Assembly: GCF_000003815.2 (NCBI RefSeq)
Contig: NC_049991.1
Location: 12,754,470 to 12,818,469 of the forward strand
DNA from: Branchiostoma floridae
Taxonomy: Eukaryota; Chordata; Leptocardii; Amphioxiformes; Branchiostomatidae
Reading direction: 5' to 3'
DNA: 64,000 nt
Part shown: positions 1-64,000 of the stretch, piece by piece
How positions within the stretch are numbered: the first letter of the stretch is position 1
Layout: each line of letters starts with the position of its first letter
Translations under genes and position numbers: made by a program
The notes under the pieces: model-generated
What the model was told of the DNA's origin: nothing
What the model saw: only the letters and a program-made list of their open reading frames with translations
The model's database searches: none

Positions 1-179
1 TATCCAGGCCTTATGTATTAGATATTTGCGGACACAAATGTTGTGACACATATTTTATGAACAATGGTGCCTGCTACAGTAGTTGGTGTAGATTTGATAT
101 TGAGGAATTCCAATTTTTTTTGATACCAGGTGACCCTGACACAAACTCACATAGACTGAGAGTTGCCTTTAATGATATC

Positions 180-185
180 TTTATT
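180..185 (-). terminator. Probable poly(A) signal AATAAA of the giant gene
   Basis: AATAAA on the minus strand, about 120 nt past the candidate stop TGA at 307-305. That stop follows a strong acceptor (tttctttttcag) whose exon edge is 310. If right, the gene ends inside the window. An alternative acceptor with exon edge 355 also reaches a stop quickly. Confidence 0.5.
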
Positions 186-304
186 AGCCGTACAAAATAC
201 ACATTGATAACATCTGCAGAAATTCTTTAGCCTTTCAACAGCAAAATTATTTGAAGACGTGTTGTTCAAAACTGTCCTGAGATTGTGTGATCGACATTTA
301 CTCT

Positions 305-3300
305 TCAAGGCTGAAAAAGAAAGACATTTCAATGAAGAAAGTGATGGTACATGTACTACAAAAAGAAAGCAACAATGAAAATCAATGTTTATCTAAACAG
401 AACATGATATGCATGACAGAAAATGGCCAACAAGATGAAATATACTGTGGTTGTAAATTCTTGAGTTTATGAGGGTGCACATGGGCACTATAACTTACCT
501 CACAGACGACGGGGCTGCCCTTGGTGTTGTAGAAGACAGCCTGGCAGCTACCACAGTAGTTGGGGACGCAGACGGCGCCGGGGTAGGCCGGACACGTGGT
601 ATACCGACAGGGGTCGACAAAGCACTCCACAAGGGGCTCACCATTAGGGCATGTCTCTGTGAACAGGGAGGGGAACAGAGTAATGGTAAAGAGGATTCAG
701 TTACTCTGTACAGTACAGCAAATTTATCATTCAGGTTCACTTTCTGTCATATATATGATTGTACAAATCAAGCAGCATTTGTTTTTTCAATGTTTGAAAT
801 CAATGTTTTAAAATTGGAGCATATCATGCTGTTATAAAATATACTTTTTTTAGCCAAATCCTTCACACTTTCAATCAAATGAGGAAAAGGATGAAAACAA
901 TGAATTATTGCAATCAAAATATGGAGTTTGATATCTAGGAAATTGACATTGCATTCAGCCTTAGCATTTCCAATGAAGTGCTCTTTTTTTACAGCAATAT
1001 TTCCTTGTTAAGAGAATATTTTCTGCTATTGAAATAGGGAGTTATGTTGTAGTAGCCTATGTGACTCACCAGGCTCAGGTGTTGTGTAGGGGACAGTTGT
1101 GGTCTCAGTAGTCTGCCATGGGCACACTTGGTCCCTGGGGCACTGCCACTCACCCTTCTTACAGGTGCTGCAAACACAGAATTATGGTACAGCCATTGAA
1201 GGTATATATCAAAAAGGTGCTTAGTATAATTTTTCCACAGTGATAAGATACTCATCTTTTAACCAGTACAGTTTAATTGATTGTTAAGTTTAAGTATAAG
1301 TATATCTGTTTTACATACATAGTGCTGGCATGGTTTTCTGACAAATAAAATACAAGACTTATACAGTCATAAACATGTAGTAGTATGCAGTTCCAGTGCA
1401 TGTACTTACCAGTCCTTATCAGTCTCACCATGGCGGAACTTCTCCCCAGTAATGGGGCTGTAGCAGAACTCTGCAAAAAAATACTCCATTTAAACAAAAT
1501 ATATCCAGCTTAAGGTCGGCATGAGCAATACAAGGTAACCTGGGTATCATCCGATTCCTACAGGGGCTACTTGCACTCGCTACCCTAAAAAAGTCTATGG
1601 GGTAACGAGTTCAAAGAGGCCTGGTAGAGATTGAGAAACTTCAATTTTTCAAACATATCTTTAAAAGTTTGCACAGAAGGCCTACTAACTTAAAGGTTCA
1701 TTGATGTCACATTCTTTTTTAAACTGTAAAAAATTACAATGTTTGTCATAAAGTTTAAGTGAAAGTAAAGGTATTGTACTGAGGATATAGTAAGAACACT
1801 TACTCTCACTGCAACCCTTGCGGGTACAGGAAACACGGCCGTTGGTGCAGGTACTGCAGAGGAGGAAAAAAACAATATTTTAGAAAAGGTGGCACAGATG
1901 TATTCTATCAACATTGAATAAAAATCGAGTATGTGAATGCAGGTGCATTCAAGTCAATCAATGATCTGTGCTTTTATATTATAATAATTGCAATTCAAAT
2001 CATGTGTAAAGCAAACTCTCACCACTTGTTGCAGCCCTGGAAGAACCTCTGGCCACTGTAGTACACACAGCCATCAACAGTGCAGGTTTCCTGGGGCTCT
2101 GTGGGAACATGGAACAGATGCCTCATCTATGACTATCCTGAGGGAATAACTTTGATACCTGATATTTTCTTCGTATCAACATCAGAATTAAGTCAACATT
2201 TTGACTGGTGTGGTAAGAATTAAGTCAACATTTTCACTGGTGTGGTAATTTCATCTAAAACCTAACATTGGCATTGACTTCATAAAGTCTCAAAGTCTCA
2301 TTGTTTTGGTATCTAATCTAGCATCTTTCATCTGATGATCAGCAATAATACATTTTGGATCCCACTTGTCACACAAATAAATCAATGACCAAAAACCTAC
2401 TGAATGGTGGCATATGGTGATGGATTAGGGAATTGTAATGAAACGTTATACCCACCAGTTATCTTCCTGGTGCGGGGGATGGGCTTGGTGGTGATGGGGG
2501 TGGGGCGGCACATCCTCTTAGTGCACATCCATTCGCCGTCCGGTGCACACTTGCTGCATTGAAAAAAAACTTATAGTTGATAAATCCGGCACCTTTAACC
2601 TTCTATCTGCTGAATGTCACATATGGCAAATGCAATGACAAAAGACTGCTGAACTATCTGTCAGGCACTTTTGTAACAGTAACACAAAGGTTAGATTATA
2701 AACAAATGAAAAGTGCACAGCTGGTTCTTCTTGTCAGAATTTATTCTCATCATTTCACTTTTCATTGTAACCTTCTCTGATATTTTGACACCGCACTAAT
2801 CCAATTTTGCATGTAGCAACATTTAGCAGCAATTTTATCTGTCAATGATGCCTGCAAATGATTGATTGATGAAATGGATGTATGGCTAGAATGGGCATCA
2901 AATTTTCATTGAATGATGGTATATGTATGACAGACTCCTTGATTATGTTACTCACCACTTGTTGCAGTCAACACGGGCAGACTGCTTGGGCCTGTAGACC
3001 ACACCAGTGAAGGGGTGGTAGCACTTGTCTGTGGGGCAGGTCTTCTTGGTGCACAGGGTCACACCATCCTTGCAGATGCTGAGATTTAAAAAATGGGGAG
3101 GAGGGCAAGGAGTATGAAATATTGTTTTGTATTCATCTATTCAGTTTTCCAGAAAGAAAAATTTTGAGAGGAGCCGGCAACAGGAATTTCCTCTGCAAGG
3201 CCAGCTCCTTTATCTATGGATTCTACCAAGTTGAACACAGATGACTTTTCATTTGAAACTTTGCTTTTTGTCATGATATTCACCCAAGTAAAAAGAAAGA

Positions 3301-5529
3301 TATGACAAAACTTTAAAAAGAAAGTTGATTGACTGAAGTTACATCTGAATGAAAAAATTCTGACCCTCATCAAATGAGCTTGATAACAGGTGGTTGGTAA
3401 ACATAAAAAGATGTTGTGTTGAAAATTCAGGTACATACCACTGGTTACACCTGACAAAGAACTCCTGGCCAGGCTGGTAGTAGGTGCCATTGACGTAACA
3501 CTGGGTCACTGCATAGAAAATGTAATGTAAGGCTTAATCGACTTGCTGCAACAATCTCTCACACGACTATGAATACTATATCAAATTCCATTAATTTCTA
3601 CATATGGAACAGCGTCCTTGCTGTATCTGCACTCTAAACAGTTGATTATATATATATATATTGTTATTTGATATATTCATGAATTGGTTTTTATTATTTG
3701 GCACACTGAACATATTACCAATGTGACATGATAAAGCTGTCCTTACCAGGGGTGGTGTAGGGGGTCCTGCACTCCCTCTCCTCCTTGCACTTAAGCTGGC
3801 CCTCGATGCACTTGCTGGAAGAGATAGGACAAAGACTTGCTCAATGGTTCATCATAAATGTTTATCATTCATTATTTACTGAGCATATAGTACATACTGT
3901 ACAAACTAAGACTGCCCCTATGGCTACCTGAGCTATGGGGCTGATGGATAAATGGATGGACTGTAGTTTAACATATATCAAGTGTCTGTAGGCTTCTCAT
4001 TCATAGAACTCTGTTTGCAGTCACAATATCTAGTAGCATTTTGAAAGATTCCATTGTATGCATGTTGTGTTTCATAGCCCGTGACCTACCAGGACTTGCA
4101 CTGCACAGAGATCCTCTCCTCCTCATAGACCTTCTCACCAGTAGTGGGGTGGAAGCACACATCTGGTGGGGAAATAAGACATTTACCTAACCTTTATGTA
4201 CTAAGTCACTCATGTTTTATTTCTTCATGATATATCAAATGTCTTAAACCTTTGGATGCATTTTGTTCTACCTTAAAAGTGCTTTAGACAGAATTGCAGA
4301 ATGTTAGCGAGTTAACGACAAAGGAGACAGATGCTCACCACGGGGGCACTTCTTTGTCCTGTCCTCACAAGTGTACTCTCCGTCCTTGCAGATGCTGAAA
4401 TAAAGAAAAGATAAAGTTGATTTAAGGTATGATCCTAGTCAGACTAAGGACTTCTGGGGATGTCTTGGAAATGCTACTTAGTATTATCTATGGCTCTTGA
4501 TATTTTTTCTGTAAAATACTTTTAATAACTGGAACTACAGATCAAGCTCTGGTGAAGAATAAACTATGAGAACAACATAATGGGACATGTTTTCAATAAC
4601 ACTTCACATACCACTGGCGGCAGCCATAGAAGAACTTCTGGCCAGACTGGAAGGTGAAGTCCTTGATCTTGCAGGATTTCTCAGGGGTAGTCTCTGGAAA
4701 AGGTTAAACAACAACTTCAGTCCTTAACTTCCAGCTTTTCAAAAAAATGAGTGTTTATATATGAAATAGCCAGACTTTATCAAAGTTTTCAAACTTGGCA
4801 CATTGCAAATCTGATACATGATGATAAAATGGCAGGTGGTCGGTCTACGTCTGTAGTGTTTCAATGTAATGGTGCTTGGAAGGGTAGCGGTTACAGTTGA
4901 AAGGTACTAGTGACTAATGGTTACTCACCTGGGGTGCAGGGCTTTGCAGGGCAGGCTGGGAAGCCTTCGCGGCAGACACTGAAGAAAAGAAGGGAAAGAA
5001 TAGTTAAAAAGAACAAGTACAACTCAAGGATGGATCACAGAAATCAATTTGAAATTTTCATTCAACTCCATGCTATTTTAGCTTGTGCTACTTACCACTC
5101 GTTGCAGCCATCATAGAAGGTCTCGCCCTCATAGTAAGTCTGGCCCTTCACAACACAGGTAGTGGGCACGTAGGGGGTGGCTATGGGGGAGAGCAAAACC
5201 TGAATTACAATTCTCTGACTGACAAATCTGAGACAACATTAAAACCATGCAGTTTATTTCTCCATGTCTGTAAATTTCCAGCTACATAATTTGGTATTCT
5301 AATATCCAAAGATTCCAAAGTACATACTCATGGTGGGCTCATAGGTGGTAGTCTGGGCGGTGGTGGTCTCACAGAACTCCTGCTGGGAGCACTTCCAGCG
5401 ACCCTCACTGCAGGTGCTGTGAAGGGAAAGTCAAAAGGCATCAATGTCGCATCTACAAATCCTGTCAATGAATGAAGTAATATTTCACAGAAACACACAC
5501 ACACAAACACACACATACACACACATACA

Positions 5530-5570
<41 letters not shown>

Positions 5571-8500
5571 ACAATAAAAAACACATTAAACTCATAGTTT
5601 TAAGAATTACTTTTAAAAAGACTTGAAAACCTACCACTCCTCGCACTGCTTGGTCATGACTTCACCCTCCTTGTACTGAACCCCGGTGTCAGGATGCCAG
5701 CAGAAGCCTTACAAAAAATGATAGAACCTCACTGTTTATTGTGCTAAGTAGGATATTTGTGAAGTATATCTTACTGATAGAAAAAATTATGAAATGATGA
5801 TAATACAATAATGCATAAATACAGTATGTTTTGATTTTTGCTGTAAAGCAGGGCTTGTCTTTTGAATACAGAAAATATAGATATTATAATTGTACATCAA
5901 GAGATAAAAGTGTAGGAATTACTTACTAGGCACACACATCATCAGAGTACAGGCAGCAGAACCATCCCTTCCGCACATGCTGTGGATGGAAGGAAAACCA
6001 GCTCATCATCAATACTAGTATTTAGATCTGACCATTAAACAATGTATATGACACAAAGAGGTAAATTCTTCCAAAAAATGGGAAATAGGACTGAACGCAT
6101 CCTGACGTATCAGATCTAGACAAAAGAGAATATTTCAGACTATAGCCTAGTGATGGTAAAGCCTTCCCGAGCATACTCACCAGGTGTTACACTGGTCATA
6201 GTAAGACTGGCCAGGCCTGTAGAAGAAGCCGTCGACCTCACACATAGGTGTGGGCACCTCACAGTCCTCACGCTGGTAACACTCCATGCGGCCAGACTTG
6301 CAAGTGCTGGAAAACAAAACAAATTCTAATCACTAAAAACCACAAGACCATAGCATGTCCAGGTCAAAAGATACAAGAAATAGAATTTCTGTTGGAGTAC
6401 CAAGGTCACACACCAGGGGGCCCAAAATTGACCTTGGCCTTCATCTTCCCAACCCCTACCCACACCCGTATTATCATTTTAATACATCTAGAGGTTCTAT
6501 AGTTATGCTGATCACAAATATCTGGAAACACAGACAAACAGACACGCCATATACTACACCTCCATTTTTCATGGAGGTAATAATTAAGTCAGTATTGTGG
6601 TTTTAAAAGTTGTACATTGTTTACTAGGTTTAGCTCATAAATTAAAGAAAAAAGGAAATGTTTAAGATAACCATCCATGCATCCATCTCTTCTCACTGTA
6701 TACTTACCATTCCTTGCAGTCCTTGGTGATAGTTTGACCTTCCTGGATCCTAGAGCCGGTCATCGGGCAGTAGCAGACATCTACATATACAACCAACATG
6801 TCATAGTTATAATCTTACTGTCTTCATGTACATGTAAGAATATACTAGTTAACAGATACTCATTATAGCTGAAGAAAACGTAATGTTATAACTGTAATAA
6901 ACATTAAATTTGGCAAGTTATGATTTTCTCAGTTTGAAAGATAGACCTTGTAAAATGTGGTCTTACCGCTAAGGCATGCCATTTCAGTACAGGATGGTCC
7001 ATAAGGAGTGCAAGTACTGAAAGATGCAAGAAGAAGTACAAACCATAAATGCTTATAGAATTGGCCTTACCTTGAGGGCATCCCTTAAGGGTACACCTTC
7101 CTCCATAAGGAGTGCAAGTACTGGAAGATGCAAGAAAAGTTGTGTCTTATATCTTATCTTCTTAGGCATGGAAGCTTACTATACAAAATGACATTGGATG
7201 TTTTCATGTCTGTTTCTGAGCAGATATTGACCCTATTTTCTCAACATCATTGATCTTGTGAATTCTTACAGCTGCTATAAATAAAGTAGATTCGTCATCC
7301 AATGGATAGAAAGGATAGCAATAGCTCTTAAATGATGTTATTCACTCAATAAACAAGTACTACCAGCAAGAGAAAATTTTCAACATGACTCTGTCCTTGG
7401 TGCTGAATATCTGGAGGTGACAACAGCTTTCCCGTAACCCAAAATTACAGCATGACTGTGCTAAAGTTGGTGACATACAATACTTACCACCTGTTGCAGT
7501 CATCGTAGTAGGTCTCTCCAACCTGGAAAGTGATGCCCTTAATCTCACACTGGGAGTACACTGTGGACAATGGAGGAAAGTCAGAGTTATGTCTGATCAC
7601 TTTTTAATGATTGAAGGTAAAAACGACTTGTATACCATAGGGCATAGATATTCAGACAATCAGAAGTTGTTATCAAAGGTAAGAAGGTAATGGTTAGCAT
7701 TTTCTATGTACAACTACTTTCACCCTTTGTTGTGGTTTTTACTTTTATTACAGCAACATTTGATTCAATTCTACGCAGCAATACAAGGAAATGCATATTT
7801 GATGAGTGGCACTGACCAGGGGTGGTGGGCTCAACAGTGGTGGGCTCAGCAGTGGTGGTCATCTGGCAGTCCTCCTGTGGGATACAGGCCCACTTGCTGT
7901 CCTGGCACATGCTGGGATAGAGGGAGAGCAACCTTCACTCTACATTCTGAATACTAGCCACATGTTACACAATATAGGTTAACCCAAATTAGTAAGAGTA
8001 TACATCACATCTTAATCATGTTAGTACCCCTCACTCAAATAGATGGTGATACAGATACCATGGATATAATAATTCCAATTACGCTTTGTCTCTCTACAAT
8101 TTCTTTTAAACACAAACATTCATGCATGGCTAAATGTTATATGAATGTGATGTGAAGCTGTTAATATTATGTCATATCAATAGTAACTCAAAACAAAATT
8201 TAAGACATTTTCTAAAACAGGATTAATGCTGTTATTGTTAAGATACAGGTTTCTTTTATGAAAAAACAAAGGTTTTCTTATAAAAGTCAAGTGAACTTGG
8301 ACTGACCATTCCTGGCACTGGTGTGTGCAGACCTCTCCTGGCTGGTACTTGATGCCAGTGGTGGGGTGGTAGCAGACATCTGTGGGAAGACATGGCAGAG
8401 TTACTTAGCGCTGTTCAAAGATAGTTCAGGAGTGGAGGTGAACAGTGCTCCTCCATCGTAAACCACCACAATCATGAAGAAAATAACCTTGATCAGTTTC

Positions 8501-11500
8501 AGCAATGTTGTAACTCACCACTGGTGGTGCAGGGCAGGATGGTGCACATGGTCACTCCCTGGTCACAGATACTGCAGGAAAAAAATGTGATTATAGTTTC
8601 CAATTGAAAATGATTGTCTATTTGTATTATTCTTCAACTGTTAATGGACGTCTGCAGTAGTAACAATTCTCAAAAAGGGGTTTGCAACTTTAAAAAGGTT
8701 TTTTTAGGACATAGTATGTAATGTAGAAAAAAAGTCTGGAAGTAACCAGTATGTCTGTACCCACCACTTGTTGCACTCCTGGTAGAAGGTCTCACCCTGC
8801 TTGTAGACGAAGCCATCAACAATGCAGGAATCCTCAGCAACAAACTTGCGGGCTGAAATAAGATGATTGTAATGAATAAATAGTTTGAAACGCTAGAAGC
8901 AGATCAATCTTATATCTAATCTGCCCTGTCATTGACTTGGCTATCCATTATAATGGTTGCTGAATTTTTTGTATGGTCATGTTTTTCTTTTGCATAAATA
9001 CTATACAATGTACCCGGTATTTTGAACAAGATGGGTGGTGCTACAGAATTTGGTCTATTGTCAATGAGTAATCTCCTGAATAAAAGATGTGAAGAAGCAA
9101 TCTTATCTCATCAGAACTATTATGTCAAGCCTGAGGATAAGCTATGAGTTACGTACTGATGTAAGGGGTGCAGTCGGGGGTGGTTCCCTTGGTAACAGTG
9201 CCGTGGATCTCATCTCCCTGGGGGGTGACGCAGTAGCAGATCCTCAGGTCGATGTTGCACTGGATGGGGTAGAAGGTGCCGTCGGGCTTGCAGCGGGGGC
9301 GCACAGTCCTGAACACCTGCAGAATTACATGGCAAATACAGTAGAAGACAGTTAATTGCACAATGGATTACCACACACTTCTGTTAATTGCATGGAATCT
9401 AAAATCCCGTGGTGGTGCGGTTCAGTTGGATAACTAATTGCTTTGTTGCACCACCGGGATAAATGCACGAAATATACTGGCAAATGGCTTCTACTGTATA
9501 AAAACATTGTTATTCAAACAAGTTTCATTCCAATCGTAGGAATGATATTTGGTGATGTTCTCAAAAGCTTTTTGTCTAGTTCATTCATGGATGAATGGGG
9601 AAATAAAAAACTACATTGTTAGCAAAAGTCTAATTGAGTTCAAAACTTGGTGTTGAATGTCCAGCATGCTGATACATAAAAATGTATGTATAAGTCTTCA
9701 CAAAACGAACCTGAGGAAGAGTCTCAAAAATCTCCAGCTGGTCCCAGCAGTCCAGGTAAGGGGAGGTGGTGGTGTACTCGGTGGTCTGGGTGTACTCTGT
9801 GGTGGTCTGGGGAGTGTACTCGGTGGTGGTCTCAGGGGTGTACTCAGTAGTGGTCTGGGGAGTGTACTCAGTAGTGGTCTCGGGGGTGTACTCAGTGGTG
9901 GTGTAAGGGGTGTACTCTGGAAAGTGGTACATACAAGATGACTGACAAATCTTATGAACTAATATCAATGGTAAGTAACTTTATGCTCATGTTCACTTAC
10001 TATACTGGGGTTAATGAAATTTTGCTCATCAATACATCTCCATCTTAAAACCTTAAAGTCCATAGTTTGATAGCTTGATGATAGAGAACTATAATTGCGG
10101 AAAAAAACAATTTATGAACATTTCTTAACACGTTATACATTATGTCAAAGATATCATTTATGACTGCTCAGTACTGCTTTACAAGTTTACAAAAATACAC
10201 TGAATGAGATGATCTATGATTATGCAGAGTATGATAATGCAGTGTAGTACCAGTGGTGGTGGCGTAGACAAAAGAGCAGTCGGGGATGTCGACACCGAAG
10301 ACACGGGTGCCGGGGATCTCGTAGCCCTTGGGGGTGGCACAGAAGCAGTACCCGTAGGTGTCGTGGCACTGCAGGGGGGCGTAGCTGCCGTCGGGCTCAC
10401 ACATGGGCAGGAAGTGTCCGGGGCTGGGGATGTACTGCCTCTGCTGGATCACACAGGGGGTGGGGGAGCAGGTCTCGCACACACACTGGGGGGTGGGGGT
10501 GGTGCACTCCTCACCCTGGCAGAGGGAGGGGTCGGGACACTCCTCACACACGCAGGGGGTGGGGGTAGGGAAGGGGGTGGTGCACTCCTCTCCCTCACAT
10601 GGGGTGGGGGTGGTGCATTCCTCTCCCTCACATGGGGTGGGGGTGGTGGTAGGGTAGGGGGTGGTGCATTCCTCACCCTGACAGGGGTAGGGGGTGGTAC
10701 ATTCCTCACCCTCACAGGGGTAGGTGGTGGTGCACTCCTCTCCAACACAAGGGGTAGGGGTAGTTGTGGCTGGAGAGACAGAAGAAAGAAACGCTGTAAT
10801 TTATCTTTGACTTTCACGAAACAAACTAATCCTTTGCTTAGATAAATGTTGAGTAACAAAGTGAACATACATGCACATACATGTAAACCAGTGGCAACCC
10901 CCACATTACCTTTATGCCCAAACTATATATACTTATACTGTATCTATGATATATAGCCACAGTAGCTTCAGCTACTTATGTCTACTTACTCATCCAGTAA
11001 GTGTCACAGTCAGGCACGGTCCTCTGCTCGTAGACCTGGAACATGGACTCCCTGTACATGACACCCTTGACGGGGTGGACACAGTAGCACACATCCTCCT
11101 GGCACTGCAGGGGCTCAAAGGTGCCCTCCTCCGTGCACTTGGGAGTGAACTTGCCACGGCTGTACTCCCTCATCTCCCAGCACTTAGGGTCTGAGAATCA
11201 AAGAAACATGACCAATGAAGTTGTCTGAATCTAAAAATGCATGGTAACTTATTTGCTGTTTTGTTATGTTGATTTGCTTGCTGTTATACATCCAAGGGGG
11301 GAAACAGGAAATTAGGAAATATTTGTATCTCAATTAAGGTTCTTCAACACTACTTGTAAACAGACAGCTTTGAATTCACTCATGTTTGTGGTTATTCTGA
11401 TACAGCTAAATTTCCTTCTTGTATTTTAAATGCTTTAGATGGGCTGTCAAAGTTGATCAGAACTTCTGTATTTCTTTCCAGCTACCAATGGACACAAAAT

Positions 11501-14500
11501 TTAACACTTGTTGATACTTACAGGGAGTGGTCTGGGTGTACTCTGTGGTTGTAGCAGTGTACTCGGTGGTAGTGGCAGTGTACTCAGTGGTGGTCTGAGG
11601 GGTGTACTCAGTGGTGGTGTAAGGGGTGTACTCGGTGGTGGCTGTTTCAGAAAAAAAGGAAGTTAGTCCGGCATTCCATATAACGGCCTCATGGCTTGCT
11701 GAACAACTCAGTTTATGTAACACGAATTCACAATTTTGTTATTGTTGATTGGTGTAAGGGGTGTACTCGGTGCCGGCTGTTCCAGAAAAAAAGATCAGAA
11801 GTTGATTTGCCATTCCACATAATGGCCACATGGTTTGACGAACAACTCAGTTGATGTAACACAAATTCGCATTTTTTTTTTAAATCTTGATTCTTAGACA
11901 GAACGCTTGTTTATGACATTTGCTTCGAGATGGTTACCATCTAGCTTGATGAATAACTGTTACAGTTCTACGTACAAACATTTGCCAAGGTTTAGGATTG
12001 TGTTCTTACTGCAAAAGCGCCAACTAAATCGGCTACATATAGTGGCAAGAAGCAGAACTCCAGTTCGAAGCACTGAGGAAGATGTCTGACAGACATCAAA
12101 ATGTCAGCACGTGAGAGACATTCTGGTTGTACAAAAGTAATCTCCAATAATTCCTATGTTCTACCAAGCTGATGAAATTATTTTGGGAAGTTCTGCGTAC
12201 TGTAGGTGGTGCAGTCAGGAGTGCCCTGTCTGAAGTGCCTGACGGTTCCCCTGATCTGGAAGCCGCGGGGGTCCACACAGTGGCAGTACTTGGTGGTGGG
12301 GTCACACTGCAGGGGGGCAAAGGTGCCGTCAGCCAGGCAGGTGGGGGTGTAGTGGCGGGGCTGGTTCCTCACCACCTGCAGGAGCTTCAGGCATGGGGGC
12401 ACCTCGTAGTCAGGGTACTCAGTGGTGGGGGTGGGGGTGGCTGAGGGAACAAGATGGCAGATAACGTCATTAAAACTAATTATCAATAAGAAATCTGAGA
12501 AAAACACTTTTTTCTGAGAATTAAGACTTAGTAACGGTAAGTTTAATGGGCACTAAAATAAGGTTCTTAATCTTTACAGTTCTTCATTTACCTTATCTCC
12601 TCCTCAACATATCAATTATTTGCACTCTCGTTTCAGAAAAAAAACGTGTTCTTGCTGTAGAAACTGGAGCAACTGATCTCCCAGGTCGTAGGTCGCATCT
12701 AATTAAATGCTTTGACCTTTGCCCAAACCTTCCCCATTACTAATTTGATTTCCCTACAGGAAGTAGTTTTGGCTTGGTTTGGTTATACAGATCTCCATTT
12801 GTGACTGATATGTCACTATTCTTCCTGGAGTCCAGGTGATTTGTGGAGAATCACCAATTCTACACGGAAGGATTTGCACCATCTCACACCGCACCATCGC
12901 ACGTGTGGGAGTTCTTTAACGTGCCTGGGGTATGGCTCTCCCCATACACGGGACCTCCATTTAACGTCCTATCCGAGGGACGGCCCTAGTCGAAGCTAGG
13001 TACTCATTTTCACCTGAGTAAAGTGAGGAAAGTCGTGTAAAGTGCCTTTCCCAAGGGCACAAGATCGGTGACACGGCAGCCGGATTCAAACCCACAACCT
13101 CTCGGTCACGGGCCGAACATGCTGCCGCTGCGCCATGCGGTCCCACAGATGTACACAGTAGTTAGTACACTGTTTCTGTATAAGAGTTTACCTATAGATA
13201 AGGCAATGTTTTTCACTATTTTCTACACACCATAGATGTACTCCTCGCAGTTGGGCTTCTCCTCCCAGGAGCGGACCAGAGTCTCGGGGATGATGGTGCC
13301 CTCGGTGGGGGTGACACAGTAGCAGTAGCGGCTGGTCTTGTCACACTGCAGAGGCTCGAAGGTGCCGTCCTTCTGACAGGTGGGCTTGGTCTGGCTGCGG
13401 CTGCGCAGCTCGTAGCACAGAGGGGAGGGGGTCCCAGTGGTGGTGTACTCGGTGGTGTAGGGGGTCACTGGGGTGGTGGTCTCTGTAAAAGCATATAGAA
13501 TGTTTATTGTAATTCTCATAAAACTTCAACATAAAACCATATTAATAGAATGAGTTTTCAAAGCAATGGATTTAGTAAAAAAAACTGTGATACAACAAGA
13601 CCATAGCATATCCAGGTCAAAGGATACAAAAAATGGTATTTCTGCTGCAGTACCAAAGTCACATACCAGTGGGCCCAAAATTGGTCTTGACCTTCATCTT
13701 CCCAACACCTACTCACATACCAAATATCATCTGTAATCCATTCAGAAGTTCTTGAGTTATGCTGACTACAAAAATCTGGAAACACAGACAGACCAAGGAG
13801 CTTTTATCAGGCTGATAAAAGCTCATTGGACAGCGCACAGACAGGCACACCCACAGTTATTCTACATTTTTCATGGAGATGATTTAATAGTTATATCTAT
13901 CTTCTGCTGCTCTGACTTTGAGTGTTCCTTCTCATTTGCAACAATATCGGATATGCATAGTGCTGCCAGTCTGTTGCTGTTATCAAAGAGTTGACCATGA
14001 ACATACCGAAGAAGGGGGTGCAGTCAGGCAGGCCTTGGCTGACGTGCTGCTCGGTGCCCTTGATCATGTAACCCTCCTGGTCCACACAGAAGCAGTAGCC
14101 GTTGGCGTGGCACTGGGTGGGGTGGTAGGACCCATCAGCCTGGCGGGTTGGCGGAAACGGCTGCCCGGTCGGTCGGCGGAAACCGCTGCCCGGTCCGGTC
14201 CGGAGGTTAGTTTTGGGGGTTTCGGGTATTGCATACAGCAGTGTAAGTGAAGTAAACAAAATGCCTGCTTAAATATTCCATAACGGTTGTTAGATGTTGC
14301 TACATGTTCAAAGGAAGCTGGCCAAATTACTTATCTTTAAAAAAAAAATTAATTTGACATTTCTTGGTAAGATTGTCCCATCCCCAGCTGCTACTTAGAA
14401 CGTCCCCCAGTACAGAACATCAGAAGTTCGCTACGTCAAGGTTGGTCAGAGTGGCGGGTCTTTGATCTAGTATCATATGTACCGCGGGCGCCGGCGACAA

Positions 14501-17500
14501 ACCAATCAATTTTGACAGCACTACCGGGCCGAGCTGTCTGACATGTCTGAGGAGAAACTATCTCTTAAGAACTGTAAAAGAATTCAAATTTAGTTAAATT
14601 AATACTAAAATGTACATTTACAAATGCATGGATTAATTTTTTTTGTGTCAGATTCTGGTTTAAACTAATGTAGTCAATTATATATTAATTATGTGCGATG
14701 TTTTCACATAATTTTGTTACTTCACACGAAAACAGCTCCACCGTAGTCTTTTCAACATGAATGACTCATACTCTGATCAATGCCCACATCTTATTTGTCT
14801 AAAGCTATTCCGAAGAACAATTAATAATAAAGTTTACTACTGTCCCTATTAGAAGTGCCTCACACATATCCACGTGGCCACACACACTGCGTATTTTGGG
14901 GTCAACGACCTAACTTTAATATGCGCTGCATGGAATGCCGAAAACTTCCGATGAATCAAATCAATCCAACCTACAGTTTCCCATTTCAGAGTACATGTAT
15001 ATAAATACAAAATTAGTGTTGGGGATTACATTTTTGAAAAAAAAATCAAGGCGCTAATCATGAGTGCCAGGTATACAGTTCTCGAACAGGACCTTCGTTT
15101 CTGTAACCTCTACTCGAATACCAAAAAGCATTAAGTTCTTACAGTGAGGACACGGCGCGGCTCATTATCGGCAGCACTGAAATCTGGTGTTCACCGAAAA
15201 CATTACGCCGTGTTTGCGTTTTCGAATTTCCGAAACTATGGCAATGTTTGCGATATTAGTACTACTGTAATTTGTTGGGTCAGCCTACATGAGAAATGCA
15301 CTTAAATTACTCCTGCGATAGCAAGCCATCTTGTTTATATTTGGTATACTCGAAACCCCCAAAACCAACCTCCGGACCGGACAGGGCAGCGGTTTCCGCC
15401 GACCGACCGGGCAGCCGTTTCCGCCAACCCTCAGCCTGGCAGGTGGGCACGAAGCCACCGGGGAAGGTCTTCCTGGTCTGGAGGAGCCTCAGGCAGGGGG
15501 GAACAGTGGTCACACCTGTGGTGAAAAAAAAAAGAAGACTTAAATCAAGGACGTTGCTTAAATGTCCTAGGATATTTGATCTTGTAGGCCAGCTGGGAGA
15601 AAGTTAGGTAACATTATGAAACTAAGATGACGACACAAAAAAAGGGAGATGAAAATATTCAATATTAGTAACGTTACACATTTTGAAAGTAAGAATATTT
15701 TGTGAAATGTGAGAGATATAATTATTCATACAATTATCCATACAATTATACAGCCTAACAACATTATAATGCTATAAAATGGTGAATACGAGTACAGTAA
15801 ATCAATTTTGATACAAAAAGGTAATATTACATGTTGAATGACTGAATTGTCATTTAAATGATTGAAATATAAACAAATTCAAATCTATTTGCTGGGGCAA
15901 CGTCGGAAGGCAAAACGTTTTAACATGTGAAGGTAGGACATTGCCACTCACCCTCAGTAGTGTAAGTGCTGGACTCGGTGTACTGGGTGGTGGTCTCAGG
16001 GGTGTAGGGAGTGGTGGTCTCGGTGAAGGGAGTGTACTCGGTGGTGGTCATGTACTGGCTGCAGTCGGGGTAGCCGAAAGTCAGGGTATCTGGAGAGACG
16101 GAGAGAAGACGCAAGTTTTTGAGCAAATCTCGTAAACATCTTCATGTCTTGGCAAGCTAGTTTTTGACCTTTGACCTCAGCATCTTGGTCCTGATTACCC
16201 AAATATTTGTCATACTTTACGCTTAACGATATATGTCACCGTCGAACCGTTACAGTTTTATACAAATTGAAAATCGTAATGTTAGTTTATTCAACTTTCT
16301 GTTTATTCTGTGTATTGCATGTATCTACATGTACTTCATAGTAAAATATAACAGACTAACGTTACATAATTAACATACCTGAGAATATTACTTCAATATG
16401 TTATGTCATATTATGTTTGACATATATGATGTTAGTGCCTACCCTTGATGCGCTGCCCAGTGGGAGTGACGCAGTAGCAGACACCCAGTTCCTTGTGGCA
16501 CTGCTCGGGCTGGTAGTAGCCGTTAGGCAGGCACTTTGGCGGGAAGGTTCCCTTCAGCTGGCGGCTGCCGGTCTGGTACTTAACCAGCTCTTGGGTGCAG
16601 GGGCCTGGGATAGCAACAAAACTTAGTGTTAAATTTCTAGGCATTTTGAGACTTAAATACGAATTCTCCACCAATTTACAAATGAAAATATCACTTTCAT
16701 GAGAAGTCATTATGAAAGATAATCATTCTTTTTAAGAAAACTTAATCAGAGGTTAGGTCATGTGAGCTTGGTATACCAACGTTCCGGTAAATGACTTACC
16801 AACGGGACGGCAAGGGGTCGTAGAGCACTGGATGATTCCAGCGTTGCAGGTGCTAAATAATGAGTAGATAAGTGTTGGTAAAGAAACAAATCTTCTTATC
16901 TTCAGCATACAACATAACGAACAAAATTACATACACGCGCGTTCTGCCAAAGTAACCAAACGTTGGATCTATGCAGCATGACACAAGCAAAATTTTCATG
17001 AAATTTTGTTGAGAGCAACAGTCATCATTGCAGCAGCGCAGTGCATACAGAACAAATACATGTAGTAAGAAAACACAATACATCTTCAGTGCCATTTATC
17101 AGGAGTATTGACAAATGTTATTTTACCAGATGTTGCAGTCCTGAGTGAAGATCTCGCCGGCGCGGTAGGAGGTCTTGGTGGTGCGGTTGTAGCAGGTGGT
17201 GTGGGTGGGGTAGGGCACCTCAGGGGCGCAGTACTTGCGGGTGCAAGACCACTCACCATCGGTACAGATGCTGAAAGAAGTAAATATTCTTTTTCAAAAT
17301 TTTTAAAAATGCAAGAAAGACAGAGCTGTAGAAAAAATCTACAAAAACCATCAAAGAATTACTTAGACTTGCTTCCATTGCTCAACAATCGCACAAGGTA
17401 CAGTGTAAGGCAACCAATAACAACTACTAGCTATATATAGACAAGACTACGAGGCTACATACAGAACAACATGATATTATCGCTAACAGTGACATGACAA

Positions 17501-20500
17501 TATTATCGATGACATGAGCGTAACAATTTCACACCAAAAATTATTTCTCCGACTTACCAAGTGTTGCATCCCTGCTGGACAGTCTCGGTGCTGCGGTAGG
17601 TCCTGCGGCCCATGGTGCAGGTCTTGGGACGGCGGGGCTCGGGGGTGCAGGGCTTGCGGGTGCAGTCCCACTTGCCGTAGGTGCAGACACTTCAGGTTTG
17701 GGAAGCACAGACTCAAATCAGCCGCAGAACCCAATAGTTTGCATTTATGTATCTTTCAGAATATCATTTAACGTTGTTTTTTTGTGTTCAACACTTTTAA
17801 GTCAACTCCAAACTGGCAGATGCTGGAGCTGGACTTTTAACAGGCAGAACAGTGACCAACGCTAACACTTTCTGAGTCCAGCGTTTTGAAAGCTTGTACT
17901 ACTTTCCTGAACAACACCTGAACCCCATGATAAAGGTTTAACAAAGAAAAGTTTGATAGAGAAGAATTGGATTTCGTAGTACACACCAAATGTTGCAGTC
18001 CTTCTGGAAGGTCTCGCCCTCCTGGAACTCGTTGCCGCGGCGATCGTAGCAGACCTCCTGAGTGGTGGGCTCGTAGGTGGGTGGGCAGATCATCTTGGTG
18101 CAGCTGAACTGGCCGTCCACGCAGATGCTGAAGAAAGAAAATACAATCATCATATATCTTAGATTCAAATAGTGGCCGCACTTCGAGAAATTCCGGTTTT
18201 GTGTGAGACAATTTCTCATGAACAACAAAAAGAAACATATCTACCAATGACACAGGTGCATGCTAATTCAAGAGTATTAGAGTACATAACCTGTAGCGAC
18301 TGAAGTGGATATCACATGATATTGTAAATGCTACTAAGACGACCGTACCAAGTGTTGCATCCCTTCTTGATGGTCTGTCCCTGCTGGTAGATCTTTCCGC
18401 GAACGGTGCAGACCTGGGCTGTAATGTGGACAGAGCAAAGAATACGTTGAATGTGAATTGTTGTAGCAGAAAACGGCAACTACAAGGGTTTTGTAATGAG
18501 AACAGCAATCATTCTATATCTTCCATCTACCAGAATGTAAGGCAACTGTACGGATTAGGCAAACCGCGAATCTGAAGATGACACTTACGCTTGCTCTCGC
18601 ACTCGGGCTTCCTCTCACAGGACCAGCCACCCTTGGTCTGGCAGGTGCTTTAGTCACGGTGAAAACAAAATTAGAACAACGTCAGCATTTGTGAAGAGGT
18701 TGATTTAACAAAAGAATAAATTGCACATGCAGAGTCGAATGATTAAAACTGAAAGTGCCGATGAACACATGAAGCCAGTTTTGACTAACCAGATCTCGCA
18801 GCCGATGGTCTTGACCTCTCCAATCTCGTAGAACTCAGACCCGTAAACACAGATATCTGCAAACAGAAAATCAGGATATCGATGAAGCACCGGGTACATT
18901 ACTTTTGACTGTTGAATGGGACAATTCTTAAAGGTGATCCCCATCGGTCTAATCATATTTGACATATCTTTTTTTCGGTAAAGATGATATGACAATGTCG
19001 TGGCCACAGGAACCAGGTCTTGCTCATATATACATCTGACGATACAGAATGTCGAGGCTAATTGAAGTACTTACCATCATAGGGGGTTGTGGTGACGGGG
19101 GTGATTGCTGCAAAGGATATAAAAAGTCACACTTAGTAAAATGCTTCAGTGATTGCATAAAGTTTGAACACGTCACTATCATGGAAGAAATGATCGTATA
19201 CATAAGGAATACCAGCAGGTGAAGAACTATTGACTAAAAGAGTTGAACGTACGTGTGGTGGTGGGGGTCTCGGTGGTGGTGTACTCACAGGGAAGCTCGT
19301 CACAGGCCCACTTGCCGTTGCTCAAGCACTCGCTGTACACATGACAAATTAATATGATTATACGCATAAAGAAAGTTATATATCAAATGTTATGATTTGT
19401 GGTGATGAAGATAAAGATATCTTAGTTACCATTACAAAGTTATGCATAGACGAGTCATCGTGTTGAAGATTTTCGACATAACTAGCTTGAAGTCTTTGTC
19501 CAGATATCTTTAACGGTTGAGCCATATCCTAGGCCTACCATGTCTGGCACTTGTCCCTGGTGTTCTGCTGGACGGTCTCACGGGGCATAAACTCCTTGCC
19601 CTGGTAGGTGCAGATCTTGCCGCGGCCCTGGGTCTTGCAGGGGCAGAGGAAGCGCACGCGGTAGTCCTGGCACCTCACGGACCTGTCCTTCTGGTACCTG
19701 CGAGTACGAAGCGGGGTTGATTTGCATAAGACTGACTGGCAGTACATAAGTAGGCGTTCTCATGGAGGACATAACAGACTTATTCGCAGAAAAATTCCGT
19801 ACCTGTTGGATCCGAATGTAATTCTGCAACGTCGACGGAAAGTTAGCCTTTTTGTTCTAAGATTTCTGCAAAGGTTGACTACTAGTAATGTTTTAACTCT
19901 TGGGCTTCCTGGCGCTTTGTTCACAAATGCTAACATTTAAATGTATCTTCATGATCATGTCTCTTTTTCCAATATTCTCACCTGTTGTCACAGATGAGAC
20001 CGACGCGGCGGTCACAGGTGACGTTCTGGGTGGTCTGGCGCAGGGGGACACCGGCGGATGTCTGGCACTCAATGGCCTCGGGGACGGAGTGCTTGCAGAT
20101 GCCAATCCTGTGGGGGGAAACACTCTGTTAAAGGCCTGGTGTTGTAAACATGGCTGTGGTACGTTCCTGTCTTTTGTTACTAAAAGAAAAAAAATTCTTA
20201 AAGCTAGATTTTTTTACCACAGGCCCTCCAGCTCTACCTCATCGAAGTGTCTCAACATATTCATATCCCCTCGAAATACAGTAATCCTGGATCAAGTTCG
20301 CATTTTGGATACGGAACATGACTGATGAAGGGCGGCGAGATCGACTGAAAATTCGTGGTGAGCGTAGAGTCTTTTTTTTTAAAACAAAGCTCAAACTTTT
20401 CAACAAAAGAAGAGAACGCTCTCGTCATTGATTACAGACGTGATAGGTAATTCTTGCACTTACCAATTATTGCATTAAGTTTGAATATATGTCCAATTAA

Positions 20501-23500
20501 GGATAATAAACGGTCACTCACTCCTTCCTGAGGCTGAAGATGGTCTCGAAGTCACCCTTGCCGGTGTGCGGGACATCGTTGTTGATGTACTCGGTCCAGC
20601 ACAGGCCCTTCTTCACCTTCTCGCAGCGGGGACCCTCCAGCCCAGGCTGGCACTGGCACTGGTCAGGGGCGACACAGACACCGCCGTTCTGGCACTCCTT
20701 CCTGCAGACGGCTGTCATGGAGAAAACACCCATAAGTGACCAACTGTGAGGAAACGTTGAGCCATAGCCTTTTTTTTGTGAATTGCCGAAGTATGACCAA
20801 CTATGACTCGCGAATCCAGTTCAACAATTTCATTTGAACCGGAGTCAGCGTTTCGGTCTTCTACTTCCCTACGTACGGCTGTAGAAGACATCGTGTCAGA
20901 TCAAACTGGATTAAAACTTTTAACTTGTAAAAACAACTATCTAAAATCTTAAGAAGATGATGATAAGGCATCTGAAGATGGGAGACCACTTACGAATCTG
21001 GCATCCGGTCTCAACATCGCCAGTCCAGCCCCTGCAGCACTTGTAGGCGGTGATTGGTTCTCTGTGAAGTGTAAGTTGGGTTTATGAACTTTCAAGACAT
21101 AGCATACTACGGGAAGGTCTTAAAGGAATTGATGATAAGGTGCAGAAGATAAGGCCGAGCAAGCTGTTTTGTCTTACAGCAACGTCCATGTGAAGTATAT
21201 GAACGGGTTACCGTACAAAGGTAATGATAATGTTGTTACTTTGACTACTTTTCCATGCACGTGTCCAATTTATTAATAGTGGCAAAGGTGAAGGTCACAG
21301 CAAAATGCGTAAAGTTATCGGTACCGCCAAAACTTTCTTACACAACAAACCCATTAAATGTTTGAATGTGCATTTCATATATTGCCTCAATCCATAAAGG
21401 TGCCAAACCTACCTCCTGCCGTGCCTGGGTGTCTTGGTATAGGAGCAGACCCTCCCGCTCCTACAGTGTTATGAGAGACATGAAATATTATTGTATCAGG
21501 TAGAAAGCATGCTTCCAATACAAAAATTCCTAATATTCATAGTACCCTAGATGGATTCAGCAGTGGTGTGGGAAATGCGACAACTATCTTGCCTATAGAC
21601 ATAGGCATGTTGAGGTTAGAATGTACTAGACGGATCGGTCGATTGGATTCGACCTTGAGTTGACAGCCACGTGATTCCCATTTCTTACACTTTCAATAAG
21701 ACAGGCTGTTGGAATGATTTATTAGTTTTCGATGGCCAAAGTGCAAATAACCTTGGCAATTAAAAATGAAATCTTCGAGTTGTGTAAACACCGATGTGTC
21801 ATACTGTCAATTATGTCAATTGAAGCTGGTACGGGGATTTCAATGTGAGTTACATAAGACACATAAGACGAATTAGCAAAGAAAGAGCTAGAACGACATC
21901 GGATCAAGAAACCTTTGCTCAGTAAATCAAAGGTTATGCACATGTTTGTTAATCATAGGTTACAGCGCTGTAAAGTCCATTTGGGGGGCGGTGAAACGTT
22001 TGCTAAGTGAGTTCAAAAGTCCGTTTAAAAGGTTCCAATCTCGTAACGCAAACAGTTCTTGCATCATGTTGAGATAGTTGTCTCGGAGATTGAACACCTG
22101 GATGGACACAGGGTGCTACAATCGCTCGATTTGTGTATTTAACTCCCGCTGAGTTCTACACGCCCAACGATACATTTCACGCATACATGTAACAGTTACC
22201 TGAGGGAGGTTTGGAAAGCACATGCAGAGTAGGATTCCATGTAATATCCTCAAGAGATGTACATGACTCTATCTATTCTAGCCCGGGCGAAGGATATTTA
22301 ACTTACTTCGCTTGTTGTTTATTCAACATTTCACGCATACTGTAACAGTTACCTGAGGGAGGTTTGGGAAGCACATACAGAGTAGGACTCCATGTAATAT
22401 CCTCAAGAGGTGTACATCACTACTCTATCTATCTATCCTCGTATTCAGTCTTCGACGAAGAATATTTAACTCATTTCGCGTGTTGTTTATTCAACATTTT
22501 AGCCTTATCAGATATTCACGAATAGCCAGCAAATATCTACCATGTTACACAAGCCAAAGAGTTGCCGCCGCAAGATATACGCGATGTTTAAGACACAGAT
22601 GTTTTGTTAGTTTTCTTATTAATCTGTGAGCTACACAGAGAGGATGTGTCCGTACCAGGTTGGGTCGGTGGTGTAGGGGATGTCGGTGGTTGTCATGGTA
22701 ACCTGTGTCTCGGTGGTGGTGGGTTCCTCCTCCCACTCCCAGTACTTGATGACCTTGGCTTGCGCCAAGACGACGAAGCACAGAAACAGAAGCACCTGTG
22801 GGTAGATTCGCGCGGAACTTTTATAGACTTGAACTAACTTTTTGGTCAATATAACTTTATTGCGCAACAATTGTACATAGTACAAAGCATGGCACCTACT
22901 AATACAAAACTACTGTATACATAACTATAAGGTTAATCTACATGATACAAAGGTGCATAAGTATGGGATGGAAATGGTCTTTTACAATCATTGGAGGGAT
23001 TTCTAGCGTCTAGACAGTCTTTGATATATTTTCCTATGTATAGCATGCAGGGGTATCACAAAGTCATAATATATTTGAATGGAGAGATTTTCGATGATTT
23101 AAACCTATTCGTATTCACAGTAAGTACNNNNNNNNNNNNNNNNNNNNNNNNNNNNNNNNNNNNNNNNNNNNNNNNNNNNNNNNNNNNNNNNNNNNNNNNN
23201 NNNNNNNNNNNNNNNNNNNNNNNNNNNGGTGACTTTTTTTCTTGTCAAATACAGAGCTGACCTTATATCAAATCGTCATCTTACTCGTAGAATTCCTAAC
23301 GGATCACCCGTTAGTGTGATCATTTCGTGCACTAAGGTTTTCTACACAAGTTTGGTATCGTATAGACATAGTTTCAGAAGACACAGCCGACGCCTACCCT
23401 AAAAAGAGTGCCTACAACATTTTTTGCATTGATATCAAAGCTGCAAAAACTTAACTTTGCTTTTTTGAACTACACAAGGCGATAAACATGTACATATATA

Positions 23501-23754
23501 CACACTTATAAAAGGTAAGTGTCACATCGAGCAATATCTACATTGGCTGTTTACGATGGATAGTGCATAACCATTGAAGCGATTAGTTTATAAGACTTTT
23601 CAGGCTAGTACTAGTATTTACCCTTCTTTCCAATACTGATCGGCATAAGGTCACTAGCAACCAATTTGGCCTCTCTCTCCCAATTTTTGAAAGCAAAGTG
23701 TTATAGCCATCATTACTAACTCATCTCTAAAATATAGCTTGCCCCTACCTTCAT
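305..23754 (-). CDS. Giant secreted modular matrix/mucin-like protein (EMI-EGF-CysD-VWC-Tg1-VWC)
   Basis: A 52-exon gene read on the minus strand. Exon 1 is ATG AAG followed by GTAGGG (23754-23749). Exon 2 starts at 22795 and completes the signal peptide MKVLLFLCFVVLAQA. All exons have AG/GT borders and matching phases, and they sum to 5,727 nt (1,908 aa plus stop) when the transposon in exon 19 is left out. Order of parts: signal peptide, EMI-like segment, EGF, CysD (Mucin2_WxxW), 6 VWC-like modules, 7 thyroglobulin type-1 domains with Thr/Glu/Tyr-rich linkers, 13 VWC-like modules, C-terminal Cys-rich domain. There is no membrane segment after the signal peptide, so secretion is inferred. 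I do not know a named family with this architecture, so no symbol is given. The last exon (stop at 307-305) is the least certain piece. Exon coordinates are in the block entries. Confidence 0.85.
499..656 (-). other. C-terminal Cys-rich domain exon (CPAYPGAVC type)
   Basis: This 158-nt exon has a good acceptor (gttcacag) and donor (gtaagt). It encodes ETCPNGEPLVECFVDPC followed by CPAYPGAVCVPNYCGSC and ends VVCE in phase 0. The spacing resembles a small Cys-rich unit I recall from the ends or middles of other secreted animal proteins, but I cannot name the family. The next exon must start in phase 0; both candidate acceptors downstream (exon edges 310 and 355) lead to a stop within ten codons, so this is probably the last structured domain. 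Confidence 0.75.
5491..5572. repeat. (CA)n microsatellite
   Basis: Imperfect CA dinucleotide run in the intron between exons 5328-5416 and 5635-5707. Confidence 0.9.
6344..6585. repeat. Interspersed repeat, copy 1 (intron)
   Basis: Shares long near-identical stretches with 13590-13885: ccatagcatrtccaggtcaa, then gggcccaaaattg, ccttcatcttcccaac, agttatgctga and ctggaaacacagaca. Both copies lie in introns of the giant gene in the same orientation. No TIR or coding capacity was found. Confidence 0.75.
6967..7120 (-). other. Duplicated, mutually exclusive 50-nt exons
   Basis: Two 50-nt exons lie at 7071-7120 and 6967-7016, separated by only 54 nt. They share their acceptor region and their first 19 coding bases, so both begin TCTPYG, but then differ (GRCTLKGCPQ versus PSCTEMACLS). 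Each needs two bases from the previous exon and hands on one, so using both in tandem shifts the frame. Using either one keeps the frame and completes the second half of the same VWC-like module (exon 7488-7560 upstream, 6708-6780 downstream). Confidence 0.8.
9337..9499. mobile_element. MITE with TACAGTAGAAG ends, copy 1
   Basis: The element starts TACAGTAGAAGACAGTTAAT and ends GGCTTCTACTGTA, an inverted pair. It shares its left half (cacacttctgttrattgca, then tggaat) with the longer element at 34487-34997. It lies in the intron before exon 9157-9316. Confidence 0.7.
11739..11866 (-). pseudogene. Truncated tandem copy of the Thr-Glu-Tyr linker exon
   Basis: The segment 11751-11866 is a diverged copy of 11622-11738, covering the acceptor end of exon 11522-11641 and its upstream intron. 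The copy keeps the acceptor and codes GTEYTPYT, then runs into a stop and has no donor site. It is best read as a dead partial exon left by a tandem duplication of about 125 bp. Confidence 0.7.
12780..13147 (-). mobile_element. tRNA-derived SINE in an intron
   Basis: On the minus strand the element starts GGGACCGCATGGCGCAGCGG at 13144. It has an A-box-like TGGCGCAGCGG (13135-13125) and a B-box GGTTTGAATCC (13092-13082), the internal pol III promoter of a tRNA-like head, followed by a tRNA-unrelated body to about 12780. The spacing of the boxes fits a tRNA head. The 3' limit is approximate and no target duplication was fixed. Confidence 0.7.
13590..13885. repeat. Interspersed repeat, copy 2 (intron)
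   Basis: Second copy of the family at 6344-6585, ending in a segment matching tttttcatggag. It carries an extra segment with a small palindrome, gcttttatcaggctgataaaagc, around 13801-13823. Confidence 0.75.
14145..15430. mobile_element. 1,286-bp long-TIR DNA transposon inside a Tg1 exon (Mutator-like by TSD)
   Basis: The ends 14145-14229 and 15346-15430 are inverted copies of each other, 85 bp with three mismatches. Both begin GGGTTGGCGGAAACGGCTGC, and a roughly 25-bp unit occurs twice in each TIR. The element is flanked by the 10-bp direct repeat TCAGCCTGGC (14135-14144 and 15431-15440). Long TIRs and a 9-10 bp target duplication suggest a Mutator-like superfamily, though no transposase ORF is visible, so it is probably non-autonomous. 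Removing the element and one target copy restores a perfect Tg1 exon of 213 nt (C-Q-A-D-G-S-Y-H-P-T-Q-C). The close TIR match suggests a young insertion. Confidence 0.88.
16800..19697 (-). other. VWC-like block 1: six two-exon cysteine modules
   Basis: Exons in gene order after 19539-19697: 19253-19332, 19075-19107 (Thr/Pro linker), 18790-18856, 18589-18647, 18349-18418, 17987-18127, 17558-17689, 17127-17270, 16800-16852. Each module follows the pattern C-x3-G-x2-(F/Y)-x2-G-(E/Q)...GC(N/E)xC-x-C-x4-G-x-W-x-C-x5-C, which resembles von Willebrand type C domains. A phase-2 intron cuts each module at its central CxxCxC, and phase-1 introns separate modules. Exons 17987-18127, 17558-17689 and 17127-17270 join the second half of one module to the first half of the next, as if the phase-1 intron had been lost or never gained there. 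Such modules bind growth factors or matrix in known proteins; binding here is untested. Confidence 0.8.
22173..22499. repeat. Tandem duplication in intron 2 of the giant gene (about 155-170 bp units)
   Basis: Copy 1 (22173-22326) and copy 2 (22327-22499) both begin catttcacgcata, share gtaacagttacctgagggag and tccatgtaatatcctcaaga, and end near tgttgtttattcaacattt. Copy 2 has an expanded tatc run. Nothing coding is seen. Confidence 0.85.
23128..23227. other. Assembly gap (100 N)
   Basis: Exactly 100 N, inside intron 1 of the giant gene. The round size suggests an arbitrary gap length. Confidence 0.97.
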
Positions 23755-23842
23755 GTTTCTGAGTATTGCACTCTTCTCCTGTGGTGAGAACTAGTGACAA
23801 CTATGGTCCAGGATGGCAATGCTAATTTTCTCGGTGGCCCAG

Positions 23843-23851
23843 CTATTTATA
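23843..23851 (-). promoter_or_regulatory. TATA box of the giant modular gene
   Basis: The minus strand reads TATAAATAG here, 89 nt before the ATG at 23754. A start near 23820 would give a 5' leader of about 65 nt. The spacing to the only in-phase signal-peptide start supports it. Confidence 0.7.
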
Positions 23852-23859
23852 CAGGGACA

Positions 23860-26800
23860 GGGGGGGCTGAGATTTATTGGGGCCTATAGTAGAATGACTA
23901 CATGTTTTTTTAAAATGTTTACCATATTGAGGACAATAGTTATATGTAAATTAGTCATCTCGTTTGTTCTGTCATCAGCAGGTAGTCAGCTTCCCCGCTG
24001 TTGATTGGTTGGCATCGAAGAGACCGGTCAAGTTGTTTTGATCTCCCCGTCAAGAGCCTTTGGTCAACATTCTGTTGCAACATCCTGAGTAAATCCTCCC
24101 TTTGGACCGAATGACGGGGCAAAAGTGCACGACACTGCAAAATCAGACGACACATGTCCAGCATGTCAAATCCTGATTGGTTCACCCAAACGAGGCTGCG
24201 ATGTCACGTGATAAGCGCCTCCAAAAGACATGGAAACCCCAGCGCCGAAAAGAGGGCCTTACTGAATCAGCAGCCGACTTATATAGAGAAATTCTGACTA
24301 CGTAACGTATTAAGATCAACAGTACAATGTCTAAACTCAGCGGTATGTCACAAACAACCTCTCGTGTTTGAAGCAAACAGCCCTATCAGATTAGTCTACG
24401 TCCCATGCAAATAAACAGGTAGCTCATATTGCACGCAGGCATATATTGATTGCTATTTTTGGCAGTACGTTGGTATTTTATTATTAAAAAACAAGAACAA
24501 GCACAACGAGAAAGAATTTTCTAGATTGTATTAGCCGCGCCTCTGTCAATGACGTCGACGAAAACCTTCTTTTATAGACATTTTGAAAAATATCTTTCAC
24601 GTGAACTTTTTGCAATATGTAACGTTACCCTGTCTCCCATCGTTGCCTCCGAGGCATATTTAACAGTGGTAAATGTCAGAAACTATCTTTTAGGACCTGT
24701 TGATTCCTTGCACACAATCCGAATGCACTATTCCAATGCGAAATATGCTCATCAAACAATTTGTGTCACCCAAACCGTGCATCACAGTCTAAAGTTCAAG
24801 ACAAAGAGCTAGCTATTGATATGATCTGGTTGTCAATTTTTAGCAGGTTAAACTTTGTTGGATTGTGATGCCTGTTCTGAGATAATACTTGGGCATAGAT
24901 GAGGGTTAAGAATATTCACCCAAAACCACTTTCAACTCGGTTACATGTTACAGAAACAGGTTACATGTATACAGTATACTAGATTTCATAAAAGATCAAT
25001 ACCATACGATGCTATTGAGACATGATTTCTGCACACACGTGTCCGCCTGTAACACAGACTCAAGTTGTTGTTCATTCACAACGTACAGACCGGCACGTAC
25101 GCAGAAAACTCACGTGGGTCATATTTGTCGTACTATGTCAAGTCAGGGGTTGTTTTTCGGCTAGGAAGTGGTAAAAAAATGCTGATCACTGCATGTTTTT
25201 TGTTATTTCTGACGCCTCATATTTCTTCATCTAAGGAGATCATGTANNNNNNNNNNNNNNNNNNNNNNNNNNNNNNNNNNNNNNNNNNNNNNNNNNNNNN
25301 NNNNNNNNNNNNNNNNNNNNNNNNNNNNNNNNNNNNNNNNNNNNNNCTCGCAAGGTCGCGTGATGCGATGGGGACTCGAGCTCGTCTAAGGTTTAGTGTA
25401 GAGGGGTGCGTGATGTTAGCTGGTTTATTTATATCAGTTGTATCTTATCCCAGTCTCTGATAACCCCTATGATGGTCAGGGCAGCCAGTGGTTGTTGTTT
25501 CCTGTTTCCTCTATTAAATAGCTGGCGAGTATGTGTTTTCTGGTGGGTTAAACTTTTAAACTTGATTATGGAGGGGAAACATCGTAACCGCCCGTCCGTC
25601 CACTCCGTCCGCTTGTCCCTTGACCTCCAGGTCGTTGGGGGGGGGGGGGGTCAAGGTAGACATTAAGATAGAGTATCCAGCAGTATGTAATTCTTTATTA
25701 ACACGTACAAATAAACTACTATGATTAAATGTTACTCTATACCTTTTGTGATATCATGATTGCCTCTTTCTTATGCCATAAAGTCTGGGCTTGTAGGCCA
25801 GATGGGTAGTCTACATGTACATTTCAGACATGTCAAGGGTAGGCTGATGAATTCAAAAGGGCAGAATATGCAGCAAGAAGCACGACGCGCTTCACCTTAC
25901 TCTCCAAGCAGAGATTTGACTGTAGGTATTTTTGATGTTTTTTAGGCGTTTTTATCATTTTCTTTAGTTTGAACCATTTTCTTTTTGTCTCGCGGCCAAG
26001 ACGTCAAAACACAGCCGGAGCCTAACCTATGCTTGGAAAGTACCATGTCTGACAGTTTGCATTTTGTGTCTTCAACCCCTCCCCACAACACCCCATTCCC
26101 TTTAGAGGCTGCGAGTGTGCTGCGACCACTGAGAGACCAAAGATTTGACAGATCAATGAGTTTCTCTGCTAAAGAACTCAATGTTCTTACGTGTGGGTCT
26201 TTTGCTGTCTTTTAAATCAACCTTTTACAAATTGCATCATACCCTGATCATAAGATAAAGGTCAGACAGATAGAATTTTGGTCGCTGTACGGTACGTATA
26301 CGTCGCTCAGCAATCGATGTCTAGTAGAAAGGGGAGCCAAGCATTTGACCCGCCGAGGCTAAACAGACTTGGAACTTATTTCCAGAAGTCGGACTAGTTT
26401 GTGCGCAATAAAAAAAACCTGCCTTTCCTACATACGTGAAGGTAAAAACACACCAAGACGACATTCTTGGCATGAATTGTAAATTCCGAGCCCAGCTGTT
26501 CTTTACAATGTCACTAAAACAATGTCACTGAAAACGCCTGTCCAACTCTGCACTTCAGAATATATGGCAGGTGCTGTACAAGTTGACAAGAATTTAATAT
26601 TTCATTCATCGATGTACTTTTATTAAGTACATCGTTGTATGCACAATGTGGAACGAATCATTTTGGATAATGCTACATTATCAAGTAAGAGCACGTTCTA
26701 CACTTATACCAAATGGATTTCTGTCCGTGTTGGCTCAAACAACTCCCCTTGTACTCAACAACTCAAAGGTCGCGTATATAGTCCACGTGGTTCCAAACTC

Positions 26801-27150
26801 TCTGCACTTTGGCTTTAACTCTACATCATATGACCTGCTCTGAGTGGGTTGCGTAAGGCAGACATATATTTGAACAACATATTGTCCTGGCTCGCTAATT
26901 TGCATATGTCACATTACGCCGTCTATACATAGCAGGCAGGTAGTGGTGACCCCTCAAGAACTTTGATTGAATTAATGCATATCTATTCAGTTTCTAACAG
27001 GCTAGTCTTAATCTTAGCAATATCCCAACTTCTAATATATTACCCTATTGCACTCGTATTACTGGATGCTCCGTCTGTTTGCAATGGGGCATGTACAATT
27101 TGTGTGTGTTCGGCTCAAAGCTGAAGTCTGATAGAATAGTACATGTAGTA
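23860..27150. other. Intergenic region upstream of the giant gene, with a gap
   Basis: No convincing gene. It holds a second minus-strand TATA-like site (TATATAAG, about 24279-24287) that could be an alternative or cryptic promoter, a 100-N gap at 25247-25346, a poly-G run of about 14 at 25637, and a small palindrome around 26611-26635. ORFs here are short and look random. Confidence 0.5.
25247..25346. other. Assembly gap (100 N)
   Basis: Exactly 100 N in intergenic DNA. Confidence 0.97.
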
Positions 27151-27158
27151 ATATTTCA

Positions 27159-27171
27159 CGCACGCACACAA

Positions 27172-27240
<69 letters not shown>

Positions 27241-27262
27241 CACATGCACACACACACACACA
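27159..27262. repeat. (CA)n microsatellite
   Basis: CA/CG-rich dinucleotide run of about 100 bp, imperfect. Confidence 0.9.
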
Positions 27263-27390
27263 TATAGGCAAATACACCCAAGCACACAAATCTATGTAGA
27301 ATCTATGTCACGTTAGGTGTGAAATGTAAATATGAACATGCAAGTGGTGACAGAACATTTTGCAGCGAAAGGCACGGAAAACAATAAAAT

Positions 27391-27585
27391 GTGCAAGTCA
27401 TGGTAGTAATGTTGAATTCAGTCAGCGCACTGCCTTTGAATTCTTGTTGTTTATGTCAGCTTTCTTTCTTCGGGTTAAATGACGGCCAGGTGAGAGTCAC
27501 TACCCACTCGTCGCTATGAAGCTTCACCTGGCGATATTGCTGTATATAACTAGACATATTACCAACATGGTATGTAACCACCGTA
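27391..27585. repeat. Duplicated TATA/E-box unit, copy 1
   Basis: Nearly repeated at 29955-30130. Shared parts: gtgcaagtcatg, attcagtc, gttgtttat, taaatgacggccaggtgaga, cacctggcgatattgctgta, tataactaga and attaccaacatggta. Each copy has GCCAGGTGA facing TCACCTGGC, then TATATAAC about 15 nt later. It could be a transposon end or a duplicated regulatory unit. Confidence 0.7.
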
Positions 27586-27824
27586 ACGCTTCCTCTTTCA
27601 CTTTCACAGAATACGGGCTGCGAGTTTCAGTCACATGAAAACGTTGCTGATGTGATCGGCTGCGGGAGATCCAACCACACCATCTATTGTCTATCTAACG
27701 ATGTATAAGATTGTTTCATTTGATACAAAATAGTGGCCATGGTATAAGTTTCCAAACCTTCTGACGTCTTTTCACTAACATGTCCCCATCTCATTATTAT
27801 GTTCTAAGTAAAACTGTCGTTTAT

Positions 27825-28430
27825 ATATACTTAGGCAGCATTATTACTATGTTTGGTGGCACAGAAGAAGACGTCAAATCTAGGCTTGGCAAAGCTACTG
27901 GTATGTGGCAATACTTGAGAAAATTCTGGCTATCTAAGCAAATCAGTGTACCGTTAAAGTTAAAGTTATTCCAGACTATTGTGATGCCAATAGCCACATA
28001 TGCATGTGAATCGTGGAAATGCACTGCAGAGGTAACGCCATCACTAGACACTTTCCAACGTAAATGCCTTAGGACAATCCTAGGCATCTCCTGGCGTGAC
28101 CACGTCACAAATGAAGAGCTCATGCAAAGAGCTAAGGTGGCTCTAGCCAGTGAGACAGTCAGAAGAAGAAGATTGAGATTTGTTGGACATGTATGGCGTC
28201 TATCCGACAAAAGAACAACAAAAACAGCTATGTCATGGGCTCCTAAGGGCACCCGCCCCAGGGGCAGGCCTAAAACTACACTAAGACGGACAATCTTGAA
28301 TGATGGAAGGAAAATGGGTATAAACAGTATGGAGAGCATGGCAGTAGCAGCGCAAGACCGCACGCTTTGGACAAGATATGCTCGACGAGTCGACCAATGC
28401 AACAGTGTTGCGGGAGGAACTAAGGTCTAA
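27825..28430 (+). mobile_element. 5'-truncated non-LTR retrotransposon: C-terminal part of reverse transcriptase ORF
   Basis: The open frame encodes YLGSIITMFGGTEEDVKSRL, then a region with ATYACESWK, FQRKCLRTILGISWRDHVTN, RRRRLRFVGHVWRL and RPRGRPKTTLRRT. This is the conserved thumb/C-terminal region of LINE reverse transcriptases (RTE/L2/CR1-like; clade not resolved). The polymerase core and endonuclease are missing upstream, so it is a dead 5'-truncated copy. It ends in short taaggt repeats near 28430. The frame is open from about 27780. Confidence 0.88.
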
Positions 28431-28526
28431 GGTAAGGAAAACTGTCGTACCTTTATCTAATTTTCTTTAGAAATATGAACTATGTACGTAAGGTGAAATA
28501 TTTGATATCATATTGCAGATTTGCAA

Positions 28527-28661
28527 GGGGAATACCAGGACAGGGGGAATATTTGGCGGGGCGTAAATCCCCCTCATCTAATCTTTGATGCCATTGGCTA
28601 CAGAATCTCTTGCCATTGGTCGATTTTCTCAGTATAAAAGAGGTCTAGGTTTTATTTTTCA
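28527..28661 (+). promoter_or_regulatory. TATA/CCAAT promoter of the glycine-zipper gene
   Basis: TATAAAA at 28633-28639 lies 28 nt before an initiator-like TTCAGTC (A at 28661). Two ATTGG (inverted CCAAT) boxes lie at 28593-28597 and 28615-28619. Further upstream are two near-consensus NF-kB-like decamers, GGGGAATACC (28527-28536) and GGGGATTTAC on the minus strand (28563-28572). The spacing is canonical; the kB reading is speculative. Confidence 0.65.
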
Positions 28662-29539
28662 GTCAGAGAAACACAAAGTTTCGGACGACGGTATCACCTG
28701 TACCAGTCCTTTGTGAACAGTGCGTAGGAGAAAGTCAGGTAGAGTCGTCTTTCAGTTTCACAAGCTTTGAATCACTGAGCATACGCTATCGAGTTCGCTT
28801 CCGCCGTGATCAAGTTCCATTGATATCGTGTCTTCGTCGTGATCACTGGCTACCTGCTGTGTATTTACTAGTACCAAGGACCTTGGTATTACTAAGTATG
28901 TATATGTAGCAATAGGACAGTGCCTTTATTGTTCAGTTTCCACTCACCATTTCGTATATCGAAAACTAATTATCGTTCAACTGCTCCACGATTTATCACA
29001 CGCCAGATGAGCTGATGGCATTTTTTTGTATTTGTTGTTTTCAGTTGCCGTCTAAGAGACAAAAGTACTGACCCGCACCCTGTGCTTGACCATTGGGAGA
29101 AAGGCACGGCTGGTAAGTGTAATGGTTTGTGGTAGGAAGTCTTTTAAGCTTTTCCTACAGGCTTCGAAACGATGTGGGGTGCTGAAAATCTTATTTTTTC
29201 TTCCCAAAAGTAACACATTAACCAGTGTTTTAAACAATAGATGACTCTTCGGGAAGTTTTGAAGGTAATGTGAACCCCCTGGGAAAGTCCCGGGGAAAAT
29301 ACCCTGGGGAAGTTTCTGACGAAGGGCACGGGAATCCCCTCACTGCAAAGCAAATGTTTCGTACATAACAAAGAACACACCTGTCGGTCAACTGGGAATC
29401 CGTTGTTTTCCCGTTCTCACTACCATTCAACCATACGTCATTATTGTGTTAGACTAGATCTGTGATAATTCTATGTATATACATATATATGTTTTGTTTT
29501 GTTGTGACCTGTACTTAGCTCGGTTGGGCAAAAATTAGC

Positions 29540-29641
29540 TAGCTGAGGTAACTAAACTAGGCTATGAAAAACGATTTTACTTATAGTGAGTGGAAAACAC
29601 TACAAGTAAAATCGTTTTTCATAGCCTAGTTGCCTCAGCTA
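29540..29641. mobile_element. Hairpin inverted repeat (MITE-like)
   Basis: Arms 29540-29582 and 29604-29641 are inverted copies (TAGCTGAGG..., GGCTATGAAAAACGATTTTA), with a 5-nt difference and a loop of about 21 nt. It forms a near-perfect hairpin of about 38 bp. It lies in intron 2 of the glycine-zipper gene. Confidence 0.8.
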
Positions 29642-29954
29642 GGCAAAAATGTACAATAAAGACGCGCACACGCACCCACTGACAATCACAAACCCGCATA
29701 CGCACATACGTATTCGTCTATGTTTATCAATGTGTGTGTGTGTGTTTACACAAACATATATATTCGCACATGTAAATCCAGTGTAGCATTAAAAAAACTT
29801 GGAGTTTTTTAAATGGCAGTACGTCGTTTGTGTGGGACACTGTACCGATGATACTTTAACACATGTAACAAAGCTTAGTGGTTTTATTACGCGACTGGAT
29901 AGAATAGAATCTGTGTAGGTGATGAGAAAAGGGAAAGATGAACTTTCAAAAATT

Positions 29955-30130
29955 GACGTGCAAGTCATGAATGTTGCATTCAGTCGGCTCATTGCCTCAC
30001 ATCCTGTTGTTTATGCTAGCTTACTTGATTAAATGACGGCCAGGTGAGAGTCGCTGCCCACTCAGGATTTGAAGCGTCACCTGGCGATATTGCTGTATAT
30101 AACTAGACCTATTACCAACATGGTACCTTA
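29955..30130. repeat. Duplicated TATA/E-box unit, copy 2
   Basis: Second copy of the unit at 27391-27585, same orientation, with the inverted CAGGTG pair and TATATAA (about 30096-30102) kept. It falls inside an intron of the 28661-32985 gene as modelled. Confidence 0.7.
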
Positions 30131-30905
30131 ACAGTTTCTCTTTCGCCTGGATTTGCGTTGCCCCTAGCCCTGCACTTATAATTGGTTGACTTTTGTCAAC
30201 TGCAGCATACGTACTCGGTAATTTATAGCCACCGAAAGTGGAAGCATATACGTGTCACTGAAACACTTACACTAAGTTACAGCTTTGTGCCATTCACAGC
30301 GCAGACGACGAAAGCGATCACAGCACTCCGGTCGTGTCCTCTTCAAGCTGCGTTATCAACTTAGTCCTCGGATCCAGAGTGAGTTATTCAAAAACTAGTA
30401 GTATATGGATCGTTGATCGCAAAAGTATACTGGCTGTGTCCGAACGTTTTAGGAATTTTACTTTTCTTGGCATGACCTGGCGTTGCTTCCAATCGGCCAT
30501 TCCTTGTTTGGACAGATCATTAAGTTGAATGCAGGTGTAACAGACGGCCTTCTTAACTCTTTAGCAGGTCATATGCAGCATCTTGAGCACAATGCGATTA
30601 AGCTAGTGTCTATGTCGGATATTTGGTCAACTAATTTTGCTTGTCGTCCCCAGGTAGTCTTGCTTTCACTTTTCAACCAGGGGAGACCGAACATGAAAAA
30701 CATGTCTTCGATTTGATTGGCTGTTGCTAGTCGTACGACATATTTTCATCCAATAGCGTTTATGTACGGCAAGGGCTTCCTGAGTTGCGTTTCGAGTAGA
30801 ACGGCTGAAAGAGCTGGGTACCTCTACCTTTCTCGAAAGTTAAAACATTTGCGCCCCTACTGTACATCACTTTTGAACGCCGGCCGTGTACATTTATCAA
30901 ACTAA

Positions 30906-31585
30906 GGCCATGTTGATTTGATTATATGGATGACATCCTCTGGGAACTCCAAAACTGATGCGAGCGAGCGAATAAAAAAAAGCTTGGCAAAAAAAAAAGT
31001 TGCCTTCAGTATGAAATCAAAGTGGCCAGGAAGGTTGAACATAGGACTAAACACACATAGTATGGTATACCAACAGTTAGGTGTAGAGACAAGTACATCA
31101 TACGGGTGCAAAACAGTTTTTTTTCTTCTTGGACCTATTCGAAAAAAAAAACAGACCTGAAGAAATCAGAGGAACAGGTACAAAATGTCAGCAGGCATTT
31201 GGGGTCTTACTGGGGCCCAAGAAGACAACAAGAGCGAAGTCAAGTAGAGTTTATAGTCAATTGTACCATGTCCAGGTTCAGGTCCGGACCTGTAAATGAT
31301 CCTCTGGACCTGAATTTTCTGTACTGGTACCTCCCCCTACCAACAATAGATATTTTTCCTTCTGTCCTTTCACATCTTATTCTTTGACTTTAGATTTATT
31401 TTGGCATTCTATGGCCTTTGTTATCTGTTTTCTGATCCTTTTTTTTCAATCTATGGAATATTTGTGCTCATTTTACAGCTGCTTTGCACAATTTATTGTG
31501 TGGTCAAAAACTTTTTTTTTTTTTGGAAATGGCCTAAAATTGGTGCGAGCGTGGATGTCATCCATATAATCAAATCAACATGGCC
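30906..31585. mobile_element. 680-bp Harbinger-like MITE
   Basis: A perfect 33-bp terminal inverted repeat begins GGCCATGTTGATTTGATTAT and closes at 31585. It is flanked on both sides by TAA (30903-30905 and 31586-31588), the 3-bp target duplication typical of PIF/Harbinger elements. No transposase ORF. It sits in the intron just before leader exon 31679-31794. Confidence 0.85.
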
Positions 31586-32216
31586 TAACCGATGAAAAAA
31601 AACTGATATTTTACAATTCTGTAGTCTGTAGGGTATTCGCTACGTGTGACGACAGAGTGCGTTTTTTTTACCATACAGAAATTAGCTTTGAGGAGGCTTA
31701 GCAGAGCAGGGAAGCGATCACGAGTGGAAGAGTATCTATCACGGTGCTCAAGGTAGACGTGGCCGCAACTGGTAATAGAGGTCATCTAGATCTGGTGAGT
31801 AAAACACAGACTGTATCTACTGACTTTGACACTTTTAATCAAAATAGCAAAAGTTGCAAATCGGTTTGAGTGCAAATTTCTTTCCAATTCTCTTGGCTAA
31901 CAGACTTTTAAGTGCTGCTCCAGACAAACTTATTGATTCAACCATATTTGCTCTTCTTTGATCATGAATTCACATATTTTCGTATCATAGGCACATGTAC
32001 TTCAGGTTTGTCTTAACGTTTGTCATTATTGATTGTTTTATTTTTCAAAATATGGCTTACAATGGTGCATATCAATATTATATTTCAGAAACCGATTAAT
32101 GTAAGACATACCAGAGGCAGGGTGAAGCTGACATCGCAAGGCAAGAAACCAGGCAAGAAATTCAAGCATAAAAGTGTGGAACTAATACGCACCGGCTAAG
32201 CAACCAACAAGTCATC

Positions 32217-32732
32217 ATGGCTGAGATAAAAATGATTGAGACAACGTCCTTTACATTGATGCCTGAGTTATTAGATGATATCGGGGCGGAGGCCTTGAAG
32301 CATCTCTCTAAGAAGGAGGCTGCAAAAGCCTTAGCAAAAAGAGCATGCTTGGAAATGGGTGATGATGTGATCATAGGGGGAGGGAAAGAGGTCGCTAAAC
32401 AGAATAGCAAAACTATTGGCTATTTTTTCGAGCCTCTGCTAGAAAACCCTGCCGCTACTGCGGTGGGGTTGACTGTGGGAATTGAAGCCGCAAGTTTTCT
32501 ATGGGCCAGTAGAGATGTGATTATTGAATTAAACAATGGGGCCATTTCTGGTGGTGATTGTGCCAAAGAGATCGGCAAAAATGCGGTGTCATCCGTTCTG
32601 TCAGGAAGTGGGTCCCTTCTGGGGGCCAGCATCGGTCAGGTGGTGATACCTGTGCCAGTTGTGGGGGGCGTTGTAGGCGGAGCGGTCGGAAACCTCTTGG
32701 GCAGGTTTACTGCAAAAGGGATATTTTCCTAA
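32217..32732 (+). CDS. 171-aa protein with C-terminal glycine-zipper hydrophobic segment (unknown function)
   Basis: A single-exon ORF that starts ATGGCTGAG after an acceptor at 32088, with a poly(A) signal 227 nt past the stop. The N-terminal half is a predicted helical soluble part (MPELLDDIGAEALKHL, then a Lys/Ala-rich helix EAAKALAKRACLEMG). The middle has LENPAATAVGLTVGIEAASF. The C-terminus is Gly/Val-rich (residues about 127-163: GSGSLLGASIG, VVGGVVGGAVGNLLG), a glycine-zipper pattern able to insert in membranes. No signal peptide. I do not recognise a family; similar Gly-zipper tails occur in small bacterial and animal proteins linked to membrane insertion, but that is only a resemblance. 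The promoter and UTR support expression. Confidence 0.72.
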   Translation: MAEIKMIETTSFTLMPELLDDIGAEALKHLSKKEAAKALAKRACLEMGDDVIIGGGKEVAKQNSKTIGYFFEPLLENPAATAVGLTVGIEAASFLWASRDVIIELNNGAISGGDCAKEIGKNAVSSVLSGSGSLLGASIGQVVIPVPVVGGVVGGAVGNLLGRFTAKGIFS

Positions 32733-32958
32733 ATACTATGTTTCGGAGACCGGACAGTTTCGGAGACATGAAAACATAAAGCCCCCAAACAAACCGGATT
32801 GAACATATTGGCACTCCAGTACAGAAATACACAAGTTTGTTCCCCTCCTAGCAAACCATTTCCCCCTGGGAATGATCATTTCAAAATAATCACCCAGAAA
32901 GGTTCCACATAGATTAAAACTGCTGAATTGAATGGTGTTTGCAATTCATTACTGTTAT

Positions 32959-32964
32959 AATAAA
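32959..32964 (+). terminator. Poly(A) signal AATAAA of the glycine-zipper gene
   Basis: AATAAA 227 nt after the stop codon at 32732, followed by a T-rich stretch. Confidence 0.65.
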
Positions 32965-32984
32965 GTTCAAGTATATAATTGTTC

Positions 32985-34175
32985 TCAAATGAAGCGAAAT
33001 TCCGCTTTAGTTGCCAAAACATTCCTATACGGCATTCAGATCCACCCGTGAAACATAAAACACAGCAGTTAAAAAATATAAGAAAAACAAAACAACGCCC
33101 GGCGTAGACTCACGTTTCCTGGCAGACTAAAATCATTTGATTAAAGATGTTAACGGATCAAATGCCACCGGGGACAAGTACCACCAATTGTATGACTTTC
33201 GCCTCCCCATGGTGCCAACTTGGACCTTATCTGGACTGGCGATCTAAACTTTGACACCCTAGCTTTAAGTTGGCAATGATTCAAATCATTCAGTCGTACT
33301 GTATGCGGTTGTCAGTTGTGTGTTTTCTTTTTTAGCAATATGAAAGTTGAAATACGCTTGGATCAAGGCGAAACCATATGTCCGTTTTGAAATAAATTAC
33401 GTTTGGCATTCTAAAAGGAACATTGTGTAGAGTACTATAACCTAGATCTCCTTTACTTAATACTGTTTCCTTACAAAAATATGTAACGTTGTGTGAGGTG
33501 GCATGTAGAAAAACCCTACATTTTCTTCTTCATGTATGATGGTGTTTTCTCTAGATCTGTCAATAGCCTATGTCTCATCAATACATAGCTCACGGATATC
33601 AGTATAGACGTTTCCTTCTCCAATTCTAAAGGAAATTGGAAGTTTTACTATGAATGGAAATGGTATTTTGATGATTATGCTCGTCTATTGTATTTTCACA
33701 TTTTATTGCATGTCTTGGTGAAAGGGTTTGACGTCTTGTGGTTCACGTTTGGATGTATATGTAGCTAGCTGGACAAAAATGCGATTTTGATAATTTTTCA
33801 GGCAGATTTAACTATAATACATGTACACATACAAAATAGCCTTATTCTCGGAGGATGCAATAGCATGCATTGTGTTGTGTTAGCTGAACTTATGCATTGA
33901 CGTAATTATCATAAGCATATCGAATATTGAACGTGCAAACGTTAGACGAACATGTGAATAGATGATACTTCATTATACATTGCCATGAATATGACATAAT
34001 CTTTTGACATTTTATTAGCTTGCAGTGATGTATGACATCTACCAGTATTTCTCCTGTGACGAATATACATGTATTACTAGTATGTTGTAATCGAGAGTCT
34101 TTTTTTGTGAACCTGCTCATGTTACGTTGACGTTAGTAGCAGCCCGATTTGGGTCAACTCATAGCCCGTATGCAC
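32985..34175. other. Intergenic, no gene seen
   Basis: AT-rich DNA between the glycine-zipper gene and the next repeats. ORFs are short and without family signatures. Confidence 0.6.
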
Positions 34176-34371
34176 TACTGTAAATGCAGAAATGTTCGCG
34201 GTGGATTAATGTTCGCGGTTTTCGCGGTGACCACTTCACGTCGGAACATTTTTCTATAATGATATTAGATTGCAGTCTATGGTGTTACCGCGAAATTAAA
34301 TCCACCGCGAAAAGTCCTTTTTCCCGCTACCGCGAAATTAAATCCCCGCGAACTTAAATGCATTTACAGTA
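34176..34371. mobile_element. 196-bp MITE with TACTGTAAATGCA ends
   Basis: The terminal inverted repeat TACTGTAAATGCA is exact at both ends. Inside are inverted GTTCGCGG / CCGCGAA motifs. This is a typical short non-autonomous hairpin element. Confidence 0.85.
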
Positions 34372-34486
34372 ATATCTAACTACCCGTGAAACTGGTGCAT
34401 TAGAGCTCATGAAAATACGGACGAGTGGTAATTTGAGGGCAATGTTATGTGATTTCAAGTTATATGCAAATAGCTTCTAGTATCAG

Positions 34487-34997
34487 TACAGTAGAAGCCA
34501 GTTAATGGCACAACGGATAACTGCACACTTCTGTTGATTGCACGGAATCCCAAAGTCACGTAGTGATGCGGCCCAGCTGAATAACAAATATAAGTTTATT
34601 GCAAATTCTTGCCCGAGGGCTAATTGCAAGTGACCAAAAAATGACAGAAAAAATGGCAAACAGTATAGTAAGCAACTACTGTAGTCTTATTGGGTTTGAC
34701 TTCTTTTTCTGAGACAGTGGAAGACGAAAGATCCCACTTATTCTGCAATGTGTGGGTTTTGCGACGTTAAAAGGAGAGTATACGTAACGTTAGTAGTAGT
34801 TTTATTTTTGTCTGTAAACGTGGAGAGGATGGAATTTGTTGGCTTTGTTTAGCTTTTTTCTCTATTATGTAATGGCAAATCAAATGGCATAAGACAGTAA
34901 CATAAGCTGGAGAATGAGTTTAGCCGGCAGAGGAGTGCTTTGATCTGCTTGGAGATTAATGGCAAATGGGGAGTGCAAATAAACGGCTTCTATTGTA
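34487..34997. mobile_element. MITE with TACAGTAGAAG ends, copy 2 (about 510 bp)
   Basis: The left end TACAGTAGAAGCCAGTTAAT is inverted at the right end as GGCTTCTATTGTA. Its left part matches the element at 9337-9499, so the two belong to one family with different internal lengths. No ORF is visible. Confidence 0.65.
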
Positions 34998-35329
34998 CTT
35001 AGAGTCACAACGACGCCTAGCGGTTTGGTGAAACACTACAGATTTGTGTTGTGATGTAACGCGGAACATTAAAGGCTCTGATTAGGGTTAAGGGAGTTCT
35101 GATATGGCTCTTTTTAAGTTGCTACAGTTATCAAATAAACGACAAAGGGAGGAAAATGAAGCACATTTAACTTAATTGAGGAGAAATTCTGTATGATTGG
35201 AGAATTTCTGACAAAAAATGTGACAATCATGAAAATGGTATCTGCAAACACTCTCCCAACATCCTCAGAAACCCTACTCGGACCCCAGTAAAACGCAGGC
35301 GGAAGTAAGTGTGGGTGTAAATACTAGTA

Positions 35330-35443
35330 GTTAGTAGTTCGCGGAGCTGTTCCACATTCTCAGAAGAAGCCAGGCAGTCAACACACGGTGACGACCTGAA
35401 GTTATGAAACTGGTTTGTACATAGGAACAGTCTTCAACTTAAG
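35330..35443 (+). other. FOXRED2: Possible non-coding exon 1 of FOXRED2
   Basis: A stretch ending cttaag before a strong donor gtgagt at 35444. The first coding exon has a good acceptor (38571) and 57 nt of leader, so a 5'UTR exon is expected upstream. No TATA box is obvious, and the left edge is a guess. Confidence 0.35.
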
Positions 35444-36128
35444 GTGAGTCGTGTAAAACCTGAAATGAACTCTCTTACTCTCTCATTGTTTAGTTGAGAA
35501 GTTTTTGAACGCCTTTTCCTTGTCCGGTCGAGGAAAAATGCGTTTGTGGGGTGGGGGGGCACTGACATATGGGAACTCTTTCGTCCCTGTTGCTTTGAGT
35601 TATCTTTAAAATAAACATGTTATCGAACCAATGAAATCATTAAATGTCGTTTTTGAAGGTTTACAATCATAGGCGGTTTGTTGCTGCTTTTAGTATTGAA
35701 CACTTCCAAACGAAAACCAGGCTACAGGGCCTCAAGTTACGTAAACGTTGAAAAGTTAGTAGTCTTATCATAATATGGCCGGTGGGCAACCACAGACCTA
35801 TGGCCATATGTTACGCACGACTGTCAACTAAGTTCAATTCAAAACTTGCAAATGGTTTACAAACGTTTAATATGTCCTTGTTACTGCATCAAAAATGCCA
35901 CGTGGGACATTGATACTGAACTTTGAAGTACATAGCGCCTGTCTAACTCTTAGACACTGTCTTGTGTCTTATTTCCAAAGGTTTAAAATTAGTAGCCCCA
36001 ATAGAGTAATAACATGGTTTTGTTCTGTCCCTGGATTCCATCAACTGTCACTTTATACCGTTTGTGTAACAATCTGGGCTTAGAATTAATTTGTGCAGCA
36101 CAAGGACCATAATCAAGTATCATTTATA

Positions 36129-37345
36129 CCCCCATTCCACTGGGACGGCGCTCTCGCGGCGCTCTCACGGCGATGGCAAATTTGACCATCGCGGTGAGAG
36201 CGCGGTGGGATCGCCAAGGTCGCCATGGGAGCGCGGTGAGAGCGCCGTGAGAGCGCCGTGAGAGCGCGGCGGGAGTGCCATCGCGGCGAGAGCGCCGTCA
36301 CCACGGCGATGGTATGGAGCCCTGCCATACCATCGCCGTGAGAGCGCCGAGGATGGCGATGCAACAATGATCGCCATGAGAGCGCCATGAGAGCGCCAAG
36401 AGAGCGCGGTGAGCGCCGATAGGGCTAAACAATGGTATATGATAGGCCCCATTCCACTAGGACGGCGATCTTAGATTCTTACCACGCTCTCGCTGCGCTC
36501 TCAACTATAGTTCATGGAGTCTTTATTCTTGAAGAAGTATATTTTGATGAATGTTGCTGTCAAATCATACTTTTGTGTCATGAATCACTTCCTAATTAAA
36601 ATCATGGGTAAAACAAATTAGACAACTACACATATGGTGCTTTATTCAGCGTTTCGAGTCACAGGATTACTCCAGATTAGATATAACACAAATTGACGAG
36701 AAAAAACTCGGAGAAATGTTCAAAATGTACAATGAATTAAACTGAGATGGAATAATCAAGAACACAAGGGTTTGTTATGTGTTATTTTTAAATGTTAACA
36801 GAATGACATTTTAGTTTTCATGTTCTTAACCTGTAGATTGAGATTATAGAAGACTTATTTTCAATAGATCAAATCGTTTCACTATTCTATAATTTACGAT
36901 AATAACCTGGCATGATTATGATATTCATTTTGAACAAGTTACATGGCAAATTCAATTTTAAAAAACAGCAAGTCAAGCGTATAGATAATCTTAGACTCAC
37001 GCTGAACGACTCTACAGTGAGCAAAATTGGATTTGTTTACAGCCTTGATTTTGTAATTTAAAATTACGTAAGACGTAAAAGTATGACTTGAAATACAATA
37101 AAATACACAAAAGATAAGAAATCTCGTTCTTTATCTCTGAAATTCGTTGAGTAATCTTTAAAGTTCTTGGCAGCCCATAAAAATTGCTGTCCTTTGAGTT
37201 TTCTGTCGCGCTGGGAGCGCGCTGGCGTCGCAGGAGAGATTCCACTAGAGCAGCTTTTTCTGCCATCGCGGCGCTCTCACGGCGATGGGGCAAGTTTGCC
37301 ATCGCCGTGAGAGCGCGGTGAGAGCGTCGTCAAGTGGAATGGGGG
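36129..37345. mobile_element. GC-rich inverted-repeat element with GAGAGCGCCGT repeats
   Basis: The left end CCCCCATTCCACT (36129) is inverted at the right end as AGTGGAATGGGGG (37345). Inside are many direct and inverted units of gagagcgccgtgagagcg and ccatcgccgtgagagcg around 36150-36420 and 37200-37330, with another inner end at 36448. It looks like a foldback or nested transposon. The long ORFs over it are low-complexity artefacts. It lies in FOXRED2 intron 1. Confidence 0.7.
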
Positions 37346-38628
37346 CCTTACTTTAATTTCTCTATGAACAATACTGTAACTGCAAATAGAACTTTTGCAA
37401 TGTGGTGGTAATTATCACATGACCTAATTAATATACTGAGCTTACAGTGAAGGATACTGAGGTGGCACATAGGTAGCCATCCTTGTGAAGTTAACATTCA
37501 GGAAGTGGCATCTATCCAAGGGGACATAAGCTCACCAGAACTGTTGTATAACCAATGATATTCACATAAGCGTATGTTACACAATCTCTTGCTGCCATGG
37601 GGTAATTGTCTAGAGGCTGAGCAGACAGGTGGGCTGCTAGTGTGACTTGGTGCAACATGTTATTATCTAGTCCACCTGTTAATTCTCCTAGATATGAATG
37701 TCTTCACCAGGCTAATCAGCATAACATTATTCACCTGCATGGACATTTCTGGATACCTAAAATGTGATGGTTACATGTTTCAGTGACCCTGAAAACAAGT
37801 CACTCTTTGACAGAAACCTTTTCGCCAAGTCCCAATCTTATTTTAAGTCTCTGCCTCTCTCCTCTCCATTCTTTCCTTCATTAGAGAATTACTTGTTCTA
37901 CATTCTTTCAAGATTGAAGAAACAAAATTTTCCTGTTTTGCTAGAATATGAGTTAGCAGGTTTGGACATATTCAAGTCTTAAATGGGAGTAAATCAAGTT
38001 ACTCTGCCAGTATGGGGCCTGCATACTAATGAGGCTCAGGTTGAACCTGGCATTATAAAGACACCATTCACCTGGCCTCAGGCTTCTACATATGATAGGA
38101 TTTCCATTGTTCTTTTTGCAACGTGTCCTACACTCCTTGGCACACCTGCATTCTTTCACACACCTTCATTTTTTTATCCTAAGTCCTGTTGGTGCCGTGT
38201 CTTATAATTACTGGTAAGTTCGTGTATGTTATAATATCTGCAGGTACACACACACACAACACACACTGTGACACACACACTTGAGGTTTGAGGAGTACAT
38301 GTTGACATATGAGAAAATAACAATATTTTGCCTCTCTGTGTGTGGCCTTGTTGATTACACAGTTATTTTGTATATGTATATTAAATGTATATTCCACAAG
38401 ATGGCTGACATGGTATTTCCAGATATGAAGCTTTTTATTTTGCATGTGACTTTCAATAATTGAAGAAAATTGTAGTCATTGTCAGTGGTAAGTCTGTCAG
38501 TGTTTTATATTTTTTTTTCACTTTAGTCCCAGAAAGTTTGACATCACATATTTCTTTTGTTTAACTTACAGAACCAGAAATCAGACTCATAAGACTACAG
38601 ATTGATCGTTCCCATCTTGCCTACCATC

Positions 38629-41600
38629 ATGGCACACCCTCAGCATGCCAAGCTTCTAGCCATCGCTCTGCTTGTCGTGGCGGCTCTCCCTCCATGCCTT
38701 CAGCAGTCCTTTCACGACATTCCTCTTGTCAGCGTTCAGTCAGGAGAAGACATACCTGCCGAACCCCTCGGCAAGGAGGGTAGCGCAAAGCAAGGTTTTG
38801 ACGTCTACCACGATTACCTCGTCATCGGCGCTGGCCTCGTCGGGGCTGCAGATGGGGTCTATCTGGAGCGGGCGGGACGAGACTACCTGATCCTGGAGCG
38901 TGGGATGGGCGCGGGAACATTCTATACGCAGTACCCGCGCCACCGCAAGCTGATCAGCATCAACAAGCGCAACACGGGCAAGACCAACAAGGAGTTCAAC
39001 ATGCGGCACGACTGGAACTCGCTGCTCAGCGACGACGACAGTCTGCAGCTCCGACACTACTCCAAGGAGTTCTTCCCCCCGGCGGACATCCTGGTGCAGT
39101 ATCTACACGACTATGCCACCAAGCTGAAGCTGAAGGTGCAGTACAACACTAACGTGCAGGGGGTGTCCAGGGTGGCCAACCACTCCGCCATCGCCAAACA
39201 TCTCTTCATTCTGCGCGACCAGGCAAACCGCACATACGCATGCCAGTAAGTAACACTGTTCTGATGATTATAAAGACTTTTTACTGCTTCTTACTTAGGC
39301 CTTTGCTTTAAAAAAAATTAAATGGCAATAAGCACATTGTACCTGAGGTTGTGCGAAATTGAAGTAATGGCCCAGGACCGCCTAGGGTGGCGCCGAATGG
39401 TGTGGAAAAGATGCCAATGCCTTGATGCAGGCCATTCACCAAGCTGAGGAGACCTTACCAAGTATCAAGTAAAAAAATAAGTACTGTATATATCCGGTAG
39501 CATGATTTTGAATTTGAATGCATCAATCTTTATGTGTATTCCATGATGACCTTTAGGCTTATGTACAACATGTTCCATTGTGGTGACTATTACATCAACA
39601 ACATTTCTACCACTTGCCTACATGTTACCTAAAGCCAGGACATTCATTAAGCAACACTTCTTATGTAAGTCTAAAGGCAGGTGGTGCTTTTCCTATCCTT
39701 CCCACGCTGCGAGCTGTCTGTTTTATGAAAGTGTCCTTGTGGGAGAGACGTCAATCCTTGTTGCCATGGCAACGCAGACTAATTTGAGAGAAAAAAAGCT
39801 TCAAATTTAATTAAGGAATGACTTCAGGATACCTGTGTCCTTGGAAGGTAAACACTGTGGGAACATAGAAATGAGTATGTGTATATTGGAATTATAATGT
39901 CAACACTTAGTCCTCGGGCCCTTTAATTACTAAGACCCAGCCACCTCCCCTTGTGGCAGTATTTTTCAGTAGGAATGTGTACAGTATGTCAGTAGGTGGT
40001 GGTTTATGCTGATAAAATGGTTCTATTGCTCTTACTTAAGACAAACAACTGCTCTGGTCCATGGGAGCTCCTCAAATAGAGCGGCAAAATCTAATTTGCA
40101 GTCTGGGGCGTGTGACGCCATATTTACCTTGCCCAGCAGCAACTGTTAGTTTTGTGCACTCTAAAATACACTGTAACTTGTGTAAGGAACTAAAAGTTTT
40201 GTGGTCATGTTTGTCAGTACATGTTTTTGTATTTACAAACAGGCTTGGATATTGATGGGCTGATTCTAATATTGCAAGAATAATTCTTATGTATTATTGA
40301 TATCATACTAGTAGTTTGTCTGGGGTATATGTCAAATGGTGTACTGAAACCTTTCTTAAGAAACTGTCACTTAGATGGATAATGGTAGCCCTTGTGTAAA
40401 TATTGTGTGTATACTAGTATGGCCCACTGTCAACTTCACACACATGGATTATAAAAGGTGGAAGTGTGCTGTACGGGGGCTAAAACAAACTATTTACATT
40501 CAACTCAGTTCACTACCTACTATTTGCAAGCTTCCATTGTTTTGTGTCTTAAAGTTAAATACTTTGGAAAATGTGGTACTGTATAAAGAATTCATATTTG
40601 TACATGTAGTTAAAAATTGTACCATGTGAAATCAAAACAAAATTCAAATCCTATTTTGAAAACAAATCTCAAAGTCTATTTTTTGAGTGCTACCACATTC
40701 ACTGCTGTTTCAAAATAAAGAAAATAAGACATAACATTATCAATAAAATGAGCATTTTTTTGTTCAAGTACAATATAAAAACATGTACAAAATATACTAG
40801 TATTCAGTTTTTGTTACTGGCAGAAAAGTGGTTCAAGTTTGAATTACAAAACAATGTACTGAAAACATTTGAATGAAAGAGTAAGATATTCAGAAAAACA
40901 ATTTCCTTGGTCATTTGAGACTTGAGTTGAGAAGTCAAACCCAATAGAACATGGTCAGGGGTATAGTTTTGTTATACACTAAGAAGTCAGCTTTTTGCAT
41001 CAACGATTTGTCAGTGAATTTTAGCTGTTTATCTGGTTCCGTCCAATAACCTTAGGAGAGTCCACACAATCGTAACCAATGGAATAAACAACACACACAC
41101 AGGTTTCAAAACTGGAATCATACACTGAATTTTATTCACAACTACAAACATGTACTACATGTATATAGAACAAGATTGAAGTGAATTGTTTTGTTGTGCT
41201 CTTGTCAGAACCCTGATCGTGGCCACCGGAGTCTGGGTCCCCAACGTACCCAAGATGCAAGGCCTGGAGCACACCGTGGGGTACGAGGACATGTCGCTGG
41301 ATCCGGAGGATTACGAGGGGAAGACCGTTCTGATCCTCGGGCGCGGGAACTCTGCCTTCGAGACGGCCGACCACATCATGCACGCCACCAACCTGATCCA
41401 CATGTTCGCCCGCAGTCGCGTCAGGCTGTCATGGGCCACGCACTACGTCGGAGACTTGAGGTAATAGCCAGGAACATTTTTACTGAAACAGTCAAACCTG
41501 TACAAGTGCCAACCTCATTATGAAGACCACCTTGCCAATGTAATCACCAAATATGGTGATCCCTTAAAATAACTTTTCCTATGGATACAAGCAATCATGT

Positions 41601-44600
41601 CCATAGTGATCACCTGTCTACATACAGATGTAGACAGAATTTTATTGGTCCTCTAATTGGTCGTCATGAGCAGGTTTTGACTATACCCCTTTATAATGCA
41701 ATAATTCAACAGAGATGCTGTTATCATAATGCTATTGATAACATGAGGAGCATTGATAAAAAAAAACATTCAGGTGAAGAGAAGTGCTATACAATTATAT
41801 TCTTTTGTTCATCACGTCCTGTCCAGGGCTATCAACAATGGACTACTGGACACCTACCAGCTGAAGTCCCTAGATGCAGTGCTGGAGGCTAACGTGGAAA
41901 AGATGAGAGTTGTGAACGTCGATGGAAAACTCTACCTGGATGTCTATGATGAGGATGAAGATGTTCCAGATGGGGAGGACGCTGAGAGTGACTCTAATAT
42001 TCCACCCAAGATCCCCACTGACAACTTCGCAGCACGTGAACCTTACGATATCATCATTCGTGCACTGGGCTTCAAGTTCGATGACAGCATTTTTGATGAG
42101 TAAGTGTCAATCTGCAAAAATCTGTTGTGATTTTTAAGATGGAGAACATGTACTTCTTTTGATAAACATTGTGTTCCATTTCATGCTAGTAACAATAGTA
42201 CTTCAATAGTACTCACATTGTGTATGATTTTAACTTGTCCATTGAAACATCATATTAAAGAAATTGTCAAAGCATTGTAAATATTCAACCAGGATACATG
42301 TACTTCAGTCCCAGCCTGTGATTGTAAACATGTATTCGTTGGTCCAACAGTTGATGAGTTTTTTTGTGTTTTTCTCCCAGAACCACAGCTGTAGAGATGG
42401 GACGGAACAGGAAGAAGAAGTACCCAACCATCAAGCATAACTACGAGTCCAGTAATGTTCCCGGCATGTTCTTTGCCGGCACCTGTACACACTCGCTGGA
42501 CTTCCGCAAGTCTGCAGGGGGATTTATCCACGGCTTCAGATACACAGGTACGTGCATGCGGTTAAAGACCATCTTCTTCTTAGCTTAAAGAGCCCAACAC
42601 ACTCACAATATGGCGATATGCTTACGCCAAAAAGCAGTTACTCAAGCAACTGGGTATGGTTTTGGAAACGGTCAGACCTTTCAACTACTATCCAGATGTT
42701 TTCGTCACTGACACAGAAGAGATCTTATTGGAGAGGGTTTATATATCCTAGCTGTAAATCGATAAGTTAAAGAGATCTAGTTGAAAAACAGGTATATCCT
42801 AACTATGAATCAATATGCAAAAATGATTGGAAGACAATTTTTCAAAGGTCCAAAAGCTTATGGGGATATGCTTGTTTTTATGTTTGAGCCTTTATTTATT
42901 CATGAAGAACTCAAATTTGTCTGCTGGCTGTACATTGAGGTCATGGGGGAAGAGGTAAAGGTGAGATTAAAATGTAACAGAGATAGGCATGATTAGGTAA
43001 ATTAAATCATACCCATACACATAGATGGTAGTGCAAAAGCACATATCAAAATAAATGGTCTGTGTTCGTTAATGCCTTCTCTCTCATCACTTATCAATAA
43101 TCTTACGTTTGTTAGGCACATTAAAAAGACATAACTTTACAATATTTCAACACAATGCATCTGCAAATCTATCTCAGAAAGATCCATTGTTTAAAGTTGG
43201 AACAAAAGCACTTCATAAACGGTTAACCAGTAATTCCTTGTTATCAAGGTCATTGTGTTGGTATGCAGGATCTAACTGTTGTACCAACACGGCCTCACTG
43301 CATCCTTGTTTACAGTCACACACGTGCCATGTAAACGTTTCTCAGGCCCTGACCAGGATATTGCAGCAGTGAGGCATGTCCCTCTGATGTGACTAATGCC
43401 AGCGTATATCAACAACAAACTCTATGTCACTTCAAATGGGATCCTTATGGTGTCATGTGTTACTGGTACATGTACATGTTAAGTTACTAAATGTAATCTG
43501 AACATGTTTCTTGTGAACATGAGGAAGAAAAAGACTGTTAAAGCTCTTAATGCACCATATAATCACTTATCAACTTGGCATAGATATGTTACCTAAGACT
43601 GTAGGTACAGTCAGACCAAGGAGGTTAAAGAGACTGACTACACATTGTACTTTCCACACTGCACAAGATAACTTTGACAACATTGAGTCTTTTGGCTCAG
43701 TGTCAAGTCTGACTGGATGGTCCTTTTAATCCTCCAAACGATCATCATCTTTTGTTGTTCTTGTAACTACATCCTAGACTGTATCTATATTATAGACTAA
43801 TCATAATGATTGTGAATATGGCTGTGCAGTGTAATAAGGTAGATTCATTACGAGACAAAATCCCCCCCCCCCAAAAAAAACAGTGACTTTGTTTTTCCCA
43901 ATACATCCCTATAACCCTGTACCAATACTGTTGTTCCTATAGCACGAGCCATGTTCCACCTGCTGGAGTGGCGTAACCATGGTGTCCCCTGGCCCTCCGT
44001 CAGCCTCCCCACCACCCAGCTGCTCAGTACCATCGTCAAGCGGCTCAACGAAGGCTCAGGGTTCTACCAGATGTTCAGCGTACTGGGGGACGTCATCATT
44101 CTAAAGAAGTGAGTGTCTTAGAGAGAAAAGGGCTTCCTTTTTTTGAGTTAATATTGACTACAATGTACATAATCACATGAACACATGCATTTTTGTTTTT
44201 GTCTTCTTTTTTTTTAACACTTTAAAGTTACAAATCCCATTTCATCATTTGCTTATAAAAATTGAAAATTGTGGCTGTTGTTAGTGTGTTTGCCAAAGTC
44301 CAATGAAAAGAACGACAAACTGATTTCAACACTTCCAAGCAATCTTTGAACTGTTCCTATCAGTTCTTGGAACTGTTGCAAAGTTCTTGCATTTGGCCTA
44401 TGTTCTTTGAACCGTTACTAAGTTCTTTAAACAGACTAAGTTTTTGGAGCTGTTCCAAAACTCTTGTCACTTTAAAAGTGAATAGTATGTAGAATGTGTA
44501 CATTAAGTGTTCTATACATAGGACTGTCAAAATGACACTCATTCCCCCATGTGTCTACAGTGGTGGAACCTCCTTTGTGTACCTGGAAGAATTCCCCATC

Positions 44601-46721
44601 CGTCTGCTGCCTGCTCTGCCTAAGGTCGCAGGGCACGACGGCGAGCAGTTCATAGTGGTGGCGCTGGAGTATGGCAAGAACTTTTCAGGTGGGCAGCCAT
44701 GTCAGGGTTTAACAAGTTTTCTAAAATTCACTTATCCTATCGGGCAAGTACATACAAAATTTACCAAACTTGCTTTCTGCTTGCCCCAAAATTTAACTAA
44801 CATTTTTTACCATGTATTTTGATGTGCAGCAATGGAATTGTTTTATTATTGGCTCTATTTTTCTGTGTTGACCAATGCATGATGCGGAACTGTGATAAGC
44901 AATAAGTATACCGAAATCTCATGGAAAAATCTTACTTGCCCTATCGGACAAGTGGGGAAGGACATTCACTTGCCCGATGGACACTTTCACTTGCCCGGGA
45001 CAATCGGGCTAGTGGACTTGTCCAACCCTGCATGTTGAATTCAATAATGTTTATTTCTTTACCACTTGTGCCTAAGCAAGTCTTCCACAAATTTGGTAAC
45101 TGTAACAGTTTTGTTGACTTCATCATGGTATATGCATGGCTAGTTTTATGTATAAATATGTATTTTGATTTTTGAATTTGAACTACACAATGTGGGTATG
45201 TATACAATCACACAACAATTTTCAGTACAAGTGTGCCCATACTTATATCATATCATTTGATGTATATTGTTTGCCAGATCACATCACTTTTAATTTCTTT
45301 ATGATATATTGTAGAGTCGCTGATGAATTTGAAAGAGATCCATGTGTCTTATACATTTCCTTCAGGCCCCGGTAAGGATATATTCCGACCAGACCGAGCC
45401 ACAGGGGACCCCAGCGATGCTCACAACTCCAACTTCCTCCACCCTGTCTTCTACCATTACGACAAACTTCCCACTGGTTAGTGTTCATTGAAATACATGT
45501 TGGGCTTTTGCTTTTGACAGTAAATTCACATGAGCAAAAAATGCACCAATAACTCTGCACCAATTTATAATTCTGTTGGTTTGAAATGCAGAGAAATGCC
45601 TCATTGTTCTGTATGTCATGCATAACTTTTCTATTGACTTTATTACATCATTTGTTGACTGAAAGAGCTGCTACAGGTTTAAAATAGCCCTGAGAAACAT
45701 TGTACATGTAATTGTATACTCCTAGCAAAGAAAATGGCCCACAAAACAAATTGCTGAGATATGAAGCTCACAGGCAGTTTCTTGCAAAAATCTGACAAGG
45801 TTGGAAATTTGATGAAGCATTTTGCTTAGACTGTATGTTTATTAAACTATTTCTGGCCACTTGCCTCTCCACTTGCAGAATCCGACATGTTGGCCCGCCC
45901 AGAGAAATGGATCCTGCCCCGCCCGACACACCTGCACCACACCGTGGAGGACTTCCTCACCAGCTTCACGGCTCCCAAGAGTCACATCCTGCCCATCAGG
46001 CGCTTCCTGGAGACAAGTCTGGACACTGACCTCAGGTAGGGACAAAGGTTACAGGTTATGGTTCAAATAGGGACAAGTCTGTGAACACTGATATTAGATA
46101 AGGACAAAGGTGACAGGTTATGGGTCATAGAGACAAATCTGAACATTGACCTAGGATGGAAGCAATTTGGGCAGGAAGATATGAGTCATTGGAATAAATC
46201 TGGACACATACTTCTAGTACATGGATAAATGCTGTTGGTCATGGCGATAAGTCTGAACTCTGACCTCAAAAGTTAGAGGTTATGGTTCGTGGAGATAAGT
46301 CTGAAAGTGACCTGAGGTTGGGATAAAGGTTAGAGGTTATGGGTCATGGAGACAAGTCTGACCCGGCCCACAGGAATGCGTAGGAACATGTGAGTTAGCA
46401 GTTGTTGGTCATTGACACAAGTCTGAAGCAAGAATGTTTGCTGCCAGTAGATTTATGGCATAAATGTTTTATCAAATGCTACACAAAATAGGACATAAGA
46501 TACAGTAACAATAACACTGTGTTTTAGTGACACAAGATAGAAAACTCAAAACACATTGTCCATTACTTTCCAGAAACTTCTTTGCTGAATCCTGCTTCAA
46601 GATGGCGCTGAAACACCGTAGCGTGCCCCGGGAGTGCCAGGAGCACTACATGCAGGGCCAGGGGCTCATCCCTACAGTCCCCATACTCACACATGCCGTC
46701 AAGTCTGGTCTGGTCATGTAG
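38629..46721 (+). CDS. FOXRED2: FAD-dependent oxidoreductase domain-containing protein 2
   Basis: Nine coding exons: 38629-39245, 41209-41460, 41827-42099, 42381-42547, 43943-44108, 44561-44688, 45366-45476, 45879-46035, 46574-46721. All splice sites and phases fit, giving 672 aa. The start ATG at 38629 opens a signal peptide ([17 protein letters not shown]). Family hallmarks: GAGLVG FAD loop (about 67-72), [26 protein letters not shown], the second nucleotide loop [11 protein letters not shown] (about 250), [39 protein letters not shown] and [13 protein letters not shown]. In vertebrates this ER flavoprotein (ERFAD) works with SEL1L/OS9 in ER-associated degradation. The tail SGLVM lacks the KDEL-like signal of the human protein. 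Residues about 70-77 look shifted (see findings). Confidence 0.95.
44280..44470. repeat. Degenerate GTTCTTTGAACTGTT short repeats in FOXRED2 intron
   Basis: Several imperfect copies of a motif like gttctttgaactgttnc lie within 200 bp. Similar ttggaac/gttccaa words fill DCXR intron 2 (57400-58090), so the two may be related elements. Confidence 0.4.
46010..46370 (+). repeat. Minisatellite of about 60 bp grown from the FOXRED2 exon 8/intron boundary
   Basis: The last bases of exon 45879-46035 (gagacaagtctggacactga, cctcag) and the start of its intron (gtagggacaaaggttacagg) recur with decay about every 60 bp to 46370. The copied donor is mutated in each repeat (e.g. ttagataagg, cctgaggttg), so the first donor should still be used. 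Confidence 0.75.
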
Positions 46722-48815
46722 GGCACATGGAGTAGGCTTTCTACAACCTTTAAACTTTAAGCATGATTTCGACCAATTCAATATTTTAGCTTTAGTCCAA
46801 ACGATATACAGGCTGACTGGATTATGCACAATATAAGCAGTAGTATTCAAGACATCACAGGATATAGAAAACAGTACAATGCCTTATGAGGTGATAGGAA
46901 AATATGAAAGAAAATAGTGTATTTTACATGGAAGGGAAGTGTAATTGTGGAGAGTTTGAAGTATTCTGTACAGGTGAGGGTGGTTTTCTACCTTATACCT
47001 GTTATGAGAACTGTTACCATATATGTAAGATTATCATAAGACATTACTGGTATTGGTTTATCATATTTAAGCTCAAGGTGCCATCTTCTTTCCCTAGTTC
47101 TTTTAAGATTATCCGTAAGGGGGTTGGTAATATATTCAGATCATGTTTTTGCACTTCTCAGTCCTACATGTACCAAACGATGCAGTATGAAAGGGAATGT
47201 AAAACAGAGCAAATGTTTATGTGCCACAAGGTGCCTTCTGCAAACAGGCTGCTAGATCTTGCTGCACTCTGTCTATACATGTATTTATTCATTCAAGGAT
47301 GTTCATGGAAAGTAGTTTTAGATGATCTCAAGTGTTGGTTTAAGTCCTTAGAAGCTGTGCTTGAAACCTACACCGACAATTTAGTTCATAGGGATTTTAG
47401 AAAAGGATACTATGCAGTGAACTGGCAAAGAACCAAATATCTTCAGGTACAGAAACAAGAACTCTATGTATTACAGGTGTTATTATGTAAAGGCCTAATG
47501 CCTTTGTTTTTGGAGCTTTTACAGAGAACATTCTATTTTTATTCAAAAGTGTGCTTTCAAATTCTTCCATGGTAATTCTTTCAATGTATTCAACACTCAG
47601 ATGAATTATCAGACCAACAAACAGGTGTAAATGAGAATCATACAAGAAATTCTGGAAAGAAACATTTACTATTCTTTGAAGATGTTTAAAATCAGAATCT
47701 CTAAACTACTGAGTATTTGACAAACATTCCTGATATTTCTAGATTGGATGTTTTTCATCATGGAAGCCTTTTGATGAAGTGCTGTAGGGCATTGGTGTCA
47801 TGATAGGGAATATGATCAACATTCCGACCAGTGTATATGTAAAAGCCAGGTAGTGCTCTGATAGTAACTGAACCATTTCTGGTTTGTAAAATCTAAATCA
47901 GTTCAGTCATAAGTTTAGTGGTTGAAGATCTAATTTGTTGAATTATATTTGATGACTTTGGCATAAGGGCTAGCTGTTACATTTGATGGTATTTTAGCAT
48001 TATATTGTGGGAACCAAGCTTGTAAGCTGCTTGCTGTAGTATTTATGAAAACAGCTAGGGGGTGTTGTTGACAGGAAAAACTTGTTTTGCAACTTTAGAA
48101 TTGTACTGAACTGAATTTGGGGATGCACAATTGTCTACCAGTAGTTGTTTGAAAAGTGACTGACAGATATAGAGTATGCTGTAATTTCCATTATGGATAA
48201 TCTTAGTACTGGACCAACAGGAGAATTTAGGTCATTCCATTCAGGCTGATTGTAAGATATTTTGATGGTTGTATATTTTCTGAATCAGTAGAGTTATGAA
48301 ATTAATGAACCATGTAGTTGTAAGTTTTATACTTCTCCACATACCTTGGAAAAGTGTTTAGAAGAAATAACAGTAGTGTACAATACTGTGTGATACCACA
48401 GGTATATACAGTAAGTACTGAACACAGTTGTTCTCTCGAGATTATCAATTGTTGGAACAAATAACAGTACAGTAGGGGACAAAACTTTGAATTGTGCCAT
48501 CTTCATGCTATTCCAAAAGTAATGTCTTTGTTGACAAGTATTTTGATCAGAACTTGTTATGGTTTCAGTCTTATCATATACCCTTTGTGCAGTGAAATCT
48601 TGTATTGCCACCGTGTGGTATTTCCAGTGCTTGTACATTCACAGTATATTCAGCATATCTAAAAATCAGCAAAGTTTATCTGTTACCTTTGGATGATATG
48701 GTGTTAGTCAACTTCTTGTATTTTTGTCTCCCCAGAAATAGCACTCTATAAGTATTATGACTCACGTCGGTTTTAAACTGGTGACTCGGGAATAAAGCAT
48801 GATGTTTTATGGAAG
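46722..48815 (+). other. FOXRED2: Probable long 3'UTR of FOXRED2
   Basis: No splice-supported exon follows the TAG at 46719-46721. An AATAAA lies at 48791-48796. An unusual 223-codon open frame (46904-47575) lies inside and has no recognisable domain; it is not annotated as a gene here. Confidence 0.45.
48791..48796 (+). terminator. Candidate poly(A) signal of FOXRED2
   Basis: AATAAA with TG-rich sequence following; earlier weaker signals may also be used. Confidence 0.4.
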
Positions 48816-49494
48816 AAGTAGTCATATTTTCATGCCTGGCGACTATTGTAAGGAACTTTTGAAGATAATCAGTATTCAAGAATTCAATTTGAATTGGCAA
48901 TTCTTTTCAACTAAGTCTTGTCATGAAAGATGAGAGAACTATATTTAACTTAAAAGTACCTCTTGTGAAATTGCCTACAATTTTGATGGCAACAGCTAGG
49001 TGGCGCTGTCGGCATATACTATATAGGCAGCTACATGACCAAATCAAAGCTGAAGATGTGCTTTGATACTGATGGTTGATCACATTGATCGAGTTTGTCT
49101 ACATTGATAAAATTTTTATCCAAAGTACGAAGAACAATATTTAAGGTGAACATGGTGACGAGCTCAATGCTGTAAGTTCATTTTCTTGTGTAGCAGAAAT
49201 ATTGACTTTTTTTTTCCATTCAGCAATTTAAGTATTTACATATAATGGAAAAGGCAAAGAAGCTGATTTTCATGGGACGGACTGTTTTATTGTATGTACA
49301 TATTGATACAAATGTCATAAGAAATATGATAAGCACTATTCAGCATGTTAGAACACACACAATTGACTTCTAATTCAAAACTTCGTAGATTTGAATTCAA
49401 ATTTAACAATTTCATCCACGTTGAGTGAAGCTACAATTAGGACTCATGAACACAGCATGCACTTCGCATATCACACATTCATCTCTGGGGGACT

Positions 49495-49594
49495 NNNNNN
49501 NNNNNNNNNNNNNNNNNNNNNNNNNNNNNNNNNNNNNNNNNNNNNNNNNNNNNNNNNNNNNNNNNNNNNNNNNNNNNNNNNNNNNNNNNNNNNN
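49495..49594. other. Assembly gap (100 N)
   Basis: Exactly 100 N, just downstream (on the minus strand) of the last visible homeobox exon. It may hide missing sequence of unknown length. Confidence 0.97.
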
Positions 49595-50017
49595 CTCCAT
49601 CTAGCACTTTCATTGAGCATTGAGACCGCTGACGTAATACAGTGATTGATATATGAACTTTCAGTTTCTTGATAGTCTTGAATGACACTTCTCATGTGCG
49701 TGGAATATGCTAGATCTAAGACCTTACCGCCAAAATGTTCAACCATACTATAAATGTACAAGTCCCGGCAATGGACACAATTTACAGTGTAAAGTTTTAC
49801 TAAACAATAGTTCATGGGAGCAACTTGTCTTTAGAATGAATATTCATTGTTTGGTTTCTCGCATCTTTTTGATCGGTCGTTTTGACTTTTGGTTCTGCCG
49901 TTTTGATTTTTGCATGCTGTAAACAAATTATAACATAATTTTTTGGGAAAGATATATACTTCAGTTACTGTAGTAACTATATGTTATAGCCTACAAATGT
50001 ATGATCACGTATCTCAC

Positions 50018-52056
50018 CTGAGTGTCTGTAAGCCCGATCCTCTGCGCCAGCTCCTGCCTCTCGGCCGCTGCCAGGTACTTCTGCGTCTGGAACCGTTTCT
50101 CCAGCTGGAACACCTGGTACCCCGCGAAGGCCGTGCGGGCCTTGTTCTTGCTGGAAGTCTTGTCGTCACCGCTGTCGTCTCCATCTATAGAAATGGAATA
50201 CAATAAATTAAAGTCAGCAAAGACAAAACAAGTGAACTATTTGATCTATCGATCAGAAAATATTCGTAGCGTTCAATCCTACATTAAATATACAAAAATC
50301 ACTTCATGAAAAAAAATACCAAGTACCAAAGATACTTCTACCATTCATTTTCCCCAGTTTTATCCGAAAGATGTTTTCTCTCATTCAGAACCACTTTTTG
50401 CCAAGTATCGTTTGTAGATTATCATGTTCCGCCATCTCTTATCACTTTTGTACGAGAACATCTTCAAAGTCTGTCATGTCACACTAATTATAAAGTATAA
50501 AATGAAAACGTTGCATATTCATAACCATGGCGTCTGAGTCCTGACGCCAAGACGGTCTCGGACCCTTCTCAAAAGTCTGTCGCCAGGGTCTAGTATCTGG
50601 ACCCTCCTCGCTAATTTATGAGTCTGTACCATTTAACTTATCTTAGCATTATTCTTTATTTATAACACAGAATCTAGAGAAGGCACCCAAAAGTAAAAGA
50701 TAACGGAAGAATAGTCGTTTTGTACTTGTATTTGCATTTCGTCGACCTTCATAGCCAATAGTTCTTTTCTTTGCCATGTTTTGTGAAGAATGTATGCACG
50801 ATTTTTAGATAGAATTTCCTTTAAATGCGGGCTTTATTTTTGCTTTATTTTACGAAATGGACCGTGATGATGTTATTTGTGTTCAGTTTTATTCTAGCAA
50901 TGAAAACATTTTGGTAGCGAAGTTATGTTGAAGAAACTTTCTTGTCTAATTGAATTGATTTCTAAAAACTTTCTAAGAAGGTAATCCCTTTATGTTCCAA
51001 TCAAGCCCATCAAAACACTCCAGATTGTAAAAGCAAACAAAAGGCAGTAACATTGTTTTAAAGAGCAGCAATTCTCACGAATTACAGGCGCCACCCATAT
51101 TTATCCTAATACAAAGAATTTACGGGCATTGCCATTAGTTTCTTTTTGTACATGACGAAAATGGTAATTTTGTTTGGCTTGTGCCATACAACTACTAGTA
51201 CATGACGTTGTTATGTGGCACAAACCAAACAAAATCACAATCATAGTACTGTTTAACGTTGTACCAATGATAAAACTCCTGGGTTAGACTGATACCGTTT
51301 TTAAGTTTCTAGAAGAATAAGACATAATATGGAGCGATCTATTCATTTGATTCACGAAACTAACGAGTTTTTGTCTTGAAAATTGCAGACTTGCATTTTT
51401 CTGTATCGTAAGTGGTATGTCATGTATGTAGCGGGGTTAAGTTTTCAAGTTACATAAGCACTTATTCAAAATGGAGGGAACATACATCTTTGACAAGAAA
51501 AGCGCCGAGGAAAATTGGTATGAAAGCGGAAAAATTTTCTCCCTGTAGAAGTTTGTTTCTTTCAGTTATAAGTTAGTTTAAAACTTGCAAAAGAACAAAA
51601 CTTCGGATAAATACCTGACGACGCGTCCCTGTCTGTGCTGTCTGCTTTTCCACTTGACTTTGGTGAAAAGTTGTTTCGGTTCTTCTCGGCATCTTTCGGA
51701 GCGTTGTGTCCCTCTCTATCGGGTTGCCTCGCCTGGTCCTCCTCGCAGTCGCTCGCCGACTCCCAGGGACGCTTCAGACTGACGGTTCCGGTGCCATACG
51801 CCCCGCGCCCCGCATGAGCGACGGAAGGCGCACGGTGAGTCGTTCCCGTGGTGAAGTCTCTCCTTTCGTGCTCACCGGTGACAGGTCCGGAACTTGCGGG
51901 ACGATAGTGCAGCGTGCCGACCCCGCTGTGATGCTTCGTCGGAGGAGCAAAACCGAGATCGAAACTTCTCTGTAGCGTCATGGCGTTTTGCTCTACTTGT
52001 ATCTCGCGAAGCTTTGCAGGAAAGTTGGTCTGACCACGATTCTGATCAAACAACAT
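50018..52056 (-). CDS. NK-like (ANTP-class) homeobox protein, 3' end missing
   Basis: Exon 1 is 51615-52056 (first ATG at 52056; a second, better-context ATG lies at 51981-51979). Exon 2 is 50018-50184. Phases match (G + AT = Asp). Exon 1 gives a low-complexity, charged N-terminus ending ADSTDRDASS. Exon 2 gives an acidic stretch (DGDDSGDDK) and homeodomain residues 2-44: KARTAFAGYQVFQLEKRF, then KYLAAAERQELAQRIGLTDT and Q44. The donor falls exactly at homeodomain position 44/45, a known intron site in several NK-like and Dlx-type genes. Helix 3 (WFQNRR) was not found on the minus strand down to 46900. Resemblance is to Tlx, Lbx, Bsx and Barx families; I cannot choose among them. A nuclear DNA-binding transcription factor. 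Confidence 0.85.
51166..51235 (-). repeat. Hairpin in intron 1 of the homeobox gene
   Basis: Arms 51166-51192 (aattttgtttggcttgtgcc...) and 51210-51235 (...ggcacaaaccaaacaaaat) pair over about 22 bp with few mismatches and a loop of about 17 nt. The shape fits a small foldback element and also a pre-miRNA. Confidence 0.55.
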
Positions 52057-52187
52057 TTTACCGGATGTCAACGTTGTCAGACCGAAAACCAGGCCGCTTC
52101 TTGATTTTATCTTCTCCTCAGGAATGTCTCTGTGTGTTCACTCGTGATGTGTCCGGATCTGAACTGATTTTCTGACAGGCGCACCTC

Positions 52188-52198
52188 CCGTTTTATGT
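52188..52198 (-). promoter_or_regulatory. Possible TATA box of the homeobox gene
   Basis: The minus strand reads ACATAAAACGG about 130 nt upstream of the first ATG (52056), which suits a start near 52165. GC-rich flanks. Confidence 0.4.
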
Positions 52199-52829
52199 AG
52201 GTGGGCGTTCTGTTGTTTTGTTTGGAGCATAAACCCGAACAAGCCACGCTGATGTGTCAACTGTTTTCTTTTGTAGCCGACAGTCGCCAGCCGCTGGCTC
52301 CAGAGACATTTGTGATCTGGAATGGGTTAATTGATTAATTATAGACAAATGACTCAAATTAGGAGTGCGTGCTTCGCAAGCTTAAGTTGTAGAGGTTTGC
52401 CGAGTTTACCAAAGACTTCGCCTTATTATTTTTTCTCTTACACACATTTATAGAAACGTGATAACTTTTGATACAATTTCACCTCTACTGCGGAAGGGTT
52501 AAAAATGTTTCCTATCTCAAATTAACGACAAGAAATAAGACCAGCAACGTGCAATGTACGTTCTGCAGTCGTGACACCTTTGTGCCAGCCGTATTCATGA
52601 CCAATAGTCTACAAGACTTTCCCAGTGGCGTCAGGACCCAACCTGGCGTCGACCAATTTCAACAAGTTTCTTCCCAATAGCATCATCCTATTATACTCAC
52701 TACAAGACACAAAGGTATCAATCAACCGATTATGTGGCCAAAGAAAACATCCATTGTCTAGACTACAGGTCGTGGCGTTGGTCGTGACAGGTGCGCGACA
52801 GGTACATCGCATTGTTTTTGGAGCTAATT

Positions 52830-53225
52830 GTTTCTCTGAAAAGCAACACATCAGATTAATGTTCTGTTTCAATAGTTTAGGTGGAACTATCATCATTTTC
52901 AGAACGCAAAGGTGTCGCCCATCGCTTCCACGAGGTACATTTAGTGAAGAGACCAAGCCTAATTGTTTTTCTTAAAAGCAACACATCAGAATGTGGAACT
53001 GGCATCACCAAAACGCAAAGGTGTCGCCCATCGGTTCGCGTTCAGTAAGTGAAGGCACCAAGCTGAATTGTTTTTCTGAAATTGAAAATCAGCTCATCCG
53101 AATAATGTTCTGCTTCAAAAGTACTGACCATTTTGGTGGAAGCAGTATCATTTACAACACAAAAGGCATCGCCCATCGCTACAACGAGCGGGTTTTAACT
53201 TTTACTGAAGCGACCAAGTCCTTTT
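52830..53225. repeat. Imperfect tandem repeat, three units
   Basis: Units share tttttctgaaaagcaacaca, gaatnatgttctgcttcaa, aacgcaaaggtgtcgcccat, cgct and agtgaaggaccaagc. Unit length varies from about 110 to 150 bp. Confidence 0.7.
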
Positions 53226-53229
53226 AAGA

Positions 53230-56200
53230 ATCTAAGTGGAATTAGAGCCGTGGTCATTTAGGAAATCTAAATGTTACGTGTATATACAGCAATCATCATA
53301 TAATGTACCTTACTAATGACTAGTAATGCGTGTTTGTTACTCTGTTTCTCTGGTAAGGTTCTTAGATTGTACCTCAAAATAGCTAATTTTATTCCTTTAA
53401 CCCGGGATCGGGCATCATCGCTCATCGGCTCATTTAACAATCACGATAATGAGGACTTGTTTTGTTAGCACAAGTAGGTTATAACCTCTTTGGTTACTAG
53501 TACTGCAATGAGTATTTTTTCTAACGGAATGGTAGGATTGGGGGAATGAGTCATAACTTCAATTTGTATACCTAAGATGTTTTCACCGGTGCGGGGTAGA
53601 ATTTCTCATAACCTGGATTTTGCAAACAGGATAAATCAGTTCTAAACGTCTTCGAAGGGGTTTAACAGAAAACCTATCATAGAGCCCGGTATTTCTCTCT
53701 TCTCTCTATCTGTTTTTCTCTCTTATATCATGATCGAAGCGTCATGGCTCTTATTTGAAAATTGTTGAAAAGCGCAAGGAGGATTAAACCTCGTTGAAAA
53801 GAGTATTTCAAGATACTGAAATTTTATTTGCCCTTTTTTAAGAGTAGAGATATTTTTTCTATTGAAAATTATCAACAAACTGAAAAGTGAAATCGCAACT
53901 GTGGCCTTCTTTGAGAGAAAAAGAATTACAAATTCATATCAATGACATGAGAAGAACTGAATGTGGTGCCAGTAGAATTGTCGGAATTTTCAGACAATGA
54001 GATCTTAACTTGTAGAACAATGAGCCCGATGGGAGCCCGTCTACCTGACAGTTGATAACGATCTCACAGGCGACAGTCATCGTGGCCATTCGGGTTTGAA
54101 GTGGACCTCGTTCACACCATATTACTTTATCCAGACCCCGAAATCTCGGCTATTGCCGGGTCCTTAGGTCATCAATAAGGCAAACATGGGTGGAGCACCT
54201 GTGGGGAGAGAACAACCACCCCGACAATTTGACGGTCTGTGTTACCATTGGTATGGTAAACTCTGCCAGTTTCTCTGGCGCCGGGGAAAAGAGATGCGAG
54301 CCGCTATCGGAGGAACGCTCGGGAGATACCGACCTGCTCTATCTGGTCGGGAGGGCAGGCATCCGGCCAGGCGCGCGCCTTTCTTTTGTGGAGTCGGAGT
54401 CGCTCGGAAATTATCGGAAAAATTACCGGAGAAGAATGAATGATATCAACAGATTCCTGTTCTGTATCTTCGAAACGGAAAAGGTATAATTTAGCGGAGA
54501 GGGCCGGTAAATGTGTACAGAGGAACACACAGAAACCTCTTATCTAAAACTTCTCCCATGCCTAGCTTTTTTAATACCACATGGAGCTTTTGCCACGCTC
54601 ACATAAACTAGCTCTTCATTCGAATGTCACTCGAGCCTTTTCTATCGTTGACGATGTACATTATATTCTATCATTGTATAAATCATGGACTTCTTTTGTC
54701 ATCGAATCACAGCAGCGCCAAGGCCATTTATTTGATAAGCTCTTTTTCCAAAAATGAAAAAGCCTCAACAATTGTCAAATAAACGTAGTATGGAGACATT
54801 TCTAATTTCCGGAAGCGTAGCCATGTGTGTTGCAATTGTAAATGATATGGAAGGCGTTACTACGTACAAATATCGTATCTTTCATCTAGACACCTGCAGA
54901 CCACACACTTCAAAGTTTTGTTAGGCCTTGACGAGCAGTTTATAATCTATTTCTCCTGAAATATGAATAATTGTTGTAAGAAATGTACGGTTTTCTTCAC
55001 GGTAACCTGTGTCGCAGAGGACTCAGAGAACATTGTGCCTTGTACTAGTGTGATAGTAGTGTATTAGATAAATACCTAAAGCTTTGAGTAATCCACATGT
55101 TGAGTCTATCGATATGTTTCCTATCTTCGTGTGTATCAGAATCTTGAAACGCTGACAGATAAAAGAACCCGGATACGGAAGAGAGCGGAACGGCGCCAGG
55201 AGAAATTACCAACATTTCGGCGCTTTTGTCTCACAGAATACTTGTTAACGTGTTTAGCGTTGTGATGTTGTGTCGCTGTGGATTTTTGCAATACTTGTAA
55301 AATATTTTGAGTTCTGTGATCATAACATAAGTAACCCATAGAATTAGCCAATGAAGGCGATGGAGATAAGATGACGATTTAAGATGGCGGGAAGTGAAAA
55401 TTTGGCGCCAAGACTCTGAAAGAAAACAGACGACACTTGCTAATTGTTGTGGTTATCGGAGCAACAGATTCGCATCTTCCGTTTCTGTTGAAACACAATC
55501 ACTGGAAAGTCGATAACCCGGATAACTTTATTGTTTATGGTTGCATAGGGAAACGACCGGGTCCCCATACAAGTCAACTGTCTGGCTCACCAGCCGCTCA
55601 CCGGACGCATTCCCAACGTACACATAATATGTGTACAGCACATATACCAAGGGGCTTTTATAAAGATATGATTCATCACTAAAAAGTGACATTCAAATGT
55701 CATCCTAACCCTCAAGCAGATATCAAGTTGACTTTCTCTGTCCAAGGAGTTTATACGGAGTTACCTACATGGCCCTACAACCCTATATATTAGAGCTTCC
55801 TGGCTTTGTCACGGTTCCCCAAGATGAATTGGCAACTCAAGTTGAGTGCGCTTCTTTCAGAAAATTTATCAATCTCAAGCACCACAGCAAGGCAGTGCAA
55901 CCGGGTTCTTGTAGGGAAAAGTGCGATGCCTTTACGCACAAAACGCAGCGCGTTCCGGGTGGCAACACTTTAAAACCTACCGATGAAATAGTGCGGCTGT
56001 ACTTTTCAATGTTTCCGCTAGATGGTAGTAACGTTACTACTTTACCATAATAATTCTTTATCCACCTGTGCGTTTGCAAGCGTTAAATCAAAACGTACGA
56101 CTTGCATTTTGTTAGTTTGACGAAAATTACTGCCGTATCATCGTCAGTTTATATCTGTGGCAGCCTACTTCCAACGACCGTTGCGATACTTGTACAATGT

Positions 56201-56342
56201 ATTTTATATTCATGGTACGCGAATTAGCTGACGCGAACATTCTGCTACATTCACAGTTCAAGCCTACAGCTGGTCTGCTGGGGCAAAGGTCACTATAAAC
56301 ATCAGCACGAGTTGAACATCTTCACATCCCGTTTCCTAAACC
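53230..56342. other. Intergenic region before DCXR
   Basis: No gene could be supported. Two overlapping plus-strand frames at 54186-54489 share GC-rich sequence but have no recognisable domain or splice context. The DCXR promoter should lie near 56200-56340; no TATA box is evident. Confidence 0.5.
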
Positions 56343-60272
<3,930 letters not shown>

Positions 60273-60779
60273 GGGGCCTCACATTTGTCGTGACTCAAGC
60301 TTGTATCACGTTCATGACAAAAGCCTAGTTTGCGTTTAGTATACTCTTCTTGTAGGTCATTAACCTTGTAGGTTGTGTAAGAAAATTAAGGTTTGAGAAA
60401 ATTCAAGATCGTGCAAATCCAACAGCAAGCACTCGTTCCAGACTGCTACTGTAACTAACTTAATAGTTTTTGACCAATATTACATTTGGTCACAATGAAG
60501 CCATAAGCTATTCATATGGAATATGTGGCATTTTGTAACTTTGCTTATACTAAGAATGGCAAAAGTTGACAAATACAAGGTTGCTGATGTTTTTTTCCAG
60601 ATACACACAGTATACCTGAAAGCTATATATATACACATTGTATTGTGTATCTGCTTGCCAAATTCTAATTACTATGTTCTAAAAAAGCAATTTGAATAAT
60701 TTTATGACTATTTGTGTTTCCATTATTGTTATTGATTCATGGCACTCAATTATATTGTACCATATAATGGTTAGTGTTC

Positions 60780-60950
60780 TCCATACCGTATCAGCCACAC
60801 GGTGATTTACATCATTCACCCGGACGGGAGACCCGGACGGGGGACGGGAGACCCCGTCTTGTAATTAGCCAGCGAAAGGAAATGTCACCCCGTCATGTGT
60901 AAACATGTGCGAACATGTGTGATCACGTCGACCGATGATGATGATGATGA
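60780..60950. repeat. GACGGGAGACC and GAT simple repeats
   Basis: Short direct repeats of ccggacgggagaccc near 60820-60855, then a (GAT)n run near 60936-60950, in the DCXR 3' flank or UTR. Confidence 0.6.
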
Positions 60951-61419
60951 TCCAGATAATGTATATATATTATTCTTGACAACCAATGTCGTAATTTCAT
61001 GTGTACATCTGTGATTTATTGACAATTGCAATACTTAGATTGAGCACTTAGTGTAGAACACCGCAAAAGTATCTGTTAAGGAAAAGTTTGACAATTGAAT
61101 TTATTTTTGACAGCATTGGTTTGGACAAAGTTGTTTGTAGAGATGTGAGAATTGGCAAAATACGATTAACATGATATAATTCCAACCTTAGTGCTTCCAC
61201 ACACCACTTGCTGCTTGTGGAAAAAACACTAGTGTGTATTCTCAAGGAAGTTTTACTTGAGATTTTAGTTGCTACCTCATTTGCATTTTGTCAAGGGCAG
61301 AATGTGTGTTTTCATAATGGAGAGAAAAATTAAACTTATCTCACATAAACATGCAGCAAACTTTATTACAATTATGGTGCGTAACTATTAACAAACATGT
61401 AACGTTACATGAAATGGCA

Positions 61420-62553
61420 TATTTTGGGGTAGTGCTGGCTTTGATGATATAATGGCTCATATCATAATAATAATAAGAATAGGCCTCAGTTTATGCTACA
61501 GCATTCGTGATAATTTACCGATATTTTAACTTACTAATGATAGAATGATTCAACATATTTGTTGATGACCTTATCATATCAAATGACCAAGACAAATATG
61601 CCTCTGAAAAGTAAATTTTATACTTTATTTTGCTGGCAGTTGTAATCCAGCACCTCTTTATCAAACGGCTCTAGCAAAAGCTTCCCCCTCAAAAGGACGT
61701 TGTGTCTATAAGTCTTCAGATACAAATAATTATTATGAAGATGAAATTGATGATTTAGTATTTGAAATTAAAGGAATGGATACAGCAAACTAGATAAATT
61801 TATGAAACAAGGTGCGATGATATAATATATGATAAATGACAGCATTGAAAAGTAAAGTGACACACCTGTACCCAACATTTACCGAAACTGCAGTTTTGAA
61901 AGACACGTGATATACGTGAAATATCGAAATACAGCAGCTTTATAACCATTGTTTCGTTTCTATCAGTCTACGAAGTTTCAAGTGATAATACATCAACCTG
62001 TTGGCTTTCCCCTTTATGTATCAGCAACCTTGGCATAGTCCATATGGTGGGTCAAGTTCATATAACCGGCACAAAGCTCCCCAAGGATTTCGTGGAAAGC
62101 CTGTTATTAGTAATGTACGAGTATGGTTATGCCATCTGATTTCAATATTCACTTAAAGTTTAATGTTGACGTTATTACACATATGGGAGGTCGCCTTTAT
62201 CACCTCGGGTGCCTATTAAATAAATCGCTCGGAACTCGTCGGCGTTCGTCACTCGCTCGGGTGATCCCGGATACATGCAACATTTGGAGTCACACTCGTT
62301 CATCCAGGCAGTAAAGCACGGCGATCCGACAACAATTCATTGACCTACCACCTGTGTTTAGATCACATTCAATCATTTCATGTATTTGATTTTTGTTCAC
62401 TTGCAATTAGCCCCATGGGCATGAATTTGCCATAAAACATTATTATGTTGACGTCACAGGTATTTGGGTACATGGTAAATGTTTGAGTCCTCTAAACTCG
62501 CCGCCAACATTGTGTTGCAACGTTGCTACACAAAGTTCAATGTTCAGAAGTCA
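61420..62553. other. Spacer between DCXR and its broken copy
   Basis: AT-rich DNA with no ORF of note. I found no clear match to the DCXR upstream region here. Confidence 0.5.
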
Positions 62554-62653
62554 NNNNNNNNNNNNNNNNNNNNNNNNNNNNNNNNNNNNNNNNNNNNNNN
62601 NNNNNNNNNNNNNNNNNNNNNNNNNNNNNNNNNNNNNNNNNNNNNNNNNNNNN
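62554..62653. other. Assembly gap (100 N)
   Basis: Exactly 100 N. The bases right after it (aggaaaag then gtgagt) match the end of DCXR exon 1, so the gap probably covers a second exon 1. Confidence 0.97.
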
Positions 62654-63600
62654 AGGAAAAGGTGAGTTTATATTTGGGGTTTTATGTTAGTGTGACCAGT
62701 GGTGATTTACTACATCTTAGACCTCCTCGGTGTGAACTCAAGAGAGTTTGCATGTCTTTGTTTAGGTTGTACGTGAACTTCTACAGCTCCAATCAGGTGT
62801 GTCTAATACATACCATTGTTTGCAATCCTCACAGGTATTGGCTGTGACACATTTGTTGTGACTCATGCTTGCACTAAGACGTTGACAAAGGCCTAGTTTT
62901 CGTGTACACTTCAGTTTTAAGTCTTTAGCTTGCATTGTTTGAGGACGTTAAGTTTAAATTTTGAGTATAATCAAGATTAACTCCAATATCAAGAACTCCC
63001 CCGAGACTAGTTGCTCCTGTAACCAACTTAATAACTTTTTTAAAACCATACATTTAGTCACAATGAAGCCATATGCTATTCGGATGGAATATGTGACATG
63101 ATGTAACTTAGCTCATACAAGGAATGAGGTTTCTGAATACAGTAAAAGGTTGCTTAATTCTAATTGCTTAGTTCTATAAAAGTATTTTGAATAATTTTAC
63201 GACTTCACTCCAAGAGATTTCATTGACCTTGTCGTTATTGAGCATGGAGTGTAGGACACCAAAGTATATGTTTCTGATTCTAAATCGTCAAAGAGTCGTC
63301 TGTAAAAACGTGAGAATTGGTAGAATATGATGTGCGTGTCCACTTCCAATCTCATTGTTTCCATGCTCTACTTGCTACTAGTAACTTTCCAGTGTTTATA
63401 TAAGGAGGGTTTAGTTGCTATCTTAAATGCATTGCGATGATGACAGAATGGGTGTTTTTAAATGGAGAATAAAATTGACAATGATCTTCCATGGCCATGC
63501 TTCGTGGCAAACTTTGTCGTAATTATGGTGATTAACATGTAACAAACGTGCAATTGCATAATAAGGTCTAGCTTTATTGGAGTGCCCCTGAATTGTGAAT
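62654..63600 (+). pseudogene. Internally deleted tandem copy of DCXR
   Basis: After the gap, aggaaaag + gtgagt mirrors the DCXR exon 1 end and donor. At 62835, after ctcacag, gtattggctgtgacaca mirrors the start of exon 2 (IGRDT). From about 62850 the sequence switches to a copy of the DCXR 3'UTR (matching 60283 onward: cacatttgt-gtgactca, cacaatgaagccata, ctattc-atggaatatgtg, gtgagaattgg, tagttgctat, caaactttrt-ataattatgg). Exons 3-8 are absent. It cannot encode the enzyme. Confidence 0.8.
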
Positions 63601-64000
63601 CAAATATTCGGCCACTTTTATGAAAACAATATGAATAGGACTCAGCACTGTGATTTTTGGCAAACAGATACAGTAACAGAAATTATCTGTTATTTTCGCC
63701 ATCGTTTGACATGCAGCCAAACGTCCAAGTACCCGGCCCACATTCACGGATGAACTCTCCTCCTTGGCCTTGGCACCCTGCCATGATGTGGCCACCAATG
63801 GTTACCAATAACATGTGGTAGGAACTTTCTAGTGATATTCTTGACCTTTTTCAATTAGTAACGAAAATTCGGGGCTATCATTACTATGTCTACCAAATTG
63901 TGCCCATCAATTGTCTCAGCTACAGTATCGTAGAATAGTTTTATCATGTACATATAGTTGATATGCACTGTATTTTACTTAGTGCTTAGTACGATTATTA
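63600..64000. other. No gene seen
   Basis: A short minus-strand open frame (63574-63798) has no recognisable domain. The window ends in AT-rich DNA. Confidence 0.5.

Follow-up and report, generated by a model that had tools for sequence, protein, structure and literature searches.

The 64-kb stretch of the Branchiostoma floridae genome analyzed here (hereafter, the window) contains a minus-strand gene with seven thyroglobulin type-1 (Tg1) domains, all seven above the PF00086 cut-off (Table 1). Six of them are intact, and the remaining one is split by an inserted element and passes the cut-off via its 3' half (43.6 bits, cut-off 20.6). The 5' half alone (27 aa) was not matched by PF00086, its single row being unrelated and below the cut-off; the reading frame and the target-site duplication connect both halves. 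The first-pass annotation of this DNA had described a Tg1 exon interrupted by a transposon, and the match of the 3' half (E 2e-11) bears this out. Among solved protein chains (PDB), thyroglobulin was the best match to the 3' half and saxiphilin the next (11 distinct sequences, E up to 0.01). The interrupted gene is probably a lancelet gene resembling part of vertebrate thyroglobulin. The amphioxus thyroglobulin-like protein XP_002607132 (PMC3464141, excerpts) likewise comes from a long gene encoding multiple Tg1 domains (six there, six intact plus one split here), and the split-exon gene may correspond to the thyroglobulin-like gene that has been discussed in amphioxus. The excerpted text of the same study recognizes no amphioxus thyroglobulin as unambiguous, and excerpts of PMC13078365 describe the orthology of proteins of this kind as not demonstrated.

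Table 1 Features at the split Tg1 exon, in window coordinates
Feature	Position	Strand	Remarks
Non-autonomous TIR transposon	14145..15430	.	appears MULE-type from its TSD and the structure of its ends; 136 related ends in genome, control 0
TIR A, 85 bp	14145..14229	.	contains a 25-bp unit twice in tandem
TIR B, 85 bp	15346..15430	.	identity to A 82/85
Target-site duplication, copy 1	14135..14144	.	TCAGCCTGGC
Target-site duplication, copy 2	15431..15440	.	TCAGCCTGGC
5' part of Tg1 exon	15431..15515	minus	acceptor at 15515; flank 15431-15960 found once in genome
3' part of Tg1 exon	14007..14144	minus	donor after 14007; CFCV motif; PF00086 E 2e-11
Upstream Thr-rich exon	15952..16089	minus	phase 1-1
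Downstream exon, Thr-rich linker and Tg1	13231..13482	minus	phase 1-1; PF00086 E 1.5e-11

The split exon spans 15515-14007 and measures 1,509 nt with the insertion vs 213 nt without it. The element is 1,286 bp long, its TIR arms are 96% complementary (0.965), and the two copies of the target-site duplication (TSD), TCAGCCTGGC and TCAGCCTGGC, match at 10/10 positions in direct orientation; the size, the 85-bp TIRs, their identity and the 10-bp TSD were all given correctly in the first-pass annotation. A 20-base end motif, searched with up to 3 mismatches, occurs four times in the window, each time within the element (0.00 expected). The insertion had been placed exactly between Ala and Asp, and the Tg1 exon is indeed split there, but the 5' junction lies inside the Asp codon, where the element joins after base 2 (GCT GA); on the 3' exon side the full Asp codon is restored by the target duplication.

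Related ends were searched for in the whole genome (513 Mb) with a 26-base end, allowing up to 2 mismatches. A total of 136 ends (71 + 65) were detected, vs 0 + 0 for the reversed motif as control. Pairing within 6 kb among the 100 listed of these 136 ends gave 42 pairs, with copy lengths of 783-2,312 bp; two end pairs on C6 were mismatched (nested copy of L040), leaving the length range unaffected. Sixteen of the 100 listed ends had no listed partner, so a longer copy may exist. A clear TSD (at most one mismatch, counted by hand) was found in 35 of 39 distinct copies, 21 with 9 bp and 14 with 10 bp, and the other four had no clear 9-10-bp TSD. Paired TSDs differ at 6 positions in 329 bp (about 1.8%) when L034 is omitted and at 9 in 338 (2.7%) when it is included, both lower than the amphioxus heterozygosity of 3.2-4.2% (PMC12500494, excerpts). 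L034 has 3 mismatches in its best 9-bp TSD match. Of 30 sibling copies inspected for open frames across the empty site, most have one of at least 45 codons, as chance might produce; in a Pfam scan, none of seven pieces taken from four of the 30 had a match.

An assembly artefact that fused two unrelated stretches into the filled site is scarcely credible. The window does hold five 100-N gaps, and haplotypes are merged in assemblies of animals this heterozygous, but the interval 13,000-16,300 is free of gaps, the exact TSD at both edges together with an intact TIR pair is what an insertion predicts, and the same TSD pattern recurs across the family (35/39 copies).

On sequence grounds, the family looks like a non-autonomous, Mutator-like (MULE-type) one. 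MULEs have TSDs of 8-11 bp, and TIRs of hundreds of bp are common among them (PMC6446971, excerpts); the amphioxus family is alike in its TSDs of 9-10 bp, and its TIRs are long at 85 bp, though shorter than those common in MULEs. No MULE DDE transposase was found in eight ORFs from six copies, which gave five rows, all below the cut-off and none a transposase, and at 1,286 bp the window copy is at most a non-autonomous member. Elsewhere in the genome, the MULE transposase domain has 27 matches, 27/27 over the cut-off; four contain stops, and the best lies in a 1,384-codon open frame. None of the 27 comes closer than 200 kb to any of the 100 listed ends (of 136), the nearest being 204,784 bp away, and the MULE designation therefore relies on the length of the TSD and the structure of the ends. 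Three of the matches lie on contigs without any of these listed ends, and no autonomous partner was found among the 42 end pairs or near the 27 matches. While the structure and the family are observed, we infer the superfamily and the enzyme: a transposase from elsewhere would move the element.

As described in excerpts of PMC5225508, the Muta1 derivatives of Aedes aegypti, which are non-autonomous MULEs, share with the amphioxus family the long TIRs carrying tandem repeats close to the termini, the many short copies with common ends and different interiors, and a TSD length that shifts by one base within the family. The amphioxus family differs in having TSDs of 9-10 bp rather than 8-9 bp, a TIR that is just 85 bp long and contains two 25-bp units, no autonomous partner found among the 100 listed of 136 ends, and a lancelet as its host.

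The 82/85 identity of the TIRs had been read as a sign of recent insertion, a dating that we rejected. Across 22 copies chosen by similarity to the window element's TIR (with L018 nearly duplicating L021), the paired ends within a copy are no closer to each other (mean 0.942, sd 0.020) than to the ends of other copies (0.942, sd 0.026), and 24.2% of the 924 between-copy end pairs reach 82/85. The alignment revealed the same inter-end differences in six copies (L016, L017, L019, L022, L023, and L026), indicating that the TIR differences were inherited and were not zero at the time of insertion. In a tree of the aligned copies, the terminal branch of the window copy is 3.1% (0.031); it has 14 private substitutions in 607 nt, and the nearest of the 21 aligned copies is 5.8% away (first 607 nt). 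Eleven of these 21 form the youngest group at 0.3-0.6% from the consensus, suggesting that the family moved recently; the window copy falls outside this group, on a longer branch. The whole interior as query had one other unbroken match, 86% identical (40 of 210 candidates scored), and the partial copy L060 is 98% identical to the interior over 169 nt and 86% over another part. The 3.1% terminal branch puts the insertion age at 0 to about 3% divergence, similar in magnitude to the divergence between amphioxus alleles.

It is plausible that the insertion is one segregating allele and thus polymorphic in the species. The 5' flank (15431-15960) matches only the window itself, with the site filled, and no second allele was found with this flank in the assembly. 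According to excerpts of PMC12373286, the B. floridae reference is not haplotype-resolved, and 10.3% of it is dispensable among 41 resequenced samples. We consider it unlikely that the insertion is old and fixed, with the exon dead and its Tg1 domain permanently lost. Such a history would fit the 3.1% branch, the lack of any close sibling in the set of 21 aligned copies and the recovery of the filled site only, and by our own arithmetic about half of all 10-bp TSDs would remain perfect at 3% divergence per lineage. However, the reading frame is open in both exon parts, the acceptor and donor are present, and the 3' part keeps a good PF00086 match, all of which would be less likely after a prolonged period free of constraint; the 3.1% is only an upper bound, since cut-and-paste movement does not require a sibling to remain, and the high identity of L060 over part of the interior also speaks against great age.

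Overall, we regard as likely the explanation in which a MULE-type non-autonomous transposon broke a Tg1 exon that is probably skipped, on an allele that is probably segregating. In this multi-domain gene, the element inserted into a single Tg1 exon and duplicated 10 bp, and it breaks the exon on this haplotype, as the unspliced reading stops. Read-through from the 5' half ends 40 codons past the junction codon, the frame reaching 15310, as the earlier estimate of about 40 codons had it. The phase 1-1 of the split exon, read from its ends, also agrees with the first-pass annotation; both neighbors are phase 1-1 as well, and exons 16089-15952 and 13482-13231 join in frame without the split exon. 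Because all three exons are in phase 1-1, skipping of the whole exon would be the most likely tolerated outcome. Based on phase and size, this haplotype most likely skips the exon, with a predicted protein one Tg1 domain shorter (of seven).

Another outcome, which we consider quite improbable, is that the element is partly spliced out, using a donor at 15369 in the TIR and an acceptor at 14139 in the duplicated target, with the frame kept and 22 residues added to the Tg1 domain. Scored with generic site frequencies not trained on this species, this pair is the best of seven frame-keeping, stop-free splice pairs (donor 5.0, acceptor 3.0), and when 32 other copies were placed in silico in both orientations, 53 of the 64 placements scored at least as high. 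The sites are, however, weak relative to the real ones nearby (donors 5.8-10.0, acceptors 6.4-11.0), 14 of 200 Markov-chain shuffles equal the pair, and the element in reversed orientation scores higher (10.5). Fully precise removal by GC-AG splicing was rejected (donor score -5.5). A still slimmer chance is that the removal of the element as a new intron, with TIR donor, target acceptor and 22 extra Tg1 residues, would represent an introner-like event in a chordate. The case resembles introners (PMC9860276, excerpts) in that a TIR element sits within an exon and a possible splice site falls in the duplicated target; here, in contrast, the splice sites are weak and controls score equally well.

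As a single insertion, the one in this Tg1 exon is an ordinary kind of event. Excerpts of PMC6446971, a 2019 survey, state that earlier reports of B. floridae MULE transposases could not be confirmed and that evidence of MULEs in chordates is limited; literature searches on amphioxus MITE/Mutator elements and on polymorphic insertions returned nothing beyond the works cited here. Set against those unconfirmed reports, the genome has its transposase-domain matches over the cut-off, some in long open frames, be they mobile elements or host genes, and a putative MULE-type non-autonomous family with eleven copies so close to their consensus adds some weight. If the insertion segregates, animals with vs without one Tg1 domain would provide a natural test of the extra domain's role.

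On the minus strand of the window, a thyroglobulin type-1 (Tg1) exon is cut in two by an insert of 1,286 bp. The first-pass annotation had placed a transposon inside this exon, which is borne out by the 85-bp terminal inverted repeats (TIRs) and by TCAGCCTGGC as a direct flank at either edge of the insert. Its description was correct overall, except that the 5'-side break lies two bases into the Asp codon. A 20-base end motif had four matches within the window, all of them in the element (0.00 by chance). When read without splicing, the frame closes 40 codons inside the element, in line with the stop reported after about 40 codons. The element is a real but ordinary exon insertion of a non-autonomous transposon.

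Features of the window and examples of MULE transposase domain matches elsewhere in the genome.
Feature	Position	Strand	Remark
Tg1 units	9152-16604	minus	six intact, one split; PF00086 matches
Upstream adjoining exon	16089-15952	minus	phase 1-1
Downstream adjoining exon	13482-13231	minus	phase 1-1
Insert	14145-15430		inverted ends 85 bp
TIR arms of insert	14145-14229; 15346-15430		85 bp each
Repeat-like stretch	13000-13145	minus	downstream of exon 13482-13231
Partial oxidoreductase	38593-39246	plus	PF13738, E 5.4e-13
Homeodomain exon	49994-50236	minus	PF00046, E 1.2e-12
PF10551 match examples	C2:20560291-20560575; C13:5001006-5001290		contig coordinates

The window lies on contig C13 of an assembly of 513 Mb in 431 contigs (B. 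floridae is reported to have 19 chromosomes, PMC12373286). All seven Tg1 units scored over the PF00086 cut-off, the split one through its 3' half only, whose solved relatives are chiefly thyroglobulins and saxiphilins. The units are surrounded by Thr-rich linkers, with an EGF-like piece (EGF_2, 23.4 bits; cut-off 22.1) and a pacifastin-like piece (27.5 bits, slightly below the 27.9 cut-off) nearby, and their order, strand and phase suggest that all of these belong to one gene. The amphioxus protein XP_002607132 is described as thyroglobulin-like with six Tg1 domains (2012 paper, PMC3464141), and by domain count (six intact plus one split here) the locus may be its gene; the sequence left of the window is masked in part. 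The same paper knows no unambiguous amphioxus thyroglobulin, and a 2026 review describes the orthology of such proteins as undemonstrated (PMC13078365).

With the insert, the internal exon is large (1,509 nt, compared with 213 nt without it, phase 1-1 by reading). Most likely the split exon would be skipped, and its neighbors, as had been noted, can be joined in frame since both are phase 1-1. One self-contained Tg1 unit would be lost from the row of seven, a loss likely to be tolerated. Intron-like removal of the element, with a donor in the TIR and an acceptor in the target-site duplication (TSD) and 22 residues added, is a weak rival, because these sites score below nearby real ones and are matched or exceeded in 14 of 200 shuffles and, when other copies are placed at the site, in 53 of 64 cases. 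The stretch downstream of the next exon resembles, by eye, a tRNA-derived repeat; ARAGORN reported no tRNA gene there.

A genome search with the TIR scored 40 of 130 candidates. Across the genome, a 26-base end pattern (≤2 mismatches) occurred 71 + 65 times (reversed control, 0 + 0). Among 100 listed ends, 42 pairs lay within 6 kb, with copies measuring 783 to 2,312 bp; another 16 ends had no partner. The family sample comprised 39 distinct copies including the window copy; at the L040 locus, the pair 2419-4001 was dropped as spurious in favor of 2755-4001. The TSD was 9 bp in 21 copies and 10 bp in 14 (≤1 mismatch each), with six mismatches in 329 bp by hand count across these 35, and TSD divergence was 1.8% without L034 and 2.7% with it. 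The other four copies were L018 (a 12-base match inside a tandem repeat), L021, L034 (three mismatches in 9 bp) and L038. L018 and L021, on the small contigs C221 and C219, carry an element of equal length with 100% identity over 921 bp and differing flanks; L021, without target duplication, is perhaps a recombined or misjoined copy. The L040 copy (C6, 10-bp TSD) seemingly inserted into another family member.

The TSD length falls within the 8-11 bp reported for Mutator-like elements (MULEs; PMC6446971), and the ends of the family carry a tandem 25-bp unit, comparable to the subterminal tandem repeats of Aedes MULEs (PMC5225508). A check of eight ORFs, taken from six of the copies, revealed no transposase. 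PF10551, the transposase domain of MULEs, had 27 genome matches, all over the cut-off and four with stops, several in long open frames (best, 1,384 codons), whereas a 2019 survey could not confirm B. floridae MULE transposases (PMC6446971). The closest match lay 204,784 bp from any of the 100 listed ends. By the ORF result and the fitting TSDs and ends, the family appears to be non-autonomous and MULE-like. One copy (L012:2973-4001; C5:17757955-17758983) lies within an open frame, ...GGWLASYEQFVGITEVKHAQGKVTQ..., perhaps an exon, which had no Pfam match and which may resemble CCDC51.

When a DNA transposon inserts, its two ends do not derive from a single template, so TIR identity is no clock. 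Mean TIR identity was 0.942 both within copies (22 copies, chosen for resemblance to the window TIR) and between them (924 pairs), in agreement with this; the earlier argument from TIR identity to a recent insertion is wrong as given. In an alignment and tree of the first 607 nt of 21 copies, 11 were 0.3-0.6% off a consensus that these same eleven dominate, and the window copy grouped with another copy, L013 (support 0.874), its own terminal branch being 0.031. The sole other unbroken interior match had 86% identity (40 of 210 candidates scored), and the partial copy L060 matched at 98% over 169 nt and 86% across another part. The family copies are mosaics, so any single age would be only rough; for the insertion we estimate 0 to about 3% divergence. 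Set against an amphioxus heterozygosity of 3.2-4.2% (PMC12500494), this makes a segregating insertion plausible, the more so given a reported dispensable fraction of 10.3% in the B. floridae reference (41 samples, PMC12373286). The 5' flank of the insertion occurs once in the assembly. Elsewhere, the window holds a homeodomain exon and a partial oxidoreductase of flavin- or pyridine-nucleotide type.
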